In this document: in pieces, positions 1 through 43,406 of the stretch
Layout: each line of letters begins with the position of its first letter
Numbering within the stretch: position 1 is the first letter of the stretch
From: Paraflavisolibacter caeni
Lineage (GTDB): Bacteria; Bacteroidota; Bacteroidia; Chitinophagales; Chitinophagaceae
DNA: 43,406 bases
Assembly (NCBI RefSeq): GCF_025628885.1
Contig: NZ_JAOTIF010000037.1
Location: 1-43,406, forward strand
Reading direction: 5' to 3'
The notes under the pieces: model-generated
What the model saw: the letters and a program-made list of their open reading frames with translations, nothing else
Told to the model about the DNA's origin: nothing
Database searches by the model: none
Position numbers and translations under genes: made by a program

Positions 1-221
1 TAAATACCGGCATGAACAGTAACCAGATCGCCTGGCATTGCCAGGTTTGAAGCAGCCGTAATCGTTTTCAATGGACTGGCTAAAGAGCCATCATTACTAT
101 CACTTCCATTCACCGACACATGGTATTCTTTATAGCGCAATTGTTTATTGACGGCTACATTGTTTTGTGCAAACGTGCATAAACTGCCTATCGTTAGTAA
201 TGTACTAAATAGATATTTCAT
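1..221 (-). CDS. Secreted beta-helix protein, N-terminal fragment (runs off window)
   Basis: Only the first 73 or so codons are inside the window; the 3' part lies beyond base 1. The start ATG is at 219-221. The product opens with a typical signal peptide (MKYLFSTLLTIGSLCTFAQ) and continues with VSVNGSDSNDGS and LASPLKTITAA. That pattern is the usual opening of right-handed parallel beta-helix proteins (DUF1565 or pectate-lyase-like fold), which include polysaccharide lyases and glycoside hydrolases. It lies 56 bp after the mutarotase-like gene in the same orientation, so it is probably the last visible gene of that operon. The catalytic class cannot be told from this fragment. Confidence 0.75.
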   Translation of the reverse strand, partial: MKYLFSTLLTIGSLCTFAQNNVAVNKQLRYKEYHVSVNGSDSNDGSLASPLKTITAASNLAMPGDLVTVHAGI

Positions 222-277
222 GGTTGATTATCAGTTATTGTTGAAATGGATGAAGTTGAAACAGTATCGCGGATTAA

Positions 278-721
278 TTATTGGTTAGTAAATGCATAAA
301 ATGGTTTTGCCTCTACCCAGGTTTGCCCCGGACTGGTACCTTCCACCCCCACCTGGTATTGATTCATCAGTTGATTCCATTCTGCACAGCGCTTGTCGTA
401 AGATTCTGCTACTTTTCCCATTTGGCCCAGGTCAGCTCCGGCAGGTACCACAATCGTCATAACGAGCAAATGATCATAGCGGTATAAGGTAATCTTTTTG
501 TAGCCGGCTTTTTTAAATCCAGCTTCAACTTCGGGCCAAACGTGTTGATGATGTTCGAGGTACTCGTTTAATTTCTGCCCGTTCTTCAATATATTGACTA
601 CAAACACTTTTTCCGTAAGCTGTACATCAGCTTTCCCTGCAGATCTATTGTGGCTGCAGGAAGCAAATAAAAAACTGATCGCTGTAAAAGCGATCAGTGG
701 ATTATACCATGATAATTTCAT
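278..721 (-). CDS. L-rhamnose/L-fucose mutarotase-like lipoprotein (DUF718 family)
   Basis: Predicted to interconvert the anomers of a 6-deoxysugar such as L-rhamnose or L-fucose. Residues 54-64 (Y-xxx-H...HVWPEV) match the RhaM-family signature in which a Tyr and a His sit in the active site, and the WNQLMNQYQ and TWVEAKPFY segments fit the C-terminal part of the fold. RhaM-type enzymes are usually about 105 residues and cytoplasmic. This one has 147 residues because a hydrophobic leader ending in LFASC (Cys22) precedes the domain, so it should be a periplasmic or outer-membrane lipoprotein. It starts 14 bp after the symporter gene, consistent with co-transcription and with preparing sugar for uptake. 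Family assignment is firm; the sugar specificity is inferred from neighbours. Confidence 0.82.
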   Translation of the reverse strand: MKLSWYNPLIAFTAISFLFASCSHNRSAGKADVQLTEKVFVVNILKNGQKLNEYLEHHQHVWPEVEAGFKKAGYKKITLYRYDHLLVMTIVVPAGADLGQMGKVAESYDKRCAEWNQLMNQYQVGVEGTSPGQTWVEAKPFYAFTNQ

Positions 722-735
722 ATTGCTGTAATGTT

Positions 736-2298
736 TTAACTGAACACTAAATAAATACCGGCCATTACAAGCGCTAGCAAGCCCCAGCCCAACCAGACTT
801 GTTTTGAGGAATGGCCAAACTTTCTGTTGGTCTCTATTAATGAGGGTAAAGACCTTTCATAATTTGGTTTGGTTAATAGTGATACGACCACCATGACCGC
901 AGCCAACCCAAGAAAAAGATAAACCGACAATAAGAGAAAATGCGGCCAGAATTCTTTTGAAGGGTAATTGAGTACATGGCAAATGCCCACAGCCAGGCAA
1001 AGGAGTCCCCCACCATATAACACCACTTCGGCGGCAATGCTATTGGCGCGCTTCCAGGTGACGCCTGCCAGGAACACCACAGAAAGTGGAGGCGCCAGAA
1101 TTGAAACCAGGCCCTGGCTTAGTTCAAAAAAGCCTTTCCCTGACTTAGAATATATAAATGCTATACCAATAGCCAGCACTGCTGCAAGCAAAGTGAGCCA
1201 TTTACCCATTCTGCGTTTGGCGTTCTCATCCATTGGCATCAGCCGGGCTACTACATCCAGTGTAAATACCGTACTGAATGAATTGAGACCTGATGATACA
1301 GTGTCGATCAATGCTGCGATCAGGGCTGCAATACAAAGACCCAGCAAGCCATGCGGCATCAATTGTTTCACCAGGGTGATATAAGCATTATCGGGCTGCG
1401 CAATGTCTTTATACAACACAAAACACATGATGCCTGGAAAAATAAATATGAGCGGCATGATTATTTTTAATGCGGCAATAAACATCGCGCCGTACTGGCC
1501 TTCTTTCAGGCTCTTTGCTGCCAGTACTTTCTGCACTATGGTCTGATCTGTACACCAATAAAAAATGGCGACAACCGGGTAACCTGCTATAATAGCGATC
1601 CAGGAATATTCAGGGTCAGAAGCCGGGCGAAATAATTTCCAATAATGAGCAGGCAAAGCGTTTGCTAAATTGCTCACGCCCCCAATTTTCTGTAACGCCA
1701 GGTAGGTTAGAATAACAGAAGATAAAATAATAATCAATGACTGGAATATCCCGGTACGCACAACCGCTTTCAAACCACCGATAGCCGTAAAACTGGAAGC
1801 TATGACCCCTATTAAAACCACCGAACTCATTAAAGGCCAATCAAATATCTGCGAAATGATCAAACCGCCAGCATATAAGGCACATCCCAACCAGACCACA
1901 AGGATGGACAACAAGCTGTATATCACCAGAAAGTTATAGGAAGGCCTGCCAAAGCGCAACAACAGGAACTGCGGCATGGTAGTGACCTTTGTTGAGAGGT
2001 AGTGTGGCAAAAAAAACATGGCCAGCAATAACAGGAAAATCCATGCAAGCCATTCGAAATTACTGCCCACAACACCTTGTGAAAATCCAATGCTGGCAAA
2101 ACCGATCAACATCATGGGACCAGCATTTGCACTGAACAGGGAAAACCCGATCTGCCACCATTTCAGCGATCTTCCTCCCAAAAAAATATCAGAACCAGAT
2201 TGCGATTTATTCTTACTTAAAACAAACCCGATGATAAACAAGGCAACCAGGTAAATTAACAATACAAGATAATCCAGAGTAGCAAGCGATACGTTCAC
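736..2298 (-). CDS. Sodium/solute symporter (SSS/SGLT family)
   Basis: A 520-residue inner-membrane protein with about 13-14 hydrophobic segments and no cleavable signal peptide. The N-terminal LDYLVLLIYLVALFIIGF, the GGRSLKWWQIGFSLFSAN segment and the SSGLNSFSTVFTLDVVAR segment are typical of SGLT-like symporters, which couple sugar import to sodium. It lies 18 bp after the enolase-family gene and 14 bp before the mutarotase-like gene, so it most likely imports the monosaccharide oxidised by this cassette. L-fucose or L-rhamnose is plausible from context; the sequence does not fix the substrate. Confidence 0.88.
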   Translation of the reverse strand: MNVSLATLDYLVLLIYLVALFIIGFVLSKNKSQSGSDIFLGGRSLKWWQIGFSLFSANAGPMMLIGFASIGFSQGVVGSNFEWLAWIFLLLLAMFFLPHYLSTKVTTMPQFLLLRFGRPSYNFLVIYSLLSILVVWLGCALYAGGLIISQIFDWPLMSSVVLIGVIASSFTAIGGLKAVVRTGIFQSLIIILSSVILTYLALQKIGGVSNLANALPAHYWKLFRPASDPEYSWIAIIAGYPVVAIFYWCTDQTIVQKVLAAKSLKEGQYGAMFIAALKIIMPLIFIFPGIMCFVLYKDIAQPDNAYITLVKQLMPHGLLGLCIAALIAALIDTVSSGLNSFSTVFTLDVVARLMPMDENAKRRMGKWLTLLAAVLAIGIAFIYSKSGKGFFELSQGLVSILAPPLSVVFLAGVTWKRANSIAAEVVLYGGGLLCLAVGICHVLNYPSKEFWPHFLLLSVYLFLGLAAVMVVVSLLTKPNYERSLPSLIETNRKFGHSSKQVWLGWGLLALVMAGIYLVFS

Positions 2299-2316
2299 AA
2301 TAATCAGTTTTAATAG

Positions 2317-3489
2317 TTACATGGAAACGGTTGGCAGGTATTTTTTCACATTCTTATTTCCCCAGGCATGCTCACGTACCACTTTGCCGGCACGTTTGCA
2401 ATAATCCCAATCCACTCTAACAGGCATACCTTCCATTTCAGGCAGTATAAAAGAGCCATTTTTCCATTCGGGGCGTACACTAAAATATTCCTCCAAGCCA
2501 AACATGATAGAATGTAAATATTCTACCTGGTGATGCTCAGGTGCTGTTGCCATCAGGTAGGAAGTATATAAAGAATATCCGCCCGAAGAAAGGTCTACCT
2601 GCGATTTCACTGCGAGTTCCTTTACTTCCATCCATTCCTTTACACTGCCTAAATGTGTAGGAACAGGCTGCAAATGCTGCACGCCGATGTTCAACAGCGT
2701 AGGAAACATCCTGGACGTACGCTCAGATTCGCCAAAAGATATTTTTACAGTAGTATGACTACATAACTTCTCAATCTGTTCATATGCAGCTGAATGAACC
2801 GGCTCTTCGAACCAAGCCAGATCTGCCGATGCAGTAAGGTCTATAAAGCGCAATGCCTGGTCGCAGGTCCATATCTGGTTGGCATCCACGGCAAGCTTTA
2901 CGTTGTTACCCAGCAGGCTTCGTACAAATTTCACCCGCTCCACATCTTCATTCATTTTATTACCGAAGTCCTTACCCACTTTCATCTTGTAGCAATCTAC
3001 TCCTGCATTCAAAAAGCAGGACACCTCAGCCTCTAATTCATTAAAAGTATAATTGGTACCGCCTCCGCTGCCATACATTTTTACTACATTCCTTGTAGCG
3101 CCAACATAGCGGTGGAGAGGCATTTTTGCTCTCCTGGCGGCCAGATCATGCAAGGCCATATCTATCTGCCCCAGTAATCCTGAAGCAGGCCCTCTGAATC
3201 CTTCATTGCGTATGGACCAATACATGCGATGGTACAATTCGGAATAAGGAATATTGGGACTATGCAGCAATATGGGAAGCAGGCAAGCCTCCAATATATT
3301 GGTATATGTACTGTAAACAGGCGACTCGCCTACGTTACCATCTTCATCTTCAATTCTGATCAATGCCAGTCCAAAAGTAGAGAATGGCCCCATGGTGGCA
3401 TCCTGAAATGGGATTACAGCTTTTACCGGCTCTAATACCCTGATCTCTACGCTGGTTATATTAAAGACTTCATTGTCAATTCTATTCAT
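2317..3489 (-). CDS. Enolase-superfamily sugar-acid dehydratase-like protein
   Basis: A 390-residue member of the mandelate racemase/muconate lactonizing branch of the enolase superfamily. The N-terminal capping domain is followed by a barrel with K168-M-K170, the metal ligands D202 (VDAN), E228 (FEEP) and E254 (GES). In context it would dehydrate an aldonate such as L-fuconate after oxidation by the neighbouring reductase. The C-terminal half is unusual: where sugar-acid dehydratases usually carry Asp in a QPD motif and a His about 25 residues on, this protein reads QPVPTHLGS and LSSGGYS, so the usual His-Asp dyad is not visible. It starts directly after the aldo/keto reductase stop with no spacer, so the two are probably translationally coupled. 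Exact reaction uncertain. Confidence 0.8.
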   Translation of the reverse strand: MNRIDNEVFNITSVEIRVLEPVKAVIPFQDATMGPFSTFGLALIRIEDEDGNVGESPVYSTYTNILEACLLPILLHSPNIPYSELYHRMYWSIRNEGFRGPASGLLGQIDMALHDLAARRAKMPLHRYVGATRNVVKMYGSGGGTNYTFNELEAEVSCFLNAGVDCYKMKVGKDFGNKMNEDVERVKFVRSLLGNNVKLAVDANQIWTCDQALRFIDLTASADLAWFEEPVHSAAYEQIEKLCSHTTVKISFGESERTSRMFPTLLNIGVQHLQPVPTHLGSVKEWMEVKELAVKSQVDLSSGGYSLYTSYLMATAPEHHQVEYLHSIMFGLEEYFSVRPEWKNGSFILPEMEGMPVRVDWDYCKRAGKVVREHAWGNKNVKKYLPTVSM

Positions 3490-4404
3490 TTAATTCGTTT
3501 TACCGTTTGTGTATTTCATAATTTCTCCCACCATAAATCCTGGAAGCGGCCCGTTCTGAAATGCTTCAATTGTCGCAGCCAATTGCGTTTTGTCGGAAGC
3601 ACCGATAACAATTTGAAAAGCATAGGGCAAGGATAACAGGAATCTATGCGCCAGTGCCGGCAAAGTCATTGACTGCGCATCTGCCAGCGCTTTTACAGAG
3701 ACTGCCGCATCAATATAATGCTTGCCCAACCATGCCGGCGGATTGCTTACAAAAGCATCGTAACAACTTCCTAACAACCCCATGTTCAGAGGGCTGGCAG
3801 CATAATATTGGATATGGTTAGCCAGGCAAAAAGGAAGGTATTCATTTAAAGCAACTGTACTTACGGCATTCAACTTATTGAACTCCATCAGTACATCGAA
3901 TATTTCAGGTTTTAGATAAGGAGCCATCCACGAAGGGGGATTTCCTCCCAAACCAATTTTTTTGGCGTAACCCTTTTCTTTAAATGATAGCATGGTTTCA
4001 ATAACCTGCCCGGCATTTTCTTCCGCCATATGCAACGGATCATGTAGAAACAAAACATCCAGGGAAGAAACTCCCAGGGTTTCCAGACTTTGCTCTACAC
4101 TTCTCTGCATGCCTTCAACACTGTAGTCATAACGACCTTCATCAGCAGCAAACCCTTTTAACCGCCCCACTTTTGTGCTGATCACCGGCTGGGGGCCAGA
4201 CCATTGGCGAAGCGCCTTGCCAACATATTCCTCGGCATTGCCATAGGCCGGAGCGGTATCAATTGCTCCGATACCATTTTCAAGCGCAGCAATAATAGTA
4301 CTGATGGATTCGTCCGGGTCGACCTTATGCCAAACCCCTCCTAGCCCAACAGTACCTAAAATGCATCTGTCCAAAAAGGCTGGTGTACTACTTTGTTTCA
4401 CCAT
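3490..4404 (-). CDS. Aldo/keto reductase, L-fucose (D-threo-aldose) dehydrogenase-like
   Basis: A 304-residue cytoplasmic aldo/keto reductase. The catalytic tetrad is visible as D49 and Y54 (IDTAPAYGNAE), K78 (ISTKVGR) and H121 (LFLHDP); the C-terminal IVIGASDKTQL contributes NAD(P) binding. It resembles the reductase subgroup that oxidises L-fucose to its lactone in oxidative fucose catabolism, and an adjacent enolase-family dehydratase, mutarotase and symporter support that reading. It is the first gene of the leftmost operon, and a gene-free zone of more than 600 bp lies upstream. Other aldose substrates remain possible. No lactonase or downstream dehydrogenase is visible, so the pathway is incomplete within the window. 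Confidence 0.85.
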   Translation of the reverse strand: MVKQSSTPAFLDRCILGTVGLGGVWHKVDPDESISTIIAALENGIGAIDTAPAYGNAEEYVGKALRQWSGPQPVISTKVGRLKGFAADEGRYDYSVEGMQRSVEQSLETLGVSSLDVLFLHDPLHMAEENAGQVIETMLSFKEKGYAKKIGLGGNPPSWMAPYLKPEIFDVLMEFNKLNAVSTVALNEYLPFCLANHIQYYAASPLNMGLLGSCYDAFVSNPPAWLGKHYIDAAVSVKALADAQSMTLPALAHRFLLSLPYAFQIVIGASDKTQLAATIEAFQNGPLPGFMVGEIMKYTNGKTN

Positions 4405-4520
4405 AAATCAGGTTATTCTTTCGTAGATAAAAGTATTTCACTTTATGTTCCCTGACTTATGGCATATTGATTATTTCTTGTGTTATTTTGACATTTTCAT
4501 GGAAGAAATTATTAATTCCA

Positions 4521-4583
4521 TCAAATCGGCCTGATCCATATGGCTTGTCCGCCAGTAGCCGGCAAATGAGCATCTAAGGCCAG
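4521..4583 (-). pseudogene. Decayed 3' tail of a second GH97 gene
   Basis: Reading the minus strand up to a TGA at 4521-4523 gives LDAHLPATGGQAIWIRPI, nearly the same as the last residues of the intact GH97 gene at 5033-6943 (LDAKLLPSGGQAIWIRPI). The final 20 bases, 4519-4538, are identical to 5031-5050. Upstream of this tail the frame is no longer recognisable as GH97. It is the remnant of a lost or displaced GH97 copy, not an expressed gene. The intact copy lies only 512 bp away. Confidence 0.75.
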
Positions 4584-4676
4584 GAACCAAATGATGAGCA
4601 AAAACGAATGGTGGTATTGCAAAGGCTACCTGCCTGATCATATTTTAAAATTAGTTTAAGGTTCGTAATTGGTAAA

Positions 4677-4698
4677 ACGCCCCCATAGAGGGGGGCGT
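4677..4698 (-). terminator. Rho-independent terminator of the lost SusD gene
   Basis: An 8-bp GC-rich stem (ACGCCCCC pairing with GGGGGCGT) with a 6-base loop, followed by TTTT on the minus strand. It lies about 40 bp after the relic SusD stop codon. The 20 bases at 4665-4684 are identical to 11820-11839, which lead into the terminator of the intact SusD gene, so the terminator was duplicated with the gene. Confidence 0.75.
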
Positions 4699-4735
4699 AC
4701 GTATATATAATAAAAAGGGTAATGAGTATCCGGCT

Positions 4736-4882
4736 TTAATTATAGCCTTTATTCCGGATCAACTCTGCTCTTTTGTTAACCTGAATTTCAGCGTTCGGAA
4801 TAAGCAGCTTGTTGATGTGATTATCGGTAATTGAAGGGCGTGTGATCCAGGTAATTCCTGGGCATACATTTTTTCTCCAGGC
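4736..4882 (-). pseudogene. Decayed C-terminal fragment of a SusD-like gene
   Basis: The minus-strand frame ending at the TAA at 4736-4738 encodes about 48 codons ending in NKLLIPNAEIQVNKRAELI and then RNKGYN. SusD proteins end in just this way; the intact SusD here ends HINKWPIPNSEIRANTGAKL then TQNPGY. An in-frame TAG at 4883-4885 and loss of SusD similarity upstream show the rest is gone. The fragment keeps its terminator at 4677-4698, and a promoter copy lies directly upstream at 4900-4964. This suggests a deletion that removed everything between the promoter and the last codons of SusD. Confidence 0.8.
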
Positions 4883-4899
4883 CTATAAAAATGCAAGTG

Positions 4900-4964
4900 C
4901 AATATTACTTAAATACTAAAGCAGCGCCACGTCAGATTACGAAAAAAAACATTCATTTTGCGAA
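4900..4964 (-). promoter_or_regulatory. Orphan copy of the TTCGCAA direct-repeat promoter
   Basis: On the minus strand, TTCGCAA (4958-4964) and TTCGTAA (4937-4943) form direct repeats 21 bp apart around a T-rich run. After 29 nt comes TAATATTG (4900-4907), close to the Bacteroidota -7 consensus TAnnTTTG. The flanking block TACTT(A/G)AATACTAAAGC on the plus strand is shared with the promoter of the sigma/FecR/SusCD operon at 19120-19185. The copy now faces only the SusD relic, so it is probably non-functional. Confidence 0.65.
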
Positions 4965-4996
4965 CGCCCAGAAGAACTGGAACTTATGAGATCAAC

Positions 4997-5023
4997 TTAA
5001 CTCTTATTCACTATTTTTCTATA
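4997..5023 (-). pseudogene. Decayed 3' tail of a 19257-21023-type gene
   Basis: The minus-strand frame reads YRKIVNKS and stops, against YRNIVNKS at the end of the intact alpha-glucuronidase-like gene at 19257-21023. Bases 4994-5023 match 19254-19283 at 28 of 30 positions. An in-frame stop lies just upstream and the GH97 stop codon is 10 bp away. Short alone, but the same tail stands before the same promoter module at both places, which makes chance unlikely. Confidence 0.6.
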
Positions 5024-5032
5024 TTATATACA

Positions 5033-6943
5033 TCAAATCGGCCTGATCCAGATAGCCTGTCCCCCGGAAGGAAGCAGTTTCGCATCCAATTTTGATAAGG
5101 AATTCACATTCATTTTTTTCATGGAAACACGCGTACGGACCGGAGATGCCGGATCATCATAATAAATAGTAGCCTGGTATTTTTTGCCCGGCGTTAAAAA
5201 TGAACAATTAATTTTTGTATCCCGTGCGTCATTGTTGGTAATCGTGCCTACAAACCACTCTTTCCCGCTACGGCGGGCTATAGTGATGTATTTGCCGATC
5301 TCCCCATCCAACACCTTGGTATCGTCCCAAACCGTGGGCACATGATCAAAAAATTCAAGTTCGGGTTCGTCCTGCACATCTTCCGGTTTATCATACCAAT
5401 ACATAAATTGCAGCGGGCTGTAATACACCACAGATAAGGCCATTTGATGCATGGATGTGGTTTTCAATACCCGCGCATTTTGCGTTTCTGCCAGCCTCTT
5501 TTTTAATGAAGGGCGGTGGTAATAACAAACCGTATAATCGGCTGCGCCACACAAGAACCTTGTAAAAGGCAGCGCTGCATTATTATTGGCTTCCGGCATT
5601 TCTTCATTGCCCCTCACCCCTTCCTGTGTGAGTAAGTTGGGATAGGTGCGGCTAAAACCCGTAGGCCTGTACTCATCGTGAATATCCACCATTAAATTGT
5701 ACCGGGCACATTTCTTTACGGCATCATGCAGCCAAGTTGTCCATTGTTGGGAGCCTACGTGCACAAAACCGAATTTCAAGCCAGCCACGCCCCATTTCTG
5801 GTAAAGCGGCAGCAATTGGTCTAACTGCTTAGCTAAAGCTCTTTGATTCACATAAAGGAACACACCTATGCCCCTTTGCTTTGCATACCTGATCACTTCC
5901 TGAAGATCCAGGTCATTCTTCGGGTTGCGTCTTGGATCTACGTTAACCGCACTGGCGTCTGAAGCAGTGACGTATTCATATCCATACCAGCCTGCGTCAA
6001 AATGAATATACTGCAAGTGCCTTTTCACTGCAACATCCACCAGTTCCTTTGAGCCAGCGGTAGATAAAGTAACCTCCCTCATTATTTTACCGGGCTTTAT
6101 CCATCCTGTATTTTCAATTGCACAAGGCGGGTTCAGGTTCAATATGATATCATTGTTTTGCAGTAACTGTGTTGCTTTTTCGGCTACCATGATCACCCTC
6201 CATGGGGTAGCAAAAGGTGTAGTCAAATCAACGCGGTCGTACATAGCGGTGGCTATTGTATTTGCCTTTGACGGATGCAGCATAAATTTCGTCCTGCAAT
6301 AATCAACAACCTGGGCTTCGGCCAAAACTGCAAATAAGCCGCTTTTCAATTGAAGCGTTAAAGGGCGCTCGGCTTCGCCTGGCCAGTTCTGCAAAGGCAA
6401 TAAGGAATAAACGCCCTGGGCATGATCAGTAAACCAGGCTTTGGTTTCAGCGGGCAGTGTAAATTCAGTCAGTTCTTTTCCTATGCTCACATCCATACCG
6501 CCATCAGGATATTCCGTGAAAAAATAACGGAACCCAATGCCTTCATTGTAAGCCCGCACTTCCAGGTTCATCTGTTGTCTTTCCTGGTTATTGCGCCACA
6601 ACACAAAAGTGGCCCCATTATACTTGTCATTGATGAGCGCCCGTTCACCATATACAGGTTTCCAACTGCTATCATGCCGTGATCTTTCTACTCTTTTTAA
6701 TACGAAGGAGTTCTGCCATCCTTCTACACCCAGGTCAGATTTAAGTATTACAGGCTGGCCGGTATAGGATAGCTGGTAAGACAAGCCTCCTTTTTCATTG
6801 AATTGAAGCTGGAAAACAGTTTTTCCATCTGGTGATGAAACTGACAGGCTATCCTGGGCTCCGGCTTTTAAAGCCAGGAAACTGACCATAATCAAAAATG
6901 ACATTTGCCGGAAGAAAAAAAGTTTTGAAATCATTAGTAACAC
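5033..6943 (-). CDS. Glycoside hydrolase family 97 protein (SusB-like)
   Basis: A 636-residue secreted enzyme: signal peptide to about residue 30 (ALKAGAQ), GH97 N-terminal beta-sandwich (about 30-285), a TIM barrel (about 290-545, HFDAGWYGYE near 314-323) and a C-terminal beta domain. GH97 enzymes are alpha-glucosidases or alpha-galactosidases needing calcium. Retaining members have an Asp nucleophile in the KVDF-type strand; here it reads LKFGF with Gly392, as in the inverting SusB type. Candidate catalytic or calcium-binding acids are E424 (HDEYRPTG), E441 and E447 (LTQEGVRGNE). It acts on terminal alpha-linked hexose in the periplasm. It is the last gene of the core enzyme run, 83 bp after the DUF2264 gene. 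Confidence 0.88.
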   Translation of the reverse strand: MLLMISKLFFFRQMSFLIMVSFLALKAGAQDSLSVSSPDGKTVFQLQFNEKGGLSYQLSYTGQPVILKSDLGVEGWQNSFVLKRVERSRHDSSWKPVYGERALINDKYNGATFVLWRNNQERQQMNLEVRAYNEGIGFRYFFTEYPDGGMDVSIGKELTEFTLPAETKAWFTDHAQGVYSLLPLQNWPGEAERPLTLQLKSGLFAVLAEAQVVDYCRTKFMLHPSKANTIATAMYDRVDLTTPFATPWRVIMVAEKATQLLQNNDIILNLNPPCAIENTGWIKPGKIMREVTLSTAGSKELVDVAVKRHLQYIHFDAGWYGYEYVTASDASAVNVDPRRNPKNDLDLQEVIRYAKQRGIGVFLYVNQRALAKQLDQLLPLYQKWGVAGLKFGFVHVGSQQWTTWLHDAVKKCARYNLMVDIHDEYRPTGFSRTYPNLLTQEGVRGNEEMPEANNNAALPFTRFLCGAADYTVCYYHRPSLKKRLAETQNARVLKTTSMHQMALSVVYYSPLQFMYWYDKPEDVQDEPELEFFDHVPTVWDDTKVLDGEIGKYITIARRSGKEWFVGTITNNDARDTKINCSFLTPGKKYQATIYYDDPASPVRTRVSMKKMNVNSLSKLDAKLLPSGGQAIWIRPI

Positions 6944-7026
6944 ATCAATTTTTATAATTAAAGATTTATTTCAAGCACTCATGGGTTTTCATTGTTCGCG
7001 CCTGCAGTGCCTGGCAGGAAAGACGA

Positions 7027-8304
7027 TCAATAACCAACTTTATAATCTTTCTTAAAGGGTTGACCGCTCCATGCCTTTTTTGAAGTCCATTCAGCAGGCT
7101 GATCTGTCCAGAACCGGTCAGTAGCAGGCAGTCCCAATGACAGGAATCCCAGTGTGGCCATATACAGGCTGCCGGTGGAAGTGTAATAATCTGCCACAGA
7201 AGGCTGGGAACCGCAAAAACCCAATATCAGCCATCCACGAGCATCAAAGTTATTGCAGTGAAGAAATAGTTTCTGCAGCATGGCTGTCAACGCGCAACGC
7301 ACCTGGCCAGGTGTAATCTGGTCGGGATATTGCCCCAGCAAGGCTGTTTGTGCCAGGAGCTGGAAGGCGCCTGAGCGGTAAGTAATGGAACGGCCAAATG
7401 GTGGAAAACTCCCATCAACGCCTATGATCCGTTCCTGGAATTCTGCATGCCGTACCATCCTTTTCAGCACCTGCTGGTATGCACTGTCCGTTACTTTGTT
7501 ATGCTGCTTCAATACAGCGTACAGGTCAACCAGCATCGGTTGTATCACAAAGCTGTTGTAATAGTCCATACTGAATTGCGGACCATCACTGTACCAACCA
7601 TCGCCAACATACCATTCGGGCATTTTTTTCAGTGCGAAGTCAATGCGGGCAGGATCTGCCTGTTCGCCAACACTGAGTAAAAAGGCTTCACTCAATGCAG
7701 CAAACAGCAGCCAGTTATTGTAGGTACCACTGCGGTTACGCAGGCTCTTGAATTCTTCTATTACTCTTTTTTTAGTAACGCTATCCAGGGGCTCCCACAA
7801 TGCTTTTGGAGCTCTTAAAAACCCCTGCGCCATAAATGCAGCATCCACCAGGGGTTGTTGCTCGGTTCTGAAATTAAGGTAATCAGGACTGCCTGGATCA
7901 ACCGCATTGCTAATGCCTTTGAGCAAGGCCGTACGTAATTGTTTACGTTGCCTACCCTCCTGGCTGTCATCATCCGGCAGGGCCAGCCAGGGAGCTATAC
8001 CTGCCATAGTTCTCCCTACCGCTTCAAGATGAGTAACCTTTTCGGCATTAAAACTATAGCCCGGCACTTTTCCTTGTTCCACCGGCATATTTTGTTTCAA
8101 AGTGCCAGCAGCCAGGTTGAAGACAACGGGTGAAGCCATTTTATACAACATATTGCTCCAAAAAGCCCTGTCCAGCTGGCCACTGGCAGTTAGCGCTTTT
8201 TTGGCTTCTGTTGATTGATGTTTTGTTTTTTGCGCGTAAGTGCTAAATCCCAGGCATGCGGTCAATAGCAATAAGGCAATCCATTTTTTTACGGTATACA
8301 TCAT
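7027..8304 (-). CDS. Secreted DUF2264 protein, probable uronidase-type glycosidase
   Basis: A 425-residue protein with a signal peptide (ALLLLTACLGFSTYAQ). The body matches the DUF2264 pattern: MAGIAPWLALPDDDS near residue 105, NNWLLFAALSEAFLL near 200, and WYVGDGWYSDGPQFSMDYYN near 235-254, all in an alpha/alpha-barrel-like helical layout. Some DUF2264 proteins have been placed in CAZy family GH154, which includes beta-glucuronidases; I recall this and cannot check it here. The gene lies 11 bp after GH88, fitting a joint role on uronic-acid-containing oligosaccharides. The family call is good; substrate and reaction are inference. Confidence 0.8.
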   Translation of the reverse strand: MMYTVKKWIALLLLTACLGFSTYAQKTKHQSTEAKKALTASGQLDRAFWSNMLYKMASPVVFNLAAGTLKQNMPVEQGKVPGYSFNAEKVTHLEAVGRTMAGIAPWLALPDDDSQEGRQRKQLRTALLKGISNAVDPGSPDYLNFRTEQQPLVDAAFMAQGFLRAPKALWEPLDSVTKKRVIEEFKSLRNRSGTYNNWLLFAALSEAFLLSVGEQADPARIDFALKKMPEWYVGDGWYSDGPQFSMDYYNSFVIQPMLVDLYAVLKQHNKVTDSAYQQVLKRMVRHAEFQERIIGVDGSFPPFGRSITYRSGAFQLLAQTALLGQYPDQITPGQVRCALTAMLQKLFLHCNNFDARGWLILGFCGSQPSVADYYTSTGSLYMATLGFLSLGLPATDRFWTDQPAEWTSKKAWSGQPFKKDYKVGY

Positions 8305-8315
8305 AATTAGCCGAA

Positions 8316-9530
8316 TTAGCTATTATATGGAAACTTTTTATCCAAAATCCACTGTTGGTAGCGTATTAAGGCTTCGAGGAAATAATAGTCGGCATAAGTA
8401 AGTGTCGTGTCGATTTCAGAATGGAAGGGCAGGTTGCCCACATTATGCATCAAGAGGTAGCCGCCATTAGCTCCGGACTTTGCCAAATAGGTTTTCGAAG
8501 AGAGGGAACGGATGATCTTTTCTGCTGTTTTTAAGTAATAGTTGCTTTCTTCCTTGCCGACATATTGTGCCAGTTCCAATAACGCAGATGCATTAATGGC
8601 TGCGGATGAAGCATCACGGTATGCATTGGGAATGCCAGGGGCGTTGAAATCCCAGTAGGGCACCAGGTCTGCAGGCATATTGGGATGATTGAAGATGAAA
8701 CCTGCAATCTTTTTTGCCTGTTCCAGGTAGCGAACATCTTTTGTAAAACGATACATCATGGTAAAGCCATACAACCCCCATGACTGGCCTCTGCTCCAGG
8801 CCGACTCGTCAGCGGTCCCCTGCCAGGTGAGTTTACGAATGAGTTGGCTGGTAGCAGGATCATAGTCCAATACATGATAAGAACTGCCGTCTGGCCTGAA
8901 ATGCCTGGCCAGGGTAGAGTTCGCATGGGTAAGGGCGATTTCTTTCAGTTTGTTGTCACCACCATGCTGCGCAACCCAATAGAGCAGCTCCAGGTTCATC
9001 ATATTGTCAATGATGACTGGGCATTTTAATTTATCGTTGCTGTCCCATGATTGAATGGATTGAATTGCAGGGCGGTAGCGGGTAGCTAATGACATAGCTG
9101 ACGTATCAATGGTGGGTTTATAAAGGGGATTACCAGTGATGCGGTAAGCATTGCCAAAACTGCAATACATCATAAAGCCGAGGTCATGGTTGCCGGTGTA
9201 GTGCTTCTCCTTTTCCAGGATGGCCAGTCTTTGTTCGGCCTCTTTGCGAATGGCTTCGTCTTTTGTGTATTCATAAATCAGCCAGAGTGAGCCCGGGAAA
9301 AAACCACTGCACCACCATTTGGTATCACTGTTTACCCACTCCAGCTTGCGCGGATCGTAATGACGGGGCATACTGTCAGCAGGCGTCTTCGCGGCCAACA
9401 GCTTGTACTGTTTGACAGCCAGTTTCATATCCCTGGCAATCAGTTTGTCCATGCGCTGTGCCCCAGCCAGCAAGCTGGCAGTAAGGGCAATCGCACAAAA
9501 AATGAAACGAATGTTTTTTGCTGTGTTCAT
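8316..9530 (-). CDS. Unsaturated glucuronyl hydrolase, GH88
   Basis: A 404-residue protein with a signal peptide (ALTASLLAGAQ), hence periplasmic. GH88 enzymes hydrate the 4,5-unsaturated uronic acid left at the non-reducing end by polysaccharide lyases, so the sugar is released. The two conserved acids are visible as D116 (GNHDLGFM) and D175 (PVIIDNMMNLELL), and the WSRGQSWGLYGF and PYWDFNAPGIPNAYRD motifs are standard for the family. Its presence implies an upstream lyase; the heparinase II/III-type protein at 27771-29699 is one candidate. It is co-oriented with the beta-helix gene, 76 bp before it, and 11 bp from DUF2264. Confidence 0.92.
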   Translation of the reverse strand: MNTAKNIRFIFCAIALTASLLAGAQRMDKLIARDMKLAVKQYKLLAAKTPADSMPRHYDPRKLEWVNSDTKWWCSGFFPGSLWLIYEYTKDEAIRKEAEQRLAILEKEKHYTGNHDLGFMMYCSFGNAYRITGNPLYKPTIDTSAMSLATRYRPAIQSIQSWDSNDKLKCPVIIDNMMNLELLYWVAQHGGDNKLKEIALTHANSTLARHFRPDGSSYHVLDYDPATSQLIRKLTWQGTADESAWSRGQSWGLYGFTMMYRFTKDVRYLEQAKKIAGFIFNHPNMPADLVPYWDFNAPGIPNAYRDASSAAINASALLELAQYVGKEESNYYLKTAEKIIRSLSSKTYLAKSGANGGYLLMHNVGNLPFHSEIDTTLTYADYYFLEALIRYQQWILDKKFPYNS

Positions 9531-9606
9531 AAAATTTTTGATATTGATCGAAAAATTAAGTTAGCATTAAACGGAGCAATTGATATTGTTGCACCCGATC
9601 TATATT

Positions 9607-11742
9607 TTATTGAATTCCAATTTCATGAAAAGGTATTTTTTTAAACTCAGGCATCAGCTTAAAAATTTCAGCACCCGGCAGGAGTTCAAAATTCATTTTT
9701 TCCATATCCGCAAAACCCGGGTTGCCAAACAGGGTGAGGTTCTTGCCTACATCCGACCATTCGGCTTTGCCGTCGCTGATCATTTTTGTATTTATAAACA
9801 CATTGCCCTCGATGTAATTGCGCTTGGGTAGTCCTGCTTTGTCATCGAAATAGTTGGTCAGTGATGGATAAGCCGAGGCATAAGGCGGCTGCTGATAGTT
9901 GACGGCCTGCAGTCGTTTTTCAAAGAGGTCGTTTCGATTCACAAATGATTTTGCCCAACCCTGCAAACGATTGTCCAGGTGAATTGCCTGTTGGCAATCG
10001 ATGAACAGATTGTTTCTATACACGTTGTCGTTTCCACCCCCAATGAGCGAAGCCCGTGAGCCGGATTTGTAAAATACATTGCCATAGACTTCCATTCCGC
10101 AGGCTCCATCGTCGTGGTAAACGGCCACCAGGTAACCATGATCGTTGCCGAGGTGGTGAAAGAAGTTGTGACGCACCTTATTGCCAAATTCACTCGGGTC
10201 CCTGCCATAATAAACAGCGCCCATATCATCACCATCTGTCACCGCATGATGGATGTTATTTTTTTCAATCAGGTGGTCATTGCCATGCAATAAGATGGCA
10301 CTGCCGGGACAATTATAAATTTCGCAATTGCGAATAATATTACCTACTCCATCGATGTTAATGCCAGCCTTGTAAGAACGTTCAATCCGGTTGAAATTAT
10401 AGATCCGGCAATTGACAACCTGGTTGTTTCCTTTCTCCAATGTTAGCCTGTTGCCTCCACCCAAAATGATTCCGCCCGATCCTGCATTATAAATTTGACA
10501 GTTGCTGATCACATGTCCTGTACCAGCTTCCCTGTCGAATGTTGTATTGCTGTAAAGATGGCCGTACAAACTCCCGATCATCCGTGATGCTGGCTGGCCT
10601 GTAACTGTATGCTGCAAACCATTGGAAGTATGTATTCCTTTACCAATAGAAACAGCCACCATGCCAAGATTACTAAAGGTGCAGTGCTCCAGCTTATTTT
10701 CCTTGCCGCGTTCTATATAAACGCCCATGCCTCTTGCACATTCGAAATTGATATTATTAAAATGCACATAAGAGGTATTTTCCATTACCAGTAAAGGTGC
10801 TTCTGTAATGGATAATTCAATTGATTGCAACTCGCCTGCTGGCGGTAAGAAGTAAAGCATTCCGGCGTCCCGATCTATATAATATTCACCTTGCACGTCA
10901 ATTTCTTCCAATAAATTAAATGCGTACCAACGCTGAAATATTTTTCCACCTTCAAAGCCATACATGGTTTCCTGTGCAGTAGTGAATGTTTTATTGGCAG
11001 TATCCAGCCGGGCAATCTTAACAGCATCGTCAGCATATCCATATCTAAAAAAACCTGAGATCCACACATCATTCGCCTTTGTCCACCATTCAGGTCTTTG
11101 CACATTATACGTAAACTTCCCGCCCCGCCCGGAGAAATCACCATTCCTGGGAATTGAACCCTGATCCAGCACTTTGCCAATAGGCACTAAACTGTCATTG
11201 GGCCAACGAGCTGGCTTCATTGCTTCTTTGTTGCAAAAAAGCTCCATAGCTGCATTGGTATAAGGACGGCCAAAACCTTTAGGTTTGATGCTTCCATAGT
11301 TTTTGATACCTAAGGCCTTTAGATTTACCTGTAGAACTTTTGCTCTTGCCTCCGGTAACAATCTTGATAATATGGATGCATTGGATACTGCAACAGCTTT
11401 TTGAACCGGTATGGTAACCCCGCCGGTAAAATAGACTTTTTCATCTTGATAAGCACTATATGTTACAGGTGCTTTTTCAGTACCGGAATCCAGGCTGTCC
11501 AGCTGAAAGCCGTCAGCTAAGAAGTAAGAACCTTGCCTGATGAAGATCGTAAAGGCATCATCCGGATATAATTTCTTTTGTTCTCTTACAACACTTCTTG
11601 CTTTTTGAAGTGTAGCAAAAGGTTTCTCTAGGGTACCGGGATTACTATCCTTTCCGTTTATTGAAACGAAACAGGTTCTTTGATTCTGTCCCATTACATG
11701 AAAAGGAAGAAAAAATAACAGCAGAATAAAAAGGCGGTTCAT
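9607..11742 (-). CDS. Secreted right-handed beta-helix protein, GH141-like
   Basis: A 711-residue secreted protein (signal peptide ending HVMGQ). CFVSINGKDSNPGTLEKPFA near residue 25-45 opens a parallel beta-helix, and a long ladder of N-rich helix rungs follows (for example NCRIYNFNR, NCEIYNCPGSAILLHGND, NNIHHAVTDGDDMGAVYYG). The AMKPARWPND segment near residue 175 is typical of the beta-helix glycosidases classed near GH141, a family with an alpha-L-fucosidase and a xylanase as characterised members. No unambiguous catalytic residues can be assigned by eye. It is the first enzyme gene after the SusD terminator, so it is expressed by read-through or from its own promoter. A lyase function cannot be excluded. 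Confidence 0.72.
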   Translation of the reverse strand: MNRLFILLLFFLPFHVMGQNQRTCFVSINGKDSNPGTLEKPFATLQKARSVVREQKKLYPDDAFTIFIRQGSYFLADGFQLDSLDSGTEKAPVTYSAYQDEKVYFTGGVTIPVQKAVAVSNASILSRLLPEARAKVLQVNLKALGIKNYGSIKPKGFGRPYTNAAMELFCNKEAMKPARWPNDSLVPIGKVLDQGSIPRNGDFSGRGGKFTYNVQRPEWWTKANDVWISGFFRYGYADDAVKIARLDTANKTFTTAQETMYGFEGGKIFQRWYAFNLLEEIDVQGEYYIDRDAGMLYFLPPAGELQSIELSITEAPLLVMENTSYVHFNNINFECARGMGVYIERGKENKLEHCTFSNLGMVAVSIGKGIHTSNGLQHTVTGQPASRMIGSLYGHLYSNTTFDREAGTGHVISNCQIYNAGSGGIILGGGNRLTLEKGNNQVVNCRIYNFNRIERSYKAGINIDGVGNIIRNCEIYNCPGSAILLHGNDHLIEKNNIHHAVTDGDDMGAVYYGRDPSEFGNKVRHNFFHHLGNDHGYLVAVYHDDGACGMEVYGNVFYKSGSRASLIGGGNDNVYRNNLFIDCQQAIHLDNRLQGWAKSFVNRNDLFEKRLQAVNYQQPPYASAYPSLTNYFDDKAGLPKRNYIEGNVFINTKMISDGKAEWSDVGKNLTLFGNPGFADMEKMNFELLPGAEIFKLMPEFKKIPFHEIGIQ

Positions 11743-11828
11743 CTATTTTAAAATATTGAATGAATGGGAAAGGTCAACAGTCTAATCTTTTAATAGAATC
11801 GCATAGTAAGGGTTGGATTGTAATTGGT

Positions 11829-11855
11829 AAAACGCCCCCGTGAAGGGGGCGTTTT
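11829..11855. terminator. Bidirectional terminator after SusD
   Basis: A perfect 11-bp stem, AAAACGCCCCC pairing with GGGGGCGTTTT, and a 5-base loop (11840-11844), with T-runs on both strands. It sits 32 bp after the SusD stop, so it should end or attenuate the sigma/FecR/SusCD transcript before the enzyme genes. A near copy marks the relic SusD at 4677-4698. Confidence 0.88.
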
Positions 11856-11886
11856 CTTAGTATAGGGAACGGAAATCTGACATTAA

Positions 11887-13605
11887 TTAGTAACCGGGAT
11901 TCTGTGTAAGTTTCGCTCCGGTATTGGCTCTAATTTCAGAATTCGGAATAGGCCATTTATTAATGTGCGCATCCAATTTCCAACCTTGTTGAATGGCGTA
12001 TTTATTGTATTTCATAATGTATTCATGCAATTTGCCTAAACGCATCAGTGTACTCAATCGGAATTCTTCCTGGTACAATTCACGAGCACGTTCATCAAGG
12101 ATCAGATCAATGTTTACATCGCCTGCAACTACCGGTGTTGCCTGGGCTCTGTTACGAATAGCATTGATGTCTGCAGCCGCACCTACTAAATCACCTTTAT
12201 CCATTTTAGCTTCTGCTCTTAACAGATATGTTTCTGCTAAACGCATGATATACCAGTCTTTGTATGTACGACCATTGTCGTGATAATCCGGACCACGACC
12301 GGGAGCATCTGTAAATTTGTGATAGTGAACGGCAGACACCACTTTCTTGAAAGATGGCGAGCCGCGAGGTATGAACAAAGCAGGGTCGGATACGTTAGCC
12401 GCTGTCATTTTCTGACCATAAAAAACACTACTTGGGTTTGTCCAATAATATTCACGCTGAATATTGTATTGTGAGTTACGAATATCACGGTTGAAATCAC
12501 CTTTGAAATTCCAGATAGTCGAGTCAGCATATTTAGTAGCTACCAACCCTGCTGCCGGGCGTCCACCAAGTGTATCTTTTATCCAATTCAGAACGTTATT
12601 CTTATCATTATTTGCCCATGCTGCACCTCCCCACCATCTTTCCATAACAAAGAAACCACCTGATACATTCACATCTGTATTATCTCCTCCTATAATGTTA
12701 GGATCCTGTTCTATGTTCCAAATGGCTTCTCTGTTACCTTCCTTATAGTTGAGATTACCATCTTGGAATAAATCAAAATATACATCACCCCAAGCAACAG
12801 CAGGCTGATTGTGTGTATAACCACCAAACTTAAACCCTGTCCATTTACCAAAACGGGTGGTCATCAGGTTATTATTGCCGCCATCAATTACGGCAGAAGC
12901 AGCAGCAATAGCCCCATCATAATCTTTCAGACAAATATTTACTTCACTCAACAAGTGATAAGCCGCTTCGCGAGGTGCACGTCCACCCTTCGCCAAAGTA
13001 TTAATTTTAGGCATGTACTGTACTGCATACTCAAGATCGCTTTTACATTGTAAATAAACAGAATCCTGAGATGCGCGTACATAATCCAATTTAGGAGTAG
13101 TGGTTTCGTGCAATGCCAATGGCACTCCTCCATATATGTTGGCTAAAAAGTGATAACCAAAAGCTCTTAAGAACTTTGCCTCTGCAACAATAGCATTTTT
13201 ATCGGCTTCCGATCCCCATTGAGCCTGTGGCCCATCAGCTCGATCAATAATAGTATTTGCTTCAAAAATCCACCTGTATGCATGGCTCCACAATCTGCTT
13301 GCATAGCCATTATCTGCGTTAAGTGTATTCCAACTAAATATAGGGCCTAAAGCTGCACCACCATAACCATCTGCTAAATCTGCATCAATACCCATTAGGT
13401 AATAGTTATCTCTATTATCGTTTATGGCATACAAATTATTACGTACGCGTAGGTATATATCTGCCAGAGCCGACTCAAACTGACCTTTAGTAACAAAAGA
13501 GTTTTCTGGGCTGTAGAAGTCCTTTGGAACTTCATCCAGCGTTTTATTACAGGACACGAAAGCAAGCCCTGCAAAAATTGTTAATATAAGCAATATCTTT
13601 TTCAT
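11887..13605 (-). CDS. SusD/RagB-family outer-membrane glycan-binding lipoprotein
   Basis: A 572-residue lipoprotein: the leader ends in LAFVSC (Cys19), so it is anchored at the outer membrane and faces the surface. SusD proteins bind the glycan and act as a lid on their SusC partner. SusD-type tetratricopeptide-like helices are apparent at about 45-300 (for example AEAKFLRAFGYHFLANIYGG near 142-161), and the C-terminal RagB/SusD domain includes YIMRLAETYLLRAEAKMDKG, ADINAIRNRA and LDERARELYQEEFR. It begins 12 bp after SusC, and a strong terminator follows. A decayed relative lies at 4736-4882. Confidence 0.95.
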   Translation of the reverse strand: MKKILLILTIFAGLAFVSCNKTLDEVPKDFYSPENSFVTKGQFESALADIYLRVRNNLYAINDNRDNYYLMGIDADLADGYGGAALGPIFSWNTLNADNGYASRLWSHAYRWIFEANTIIDRADGPQAQWGSEADKNAIVAEAKFLRAFGYHFLANIYGGVPLALHETTTPKLDYVRASQDSVYLQCKSDLEYAVQYMPKINTLAKGGRAPREAAYHLLSEVNICLKDYDGAIAAASAVIDGGNNNLMTTRFGKWTGFKFGGYTHNQPAVAWGDVYFDLFQDGNLNYKEGNREAIWNIEQDPNIIGGDNTDVNVSGGFFVMERWWGGAAWANNDKNNVLNWIKDTLGGRPAAGLVATKYADSTIWNFKGDFNRDIRNSQYNIQREYYWTNPSSVFYGQKMTAANVSDPALFIPRGSPSFKKVVSAVHYHKFTDAPGRGPDYHDNGRTYKDWYIMRLAETYLLRAEAKMDKGDLVGAAADINAIRNRAQATPVVAGDVNIDLILDERARELYQEEFRLSTLMRLGKLHEYIMKYNKYAIQQGWKLDAHINKWPIPNSEIRANTGAKLTQNPGY

Positions 13606-13617
13606 ATACGGAATTGT

Positions 13618-16600
13618 TTAAAAATTGAATGACAACACCAATGAGTAGTTGCGAATAGATGGAATAGAGTTAACTGAAATGCCTGCACCCACTTCAGGAT
13701 CTAATCCAATCCAATAAGGAGCATAAGTAAACAGGTTGTCTGCACTTAAAGAAGCACGCATAGATTTTATACCATATTTACTTATCAAACTGCTCATATC
13801 ATAAGTAAGTGCAACTTTTTGCAACCTGATGAAGCTGCGGTCGATATATTTAGTAGCAGTTGCAGCTGCATTTTTAGAAGAAATATCAGGTCTTGGAAAA
13901 GCCGCACCGGTATTAGTAGGTGTCCAATAGTCATATACAGGTCTGTTATGAGCTTCATCGGCCACATAAGGGTCAAAATAAGGTGTGTTGCCGCCAAGGA
14001 AGTAACCATGGCCACCCCAAATTGAATTAAGAAACGCCATTAAACTCCAGTTTTTGTACGCAACTGTGTTGGTCAAACCCCATCTGAAATTTTCACGACC
14101 GGTTCCCAAAAACTGTCTGTCTTTATCAGAAGTGATATTTCCATCACCACTTACGTCTTCAATATTGTATGTACCAGGATTAAAGCCCTTCATAATAGTG
14201 CCCTTGTCTTTATCTGCCTGTTGCCACATACCTATGATTTTGTAATCATAAATAGCATTCCTATCCTTTCCTATATATAAGCCACGGCTTAAATCATCAT
14301 CTTCTTTTCCATCACCATTATTATCCTTTCCATAAATAGAAATCACTTTATTGCGGTTAAGCGTGAAAGCGAAATCCGTAGTCCATGTGAAGTCATGTTT
14401 TTGTATGTTCACAGTAGTCAATCCCAATTCAATACCTTTGTTACCAATTTTACCTACATTGACCACCGAGGAGCCAATGCCCCCTATAGCCGGTAACGTT
14501 TGTGGATTAATTAAATTTTCTGTGTATTTTGAATACAAATCCAACGAACCTGTGATTCTATTTTTCAACAATGAAAAATCTAAACCCGTATTCCAACCAA
14601 CAATAGACTCCCATACCAAATAAGGGCTTGCCATAGTGCTAATGGATTGTGTGTAGGTATAAGAATTGTCAGGATAAAAGATGTAACGGCCTCCGCCCAT
14701 ACTTGCCAATGTCTGGTAAAGGGCGATAGAGCGAGTACCATTGCTACCATAAGAAACACGAAGAGCAAGGTTATCTACAGCCTTAACATCTTCCATGAAT
14801 TTTTCTTTAGAAATATTCCAGTTAACACCAACACCAGGGAATGAAGCCCATTTATTGTCTTTACCGAAAGCAGAGTAACCATCTCTACGATAAGTTCCGG
14901 TCAATGCATACTTATTATTGAAGGTATAAGTAAGACGTCCCATGTGACCTTTACCAACTGATTCGGTACCTCCGGATGATGATGTCTGTACTGCAGCAGC
15001 CCCAATTCCATAATCCCCCAACGCTAGATTATCGAACCCTGAGCCTGACGCTGCCATTCTTTCAGAATTAGCGTTTTCGTAAGAGTTCAATAAAGTCAGG
15101 TCAACATTGTGCACACCGGCAAAGGAGCGATTGTACTTGAGGATATTGTCCACCAATCTGCTTGTACTGCGGCTGTAACCACGATTAGCTACACCATTTT
15201 TTGTCGATCCAGACATTGTTTGCAAATTATAAAAAGAACCAGACTCATTCCAATTCTGAGTTATACCTGCATTTAGTGTATAAGAAAGGCCTTGTACCCA
15301 AGGTACTTTTACCACCGCTGTTCCTATACCATTAAGACTGTTTTGACGATTATCCGCTGTAGTAGCTAGTTGCCAGAATGGGCTAACAAACGAAGTTGAG
15401 GTTTGAGGGAATTTTGCATAAGTTCCATCAGGATTAGTAACAGATGCATAAGGACTAAAGTTGTATATGCTATTACCATCGCCTAAACCGGAATATATAC
15501 GATCATCAGGATAGTTGCGATAGCTATAGCTGGTTTTTACTCCTACAGTAAGCCATTTTGCCAAATCCGTTTCCACATTTACCCTGCCGGTATAACGAGT
15601 AAATTCATCATTCAGAATTACACCACGTTGGTTGGTAAGGTTAGCCGACATGTAATAACGTGTTTTTTCAGTACGGTTAGAAACGCTTATAGTAGCATTC
15701 ATCAACTTTCCTTTCTGACGGAACAAACTGAATGGGTCGGTAACTGTTGGGGTATGATCAGCAGTAGCCTTATAATTTTTCAACTCTTCAGGCTGCAAAT
15801 AAAATTCAATCCTGTTAGGATCAGATTCTACACCTCTGTCTGCCCTTAAATCCAACAAACGTTTAATATAGCCTTGTGCATCATACACTTCCAATGGTTT
15901 CATTTGTGTACTGATACCAGAGTTAAGAACTACATCAAACTGAGGTTTACCTAAAACTTTACCTTTTTTTGTTTCAATCAAGATTACACCATTACCGGAA
16001 CGAGATCCATATACTGCAGTAGCACTTGCATCTTTTAATACGGTAAAGCTTTCAATATCCCCAGGGGCTATATCAGCCAGGTTGCCGGCAAAGATCACCC
16101 CATCGACAACTACAAGCGGGTTACTGCCGGTAGAATTTACTGAGTTGGTGCCACGAATGCTAAAGGATGGAACTTCACCGGCTTTTTGGGTACCTGATAT
16201 GTTTAAACCGGGAACAGCTCCTTTTAGTGATTCAAAAACGTTGGTCGTAGGCACTCTTTCATAAGTACTCAGTTTTGCAGTGGCCACAGCACCAGTAACG
16301 GCCTGTTTCTTTTGCGTACCATAACCAACTACCACTACATCCTGAAATAGACCCGCAGCTACATGCAGGGTAATATTCAGGTTTAATTTCCCATTAATAT
16401 TCACTTCGGCATTTTCCATTCCAACATATGAAACCACTAAAGCCGTTGCATTATTCGGAACAGTGATGATAAACTCTCCATTGGTAGTTGTTACAGTTCC
16501 TATTTTAGAACCTTTCAACATCACACTCGCGCCTACCAGCGGTTTACCATCTTCATCCTTTACCACTCCCTTTATTTCAATTTCATTGGGGGGCAGAGGA

Positions 16601-16989
16601 GCATCTTCAGTACGGGAAATGGTGATGGGTTTTGACTTTACCACCACGGTTTTTTCCATTATAGCATATCCTAAAGGCTGGCCTTTAAAACAAGCGTTTA
16701 ATGCATCTGGCAAATCAACATCCTTTAGTTCAATGGAAATACGCCCGGCATGTTGCATCATTTCATCCGTGTACAAAAATTCAAAACCGGTTTGCCTTTT
16801 GATTTCGTTAAACACTTTTTCCAGGCGGGCATTTTTTTCTGAAAGAGTTACCTTCTGTGAATATCCTGTAGCCCCTGCCGTGAGACAGGCGGAAAGTAAT
16901 AGGACAGCAATCATTTTCATAATACGTAATGTTTTGTTCAAATACCTCCTTTCTAAATCAGGAGGAGCACATGCAATCGTTAAATGCAT
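13618..16989 (-). CDS. SusC/RagA-family TonB-dependent transporter with STN domain
   Basis: A 1123-residue outer-membrane transporter importing oligosaccharides with SusD. Order of parts: leader, STN domain (about 50-110, KVFNEIKRQTGFEFLYTDEM), carboxypeptidase-regulatory-like domain (about 142-205, GVVKDEDGKPLVGASVMLKG), TonB box and plug (about 220-340, DVVVVGYGTQKK), and a beta-barrel ending in ...YSLVLSFNF. The STN domain implies signalling through FecR to the ECF sigma factor encoded just upstream. The longest start is at 16989; many family members instead begin near the MKM at 16920, which puts the signal peptide (IAVLLLSACLTAGATGYSQ) at the N-terminus. The true start is uncertain between these. 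Confidence 0.95.
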   Translation of the reverse strand: MHLTIACAPPDLERRYLNKTLRIMKMIAVLLLSACLTAGATGYSQKVTLSEKNARLEKVFNEIKRQTGFEFLYTDEMMQHAGRISIELKDVDLPDALNACFKGQPLGYAIMEKTVVVKSKPITISRTEDAPLPPNEIEIKGVVKDEDGKPLVGASVMLKGSKIGTVTTTNGEFIITVPNNATALVVSYVGMENAEVNINGKLNLNITLHVAAGLFQDVVVVGYGTQKKQAVTGAVATAKLSTYERVPTTNVFESLKGAVPGLNISGTQKAGEVPSFSIRGTNSVNSTGSNPLVVVDGVIFAGNLADIAPGDIESFTVLKDASATAVYGSRSGNGVILIETKKGKVLGKPQFDVVLNSGISTQMKPLEVYDAQGYIKRLLDLRADRGVESDPNRIEFYLQPEELKNYKATADHTPTVTDPFSLFRQKGKLMNATISVSNRTEKTRYYMSANLTNQRGVILNDEFTRYTGRVNVETDLAKWLTVGVKTSYSYRNYPDDRIYSGLGDGNSIYNFSPYASVTNPDGTYAKFPQTSTSFVSPFWQLATTADNRQNSLNGIGTAVVKVPWVQGLSYTLNAGITQNWNESGSFYNLQTMSGSTKNGVANRGYSRSTSRLVDNILKYNRSFAGVHNVDLTLLNSYENANSERMAASGSGFDNLALGDYGIGAAAVQTSSSGGTESVGKGHMGRLTYTFNNKYALTGTYRRDGYSAFGKDNKWASFPGVGVNWNISKEKFMEDVKAVDNLALRVSYGSNGTRSIALYQTLASMGGGRYIFYPDNSYTYTQSISTMASPYLVWESIVGWNTGLDFSLLKNRITGSLDLYSKYTENLINPQTLPAIGGIGSSVVNVGKIGNKGIELGLTTVNIQKHDFTWTTDFAFTLNRNKVISIYGKDNNGDGKEDDDLSRGLYIGKDRNAIYDYKIIGMWQQADKDKGTIMKGFNPGTYNIEDVSGDGNITSDKDRQFLGTGRENFRWGLTNTVAYKNWSLMAFLNSIWGGHGYFLGGNTPYFDPYVADEAHNRPVYDYWTPTNTGAAFPRPDISSKNAAATATKYIDRSFIRLQKVALTYDMSSLISKYGIKSMRASLSADNLFTYAPYWIGLDPEVGAGISVNSIPSIRNYSLVLSFNF

Positions 16990-17085
16990 AACTTTGTAGT
17001 GTGTCCCGATTACCCCGGGACGGGTTTGGTTAAATAAAAAGCAATCTTTAGCGAGATTTGTATGATAAAAAAATCCAAACTTTTT

Positions 17086-17115
17086 AAAGGAATCCCGCCC
17101 CCACGGGGTTCCTTT
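17086..17115. terminator. Hairpin between FecR and SusC genes (possible attenuator)
   Basis: A 12-bp stem with one T-G wobble (AAAGGAATCCCG with CGGGGTTCCTTT) and a 6-base loop. The longer T-run follows on the plus strand; on the minus strand only TTT precedes A-rich sequence. It lies between FecR and SusC, so partial termination could make SusC/SusD output differ from that of the regulators. That role is inferred. Confidence 0.55.
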
Positions 17116-17137
17116 TTCGTTTGGAAAAACTTAATTT

Positions 17138-18346
17138 CTAGGGCGTAACTGTTATTCGCTTTCCTTCAATTTTAAAATGAATGACACCGGTAGCCTCCAG
17201 CATTTTAAACAACTCCGAAACTTCTTCTTCCCTTTGAATGCTTCCACGAAAATGCTGATCCATTGGTTTACCTTCATAAATAACCTCGACATCGTACCAC
17301 CTGCTCACCTGTCGCATAATTTCTTCAATACCAACTCCCCCAAATTGAAATCGGCCATTCTTCCATGCCATTATTTCTTCCAGGTCAACATCCTTGACAA
17401 TTTTTATATTTGAGGAAACCTGTGCCTGTTCCCCAGGACTTAACAGTTCACTTGCATTATTTTTATTGATGCGTACAGCCCCTTCCAGCAGCGTAACCTT
17501 TACATCCGGCTCATCCGCATAGCTGTTCACATTAAAATGCGTTCCCAATACTTCCGTAACCACGCCATTGGCCTCCACCTTAAAAGGACGCTTTTGGCCT
17601 CCCGATTGCGAGGAAAAAGAGGTGGTCACTTCAAAATAAGCTTCCCCGGTTATAGACACTTTTCGCTCGTTGCTAGTAAAGGCCACGGGATAAGTAAGCG
17701 CAGAACCGGCATTGAGCCAAACACGGGTGCCATCAGAAAGACTTATCGTTGCAACCTGGCTTCCTCTTGGATTGAACAAGGTATTGTATTGAATTTCCTT
17801 AATCGTTTCCCCACTTTCAGTTTTGTAAACGATTTCACCCGAGGCCAGCTTCACCAGTTTTACATGATCCTGCACAACTAAATGCCCACTGTTGATACTA
17901 TCGAGATATACCGTGTTACCGTCAGCCAGGGTAATCATGGCCCGATTCGATACCGGGGCCTTTACATCTGTGGCTGAGGGCTGGTTACGGCTGATTGCTG
18001 GTTCATCCTTTCGATTCGGGATCATAGTGTAGATAAGGCCGAGGGTAACAACCATGACGGCTACAGCAGCAACACGCCACCACTTGTTGGCAGGCATCAA
18101 CGGTACAACGGGTGCTTCTTCCGTTTTCATCCCGGTCTTATGATGAATTTGCTGCAATAAAGCCTGCGCCATTTGATTATTGCCTGCGTGCCCTTTTGAA
18201 AGATTGGCTAAATAATCTCCCGCAAAATATTGTTGGAGCTCGGCTGGCGATTTTGTCTGAAGCAACTCAAGAAACCACTCGTGTTCTTCGGATGTCCATT
18301 CTTTTTTGCTGAATAAATGTGCCAGCCTGGTTTCTATATTTTCCAA
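17138..18346 (-). CDS. FecR-family anti-sigma factor
   Basis: A 402-residue inner-membrane regulator. The cytoplasmic N-terminal part (1-85) would hold the ECF sigma factor. One membrane segment follows at about 88-110 (WWRVAAVAVMVVTLGLIYTM), then a periplasmic FecR domain (about 150-290, with NTLFNPRGSQVATISLSDGT and VWLNAGSALTYP) and a C-terminal DUF4974 domain (about 320-402, GVGIEEIMRQVSRWYDVEVI), which receives the signal from the STN domain of SusC. It lies 62 bp after the sigma gene and 148 bp before SusC, the standard order for trans-envelope control of a SusCD pair. Confidence 0.94.
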   Translation of the reverse strand: MENIETRLAHLFSKKEWTSEEHEWFLELLQTKSPAELQQYFAGDYLANLSKGHAGNNQMAQALLQQIHHKTGMKTEEAPVVPLMPANKWWRVAAVAVMVVTLGLIYTMIPNRKDEPAISRNQPSATDVKAPVSNRAMITLADGNTVYLDSINSGHLVVQDHVKLVKLASGEIVYKTESGETIKEIQYNTLFNPRGSQVATISLSDGTRVWLNAGSALTYPVAFTSNERKVSITGEAYFEVTTSFSSQSGGQKRPFKVEANGVVTEVLGTHFNVNSYADEPDVKVTLLEGAVRINKNNASELLSPGEQAQVSSNIKIVKDVDLEEIMAWKNGRFQFGGVGIEEIMRQVSRWYDVEVIYEGKPMDQHFRGSIQREEEVSELFKMLEATGVIHFKIEGKRITVTP

Positions 18347-18408
18347 AGCGCTGTTTTTACTAAAAACACCGGGCCTAGAAAAAAGGGTGGTTCTTCAGCC
18401 AACTTTTT

Positions 18409-19026
18409 TTAAAAAAAATGGTCGCCCAAAATAATAACCAGCAGTAAGGCAATCTTTTTTTGCATTCCTTGAGTATGGAACTGCATGTAAGAATGGATCG
18501 TTTCCCTGGCCCGGGCAAGATGGTCTTTGACCGTATTTTTGGAAATTGCGAGTTCGGTTGCGGTCTCATCATAACTCTTGCCCTGGAAGCGGCAAAGCTC
18601 AAACACCCTGCGGCGATGAGGCGGCAATTGGGCTATGGCCTCTTCCAGCAGCCTCAACTGCATTTCCTGGTAGGCATCTTCCAGGGGCCAGTGCGTCATT
18701 TCATCCACCTTCGCCAAAGTCTTTTGCCGCAGGCGCTCTACCGACAGGTTGCGCAAATAATTCAGGGCACAATTATGACTGGTTACAAAAAGCCAACCGC
18801 TGATCTTTTCATACGAAGCAAATTTTTCTCTTTTCTCCCACAAACAGATGAAAACCTCCTGCAAAATATCATCGGTCACGGCATCATCCCTTGTAATTTT
18901 CAGGATATTCAACCGAACCGGTTCATAATACCGGTAATACAACTCGTCGAAAGCTGCTGCTGACCCCTGCGAAAGTTGCCGCAGAAGTAGTGACTCTGTA
19001 TGATAGTTTTCGAGGGTCAAATCCAT
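18409..19026 (-). CDS. ECF RNA polymerase sigma-70 factor
   Basis: A 205-residue ECF sigma factor of the Bacteroidota type. Region 2 spans about 25-95 (TDDILQEVFICLWEKREKF, WLFVTSHNCALNYLRN). Region 4 spans about 130-185 (LPPHRRRVFELCRFQGKSYD, ISKNTVKDHLARARETI). The hydrophobic C-terminal tail ending LLLVIILGDHFF is common in sigma factors linked to SusCD loci. It would direct transcription of its own operon when SusC signals bound glycan through FecR. The promoter upstream also carries an AraC-type direct repeat (19120-19185), so expression appears to answer to two regulators. Confidence 0.95.
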   Translation of the reverse strand: MDLTLENYHTESLLLRQLSQGSAAAFDELYYRYYEPVRLNILKITRDDAVTDDILQEVFICLWEKREKFASYEKISGWLFVTSHNCALNYLRNLSVERLRQKTLAKVDEMTHWPLEDAYQEMQLRLLEEAIAQLPPHRRRVFELCRFQGKSYDETATELAISKNTVKDHLARARETIHSYMQFHTQGMQKKIALLLVIILGDHFF

Positions 19027-19119
19027 TTGAAAAGTCTTTTGAAAAGCAGCGAAACAGGATAGTGCATTGAATTATTAAACTTAAATACGACTTAGACCGT
19101 TGGTTAATGGAGAGTAAGT

Positions 19120-19185
19120 CAAAAATACTTGAATACTAAAGCTCAGCTATGGCAGATTGCGAAAAAAAAACATGCATTTTGCGAA
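19120..19185 (-). promoter_or_regulatory. TTCGCAA direct-repeat promoter of the sigma/FecR/SusCD operon
   Basis: Read on the minus strand: TTCGCAA (19179-19185) and TTCGCAA (19157-19163), spaced 22 bp start to start across a T-rich run; then 29 nt; then TATTTTTG (19120-19127), a full match to the Bacteroidota -7 element TAnnTTTG. The sigma gene starts 94 bp further on. No TTG is found at the expected -33 position, as often seen where an activator is needed. Direct repeats two helical turns apart are the usual site layout for AraC-type activators; the binding factor is inferred. Confidence 0.68.
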
Positions 19186-19256
19186 CACCCAATTGGAGAT
19201 CAGCGGTCATTTTCTGCCATTTTCTGCCAAAACGGCCACAGGGGGTGGGGAATAAC

Positions 19257-21023
19257 TTAGCTCTTATTCACTATATTTCTATACTTGTCTACCGAAGCTC
19301 CCATACCTTTTGTCTTATAATATTTAGGACCAATAAACACAAAAGCATAAGGCTTATACAGTGTAGCGCAGGATGGATTTTGCTTTTTAAGGTCTTCATA
19401 TAGCTTCCAGTAGCGATCGTAGTTTGCAATAGCCACTTTTATTTTTTCTTTATTGTAAACACCGGTTTTATCTCCTTCAAAACCCATTGCCATAATATTC
19501 CACCCTTCGGCAATGATCTGATGCAATAACAAACCATAATGTGAAGACACCTTCACGTATGTCTGATCCTCTTTATTGGTCATAGATACATTCCGGCTTA
19601 AAGCTACTATCTTCTTCCACATCTCTACTGCTTCAAACTTCTCATCAACGGCCTTCTGCAATAATCCCTTTTGATAATAGTTTGAAAATGCCCCGTACAG
19701 CACTCCTTCAGAAGGAGCAGGGCCCTCCCCCTCGGGATCTATACCGGCAAGGAACTCATCTCTCATCCACCACGTCCAGCCCTTTGTAGAAGGCAGAACT
19801 GCACTAAAATGCCCCCTCAACACAGCTTGTGCAGACAGCAGGCACAATTCCCGGAATGCTTTGCGAGACTTTCCTTTGATACCTTGTTCATCCATAAAAT
19901 GGTTGAACACCTCTTCTTCAGTTTGGTTTGTATTGGCTCCCCAATGACTAATTACATAAGCATTGAGCTTACACCAAAATTCATTGGTAATATATGGCCC
20001 TACCCAACCGCCACCACGACTCCAGCTCCAAACACCTTTGAAGTTGGGACTATTTTTGATATCATTGAGTGATTGATACCCTTTTTGTGGCGTATTTGTA
20101 TGATATTCTTCAAAGCCATTGATCACTCCATTCATCACATAATTGGGATATGCCTCCTTTCCTTCATACTCCCGCTGGCATTGCACTTCTACAATCTGAG
20201 GATGGTTACCGAGTGTTAAGGTTGGATTGAAATCAAAGGTTCTGAGATAATCACCCTTGGTGTGTTTGATCGAGAAAATCAATTGGGGGTGTGGAGCGAT
20301 TTGATTGACGACATTCAAATAATAATCAGGATTTTCATGCATGCCACCAAAAGACCATGTTCGATAAAAGATGGTCTTGTTTCTCTTCACACAAACTTCC
20401 TCTCTTAATAAATTCAGGAGTTTGATATGACTTTGCTCCTTGTTTGTAATGGGATTATTTCCTGTATGATAGGGTACGTTGTTTAAATAAGTTTCCCCTG
20501 TGCGTATTACTAATCCATCCAGTTCAGGAAAGGTTTCAAACAATTCATCCAGCATTATTTTATGTACTTCTAGTGTTTTGGGGCGCTCAAACGATATGCG
20601 ACCTTGATTATCGCAAATTTCATCACGATACAATTCCACCAGCTTTTTAGGCAACACAATGATATCTGTAAAATAATATACCTTGATGCCGGCTTTATGG
20701 GCGGCCTTGATGTTTTGACGTACCCGCTCTGCCGCATCCATCACCCACTTCCATTCTGCAGAACCTTCGGGGAAGATATCCGGATTCAGCTTTTTAAAGG
20801 TAACGGCAGCATGAGCAAAAGTAAAATCATTGATAACCTGGCCTGTATAGCCACCTGCGGCTAACATTCCCGGATCATTAAAAACGGATTTTGTTAATGG
20901 CTCACCCGGGTTATTGTGAACCATATCTAAAATATAAGGTCCATTTTTCTCCTGTGAAATAGCTTTCAGGATTAAAGAACTCACCAGAATAGTGAACAAT
21001 AATTTCAATAAATGAGCATTCAT
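19257..21023 (-). CDS. Secreted alpha-glucuronidase-like TIM-barrel protein, function unproven
   Basis: A 588-residue secreted protein (signal peptide LVSSLILKAISQ). I do not recognise it with certainty. The region 60-330 alternates strands and helices like a TIM barrel (AAHKAGIKVYYFTDIIVLP, ELDGLVIRTGETYLN). The QCQREYEGKEAYPNYVM segment and the later WSWSRGGGWVGPYITNEFW are reminiscent of GH67/GH115 alpha-glucuronidases, and the C-terminal third is helical. A role in removing glucuronic acid from side chains would suit the locus. It lies directly upstream of the sigma-factor promoter, and a trace of a second copy (4997-5023) sits in the same place before the orphan promoter, so the linkage seems old. 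Its closest family should be tested by structure prediction. Confidence 0.6.
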   Translation of the reverse strand: MNAHLLKLLFTILVSSLILKAISQEKNGPYILDMVHNNPGEPLTKSVFNDPGMLAAGGYTGQVINDFTFAHAAVTFKKLNPDIFPEGSAEWKWVMDAAERVRQNIKAAHKAGIKVYYFTDIIVLPKKLVELYRDEICDNQGRISFERPKTLEVHKIMLDELFETFPELDGLVIRTGETYLNNVPYHTGNNPITNKEQSHIKLLNLLREEVCVKRNKTIFYRTWSFGGMHENPDYYLNVVNQIAPHPQLIFSIKHTKGDYLRTFDFNPTLTLGNHPQIVEVQCQREYEGKEAYPNYVMNGVINGFEEYHTNTPQKGYQSLNDIKNSPNFKGVWSWSRGGGWVGPYITNEFWCKLNAYVISHWGANTNQTEEEVFNHFMDEQGIKGKSRKAFRELCLLSAQAVLRGHFSAVLPSTKGWTWWMRDEFLAGIDPEGEGPAPSEGVLYGAFSNYYQKGLLQKAVDEKFEAVEMWKKIVALSRNVSMTNKEDQTYVKVSSHYGLLLHQIIAEGWNIMAMGFEGDKTGVYNKEKIKVAIANYDRYWKLYEDLKKQNPSCATLYKPYAFVFIGPKYYKTKGMGASVDKYRNIVNKS

Positions 21024-21081
21024 ATTGATAGTAATCCCCGGTACTCTTAAAGTTTTAACTAATTGAAAGAATGTGGCTGTT

Positions 21082-22359
21082 CTATTGTACTACTGCCATC
21101 TTTTTGTTCTTCATGAAAAAAAATAATCCTGTAAATGCAACGATCAGAGCAAGGGGTATTACTAAAGTAGCATTCAGGATTTCAGGTCCGGCAGCTTTGT
21201 TTGCCGCAGCTAAAGCAGTTTTCATTTCCAGCGTAGCTTCCATTGAATTATATAATTTCAAATCGGCACCTGCAGGAAGATTTTTTGCAATGAGTTGATC
21301 ATAGAAGCTTCCCATGAACATCATGTATAATGAAACAGCAAACATACCGGCTCCGCCAATAAGATTTAATCCTACGGCTCCCGTCTTCGGTAAATATTCT
21401 GACACAAAACCTAACATGGTTGGCCAGAAATAACAAACGCCCATACCAAAGATGATGGCTCCGAAAAATATCATATTGCCTGATGTATTACCAAGCAGGT
21501 ACAATCCAAATGCAGAAAGAATAGCAGACATCAATAACACACCATGAGGTGCCAGTTTATGCACAATTGGTCCTGCAAAAGCTCGTCCCAATGCCATTAC
21601 ACCTGTTGACACGGTAAGAATCAGAATTGCATTACCCGAAACATTTCTTAACAAGACATCGATCCATTGCCCGGTAAATAATTCTGTAATAGCAGTGCCA
21701 AACATGCAAATAATCATAAAAATGAATAAAGGGTTGGCCAATGAACGGTACATTTCAGACGTGGAGATGCCACTGGCAACTCTTTCAGTAACAGGAAATT
21801 TTTGTTTGGCAAATAATACTCCATAGAGTAAGGCAGGAATGAGCATCATTGCCACCTGCATTTGCCAGCTGATAGCAGCTTGATTAAAGAAATAGACAAT
21901 CAGTGTTCCAATCACGATCCCTCCCGGAAACCATAAATGAAAATGATTGAGTTTGGTTGTTTTATTGTCGGGATATAATGCAGTAACTAATGGGTTGCAG
22001 GCAGCCTCCACCGTACCATTAGCGATCCCTATCAGCAGGGTGGAAATAAATAATGCCCAATACGGGCTACTGAATTTGTCTGCAGCATAAGTAAGGAGTA
22101 TACCAGCCATGTGAAAAACAAATGCAAGTATTAGTAGACGTTTCATGCCAATCACATCTACGATCATCCCGCCAATAATTACGGCCAGAGGAAATCCCCA
22201 GAATGCCGAGGCAGTTATAGAGCTCAATTCTGCTTTATCCAGGTTAAATTCAATACCCAACCGGCTGAGAATACCGGCGCGAATACCAAAGGAGAGCGAT
22301 GTTACCAGTAGAGCCAGGCAACTGGCAATAAAAAGTTGATTTCGGTTTAAAGCTTGCAT
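21082..22359 (-). CDS. MFS transporter, probable sugar or sugar-acid importer
   Basis: A 425-residue inner-membrane protein with about 12 hydrophobic helices in two halves, a long cytoplasmic loop near residue 195-210, and a charged C-terminus (FFFMKNKKMAVVQ). The MFS loop 2-3 signature is visible as GGMIVDVIGMKRLLI near residue 63-77. The half-repeat MALGRAFAGPIVHKLAPHGV appears near 256-275. It does not show the typical FucP sequence pattern. Position between an alpha-glucuronidase-like gene and regulators suggests import of a monosaccharide or uronate released by this locus. The substrate is not deducible from sequence. Confidence 0.85.
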   Translation of the reverse strand: MQALNRNQLFIASCLALLVTSLSFGIRAGILSRLGIEFNLDKAELSSITASAFWGFPLAVIIGGMIVDVIGMKRLLILAFVFHMAGILLTYAADKFSSPYWALFISTLLIGIANGTVEAACNPLVTALYPDNKTTKLNHFHLWFPGGIVIGTLIVYFFNQAAISWQMQVAMMLIPALLYGVLFAKQKFPVTERVASGISTSEMYRSLANPLFIFMIICMFGTAITELFTGQWIDVLLRNVSGNAILILTVSTGVMALGRAFAGPIVHKLAPHGVLLMSAILSAFGLYLLGNTSGNMIFFGAIIFGMGVCYFWPTMLGFVSEYLPKTGAVGLNLIGGAGMFAVSLYMMFMGSFYDQLIAKNLPAGADLKLYNSMEATLEMKTALAAANKAAGPEILNATLVIPLALIVAFTGLFFFMKNKKMAVVQ

Positions 22360-22399
22360 ATCGTTGTATTAGTGGCTAAATATAAACATCCTATCAGAA

Positions 22400-22522
22400 T
22401 TATTTTTTGGCAGCAGAAATATTTTCTTTTCTTTCCCTGATTGCTTTCAACCATAATTGAGCGAAAGCCTTCATTCCATACTCAGAAAAATGCACACTAT
22501 CATAACGGTGGATAGCATAATA
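22400..22522 (-). pseudogene. Decayed C-terminus of an SGNH/GDSL esterase
   Basis: The minus-strand frame ending at TAA 22400-22402 reads YDSVHFSEYGMKAFAQLWLK, then about 14 more residues. DSVHFSEYG matches block V of SGNH hydrolases, where D-xx-H supplies two catalytic residues, and the following helix (MKAFAQLWLKAI) is typical of sialate O-acetylesterase-like enzymes. The frame is closed by a TAG at 22523-22525, and no matching N-terminal part exists between here and the regulator gene. It is the 3' remnant of a lost carbohydrate esterase. Confidence 0.72.
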
Positions 22523-22559
22523 CTAATAATTTGCGCATGAAATTGTTTTTTCTCATTAA

Positions 22560-23720
22560 CTATGCTTTCCTGAATTGTCTACGGTATTCCAGGGGCTTCC
22601 AACCAGTATATTGCTTAAAATACCTGGTGATGTTATCAAAACTTTTGAAGTTCAGTTCAGAGGCGATCTGCTGCAGACTCAATTCAGAATGGGTCAGCAG
22701 GTACTTGATCCGCTCAATCCTTACCTTCCTGATTTCATCCAGTATCGAGCTTCTGACCAGCAATTGAAACCTCTTCTCCAAAATACGGCGCGATAAGGAA
22801 GTAGCCCTTACCACATCAACCACAGATATATCTTGTGAAGGTGCGGTAGTGGCAATGTAATGCAAGGCTGTGCGCACCTGCTCATCATCAATAGCCAGTG
22901 CATTGGTGGAATTCCTGGCAATAATTGTTAAAGGCTTTACTACAATGTCGCCAGCGGGCTTTTCGCCGGTTTCTATCCACTGGCCCAAAGCCGATGCAGC
23001 CAGGAAACCAGCGTGCCGGGCATTGTGATCGATACTGGATAAGGTGGGCGTAGTCATTTCACATACCATCGTATCATTATCCACTCCGATTATGGAAAAG
23101 TCATCCGGCACCCTGGCGGCACATTGTTTGGCCGCTTCCAGTAGAGGAATATTCAATTCATCGGTCGCTGTGAAAATGGCGCAGGGCCTTTGGAGCGTAG
23201 ACAGCCATTTGGTGAGCCTTTCGGACAGGTGTTCCCACAACAATGTGGTATGATCATACAGAAAAGCATTTACGCTACAGCCGGCTTGTTTCGCTGCTTC
23301 CATGTAGCCTTGCTGCCTCTCCAATGACCACTGAAAATCTTTAAATCCCAAAAAGGCAAAATGCTTATATCCTTTTGAAATGAAATGCCCAGCCGCCATT
23401 TCACCAATGGCCATATTGTCGCCCCATACATTGATGTGGTCTTTGTACAGGTTGGTATGCGGAAAGATAATGAGGGGGATGCCCAGGTGGAGCAGGCTTT
23501 CAAAGCCTTCAACCTCCCTGGTAAGAATACCATCAGGCTGCCAGGCTTTGAGGCGCTCCACTAGCATCTTTTGACTTTGCTTATCTACATATTTAGGGGT
23601 ATAGAAGAAGAACTGGAACTTATCATAAATCCTGTTGAAACTGGTAATGCCTGTCAGTACATCCCTGTCATAAGTTCGTGAAACATCTACCAGGACCGCT
23701 ATTTTCAGATCATTCTTCAC
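22560..23720 (-). CDS. XylR-like AraC-family regulator with sugar-binding domain (copy 1)
   Basis: A 386-residue cytoplasmic regulator. Residues 1-275 form a LacI/periplasmic-binding-type ligand domain (LKIAVLVDVSRTYDRDVLTG; CAIFTATDELNIPLLEAAKQ; FSIIGVDNDTMVCEMTTPTL). Residues about 285-386 form an AraC double helix-turn-helix (SLSRRILEKRFQLLVRSSIL; LSLQQIASELNFKSFDNITR). This layout is that of XylR: the sugar binds the N-terminal domain and the protein activates by binding direct repeats. It uses a GTG start at 23718-23720, as does its paralogue at 24975-26144, with which it shares most residues and a 135-bp identical DNA stretch. The dioxygenase gene lies between the two. Confidence 0.92.
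   Translation of the reverse strand: MKNDLKIAVLVDVSRTYDRDVLTGITSFNRIYDKFQFFFYTPKYVDKQSQKMLVERLKAWQPDGILTREVEGFESLLHLGIPLIIFPHTNLYKDHINVWGDNMAIGEMAAGHFISKGYKHFAFLGFKDFQWSLERQQGYMEAAKQAGCSVNAFLYDHTTLLWEHLSERLTKWLSTLQRPCAIFTATDELNIPLLEAAKQCAARVPDDFSIIGVDNDTMVCEMTTPTLSSIDHNARHAGFLAASALGQWIETGEKPAGDIVVKPLTIIARNSTNALAIDDEQVRTALHYIATTAPSQDISVVDVVRATSLSRRILEKRFQLLVRSSILDEIRKVRIERIKYLLTHSELSLQQIASELNFKSFDNITRYFKQYTGWKPLEYRRQFRKA
22683..22817. repeat. 135-bp identical segment shared by the two regulator genes (copy 1)
   Basis: Bases 22683-22817 are identical to 25107-25241 in the same orientation, while flanking sequence of the same genes differs at many positions. The segment encodes the first helix-turn-helix and the linker to the second, so DNA recognition is the best conserved part. 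Selection on this domain alone would not keep silent positions identical, so recent gene conversion or a patchy duplication is more likely. Confidence 0.85.
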
Positions 23721-23842
23721 TTTGTAAATTATTTATGCATTATCTGCTAAAAACCCTCTCTAATTGCTAGCAACCAGAAAGGGCTTTACCTATTTTGAGA
23801 AAACGATACAGGATTTACCTGGTAAGTTTTACAGATAAGGAT

Positions 23843-24817
23843 CTATCGAACCTCGTATAACATTTTTGCATTTACCTTAGGCACATGGTTGATCATGGAT
23901 TCCAACTCCTTATCTCCATCAAATAAAAGAGGGAAGAAATTACTGTCCAGGATCTGGTCTTGTGGCATCGCAGGAAAACTGTGTAATGCATCCATCCTTT
24001 CATAACCTTCCGTATTGCCCAATGTACCATCCGCCATTGCATTCAACACAACCGCTCTCCTGGGCCTTTCTGAATAATTGGCATAAGAGCCATGCATCAT
24101 CAAGGGGTGATGGAAACTTGCATAGCCTTTTGGCAACTCATTTGCTACTTTTTTATCAAAGATTGTTACCTGCTCTTCACTTAACACTGTCCTTACCGAT
24201 TCCATGTCACCTGTCAATCCTGTAATGGGCAGCAGACCCCAGTTATGGCTACCGGGCACATAATAAAGACAGCCATTCTCTGTTGTGGCATCGTCCAGGC
24301 CGATCCAGCAGGTCAGGTGATGCATGGGTTTGGTAAAGGTCCAATAAGAATAATCCTGGTGCCAGGCCACCACGCCCCCATGTTTGGCTGGTTTACAAAA
24401 TAACTGGTCATGAAAAAGCCTGAAGGATTGCCCCAGTAGTTGATAGGCAGCCATTCGATAGGCAGGTGACCAAATCAGGTCGTGAAATCCTGGAGTTACC
24501 CGCCAGGCACCTATGGCATGAAACAGCACCTTGTTGGGATCTTCAGATTCGTTGCTTTCATAATGGTAAAATAATTTTTTTTCCCTGGCGTCTATAGCCT
24601 GTAATCTTTCCAATTCTTCATTCAGCACATCCACCTGCTCATCAGTCAGTATCTGAATGCCTGAGATAAAGCCGTTTTCCTGGAAGAAAGCGACCTGCTC
24701 TTCACTCAGCATATATTGTTCCCACTCCTTTGCATTGGTTGGCTGTTCAAAAAGGTTGGCAATAGGGCTGCTATAATTTGCCAGATCAAAAGATAACTTT
24801 GGTTCTAATACATTCAT
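23843..24817 (-). CDS. Phytanoyl-CoA dioxygenase (PhyH) family Fe(II)/2-oxoglutarate oxygenase
   Basis: A 324-residue protein without signal peptide, so cytoplasmic. The iron triad is H153 and D155 (AWHQDYSYW) with H242 (HHPLMMHGSYANYS), and R251 or R253 (SERPRRAVV) should bind 2-oxoglutarate. The GCLYYVPGSHNWG segment is standard for PhyH-type enzymes. These hydroxylate or oxidatively remove groups from small molecules; the substrate here is unknown. It is enclosed by two XylR-like regulators and carries the same promoter module (24842-24906) as the sigma/FecR/SusCD operon, so it appears to be part of the glycan response. Oxidative demethylation of a methylated sugar is one possibility, not shown by sequence. 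Confidence 0.87.
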   Translation of the reverse strand: MNVLEPKLSFDLANYSSPIANLFEQPTNAKEWEQYMLSEEQVAFFQENGFISGIQILTDEQVDVLNEELERLQAIDAREKKLFYHYESNESEDPNKVLFHAIGAWRVTPGFHDLIWSPAYRMAAYQLLGQSFRLFHDQLFCKPAKHGGVVAWHQDYSYWTFTKPMHHLTCWIGLDDATTENGCLYYVPGSHNWGLLPITGLTGDMESVRTVLSEEQVTIFDKKVANELPKGYASFHHPLMMHGSYANYSERPRRAVVLNAMADGTLGNTEGYERMDALHSFPAMPQDQILDSNFFPLLFDGDKELESMINHVPKVNAKMLYEVR

Positions 24818-24841
24818 GATCGTTGATTTATAAGTTCAAGA

Positions 24842-24906
24842 GCAAATTAGTGGTATGCTCTGGCAGTACATAGACAGATTGCGAAAAAAAACAGTCATTT
24901 TGCGAA
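24842..24906 (-). promoter_or_regulatory. TTCGCAA direct-repeat promoter of the dioxygenase gene
   Basis: On the minus strand, TTCGCAA at 24900-24906 and at 24879-24885 are spaced 21 bp start to start. A 29-nt gap leads to TAATTTGC (24842-24849), a near match to the -7 element one base short in its spacer. The dioxygenase ATG follows 24 bp later. Repeat, T-run and 29-nt gap are the same as at 19120-19185, though the gap sequence itself differs, so the shared positions look functional. Confidence 0.68.
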
Positions 24907-24974
24907 CAATCAAGATACTTTAACGCGTGCTTCACTACCTGGATAAACATCATTCATGGATAAATTTGAGATGT

Positions 24975-26144
24975 TCAGCTTGATTCAGCCTGTCTGAATT
25001 GACTGCGGTATTCCAGGGGCTTGATACCGGTATACTGTCTGAAATACCTGGTAATGTTTTCAAAACTCCTGAAGTTCAGTTCAGAGGCGATCTTTTGAAC
25101 TGAAAGTTCAGAATGGGTCAGCAGGTACTTGATCCGCTCAATCCTTACCTTCCTGATTTCATCCAGTATCGAGCTTCTGACCAGCAATTGAAACCTCTTC
25201 TCCAAAATACGGCGCGATAAGGAAGTAGCCCTTACCACATCTTCAACACCAATATCTTCTGAAGGCGCAGTAGAGGCGATGTAGTGTAAAGCAATTCTTA
25301 CCTGCTCGTCATCTACACTCCATGCCATTGTCGAATTCCTGGCAATAATTTTTAAAGGCTTTACTACAATGTCGCCAGATGGCTTTTCGCCGGTTTCTAT
25401 CCACTGGCAAATAGTCAATGCCGCCTGGAAGCCAGCCTGGCGGACTTCAGGCTCTATGCTAGACAATGTTGGACTGGTCATTTCACATACCATCGTATCG
25501 TTATCCACTCCGATAATGGAAAAGTCATCCGGCACCCTGGCGTCACATTGTTTGGCCGCTTCCAGCAGAGGAATATTCAATTCATCATTAGCCGAGAAAA
25601 TGGCACAGGGCCTTTGCAGCGCAGACAGCCATTCGACGAGCCTTTCGGACAGGTGCTCCCACAACAATGTGGTATTATCATACAGAAAAGCATTTACGCT
25701 ACAGCCGGCTTGCTTCACTGTTTCCATGTAGCCTTGCAGCCTTTCCTGAGACCACTGAAAGTCCTTGAATCCCAAAAAAGCAAAATGCTTATATCCTTTT
25801 GAAATGAAGTGGCCAGCCGCCATCTCACCGATGGCCTTATTATCCGGCCATACATTGATATGGTCTTTGTACAAGTTGGTCTGAGGAAACATGATGAGCG
25901 GAATATTCAACTTCAGGAGACTTTCAAACCCCTTTATTTCTCTTGTTAAAATACCATCGGGCTGCCAGGATTTGATCCGGCTCACTATCTTTTTTTGATT
26001 TTGCTCATCTACATATTTAGGAGTATAGAAGAAGAACTGGAACTTATCATAAATCCTGTTGAAACGAGTAATGCCCGCCAGTACATCCCTGTCAAAGCCT
26101 CTGGAGATGTCAACCAGGACCACAATTTTCAGCTTCTTTTTCAC
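24975..26144 (-). CDS. XylR-like AraC-family regulator with sugar-binding domain (copy 2)
   Basis: A 389-residue paralogue of the regulator at 22560-23720, with the same layout: ligand-binding domain (1-275, LKIVVLVDISRGFDRDVLAG; FSIIGVDNDTMVCEMTSPTL) and C-terminal AraC DNA-binding domain (285-389, SLSRRILEKRFQLLVRSSIL; LSVQKIASELNFRSFENITR). Start is GTG at 26142-26144, matching the paralogue. Differences are spread over the ligand domain (for example DRDVLAGITRFNRIY against DRDVLTGITSFNRIY), while the first HTH is identical, so the two may answer different or related sugars but read the same operator. It ends 68 bp before the direct repeat of the dioxygenase promoter. Confidence 0.92.
   Translation of the reverse strand: MKKKLKIVVLVDISRGFDRDVLAGITRFNRIYDKFQFFFYTPKYVDEQNQKKIVSRIKSWQPDGILTREIKGFESLLKLNIPLIMFPQTNLYKDHINVWPDNKAIGEMAAGHFISKGYKHFAFLGFKDFQWSQERLQGYMETVKQAGCSVNAFLYDNTTLLWEHLSERLVEWLSALQRPCAIFSANDELNIPLLEAAKQCDARVPDDFSIIGVDNDTMVCEMTSPTLSSIEPEVRQAGFQAALTICQWIETGEKPSGDIVVKPLKIIARNSTMAWSVDDEQVRIALHYIASTAPSEDIGVEDVVRATSLSRRILEKRFQLLVRSSILDEIRKVRIERIKYLLTHSELSVQKIASELNFRSFENITRYFRQYTGIKPLEYRSQFRQAESS
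25107..25241. repeat. 135-bp identical segment shared by the two regulator genes (copy 2)
   Basis: Second copy of the stretch described for 22683-22817, in direct orientation and about 2.4 kb away. With the dioxygenase gene between them, recombination across the two copies would remove that gene and fuse the regulators. Confidence 0.85.
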
Positions 26145-26218
26145 TTCACAACAAATATATTTTTATATCAAAAAAACTTCCATTGAATAAACAATGACAA
26201 AGATTAATTATCCGCTGA

Positions 26219-26232
26219 TGACAGTACTGTCA
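26219..26232. promoter_or_regulatory. 14-bp palindrome upstream of regulator copy 2
   Basis: TGACAGTACTGTCA is a perfect palindrome, 75-88 bp upstream of the GTG start of the regulator at 24975-26144. It may be an operator for a dimeric repressor. No second copy was noticed in the window, so the binding factor is unknown. Confidence 0.35.
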
Positions 26233-26256
26233 AAGTTAATAATTCATAATACACTG

Positions 26257-26306
26257 AATAGTACATAAAAAAGCAAAGAATGAACTTTGCTTTTTTATGT
26301 ACTATT
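26257..26306. terminator. Long perfect hairpin, terminator after the fucosidase gene
   Basis: A 22-bp perfect inverted repeat (26257-26278 with 26285-26306) around a 6-base loop. The inner stem GCAAAG/CTTTGC is followed by six T on either strand, the usual terminator layout. It lies 19 bp after the GH29 stop and closes the 26326-33804 enzyme run. It also separates that run from the regulator gene. Confidence 0.88.
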
Positions 26307-26325
26307 CTTATAAAAACGTTTGCTA

Positions 26326-27684
26326 CTACTTCAATTGAAGCTCAACGATTGTGTCGACGTCGTTCAGTGCAATTCCCGTCAGATAGATAAAAGTACCTTC
26401 AGGCAACTGTTTGAACTTGACCTCGTGTTTGCCGTCAAACAAAATAGCTTTTTGTATTTTCTGCTTCAATTCAGGAATAAAAATGAAATCATTCTGGTCC
26501 GGTTTATTGAATATATGCATATAAAGTTTGCTTCCTTTCTGCGTAAATCCTCCCCAATTTTTAGGAGTCGTTACAGCGCCTCTGCTACCATAAATGGTTT
26601 CACCATATTTGTTCATCCAGGCTCCCATTTTAGCCAGGGTATCCGTAAATTCTGATTGCACGGATCCGTCAGGCATAGGTCCGATATTCAACAAAAAGTT
26701 AGCATTGTAACAAGCGGCCTTTACTAGGTATTGAATCAGGTTTTTACTTGATTTGAAATTCCGGTCGGTAATACTATATCCCCAGCTGTCATTCATTGTT
26801 TCGCAGGTTTCAAGCGGTAGTGCTGACACAGATTGACCACCAAAGCCTGTCGTATTATGGCCCGGCAAATCTTTTTCAAATGCCTGGAAATCTTCACCCG
26901 GAATAGGTGCCAAATGATGGTTATTACTGATCAGGCATTGTGGTTGCAATTTGTGGATCAGTTCATAAATTTCATTATAATGCCAGTCCACTTTTGATTT
27001 TAAAGTTTTGTCCACATCATTTGCCAACTGATCCCAATGACCATCGAACCAGATTCCTGAAATCTCACCGTAATTGGTCAGTAATTCGGTTAACTGTGCT
27101 TTCATAAACCGAATGTAACTTTCCCAGTTGCTTTTTTCTGTACGGCCTGTCCCCTTTCCTGTTTTACCGGTTTCATACTGATAGTCGCTCCTGTACCAAT
27201 CGAGCAATGAATAATAACAATACAACTTGATCCCTTGCTTGTGACATTCATCCGCCAATTGCTTCAATACATCCTTTCCATATTTTGTATTGGTTATTTT
27301 CCAATCACTTTGCTTGGTATCCCAGTTGCTAAAGCTATCGTGGTGCCTTGTTATAAACGTGATATACTTCATGCCCGCGGCTTTTGCTGTTGCCACCCAT
27401 TTAGCAGCATCGAAGTTTTGAGGATTGAAATAGTCGATCAGGTGTTTGTACTCCTGTACCCTGATGTTTCTGTTGTTCATCACCCACTCACCATTGCCTA
27501 AGACACTGGAAGCGCCCCAATGTATAAACATGCCGAACTTATCGTCCTGGAAAGAGGACCTTGCCGCAAGATTGGCAGCCGATGGTTGATAGGTTGCTTG
27601 TATAGATTGACTGTTTTGCGCCGAAAGAAACAATGAAGTGGATAGCGCAGGTAAAGCAAGCATGCTTTTAAAAAAACGGTTCAT
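26326..27684 (-). CDS. Alpha-L-fucosidase, GH29
   Basis: A 452-residue secreted enzyme (signal peptide ALSTSLFLSAQ) that removes L-fucose from glycan ends by a retaining mechanism. The GH29 motifs are FGMFIHWG (H55), YITFITRHHDSFSNWD (H114, H115) and the nucleophile region GIWFDGHWD with D214. The later FLLNIGPMPDGSVQ is also a family hallmark. The acid/base residue is not certain; E in the LETCETMNDSWGY region is a candidate family position. It is the last gene of a four-gene run (DUF5703, GH97, lyase, fucosidase), followed by a strong hairpin. Fucose released here could feed the left cassette. Confidence 0.94.
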   Translation of the reverse strand: MNRFFKSMLALPALSTSLFLSAQNSQSIQATYQPSAANLAARSSFQDDKFGMFIHWGASSVLGNGEWVMNNRNIRVQEYKHLIDYFNPQNFDAAKWVATAKAAGMKYITFITRHHDSFSNWDTKQSDWKITNTKYGKDVLKQLADECHKQGIKLYCYYSLLDWYRSDYQYETGKTGKGTGRTEKSNWESYIRFMKAQLTELLTNYGEISGIWFDGHWDQLANDVDKTLKSKVDWHYNEIYELIHKLQPQCLISNNHHLAPIPGEDFQAFEKDLPGHNTTGFGGQSVSALPLETCETMNDSWGYSITDRNFKSSKNLIQYLVKAACYNANFLLNIGPMPDGSVQSEFTDTLAKMGAWMNKYGETIYGSRGAVTTPKNWGGFTQKGSKLYMHIFNKPDQNDFIFIPELKQKIQKAILFDGKHEVKFKQLPEGTFIYLTGIALNDVDTIVELQLK

Positions 27685-27770
27685 AATGACAAATAAAATG
27701 CTTATTAAAATGATGAATATAAATGTTATTGATGAAAATGAAGACGACCTTTCCTTTCATTAATCCACAA

Positions 27771-29699
27771 TCACTCTACTTTCTGAATTCTATAAGTTGA
27801 AGTTCCTTTTTTCACCGGCTTTTTAGAGTTCAAAGATATGCGTATAATGGTCTGACCTTCCCATGCCTTCCGGATATCTTCATCTTCAGGTTCTTTTAAC
27901 ACTACGGCCTGCTTTTCAATATTCCAGGTTGCTGCATCATACAGCAAGCGGGCTTTGGTTTTGTCTGGCATAGTAAACACGATTATCCCGGGACGGCTGA
28001 TATCTGCATCGCATACCGTCATCAGGTGCTGGCTCACAGGTGCTGGTGTTTTCAACGCATATGCATCACTTATTTCCACCCATCCTTTCTTATACAGGGC
28101 CACTGTACGTTTCCATATTTCTATGCCTGCCTCTGAAGGATAAGCACCAGCGATATCCATAGAAAGTGATGTACGATTGTTATTGGTCACATATTGAACC
28201 GCCTTTGCTGCATATTGTTCTCCATCCTTTTGCTGGATTCCGTTGACCTCAGGCAAATTGTGATAGCCAGAAGTATTGAACCAAAGTGTATAACGTTCAT
28301 CAGAGAAGGTGCGCCCGGAATAGGTTCCCCTGCCTGCATCCAGTAACAGGGGCTTGCCATTGAGGTACACGTTGAAATCGCCCACATCATTGTGGTTATG
28401 GCTTTCTGCATTATGGCCACCATGCGATGATACAAAGAATCCATTGTCCGAACGGGAACACATCATTTGAATATCGGCCATCCAGGCGTCTTTCAAGGCA
28501 GTATATTTCCGTTCGTATTTTACGCAGGAATCCATTGCTACAAGGTTAAAAAAGCGTCTTGGGAACAAGCGGTCAATTGGCTTGTTGGAGATAGTAGAAA
28601 CATTTTTTGCTGCCTGGCTTCCGAATGCCATAAGACTGGGATCATTGATGGCCTTGCCAAACCGGTAGAGCGAAACACCGTCTACATCCATTTTTACAGT
28701 AGCATCGCCTATGTTCACAAAATATTTATCGGCAATGTGCATCTTGTAGATGTAGGAAACTGTGTTTTTCAAAAATGGTACATCGTAAATACTGATCTTA
28801 TCTGCTGAAGCATTGTGTAATATGGATAGTGCATCAAAGACGCAACCCACGGATGCAAACCAATAAATGGGGCCTTCGTTGATGGCGCCATCATTGCCCA
28901 GCCCATTTAAATATTGGTCAATGGTATTCAGAGCCCGCTTCACAGCAGCAGCCCTTTTTGCTTCGTCCTTTTCCAGGAGCAGGGCTGTAGTAATATAATT
29001 TGACATGATCCATGGGGCCCAGTTGTTGAGACGTTTGTTTGGATCGCCGCCGCCCATCCAGAACCAGGAGGCGGTAAGCATGGGATTGAATATCCTACGC
29101 GTTACTTCACTAACGATCCTCGGTTTTAGCTGCCTGGAAACCTGGTCCAGATTGTCGCCCAAAAAATAATAGATCCATGCCAACTGCGAGGCCGTTTCTG
29201 CAGCAAACAAATCTACATAGGGATGGTCCACATCGGCCAGTCCCTGGATATGAGCAGGTAGCCCCCAAAAGCTTTCTTCACAAATGGCCCAGACTTCATT
29301 TGCAATCTTATCGTTGAAGCGGCCTTTACCTTCCATTAACTCAGCCATCATCAGGTTGAATAACTGATACCGCCTGGCCGAATAAATACTTTCGTATTGG
29401 GAACGATTCTTATTGCGCGTAAACTGCAGGAAACTTACAGCCGTAAGGTCAGGAAACTCTTCCTGCATTGTTTTTTCACCATTTACAATATACTGCCTGA
29501 TGACACTGTCGGGCAGGATCTTCTGCCACTCTTTGGCAGTTGTTGGAAATGGATGCCACTTTCCGGGTGTAGGCAGGGACTGCCTGATGTTATCCACAGT
29601 AAATGACTGAAACAAATTCCGTTGGGCCAACTGTGCATTTACATGGGTTGAACCGCTCAAAAGCAGGATCAGGATGAACGTTTTTGCAATGGTTTTCAT
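27771..29699 (-). CDS. Heparinase II/III-family polysaccharide lyase
   Basis: A 642-residue secreted protein (signal peptide LILLLSGSTHVNAQ). An alpha/alpha-toroid (about 60-390, with RLNNWAPWIMSNYITTALLL and NDGAINEGPIYWFASVG) is joined to a beta-sandwich heparinase II/III domain (about 410-640, with GGHNAESHNHNDVGDFNVYL). Such lyases cleave uronic-acid glycosidic bonds by beta-elimination; H429, H434 and H436 lie in the usual metal/catalytic region and N225-N226 in the usual charge-neutralising position. The unsaturated product would suit the GH88 enzyme at 8316-9530. The PL family number and polymer cannot be fixed by eye. Confidence 0.86.
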   Translation of the reverse strand: MKTIAKTFILILLLSGSTHVNAQLAQRNLFQSFTVDNIRQSLPTPGKWHPFPTTAKEWQKILPDSVIRQYIVNGEKTMQEEFPDLTAVSFLQFTRNKNRSQYESIYSARRYQLFNLMMAELMEGKGRFNDKIANEVWAICEESFWGLPAHIQGLADVDHPYVDLFAAETASQLAWIYYFLGDNLDQVSRQLKPRIVSEVTRRIFNPMLTASWFWMGGGDPNKRLNNWAPWIMSNYITTALLLEKDEAKRAAAVKRALNTIDQYLNGLGNDGAINEGPIYWFASVGCVFDALSILHNASADKISIYDVPFLKNTVSYIYKMHIADKYFVNIGDATVKMDVDGVSLYRFGKAINDPSLMAFGSQAAKNVSTISNKPIDRLFPRRFFNLVAMDSCVKYERKYTALKDAWMADIQMMCSRSDNGFFVSSHGGHNAESHNHNDVGDFNVYLNGKPLLLDAGRGTYSGRTFSDERYTLWFNTSGYHNLPEVNGIQQKDGEQYAAKAVQYVTNNNRTSLSMDIAGAYPSEAGIEIWKRTVALYKKGWVEISDAYALKTPAPVSQHLMTVCDADISRPGIIVFTMPDKTKARLLYDAATWNIEKQAVVLKEPEDEDIRKAWEGQTIIRISLNSKKPVKKGTSTYRIQKVE

Positions 29700-29709
29700 T
29701 TATTTGTTA

Positions 29710-31548
29710 TCATTTTTTTTGTAACAAGATGCAAGCCCCACCTCCTGGCGCGAGTTGCACTTCAATAAACTGGCGATTGGTGACTTTTTGTGTTGCCGTA
29801 ACATAAGTTTCCTTATTGGTCCTAAAATCGGCATCTTTACCATCCTGGATCACCAGCGCTTCGTATTTTCCTTTTTCAAGTATCGAAAGCGGAATGCGGA
29901 TGGTCCGGGCGTTTTCGTTGGTTGCAGCAGCGATCAGCCAGTTGCCATCTGCCGCCTTGCGGGCCATCACTATATATTCTCCAATTACTCCGCTTAATGT
30001 TTTACTCTCCTGCCATGGCATTTTTTGCGCACTGATAAATTGCAGTAGCTGTGGATGTTTATTGTAGTTCTCAGGAATATCGGGTATAATAGTCGCACCG
30101 GAAAATGTAATGAGGGTACGCGCCACTTCTGCTGTAATGGTCGATGGCACCGGCATTGGATTGTCTATCCTTCCCTGCTGCAGCATATCCAAGGTACCAT
30201 TATTCATATCTATGGGGCCTGCCAGCATATTTACAAAAACAGAGGTAACAAAGGTCTTGGGCTGAAATACCCTGCGCGCATCCAATTGTGCATGACAAAA
30301 TTCACGGGTCACCGCATTGGGCCAGGTACGCATCTGCCCGTAAGGGTGCACAGGGCCGTCATGAAAGTCCACCATCAAGTGGTTTTGTGCACATAGTTCA
30401 GTAATGCGCTGTGTACGCCTGTTTTTTTCTTCAAAGCTTCCTTTCATAAAGCCATACTTCACCCCAGCAGCACCCCAGTTTCCATATTGTTGTAAAGTTT
30501 CCTCCAAAGGATAAGCATTGCCACCAACATCATTCAGATACAACCAAACACCTACACCTTTTTCCTTTCCATAAGCAATGATCTGATGCACCTGGTCAAC
30601 TTTACCTCCTTTTACAGGATCGGATTCTTTTTTAAATTCAGGACCATACCAATCAGCATCCAATACCAGGGAATGCATACCATTCGCAGATGCAAAATCA
30701 ATCATGCGCTTCCAGGATGGCAGAGACATGTCGTATCTAAACCCATTGGCAACAGCTCCATTAATACGCCAATCCCAGACAGCTATGCCCGGTTTTACCC
30801 ATGAAAAATCTGAACCTGCAGCAGGTTCCGGGTTCAGCAATTCAATTAAATGGGAGTCTACCAGTTCTCCAGGCGTTCTGCCATACATAACCACGCGCCA
30901 TGCATTTGCATGCCTGGATGGTACACTCATTAAGGTAGTTCCTTTTTGGGGTTGCAAAAGCAAAGGCTCACCGCTTTTCAAATCGGCCTCGTGGACTGCC
31001 ATATAACTGTTCTCTCCTGCCTTGATGGTCATAACAGGCTTGCGGATGGCGTCTGCTTCCTGCAATTTCTCGGGACCGAGGTTATGGTTTTCACCATTGT
31101 AATACCAGGCTGTGTAATTACCTGCAAAGTTGAATTGTGTCAGCTCTTTTTCTGTTGATGTCCCCTCATACCTGAAGGCCATGCCGTTATTGTATACCCT
31201 TACATTTAATTTATAGGCAGCAAGGTGGATGATTGCTTCATTGTACACATCAGGTACTTCTTTTCTTTTGCCCCAAACTGGTTTCCATGTTTTTTTAACA
31301 GATGCATGAGTGACATTTTTCCAGATCAAATTTCCAATTGTATCCAATCCCAATTTTGATTGGGCAATGAGTAATTGACCATCAGCACGAAATGAATAAA
31401 CAATGTTGCCTTCATTGTTCTCATCAATCATCACCTCCAACTTTTTATCAGGAGACGACAATTGAATATGGTGCTTCATTGACTGGGCAATGGTAATCAT
31501 GGGTATTACTCCTAACAATACAATCAATAACTTTAGCTGTAATCGCAT
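29710..31548 (-). CDS. Glycoside hydrolase family 97 protein, divergent active site
   Basis: A 612-residue secreted protein (signal peptide GVIPMITIAQ) with the GH97 plan: N-terminal beta-sandwich (SSPDKKLEVMIDENNEGNIV), TIM barrel (VLDADWYGPEFKKESDP near 295-311) and C-terminal beta domain ending APGGGACILLQKK. At the strand where retaining GH97 enzymes have Asp it reads GVKYGF (Gly366). The HDEYRPTG motif of the other GH97 in this window is HDGPVHPYG here, and the TQEGVRGNEE motif is TREFCHAQLD, so only E416 of the two conserved Glu remains. It belongs to a different GH97 subgroup and may have another specificity. Spacing to both neighbours is 10 bp. Confidence 0.88.
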   Translation of the reverse strand: MRLQLKLLIVLLGVIPMITIAQSMKHHIQLSSPDKKLEVMIDENNEGNIVYSFRADGQLLIAQSKLGLDTIGNLIWKNVTHASVKKTWKPVWGKRKEVPDVYNEAIIHLAAYKLNVRVYNNGMAFRYEGTSTEKELTQFNFAGNYTAWYYNGENHNLGPEKLQEADAIRKPVMTIKAGENSYMAVHEADLKSGEPLLLQPQKGTTLMSVPSRHANAWRVVMYGRTPGELVDSHLIELLNPEPAAGSDFSWVKPGIAVWDWRINGAVANGFRYDMSLPSWKRMIDFASANGMHSLVLDADWYGPEFKKESDPVKGGKVDQVHQIIAYGKEKGVGVWLYLNDVGGNAYPLEETLQQYGNWGAAGVKYGFMKGSFEEKNRRTQRITELCAQNHLMVDFHDGPVHPYGQMRTWPNAVTREFCHAQLDARRVFQPKTFVTSVFVNMLAGPIDMNNGTLDMLQQGRIDNPMPVPSTITAEVARTLITFSGATIIPDIPENYNKHPQLLQFISAQKMPWQESKTLSGVIGEYIVMARKAADGNWLIAAATNENARTIRIPLSILEKGKYEALVIQDGKDADFRTNKETYVTATQKVTNRQFIEVQLAPGGGACILLQKK

Positions 31549-31557
31549 ATCATTTGT

Positions 31558-33804
31558 TTATTGGCAGTTTCTTATTTCAACATCTTTCTTTCTATCTAAC
31601 GGATAAATATCCCATTGAGTTAATTTTTGATCCTGGACAAAACCACTGATCACTGTTCCAGATGGTGCATTCAATTTAAAATGTACATTCCAATCAGCCG
31701 GCCATGCAGGCATCAGAACGATCTTATTATTTTCACATTGCATGATCATCCTCTGTAATGCAATCATAAGGCTTGTAGGATGATCCTGGTCTGGTGTCCA
31801 ATCATAATTAGGACCAAAGAAACCAGGGAAACGATAACCGGCAGCTTGCCTGTTTGCTCTGCCGATAATCATTTTTTTTGATTCACCGGCTAACCCCAAT
31901 AAAGCAGCCTGGAAACAGTTTTGCTGCCAGCCATAATCTTCTTTATGATTCCGCCTTTTCCAAGTAGCCAAACCTGTCTGCCAATCCTTATCTTTTGATA
32001 AAGCTGTAAACAACCTGTAAGGAAAAACTGCATAGAGTTCGCAGTTCTCAATATTGCTCTTTTTGCTGTATACCTGTGCCGGCAGTAAATAGGTTTCATT
32101 ATTTTGCTGAGCGACCGGTATGTGAGGCAAGCTATTAAATAAATGTTGCCAGTCTTTTTGATCAACAGGCGATAGATTTAATTGCATTAAACGTGTAAGA
32201 AGGTAGTTAAGCCCGGCAATTTCCGGGATAGGATTGACAGCACTATGCCAGGTCTCTAGAGATTGAGCTGGTGAAAAAACAATGACACCGGAATCATTGC
32301 GCTGCCAGTGCTGATTATAAAATGCAATTATTTTCCTTGCAAAAGGAAGGAGGGTGTCTTTAGCAAATTTTTTGCTTTGCGTAGCTTCATAATAGTCGAG
32401 CATCATAGTGGTTAATTCAATGCCACTTTGCCAATATCGCCTTATATAAGTATTCTCAGTCATGCCGTCTTCCAGGCTGTCCCGGTTCAGGCCATAATTG
32501 ACATCGTTATAATTACCCCAGAAGTTCATTGTTTCCGGAAAGAATGCTCCTGTATGACCATAATATTTTTGTGTTGCAGCAGTGCGTAAAGGCAATGCCT
32601 TCATATACATCTGAAACAAAGGTTTCATTAAATCATAATCGCCACTGTATAACATACTCCAATATGGCAGCCTGGTATTTTGCCACCAATAACATCCTCC
32701 CCACATTCTGAAGTCCGCATCATAACCCTCATTTACAGTGAAGATCGACCCATTAAATTTAATTGGCAACGCACCCCGGCCGGCACAAGCATTCACGTAA
32801 CGTTGCAAGGCATATACTTGTGAAACTTTCCATGCAGCAGTATCAAACTGATCCCTACCTGTCACTTCAATCCAGCTCCTGTTCCAAAATTGCTGCCACC
32901 ATTTTTTATGTGCAGCGAAACGTTGGGCATCATTGTATACGGTCAGTTGATCCTTTGTCTTAGTTATTTTATTCAGCCAATCAGAACAAGATGGTGCCAA
33001 TTGCGTCAGTGCAAAAACTTTTAATGAGGTTTTTCTTAAGGATACACCGGAAATTAATGTAGTATCATTTACAGCTTGCCAACCCGGTGCTGTAACCATT
33101 ACACCAAAGCTTCGGTTTAATAGAGGATCGGACGATTTTTGAATCTCGGGCTGCAAACCGGTAAGCTTTAAATTCTCCTGCCAAACAGAAGATATATTTC
33201 TATGACAAGAGGCAATATAATCTACGCCATGTCTTACTATAGAATCTGCATTCACCCGTTTGTCTGCATCCCGGTTACCATATGCAGCATTGCCTTCCTT
33301 TACCCCAAGCATCCGGCTTTCCTTTCGCCAATTCTCCATCCAAGCTTCTACCTGCACAGGCTTTTCAGATTGTATATCTACTTGCAAAACAGGATGATGT
33401 GCATCCACCCAAATTTTCAGTTCCGCTAAGCTTGTTTTAATATGAATACAGCCATTTTGTAATTGAAGCAGTTGAACAAAACTGTTGTCATTTGGTATTA
33501 AAGCAGGTTTTGTTCGGATATGGAGGACACCTAATTTCAACAACCGGTTAAACTCATCAAATGCGTCCGTTTTACTGATCAATACATTCAGATCTCCACC
33601 AGGTTCTACCCACACATTGGCGCCTATATCACCATTGCCAACAGGCATTGAACCTTTTGCATGATTGCTTGGTGTTTGCCATGAAACATTATAAACAGCA
33701 GGGTTAAAAGTATCATTAGTATTTAATCGATGAGCTAATTCCTGGCCAAAACCTAATACTGATATGAATAGGTATATTAAAGAGAGCAAAAGTTTTGGCC
33801 TCAT
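31558..33804 (-). CDS. DUF5703-domain, GH95-like secreted glycosidase
   Basis: A 748-residue secreted protein (signal peptide LFISVLGFGQ). The N-terminal domain reads SNHAKGSMPVGNGDIGANVW, the DUF5703 counterpart of the PIGNGRLGA motif of GH95/GH65-like enzymes. The middle and end form an alpha/alpha barrel: GGCYWWQNTRLPYWSMLYSG near 365-384, ETMNFWGNYNDVNYG near 418-432, and FGPNYDWTPDQDHPTSL near 672-688. GH95 members are alpha-L-fucosidases and alpha-L-galactosidases, so a deoxysugar-directed role would fit the adjacent GH29 gene, but catalytic residues cannot be confirmed. It is the first gene of the four-gene run. Confidence 0.75.
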   Translation of the reverse strand: MRPKLLLSLIYLFISVLGFGQELAHRLNTNDTFNPAVYNVSWQTPSNHAKGSMPVGNGDIGANVWVEPGGDLNVLISKTDAFDEFNRLLKLGVLHIRTKPALIPNDNSFVQLLQLQNGCIHIKTSLAELKIWVDAHHPVLQVDIQSEKPVQVEAWMENWRKESRMLGVKEGNAAYGNRDADKRVNADSIVRHGVDYIASCHRNISSVWQENLKLTGLQPEIQKSSDPLLNRSFGVMVTAPGWQAVNDTTLISGVSLRKTSLKVFALTQLAPSCSDWLNKITKTKDQLTVYNDAQRFAAHKKWWQQFWNRSWIEVTGRDQFDTAAWKVSQVYALQRYVNACAGRGALPIKFNGSIFTVNEGYDADFRMWGGCYWWQNTRLPYWSMLYSGDYDLMKPLFQMYMKALPLRTAATQKYYGHTGAFFPETMNFWGNYNDVNYGLNRDSLEDGMTENTYIRRYWQSGIELTTMMLDYYEATQSKKFAKDTLLPFARKIIAFYNQHWQRNDSGVIVFSPAQSLETWHSAVNPIPEIAGLNYLLTRLMQLNLSPVDQKDWQHLFNSLPHIPVAQQNNETYLLPAQVYSKKSNIENCELYAVFPYRLFTALSKDKDWQTGLATWKRRNHKEDYGWQQNCFQAALLGLAGESKKMIIGRANRQAAGYRFPGFFGPNYDWTPDQDHPTSLMIALQRMIMQCENNKIVLMPAWPADWNVHFKLNAPSGTVISGFVQDQKLTQWDIYPLDRKKDVEIRNCQ

Positions 33805-33930
33805 GAATTGTTAGCTTTTTATTAATAAAATATTAAAAGTAAAATTCACCAAATAGCAATTCCTGAAAAATGGAGCAACCGCCTATTTTAATGGATTAAA
33901 CTATGATTATCCTATATCAACTGGTGTAGC

Positions 33931-34257
33931 GTGATTTATATTAAGGAGCTATTTGTCCGAAATCATTTTACCTATTCACCTCTAATGACTCAAATCAATA
34001 TCCGCAGCATTCTGTTATTCTACCTTTATATCATGCTAATATCTAAAGGAAAAATACTACTCAAGGTGCATAATGCAGGTCCCAAAGTGAGCATTGCTCC
34101 CGTATTTGGCGAGTTTGACAACAGAGAACTGCTGTCTGTTTTCGCGCGCAGTGAAGAGGTATTAACCCAACTGTATTATCTAGCCAATCAGATCAGTGAA
34201 TCACATATACAACTGGCTGATTACTTCAAACAAAGAGGGTGGCATGTAGAGCATTGA
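33931..34257 (+). CDS. Small hypothetical protein, only plus-strand gene
   Basis: Up to 108 residues; no family recognised. The longest frame starts at GTG 33931; ATG 33985 and ATG 34033 are alternatives, and 34033 begins cleanly before MLISKGKILLKVHNAGPKVS. The N-terminal extension contains a hydrophobic stretch (SILLFYLYIMLI) that would be lost with the last start. The C-terminal part (ARSEEVLTQLYYLANQISES, ADYFKQRGWHVEH) is helical and hydrophilic. A strong hairpin terminator lies just after the stop at 34267-34302, which supports a real transcript. It is divergent from the DUF5703 gene and convergent with the NagB fusion gene. Confidence 0.55.
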   Translation: MIYIKELFVRNHFTYSPLMTQINIRSILLFYLYIMLISKGKILLKVHNAGPKVSIAPVFGEFDNRELLSVFARSEEVLTQLYYLANQISESHIQLADYFKQRGWHVEH

Positions 34258-34266
34258 TATAAAAAG

Positions 34267-34302
34267 AAATACCGGACAATACTATGATTGCCGGTATTTT
34301 TT
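34267..34302. terminator. Bidirectional terminator between convergent genes
   Basis: AAATACCGG (34267-34275) pairs with CCGGTATTT (34291-34299), with an inner CAAT/ATTG pairing and a 6-base loop. Six T follow on the plus strand and TTTCTTTTT on the minus strand, so it can end both the small plus-strand gene and the NagB fusion gene. Confidence 0.88.
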
Positions 34303-34328
34303 GTTTGGTTGCTTGCTTTCCTGCTTAT

Positions 34329-36251
34329 TTAAAACCGCCACCTTACAAAAGCTTCCATAGCCTCATACTCTGCCAATCCTAATTTATTGTACATTTCGGC
34401 TGTTGCCCTGTTCCTGTCTTCTGCCCTCTGCCAGAATTCACGGTTATCGCTGCCCTGGAAGACCACGCCATCTTTTTGAGACTGGTGTTTGAAGATGCCA
34501 TATCGTTTTTGTAACACTTGGTCAGGACTCATCGGCACTGCCATTTCAATCAGGTCGATATCCCACTCTGCCCATGCACCTTTATACAGCCATAGCCAGC
34601 AATCAGCCATATATTCTCTTTCCTTTAACTGTTTTACGGCTTCAAATATGCCATCCAAACACACCCGGTGGGTACCATGAGGATCGGCCAAATCACCAGC
34701 AGCATAGATCTGATGGGGCTGAATGGTATCTATCAGATCAGCTATAATGGCTATGTCTTCGCTTCCTATAGGTTTTTTATCAATAGTCCCGGTTTCATAG
34801 AAAGGCAGGTTGAGGAAATGAACTCTTTCCATAGGAACACCTACAAAACGGCAGGTGTTCTTTGCCTCACCTCTCCTGATCAACCCTTTTACATAACGAA
34901 GTGCCATCGTATCTGATTCCCCATCTTTTTTCACCTTTAAAAAAGTCTGGGCCAAATCATAAATAGCATCTGCTTTGGGGCTGTCAATACCGAACTGTCC
35001 GTTAAAATCTTTTATAAACTCAATAAAACGGAAAGCCTCATCATCAGCTACAGCTATATTGCCAGAAGTCTGGTAAGCAATATGCACTTCATGTCCCTGG
35101 TCCACCAACCGTTGAAAAGTACCTCCCATTGAAATAATATCATCGTCAGGATGGGGAGAAAAGATCAATACCCTTTTCTTTGCAGGTTCTGCTCTTTCCG
35201 GGCGGTTGCTGTCATCTGCATTAGGTTTGCCGCCGGGCCAACCAGTAATGGTGTGCTGCAACCAGTTAAACACTTCGATGTTAATGTCATAGGCCTTTCC
35301 ATATAAAGCTAACAGATTACTTAGACCATTTTCATTGTAGTCATTGTTGGTCAGCTTTAATATAGGTTTACCCAATGAAAGGGCAAGATAGGTCACTGCT
35401 TTTTTGATCATGCTGTTGTTCCATACAACTTCATCTGTCAGCCATGGAGCTTTCCTGCGGGTGAGTTCTGCTGCAGCAGCTTCATCCAAAACGATCACCG
35501 CATTTTGATGCCCCTGCAGGTAAGAAGCAGGCACAAACTCTGTTACCGGTCCTTCTACAGCTTGTTTAATGATACCAGCTTTTCTCTCTCCCCATGCCAG
35601 CAATACTATGCGTCTTGCTTTCATGATCGTGCCAACACCCATAGTGATCGCCTTGCGAGGCACCTGTGCTATGCCTGAAAAATCATTAACTGCATCCAGT
35701 CTTGTGGTTTGGTCCAACGTAATCAGGCGCGTGGCAGAACTGATGTGTGAGCCTGGCTCATTGAATCCTATGTGGCCATTACGGCCAATACCCAACAACT
35801 GGATATCAATACCGCCAAATGCTTCTATCTTTTTTTCATATTCTTCACAGTACATTTTCAGTAGCTCCTGTGGCGTATCACCCTGGGGGATAAAACAGTT
35901 CTTTTTATCAATATCAATATGATCGAACAGGTTTTCATCCATGAAACGTTTGTAACTCTGGAGCGCATCGGGCTGCAATGGATAATATTCATCCAAATTG
36001 AAGGCCACTACATTGTTGAAACTAAGCCCTTCATTGCGATGCAAACGAATCAATTCCTGATAAACTTTTTTTGGCGTTGATCCGGTCGCCAACCCCAAAA
36101 CAGCATATTCTCCTTTGTTTTGCTTTAACCTGATCACATCAGCGATCTCTTTGGAAACAGCTGTACATGCATCTGCCGCAGACTCATAAATTGTAGCAGG
36201 AATTTTTTCATAAGATACCAATCTATGAGGCACTAAAACTTCAGTAAGCAT
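34329..36251 (-). CDS. nagB: Glucosamine-6-phosphate deaminase fused to a PIG-L/LmbE-type deacetylase domain
   Basis: A 640-residue cytoplasmic protein. Residues 15-285 are a NagB domain that turns glucosamine-6-phosphate into fructose-6-phosphate and ammonia: VVAFNLDEYYPL (D87), GRNGHIGFNEPG (H160, E165) and the phosphate loop LATGSTPKK (55-62). Residues 358-640 form a PIG-L/LmbE domain with the zinc motif SPHPDDD (H367, D369, D370) and GDLADPHGTHRV near 532-543. PIG-L enzymes are N-deacetylases, so one chain may carry both deacetylation and deamination of amino sugars. This fused form is common in Bacteroidota. It lies after GH20 and GH109, whose products are N-acetylhexosamines. The deacetylase substrate is not shown. 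Confidence 0.93.
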   Translation of the reverse strand: MLTEVLVPHRLVSYEKIPATIYESAADACTAVSKEIADVIRLKQNKGEYAVLGLATGSTPKKVYQELIRLHRNEGLSFNNVVAFNLDEYYPLQPDALQSYKRFMDENLFDHIDIDKKNCFIPQGDTPQELLKMYCEEYEKKIEAFGGIDIQLLGIGRNGHIGFNEPGSHISSATRLITLDQTTRLDAVNDFSGIAQVPRKAITMGVGTIMKARRIVLLAWGERKAGIIKQAVEGPVTEFVPASYLQGHQNAVIVLDEAAAAELTRRKAPWLTDEVVWNNSMIKKAVTYLALSLGKPILKLTNNDYNENGLSNLLALYGKAYDINIEVFNWLQHTITGWPGGKPNADDSNRPERAEPAKKRVLIFSPHPDDDIISMGGTFQRLVDQGHEVHIAYQTSGNIAVADDEAFRFIEFIKDFNGQFGIDSPKADAIYDLAQTFLKVKKDGESDTMALRYVKGLIRRGEAKNTCRFVGVPMERVHFLNLPFYETGTIDKKPIGSEDIAIIADLIDTIQPHQIYAAGDLADPHGTHRVCLDGIFEAVKQLKEREYMADCWLWLYKGAWAEWDIDLIEMAVPMSPDQVLQKRYGIFKHQSQKDGVVFQGSDNREFWQRAEDRNRATAEMYNKLGLAEYEAMEAFVRWRF

Positions 36252-36301
36252 AACTTCTATTTAAATATTTATAAGTTTTACCTGATAAAATATTGACAGA
36301 T

Positions 36302-38602
36302 TTATTGAATGACAATTTCATCAGCAAACAACCAGGCTGGTTTTCCGTCCCCGCTATGGCCCTTTGGACATGCATCCAGGATCTTCGCGGTTACACGGAT
36401 GAACTTCGCTTTTTGCTCAGGAAATACAGCTACAAAATCTTTGATCGTTGCCGCCTGCTCATTCACAGGAATGGTATTGTTGACAGTAGCCACCTCTGTA
36501 TAAGATTTGCCATCTGATGAGACCTCAAACTTTACATACTGTGGCATGAATATCCAGTCACGGTAATTCTGCAAACAGCCCAGGGAAATACGATAGATTG
36601 ATTGTTCACTGCCCAGATCGATGTTCGCCAACAGATCAGTGCCATTAAAGCCATGCCAGTACTTGCCGACAGCCAGGGTGCCCCTGATGCCATCGGTTAA
36701 CGAGTTAGGACCATCTGCCATGTAATACCTGCTCATCTTACTGGCATAGGTTACATCCCTGCCATTTGCCTTATGCACCACAAAAGACTGCTGTGAGGGC
36801 TTTACTCCCATTACTTTTCCATCTTTTACGGTTACAGCTTTCAAAATCATGGAAGCATTGATCTGTACAGGTCCTTCATACTTAGTGCTTTGCTTTGTAG
36901 GTTCGCTGCCATTGGTAGTGTAATAGATATCGCTGTTCAAAGCTTCCGTGGACATTGTAGCCATCAGTTTGCCATTTTGGGAAAAAGGCTTAATGGTTAC
37001 TTTATAATCACCTTTGCTGTAATGCAATCCCTTTTGATCAAAGGCCCTGAAGTGAGATTGAAGGCGTTCATTAAAGCCCATCCAATCTTTAGCGCTTTTG
37101 GGACTCCATACCACCTCTGCCAGTGCCAGCATGCGCGGCAGTATCATGTATTCTACATGCTCGGCTGTTGTTACATATTCTGTCCATAAATTAGCCTGTG
37201 CGCCCAGCACATAACGAGCTTGTTGCTCATTCAATTCTGCAGGTATGGGCTCATAATCATACACTCTTTTTAATGTATTCATGCCACCAATAGCCATGGG
37301 CTCCCCTTCCGGGCCAGCTTGGTAGTGATCAAAATAACAGGGAGAACCTGGTGTCATCACCACATCATGATCCATCTTTGCAGCTTGAATGCCACCGGCT
37401 TCGCCACGCCAACTCATGACTGTTGCTTCCGGTGCCAAACCTCCTTCCAGTATTTCATCCCAACCGATCATCTTCCTGTTTTTGCTGATCAGGAATTTCT
37501 CCATGCGCTTGATGAAATAGCTTTGCAACTCTTCTTCATTTTTCAATCCTTCAGCCTTTATTCTTGCCTGGCAACGATCGCATTTCTTCCATGGGGTTTT
37601 GTCCACTTCATCGCCACCAATGTGAATGTATTTAGAAGGAAACAGGTTGATCACCTCTGTAAGTACGTCCTGAAGAAAAGTAAACACCTGGTCATTCCCT
37701 GCACAGTAATTGGATGACATGTTGGTATAGTTGCCACCTGTTAACGGCAGTTGCGACTGTTGTGTACAGCATAATTCAGGATAAGAAGCTATGGCAGAAG
37801 CCACGTGTCCCGGCATTTCGATCTCCGGTACAATGGTGATATTCCTCTGTGCAGCATATGCTATAATATCCCTGATTTGGTCCTGCGTATAGAAGCCACC
37901 GTAGGTGGCAGTTTCGCCAGCTTTGGCCTGTGGTCTATCTCCCCATACCTTGTCCAGTTTATCTACACGCCAGGCGCCTACCTCCGTCAGTTTAGGATAC
38001 TTCTTGATTTCGATGCGCCAGCCCTGGTCATCCACCAGGTGCCAGTGAAAAGTGTTCATCTTATAGGATGACATCAAATCAATATATTCCTTGATCAATT
38101 CAGGAGCAAAGAAGTGACGGCTTACATCCAGGTGCATGCCCCTCCACTTGAAACGAGGATAGTCCTCTATATTCATACAAGGCACCTGCAATTCAAAGTT
38201 CGTGCGGACTGCTGGCAGTGTCTGAAAAAGGGATTGCATCCCATAAACAATACCAGCTTTAGAATTCGCTGTGATCACAATAGAAGCAGGCGTTACCTGC
38301 AGCAGGTATCCTTCCTGCCCTATGCCATCAGTCTTTGCAATCTTTAATTCAATCGCTTTACTCTTAGCTCCGTTAACCGGTAAGATTTTTCCTGAAATAT
38401 TTTTGATATAGGAAGTAAAAAAAACTGCAGCTGCCTGCAGTTCTTTATTACCGGTTTTTACTTTGAGTGTAGTGTTGTTATCAATAACAAAACTGCCTGT
38501 TGCCATTTTGATGCTTACAGGTTGCGGTATAATGTTCGCCTGTTGTGCCCTTGAAATAAAAGGGAGCATGATCGCAATCAGCAGTATCAGTTTATTAACC
38601 AT
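36302..38602 (-). CDS. Beta-N-acetylhexosaminidase, GH20, with F5/8-type C-terminal domain
   Basis: A 766-residue secreted enzyme (signal peptide IMLPFISRAQ). Parts: GH20b domain (about 22-145), GH20 TIM barrel (about 148-500) with the catalytic pair D331-E332 in YIHIGGDEVDK, RGMHLDVSRHFF and FHWHLVDDQGWRIE; then a chitobiase C-terminal/Ig-like domain (about 540-620, YYTTNGSEPTKQSTKYEGP) and a discoidin-like F5/8 C domain (about 630-766). It removes terminal beta-GlcNAc or beta-GalNAc with substrate assistance from the N-acetyl group. It lies 50 bp before the NagB fusion gene and 37 bp after GH109, forming a hexosamine unit. Confidence 0.95.
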   Translation of the reverse strand: MVNKLILLIAIMLPFISRAQQANIIPQPVSIKMATGSFVIDNNTTLKVKTGNKELQAAAVFFTSYIKNISGKILPVNGAKSKAIELKIAKTDGIGQEGYLLQVTPASIVITANSKAGIVYGMQSLFQTLPAVRTNFELQVPCMNIEDYPRFKWRGMHLDVSRHFFAPELIKEYIDLMSSYKMNTFHWHLVDDQGWRIEIKKYPKLTEVGAWRVDKLDKVWGDRPQAKAGETATYGGFYTQDQIRDIIAYAAQRNITIVPEIEMPGHVASAIASYPELCCTQQSQLPLTGGNYTNMSSNYCAGNDQVFTFLQDVLTEVINLFPSKYIHIGGDEVDKTPWKKCDRCQARIKAEGLKNEEELQSYFIKRMEKFLISKNRKMIGWDEILEGGLAPEATVMSWRGEAGGIQAAKMDHDVVMTPGSPCYFDHYQAGPEGEPMAIGGMNTLKRVYDYEPIPAELNEQQARYVLGAQANLWTEYVTTAEHVEYMILPRMLALAEVVWSPKSAKDWMGFNERLQSHFRAFDQKGLHYSKGDYKVTIKPFSQNGKLMATMSTEALNSDIYYTTNGSEPTKQSTKYEGPVQINASMILKAVTVKDGKVMGVKPSQQSFVVHKANGRDVTYASKMSRYYMADGPNSLTDGIRGTLAVGKYWHGFNGTDLLANIDLGSEQSIYRISLGCLQNYRDWIFMPQYVKFEVSSDGKSYTEVATVNNTIPVNEQAATIKDFVAVFPEQKAKFIRVTAKILDACPKGHSGDGKPAWLFADEIVIQ

Positions 38603-38639
38603 GAAGCTTTTTTATATCTTTTGAATGCTTTTATATCCA

Positions 38640-40058
38640 TTAAATTTTTCTCACGCCGGTATTGCCACCGCCTTCCAATGTCAGGTTTACAGGCTTGTTG
38701 CTCTTCCATGCTCCCCTGGTAAAATCAGGCACATCAACAGTACGTGACCGTTTAGCAACGGATCTTTCACTTAAAGGCGCGATCGAGCTCCAAAGTGCGC
38801 CATCATATACATCCTGGTCTAAAGGCAAACCATTGCGTAAACAATCAATCAACCGCCAGTCCATGATAAAGTCCATTCCACCATGACCTCCTACCTTTTT
38901 AGCGATCTCTCCTACATGCTTCACAATGGGAGGAGTATACTGATCGTATAATGCCTTCATTTCCTCTTCTTTCAGCCACTCATGTCCAAAAGCGATGCGT
39001 TCAGGTGTTGGATATTTACTGGCCACACCTTTGGTACCGCTGATCAGATGGATCCGCGAGTACGGACGTGGAGTGGTCACATCATGTTGCACCATAATGG
39101 TTTTTCCTTTTTCGGTATGGATCAGCGTAGTGTTCATATCGCCGCGGAACTGCTTACCAGCAAACTCATTATAGAAAGGATCGGTTGCAGCTTTTTCATT
39201 TGCAATCTGTCCCATCATGAAATCATTTGTAGACATCGAAACCAGGTGCTCCATTTTATCGCCCCTGTTGATGTTGAGGCACTGAGCTATAGGGCCAAGA
39301 CCATGAGTAGGATACAGGTTGCCATTACGGTAGTTCTCTTTCAGCCGCCACATGTCTGCATAGCCATCCTTGCTGAAGTTCAGACTGCGCAGGTCATGGA
39401 TGTATGCCCCTTCAGCATGCACCAGTTCTCCAAACAGGCCATTGCGGGCCATGTTGAGGGTCAGCAGTTCAAAAAAATCGTAGCAGCAGTTTTCCAGCAT
39501 CATACAATGTTTGCGGGTCTTCTCTGAAGTTTCCACCAGTTCCCAGCATTCATCAAGTGTTTTGGCAATGGGCACTTCGCAGGCTGCGTGCTTGCCATGA
39601 TTCATGGCATAAACCGCCATGGGCGTATGCAGGCTCCAGGGCGTACAGATGTAAACAAGATCCAGGTCTTCATTTTCGATCATGGCTTTCCAACCATCAT
39701 TACCAGAATACTCCTTTGGCTTTTGAAAACCTCTTTTCTCCAGTCCAGCCTGTGCTTTGGTCACCCGGTCGGGGTATTTGTCGCAGAGCGCTTTAATCTC
39801 CAGGCCATCGATATAGGCAAGTCGTTGTACCGCATCTCCTCCGCGCTGGCCCAGGCCAATGATACCCACTCGAACTTTATCAATTTTAGGAGCAGCGTAG
39901 CCGCTCATATTGAAGCGTTGATTTGCAGAGGCCTTTTCATAAGCCCTTTGAAGAGCTCCATCTTCCTTATTTTCAGCAGCAATTGAAGGCAAACCAACTG
40001 CCAATGCTCCTGTTCCAAGTGTCAGGTTTCTGAGGAAATTTCTACGGTTCGAACTCAT
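38640..40058 (-). CDS. GH109-type alpha-N-acetylgalactosaminidase (Gfo/Idh/MocA fold)
   Basis: A 472-residue protein with a twin-arginine type leader (SSNRRNFLRNLTLGTGALAV), so exported folded with its cofactor. The NAD-binding motif GIIGLGQRGGDAV lies at about 65-77. The AACEVPIAKTLDE segment, WRLKENYRNGNLYPTHGLGP and KVGGHGGMDFIMDWRL match GH109 enzymes, which cleave alpha-linked GalNAc by an NAD-dependent redox/elimination mechanism. Not every member of this group is a proven hydrolase, so the substrate is likely but not certain. Upstream lies a 175-bp gap that probably holds the promoter for this gene and the GH20/NagB pair. Confidence 0.88.
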   Translation of the reverse strand: MSSNRRNFLRNLTLGTGALAVGLPSIAAENKEDGALQRAYEKASANQRFNMSGYAAPKIDKVRVGIIGLGQRGGDAVQRLAYIDGLEIKALCDKYPDRVTKAQAGLEKRGFQKPKEYSGNDGWKAMIENEDLDLVYICTPWSLHTPMAVYAMNHGKHAACEVPIAKTLDECWELVETSEKTRKHCMMLENCCYDFFELLTLNMARNGLFGELVHAEGAYIHDLRSLNFSKDGYADMWRLKENYRNGNLYPTHGLGPIAQCLNINRGDKMEHLVSMSTNDFMMGQIANEKAATDPFYNEFAGKQFRGDMNTTLIHTEKGKTIMVQHDVTTPRPYSRIHLISGTKGVASKYPTPERIAFGHEWLKEEEMKALYDQYTPPIVKHVGEIAKKVGGHGGMDFIMDWRLIDCLRNGLPLDQDVYDGALWSSIAPLSERSVAKRSRTVDVPDFTRGAWKSNKPVNLTLEGGGNTGVRKI

Positions 40059-40233
40059 TATAATTAGTATTTAGAAGTCAATCGTGTTTGTTGTGTGCGG
40101 TAATAGTAAAGCCAAGGCATTCAGGCCAGCTTATATAAGCGCCCTTAAAATTAGAGAACACAGCCCGTTTACCACTGCACAATCGTATGCGCAAAATTTA
40201 ATTCATTGTCCTATTTGTAACAGCACTATTTAG

Positions 40234-41589
40234 CTACGGCAGTTTTTCAAAAGTAATAACCGGTTGCTTTCCGGAATGAGGTCGCTCAAACCGGGTATCC
40301 AAAGGTGTATTCGTATTGAAAAAACCGCAATTACGGAGGTAAAAAGTATCTCCTTCCAATCCTCCTGCATAATCTTTCCGGTAACCAATGCGGGCAGTGT
40401 TATCACCAGTAAAGCGGGCTTTCGTTAATTCAAACCAATTTCCTTTTGCATCTCTTACCCATTGATTAGCAAATAATACTTTTCTGTTTATATTTCCCTG
40501 TTCAGGGATAAAGTTTTCCAAAAATGAATGCAAACGTTTTAAGTAAGTTGCGGCCTTAGGTCGACGGAAACTGGCAATTAGCATCCAACCTGCTTTTTCA
40601 GGATCAAAGAAGTAAGCCGTATAAATAGTATGGTCACTTCCATCAGGAACACCATGTAACAGAAAGCCATATGTAACACCTGCCTTCCAGTTAAAACGGA
40701 GATAACTTTGCCCACCTGATCCTTCATTACCAAATTCACCTGCATGTACTCCTTCCCCCTTTTTCAAGAGTTGTATTCTCTGATCCTCAGGAATTTGTTT
40801 CGGGTCGTTGGTACTATAAGGACTCCAAACAGAAAACAGAATTCTGCGTTCTGAGAGAGAATTCACCTGTATGCCAAAATATCCTTCCCCAAAGCCATTG
40901 GCCATATAATAAGATCCTATAACATCATTGTCTTTAGGAACGGTAACCTCATTATAAAACCACTCCACATCTGCATTTTCCGGAACAGTATAACTTAGGT
41001 GAACCGAAGGCCCCCTTCTTCCCCAATAATAAAAGTTTCCTTCATTATTCTTAACAAAACCCGTTTGCTCATTAATGGATGTACCGGAAAGTTTCAAGCT
41101 GAAAAGATCAGCAAAACGATCTCCTGTCCTGGTATTTCCCTTTAACGTAAACACAACATAACCTGTATCATTTATTGTCCATTCTCCTACATAAAAATCC
41201 TTTGGCTCTGAGCCTTGCAATTGAACATTTTTTGTTTGTCCCAAAGCCATGACAGAGATCTCACTTTTACCATCCGGCACGTTTCCGTTCAGCCAAAGCT
41301 TTACTTTACCTCGTTGGGTCACGCGCACATACGTGTTGAATTCCACCGCAGCATTTGTCCAATTGATAATACCATCGTTGCTAATGCTTCCACCCGCTTT
41401 TCCTGAAGATGAACACCATGTATTCCCTCCAAATGGTACAATAATTGAATTTTCTACTGGAATGCATCCAATACTTTGCTCCTTTATCAAGGAGCTATTT
41501 TGAGCACCAATAGTATGCAGCCAAAAGAAAAACAAAAGAGACAGCAAACTTTTTACTATCATTTGGCGGGCATCATTTTTCAATTTCAT
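40234..41589 (-). CDS. Secreted DUF5077/DUF3472-domain protein
   Basis: A protein of about 451 residues with a signal peptide (SLLSLLFFFWLHTIGAQ). The first half (about 35-160) resembles DUF5077, a carbohydrate-binding-like beta-sandwich, and the second (about 185-330) DUF3472 (NFYYWGRRGPSVHLSYTVP, SYYMANGFGEGYFGIQVNS, SVWSPYSTNDPKQIP). Both are frequent in polysaccharide loci, and no enzyme activity is established that I know of. I chose the ATG at 41587-41589 because it overlaps the upstream GH2 stop as ATGA, typical of translational coupling; a longer frame begins at 41607. It probably helps bind or present the galactoside substrate. Confidence 0.8.
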   Translation of the reverse strand: MKLKNDARQMIVKSLLSLLFFFWLHTIGAQNSSLIKEQSIGCIPVENSIIVPFGGNTWCSSSGKAGGSISNDGIINWTNAAVEFNTYVRVTQRGKVKLWLNGNVPDGKSEISVMALGQTKNVQLQGSEPKDFYVGEWTINDTGYVVFTLKGNTRTGDRFADLFSLKLSGTSINEQTGFVKNNEGNFYYWGRRGPSVHLSYTVPENADVEWFYNEVTVPKDNDVIGSYYMANGFGEGYFGIQVNSLSERRILFSVWSPYSTNDPKQIPEDQRIQLLKKGEGVHAGEFGNEGSGGQSYLRFNWKAGVTYGFLLHGVPDGSDHTIYTAYFFDPEKAGWMLIASFRRPKAATYLKRLHSFLENFIPEQGNINRKVLFANQWVRDAKGNWFELTKARFTGDNTARIGYRKDYAGGLEGDTFYLRNCGFFNTNTPLDTRFERPHSGKQPVITFEKLP

Positions 41590-43406
41590 TTGACAGGTAT
41601 TATCCAATAACTATATTGATGATTTTTAAATGGAATCCTGTATTCTTTCAATGGCCAGGCACCCCAACTATCCATACCCTGTAAACCAAGTTGCTGCAGA
41701 TCCACATGCATATATATTGCATCCCTTTTAACCAATTCACCAGAATGGTACTGCTTTTTGTCGGCCTCAGGATCCAAATCATCCAAACTATAGGGCAAAG
41801 CAGAAAAGTTCAACAGGCTATCTGCATAAACGATCTTGATGCCCTTCCCTTTTTTGTTAGTAAGGCTCACCCAGCGCACATCACTTTTGTTACCACTTTC
41901 CTGTGGCCTTGCATAAGGAAAATACTGCTCATCCAGTTGTTGCTTGTAAACGCCTACCATTGATGCAGACTTGCGGTCCCAGTAGTTTTCCCAGGGACCT
42001 CGTCCATACCATTGTATCTGGTCCAATTGCTTATTCAATTGTAAATCATTCCCTATACGCATCAACAAAGGATACTTGCCATTTAAAACACTGAAATCGC
42101 AAGAGACTTTGATAGATCCGTCGCCACATACAGTATATTTCTGCTCCACTATAGCATCTCCATCCACTAAACTTTTTTTGAAAACAACATCATAGGAGCC
42201 ATCGTCGTTTTGAACCGCTTTAGCATCCAGGATCTTACCTTGTTCATATGCATTGCGCCACATGCGGAGTGATTTGTTAAATCTCGCGCCAATATCGTTA
42301 TCTGTAGGAGCTCTCCAAAAAGATGGCTGAGGTCCCTGCTCGATCAACTGCTGCCCGTTTATTGTATAAGCAGTCATTATTCCCTTTATGGTGTCGAAGG
42401 AGATGGCAAAATTTTGCCCCTGCAATTTGTATTGATTAGCTGCTTGTGTCAATTGCAGCTTTCCTTTTCCTACTGTCCTTTGATTTTGCAACGGCTTTGC
42501 TGTAATCGAGAATTGATCATATGCGATTTCATATCCTTTTTCTAAAAAAGGTTCAGCTTCTTTCAATTGATAACGAATAGTAACGAAATACTCCTTGCCT
42601 TCTTTTTGTCTTGTCTTTATTGGTAAATTGAGCGAAACACTCTGGCCAGGAGCAACATTGATGTTTTGTACAACACCCCTCTCTACTATTTTTCCATCTT
42701 CCAGCAGTTCCCAATTCAGCTGAATATTATCAAGGCTTCTAAAGAAATAACCGTTGGTAACAGTCAGTTGGTTTTCACCAATCAGATGCGATTTTATATG
42801 TTGATATACTTTTTTGATTTCAATAGCCATTGGCGTTAGCTCACGATGAGCTGTCACAACGCCTTTCACGCAAAAGTTGTTGTCACTGAAGTTATTGGGC
42901 ACAGGACCTTCTAATGGGAAATCACCGCCATAAGCCAGGATACGCTTCCCATTTTTTACTGTATCAATTGCCTGGTCAATCCACTCCCATATAAAGCCGC
43001 CCTGAAGGTTTGGATGGTTTTCAATAGCATCCCAGTATTCTTTGAAATTACCAAGGCTATTACCCATTATATGAGCATACTCACTCATGATTAACAACCG
43101 GTTAGGCTTGCCGGCAGCATACTGCACCAATCCATCAGGGCTGGGATATTGCGGTACAATCATATCGGTGTTGTAATCACTTTCAGCTCTTTCATATTGA
43201 ACAGGACGACTGTCGGCCTTCTTTAAACATTCATAGGCTTCATAAAAGTTCACACCATTACCAGCCTCATTGCCCAATGACCAGGTGACTACAGCGGGGT
43301 GATTCTTGTCCCGTTCGTACATGCGGGTGATCCTTTCCAGGTGCGCATTACGCCATTGCTTATCATTACCCAGTGTATAATTCAGATCATAATAGCGACC
43401 ATGCGA
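41586..43406 (-). CDS. GH2 beta-galactosidase, C-terminal part (5' end outside window)
   Basis: The frame is open to the last base, so the N-terminal sugar-binding and sandwich domains lie beyond 43406. The visible 606 residues begin SHGRYYDLNYTLGNDKQWRN and show the LacZ acid/base Glu in VVTWSLGNEAGNG, the nucleophile Glu in LIMSEYAHIMGNSLGNF, then FIWEWIDQAID and the C-terminal beta-galactosidase small-chain domain (SFWRAPTDNDIGARFN, IQWYGRGPWENYWDRK, SGNKSDVRWVSL). It hydrolyses terminal beta-galactosides. It is followed at once by the DUF3472 gene with a 4-bp ATGA overlap. Secretion cannot be judged because the start is missing. Confidence 0.93.
   Translation of the reverse strand, partial: SHGRYYDLNYTLGNDKQWRNAHLERITRMYERDKNHPAVVTWSLGNEAGNGVNFYEAYECLKKADSRPVQYERAESDYNTDMIVPQYPSPDGLVQYAAGKPNRLLIMSEYAHIMGNSLGNFKEYWDAIENHPNLQGGFIWEWIDQAIDTVKNGKRILAYGGDFPLEGPVPNNFSDNNFCVKGVVTAHRELTPMAIEIKKVYQHIKSHLIGENQLTVTNGYFFRSLDNIQLNWELLEDGKIVERGVVQNINVAPGQSVSLNLPIKTRQKEGKEYFVTIRYQLKEAEPFLEKGYEIAYDQFSITAKPLQNQRTVGKGKLQLTQAANQYKLQGQNFAISFDTIKGIMTAYTINGQQLIEQGPQPSFWRAPTDNDIGARFNKSLRMWRNAYEQGKILDAKAVQNDDGSYDVVFKKSLVDGDAIVEQKYTVCGDGSIKVSCDFSVLNGKYPLLMRIGNDLQLNKQLDQIQWYGRGPWENYWDRKSASMVGVYKQQLDEQYFPYARPQESGNKSDVRWVSLTNKKGKGIKIVYADSLLNFSALPYSLDDLDPEADKKQYHSGELVKRDAIYMHVDLQQLGLQGMDSWGAWPLKEYRIPFKNHQYSYWIIPVK

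Follow-up and report, generated by a model that had tools for sequence, protein, structure and literature searches.

The question raised by this locus was whether three similar repeats on the minus strand of the window (the whole stretch of DNA analysed, 43,406 nt) form a shared promoter module, and which protein would read them. The sites and their boxes were as follows.

Site A, 4964..4933, minus strand: direct repeat TTCGCAAAATG-N10-TTCGTAATCTG, 21-bp period (model E value 1.0e-6)
-7-like box of site A, 4907..4900, minus strand: TAATATTG
Site B, 19185..19153, minus strand: direct repeat with one extra T, 22-bp period (model E value 3.8e-4)
-7-like box of site B, 19127..19120, minus strand: TATTTTTG
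Site C, 24906..24875, minus strand: direct repeat, 21-bp period (model E value 1.4e-7)
-7-like box of site C, 24849..24842, minus strand: TAATTTGC, TAnnTTGY type

The E values were obtained in a genome search with a model containing no window site. Both the coordinates and the half-site spacing of 21, 22 and 21 bp given by the sequence-only reading were confirmed. That reading had also claimed an exact 29-nt spacing to a TAnnTTTG-like box. The TA of the box begins 29 nt past the second TTCGYAA in 3/3 window sites, but the distance is 29 or 30 nt in relatives, and a box is present at all three sites, but that of site C is of the TAnnTTGY type, so that both descriptions were slightly too strict. 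In the site C box the gap between TA and TTG is one base shorter than in TAnnTTTG, and the TTG therefore stands at position 33 instead of 34 as in sites A and B.

A genome scan for the repeat, as proposed earlier, was performed with the pattern TTCGNAANNTG-N9..12-TTCGNAANNTG, and its 3 matches in the 7.0 Mb genome all fell within the window. The genome-wide control in which this pattern was read backwards gave 0 matches, and TTCGCAA-N12..18-TTCGCAA, which fits sites B and C, was matched in 0/100 shuffles of the window. When the window was scored by the model, the fourth-best match reached 7.5 bits vs 23.6 for site B, and neither the region before reg1 nor that separating reg2 from the MFS gene (genes listed below) held a site. 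Chance origin of the sites was ruled out by the shuffles, the genome-wide count and the reversed control, together with the box spacing and the co-occurrence described below. Sites A and B share 77 nt at 82% identity, plus 30 nt at 93%, and are therefore not independent but look like copies, whereas site C shares with them only the module of 33-35 nt.

The genes around the sites were as follows.

4405..4930, minus strand: relic downstream of site A, with SusD-like and GH97-C-terminus-like stretches in different frames
11887-13605: SusD gene, downstream of site B, after SusC
13618-16989: SusC gene, downstream of site B, after FecR
17138-18346: FecR gene, downstream of site B, after the ECF sigma gene
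18409..19026, minus strand: ECF sigma factor gene, first gene after site B
19257..21023, minus strand: gene of a 588-aa protein without Pfam or NCBIfam match
21082..22359, minus strand: MFS transporter gene, downstream of reg2
22560..23720, minus strand: reg2, XylR-like regulator (Peripla_BP_3 and HTH_18), with the PhyH-regulator position kept in relatives
23843..24817, minus strand: PhyH-type dioxygenase gene, downstream of site C
24975..26144, minus strand: reg1, XylR-like regulator (Peripla_BP_3 and HTH_18), 83% identical to reg2

Two of the sites precede predicted transcription units and site A precedes a relic, as had been claimed. Against a limited protein set, the relic matched a SusD C-terminus (57% over 28 aa); a later stretch, in a different frame, matched the GH97 C-terminus of a relative (88% over 17 aa) and also the GH97 encoded in the window itself (78% over 18 aa). 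An aldo/keto reductase gene begins 529 nt downstream of site A. Relatives of the 588-aa protein, 78-82% identical, lie near sites in four other genomes (G109, G353, G009 and G180). Its predicted structure (mean pLDDT 60) has a weak likeness to GH138, GH84 and GH20 with TM-scores below 0.5, and therefore gives only a hint that the protein may be a glycosidase.

In reg1 and reg2, Peripla_BP_3 is followed by a C-terminal HTH_18/AraC domain, that is, a LacI-type sensor is joined to an AraC-type DNA-binding domain; a domain search detected neither kinase nor receiver domains in either protein. Sequence comparison with the PDB was carried out with reg1, which matched E. coli XylR (4fe4_A) over approximately its full length (E 1.3e-36, residues 3-381) and also 4fe7. 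Domain order, full-length likeness and direct-repeat sites that lie by sugar genes and track the regulator all assign the proteins to the XylR type. Assignment as an orthologue of the xylose regulator XylR, with neighbouring xylose isomerase or xylulokinase as the criterion, gained no support: in a scan of 26 window proteins, neither enzyme was matched.

Orthologues of reg1/reg2 (at least 59% identity, hereafter regulator-bearing genomes) were found in 6/394 genomes of the family Chitinophagaceae, the own genome included, and in Terrimonas. A genus search gave 2/18 genomes, again including the own one, and 395 phylum-wide genomes gave 0 matches beyond the family at E<=1e-90, the own genome aside. 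In the regulator tree the window pair reg1-reg2 was supported at 98/99; two outgroup rows with extreme branches were disregarded, one of which, the G141 row, came from a minus-strand locus and was therefore probably read on the wrong strand.

The regulator loci of relatives carry the same repeat and box module, and sites flank the regulator gene there. The relatives' sites were located using a half-site word taken from the window, and all 16 in loci L024-L033 (no window site) that had half-sites 21 or 22 bp apart, each matching at least 7 of 9 positions of the word, were used for the model, R1. Two of the training sites score only 14 and 15 of 18 (L029:12157 and L031:9743), a level of 14-15 that mononucleotide shuffles reached 48 times in 1.31 Mb, with none at 16 or above. 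Score-14 matches in the window (29277, 18946 and 34058) and in L034 (12585 and 19019) were dropped as chance, as were matches at 20 or 23 bp, among them some of score 15 in L026 and L029, and any in which one half-site scored under 7. R1 recovered sites A-C and a fourth site in the genome, on contig C67 before a susCD pair.

R1 matched 6/6 regulator-bearing genomes (31 matches) vs 2/388 others, both inside ORFs (p 5.6e-12), a result that is partly circular, since five of the six genomes had supplied R1 sites. Without training sites and the own genome, the figures were 4/5 vs 2/388 (p 7.6e-8); all these statistics count related genomes from three genera as independent. Two further genomes, G141 and G223, carry regulator homologues of 32-34% identity and no such sites by the model (6/8 if they are counted); a single score-15 match in G223 (L035, position 9783, 22 bp, half-sites 7 and 8) was excluded from the site set. 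The plain window-derived pattern occurred in 10/394 family genomes, and 7 without a regulator match (G227, G236, G257, G282, G317, G320 and G342) were taken as chance. Besides the own genome, its T-tract form was present in G055 and G009, and both belong to the regulator-bearing group, which has 5 members among the 393 other genomes (p 1.3e-4); this form was chosen post hoc among 9 pattern genomes, and with all 9 taken the count was 2/9 (p 0.0045).

In all six regulator-bearing family genomes a PhyH gene lies immediately upstream of a regulator gene, and a site precedes the pair. The full set of 33 sites comprised the 3 window sites, the 16 model sites and 14 further sites. Every one of them faces the next ORF, and the genes recurring at sites are PhyH, susC, ECF-sigma/FecR and GH92/GH38. 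A site before a sigma-like (or same-size) gene, FecR and SusC was found in three places (site B, L067:8265 and L068:7046). Many matches in coding DNA would have spoken against the module; only 4/33 sites overlap ORFs of at least 100 aa, which contain 87% of bases.

Over the 33 sites the repeat extends beyond TTCGCAA: the two units read approximately TTCGCAAAATGAC and TTCGCAAACTGACA, and the T-tract that separates them is conserved. In 29/33 sites the start of a -7-like box lies 28-30 nt downstream (window 3/3, model 14/16, further sites 12/14) vs approximately 1% elsewhere (1/144, 4/768 and 9/672 in 3-nt windows). Because the box classes were drawn up after all 33 sites had been seen, the spacing test was repeated with the TTG criterion set before the further sites were read; TTG stood at 33 or 34 in 7/14 further sites vs a background of 5.2% (p 2.5e-6). 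A -33 element, sought 18-22 nt before TA in the 29 boxed sites, was found as TTTG in 0 and as TTG in 1. The box classes were TAnnTTGY (16 sites), TAnnTTTR (7), TAnnTTGR (4), TAnnnTTG (2) and none (4). In 211 upstream regions, TAnnTTTG and TAnnTTGC gave 25 vs 18 and 17 vs 10 matches (sense/antisense), too weak a difference to tell which of the two is the standard box in this genome. The predominant class resembles the TAnnTTGY box described, in the part of the source available, for the SM5 promoters of Flavobacterium psychrophilum (PMC9723704), in which TA and TTG are one base closer than in TAnnTTTG; the boxes here are mixed, unlike SM5, and in that part SM5 is tied to no AraC-type activator and no sigma factor is named.

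Sites A-C are most probably (roughly 0.85) operator-promoters for the XylR-like regulators of the locus, through which a sugar-sensing dimer would activate a glycan regulon in class II fashion. The dimer would bind two half-sites TTCGCAAAMTGAC that face the same way and lie two helical turns from each other, with the T-tract between them. The proximal half-site ends approximately 25 nt upstream of a -7 box of the TAnnTT(T)G type and adjoins the would-be position of the -33 element, so that the bound dimer could hold RNA polymerase. A proximal half-site beside the -35 region and a fixed distance to the -10/-7 box, which mark class II AraC-type sites, were both found, and we infer the same placement relative to the true transcript start. 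AraC likewise activates araBAD in class II fashion from I1-I2, where its two half-sites point the same way at a distance of 21 bp and the one nearer the promoter adjoins the -35 region; half-site, sensor domain and the Bacteroidota -7 box differ here. The ligand is probably a sugar that the locus's own glycan enzymes release. Site C would drive PhyH and reg2, giving self-amplification, site B would drive a predicted ECF sigma/FecR/SusCD operon, and site A may once have driven a susCD-GH97 copy that is now the relic. The earlier proposals of a shared promoter module with an AraC-type activator, and of the adjacent XylR-like proteins as its regulators, gain support from the co-occurrence, the flanking sites and the box distance kept in 12 of the 14 further sites outside the model. 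The best reading, from sequence comparison, is that predicted XylR-type sites drive a glycan regulon together with the regulator operon.

Other explanations were weighed against the same data. A different AraC-type protein, for instance a hybrid two-component system (HTCS), could read the sites, with the XylR-like genes as mere neighbours, but this is quite unlikely: HTCS domains are absent from all 26 window proteins scanned, and the sites follow the XylR-like gene from genome to genome. In its favour, the HTCS regulons of Bacteroides thetaiotaomicron, as far as covered in the available part of PMC3878776, also combine an AraC-type domain with direct repeats, at an average distance of 21 bp, before polysaccharide genes. 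The spacer is described there as non-conserved, whereas a conserved T-tract is present here, and in an HTCS a single chain unites a periplasmic sensor with kinase and receiver, whereas the protein here is a one-piece XylR type.

Binding of the XylR-like protein as a repressor released by sugar is unlikely, even though the PDB matches of reg1 are mostly LacI-type proteins, several of them named repressors. The site ends before the -7 box without overlap, and the missing -33 element points to promoters that need an activator. Both the E. coli XylR and the XylRA of Vibrio, in the portion of PMC12125979 available, are activators that use two direct repeats before sugar genes, an arrangement repeated here; their repeats are AT-rich, unlike the half-site and conserved T-tract found here, and the targets here are PhyH, susCD, ECF sigma/FecR and GH92/GH38 glycosidases. 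A repeat that is simply dispersed or recently duplicated, with no part in regulation, could account for the flanking DNA common to A and B, yet it is extremely improbable for the set, as flank identity exceeded 60% in only 3/528 site pairs (ungapped comparison), each between two genomes, while the separate box keeps its distance, the sites are co-oriented with the next ORF and they track a protein. The dispersed repeat was rejected on this flank comparison, though A and B are copies.

With the XylR-type activator retained as the preferred reading, a two-key glycan import is a doubtful extension, in which the cytoplasmic, sugar-sensing activator would induce the genes of an ECF sigma/anti-sigma pair, the pair would sense the surface signal for the same susCD, and the activator's promoters would favour a shortened TAnnTTG box recognised by a sigma factor distinct from sigmaA.

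The predicted regulon is new and its proposed mechanism known: in the part of the literature searched, such a motif, DNA code or gene set was not found described, and TTCGCAAAATG appeared in nine papers, all unrelated as judged by title. For a predicted glycan regulon in Terrimonas relatives (Chitinophagaceae), the analysis offers a DNA code, a predicted regulator and a list of genes, as well as promoter/regulator pairs for testing. The conserved PhyH dioxygenase and the 588-aa protein probably belong to an unknown sugar pathway. The regulon would connect cytoplasmic sugar sensing of the AraC type with the control of SusCD by ECF sigma/FecR, two layers of regulation that tend to be investigated separately.

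The window sequence was re-read, and the three minus-strand sites with doubled TTCGCAA-type half-sites described in the sequence-only reading were present as stated:

Site A, 4933..4964, minus strand: TTCGCAAAATG-AATGTTTTTT-TTCGTAATCTG, with a -7-like box (TAnnTTTG-like) at 4900..4907
Site B, 19153..19185, minus strand: TTCGCAAAATG-CATGTTTTTTT-TTCGCAATCTG, box at 19120..19127
Site C, 24875..24906, minus strand: TTCGCAAAATG-ACTGTTTTTT-TTCGCAATCTG, box at 24842..24849

In all three, the TA of the box lies 29 nt downstream of the second TTCGYAA. A genome-wide pattern scan of the kind that the same reading had proposed was carried out with TTCGNAANNTG-N9..12-TTCGNAANNTG on the 7,014,184-base genome and gave three matches, all inside the window; the backward control of the pattern gave none in the same genome. 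By sequence comparison, A and B have extra flanking DNA in common and are copies of each other, while C has only the module in common with them.

According to the annotation of its proteins, the window is a glycan-degradation region with the following minus-strand order:

Alpha-L-fucosidase, XylR-like regulator reg1 (24975..26144), site C, PhyH dioxygenase (23843-24817), XylR-like regulator reg2 (22560..23720), MFS transporter, 588-aa protein (19257-21023), site B
ECF sigma factor, FecR, SusC, SusD, beta-helix protein, GH88-type, DUF2264, GH97, site A
Relic (4405-4930), aldo/keto reductase, MR_MLE protein, sodium:solute symporter, rhaM-type mutarotase

The relic, earlier noticed as such, contains stretches resembling SusD and GH97 C-termini, and may be what remains of a second susCD-GH97 copy that was deleted. 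The 588-aa protein matched nothing in Pfam, NCBIfam or, by sequence, the PDB; its low-confidence structure model is weakly like GH138/GH84/GH20 enzymes, and the protein possibly represents an undescribed glycosidase family. Between the fucosidase and reg1 genes, a 52-nt stretch (26256-26307) shows a 91% match to its reverse complement and is possibly a terminator or operator.

Reg1 and reg2 are 83% identical (DNA-binding part, 88%), and reg1 resembles E. coli XylR along its whole length (structure-database sequence search). Orthologues of reg1 (at least 59% identity) were found in 6 of 394 Chitinophagaceae genomes, own genome included, and also in Terrimonas pollutisoli of the same family. Direct repeats of the same type adjoin the regulator orthologues in relatives, and the order site, PhyH gene (relatives' versions 74-82% identical), regulator gene, with PhyH directly upstream of the regulator, was found in all six regulator-bearing genomes; in Terrimonas, PhyH is within the regulator locus but placed after susCD. 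PhyH, an oxygenase, appears among the core genes of the predicted glycan regulon. Additional sites after the regulator gene were located as follows:

G353: precedes GH92
G109 and G180 contig C8: precedes a sugar transporter
G180 contig C3: precedes a 290-aa protein weakly like PhyH (blastp)
G009 contig C1: precedes a SASA esterase
G009 contig C4: precedes a 504-aa protein (no domain scan)

Over 33 sites (3 in the window, 16 used for the model below and 14 further ones), the profile was about TTCGCAAAATGAC-tG-TTTTTT-TTCGCAAACTGACA, with a period of 21 bp in 30 sites and 22 in three, and the T-tract was about as conserved as the half-sites. All 33 were co-directional with the next ORF (one at 1.2 kb distance), and four (L072, L073, L074 and L075) overlapped an ORF 100 aa or longer, such ORFs holding 87% of the bases.

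The model R1 was built from 16 sites in relatives' loci, with no window site included and the -7 region excluded; its recovery of window sites is partly expected because the training sites were located with a window-derived half-site word. In the own genome, R1 recovered C (1.4e-7), A (1.0e-6) and B (3.8e-4), together with a fourth site outside the window (contig C67:166803-166835, L066:10001-10032; 3.8e-4). A SusC/SusD pair lies 67 nt downstream of this site, which has the box TACCTTTA at 29 nt; behind the pair come a 696-aa protein that matched no Pfam family and a beta-helix/GH141-like protein. The 14 comparison genomes lacking a close orthologue (two have 32-34% homologues) gave no match at 1e-3, the best value being 0.007. 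Over the 394 genomes, scanned with stricter filters by which weak matches were lost, matches at 1e-3 occurred in eight, namely all six regulator-bearing genomes (31 matches) and two of the 388 others, where both lie within ORFs and no regulator relatives were seen in the surrounding 19-kb stretches. The resulting p of 5.6e-12 is partly circular, because five of the six genomes gave 14 of the 31 matches as training sites, and the 17 remaining matches fall in G000 (4), G009 (8), G109 (3), G353 (1) and G180 (1). With the own genome left out along with every training site, four of five regulator-bearing genomes matched versus 2/388 (p 7.6e-8); both p values take genomes as unrelated, and the six represent three genera.

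With box classes defined after all sites were in view (TAnnTTT[GA], TAnnTTG, TAnnnTTG), a box began 28-30 nt downstream of the second TTCGCAA in 3/3 window, 14/16 model and 12/14 further sites, and in 1/144, 4/768 and 9/672, respectively, of 3-nt windows elsewhere in the 160 nt downstream. By a simpler criterion, fixed before the further sites were inspected, TTG at 33 or 34 was found in 7/14 of these (background 5.2%, p 2.5e-6) and in 13/16 model sites; TA at 29 or 30 was present in 13/14 further sites. The stretch between half-site and box was little conserved over the 33 sites, its length being maintained and its sequence not, as had been remarked for site C. The boxes were TAnnTTGY (16), TAnnTTGR (4), TAnnTTTR (7), TAnnnTTG (2) or none (4). 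The TAnnTTG boxes (20/33) are one base shorter than TAnnTTTG, and 16 match the box of Flavobacterium psychrophilum motif SM5, for which PMC9723704 regards an alternative sigma factor as likely in that species.

The -12 to -5 placement of the box was borrowed from F. psychrophilum (PMC9723704). If it holds, the proximal 11-mer would end near -38 and the half-site pair would span about -38 to -69. Such a position would be close to that of AraC, which occupies a comparable place upstream of araBAD. At the spacing usual for a -33 element, 18-22 nt before TA, no TTTG and a single TTG ended in the 29 box-bearing sites. The predicted layout is that of class II activation. As site C lies upstream of PhyH and reg2, reg2 would be positively autoregulated through it; no site was found in front of reg1 in the window scan.

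The next gene was PhyH at six sites, SusC directly at six (four assigned by blastp only), GH92 at three, and an ECF sigma factor or 204-aa protein, with FecR and SusC behind it, at B, L067:8265 and L068:7046. Further next genes included GH38, GH95, SASA esterase, MFS sugar transporter, ROK and LytTR, as well as several proteins that matched no family or lay outside the domain scan. The LytTR DNA-binding protein gene begins 74 nt downstream of its site (L072:1881-1912), and its product is a possible further regulator within the regulon. No description of the motif was found in the literature searched, which comprised mostly papers outside subscription, among them passages of PMC12125979, PMC3878776 and PMC9723704. 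We consider it highly probable (about 0.85) that the sequence-only reading was right and that the sites constitute a true regulatory module, predicted to define a new regulon under a regulator whose type is known; the estimate was lowered slightly for the partial circularity of the co-occurrence count. In relatives, the presence of GH92 and GH38 would point to alpha-mannosides, and the window carries fucosidase, GH20, GH97 and GH109 rather than GH92/GH38.
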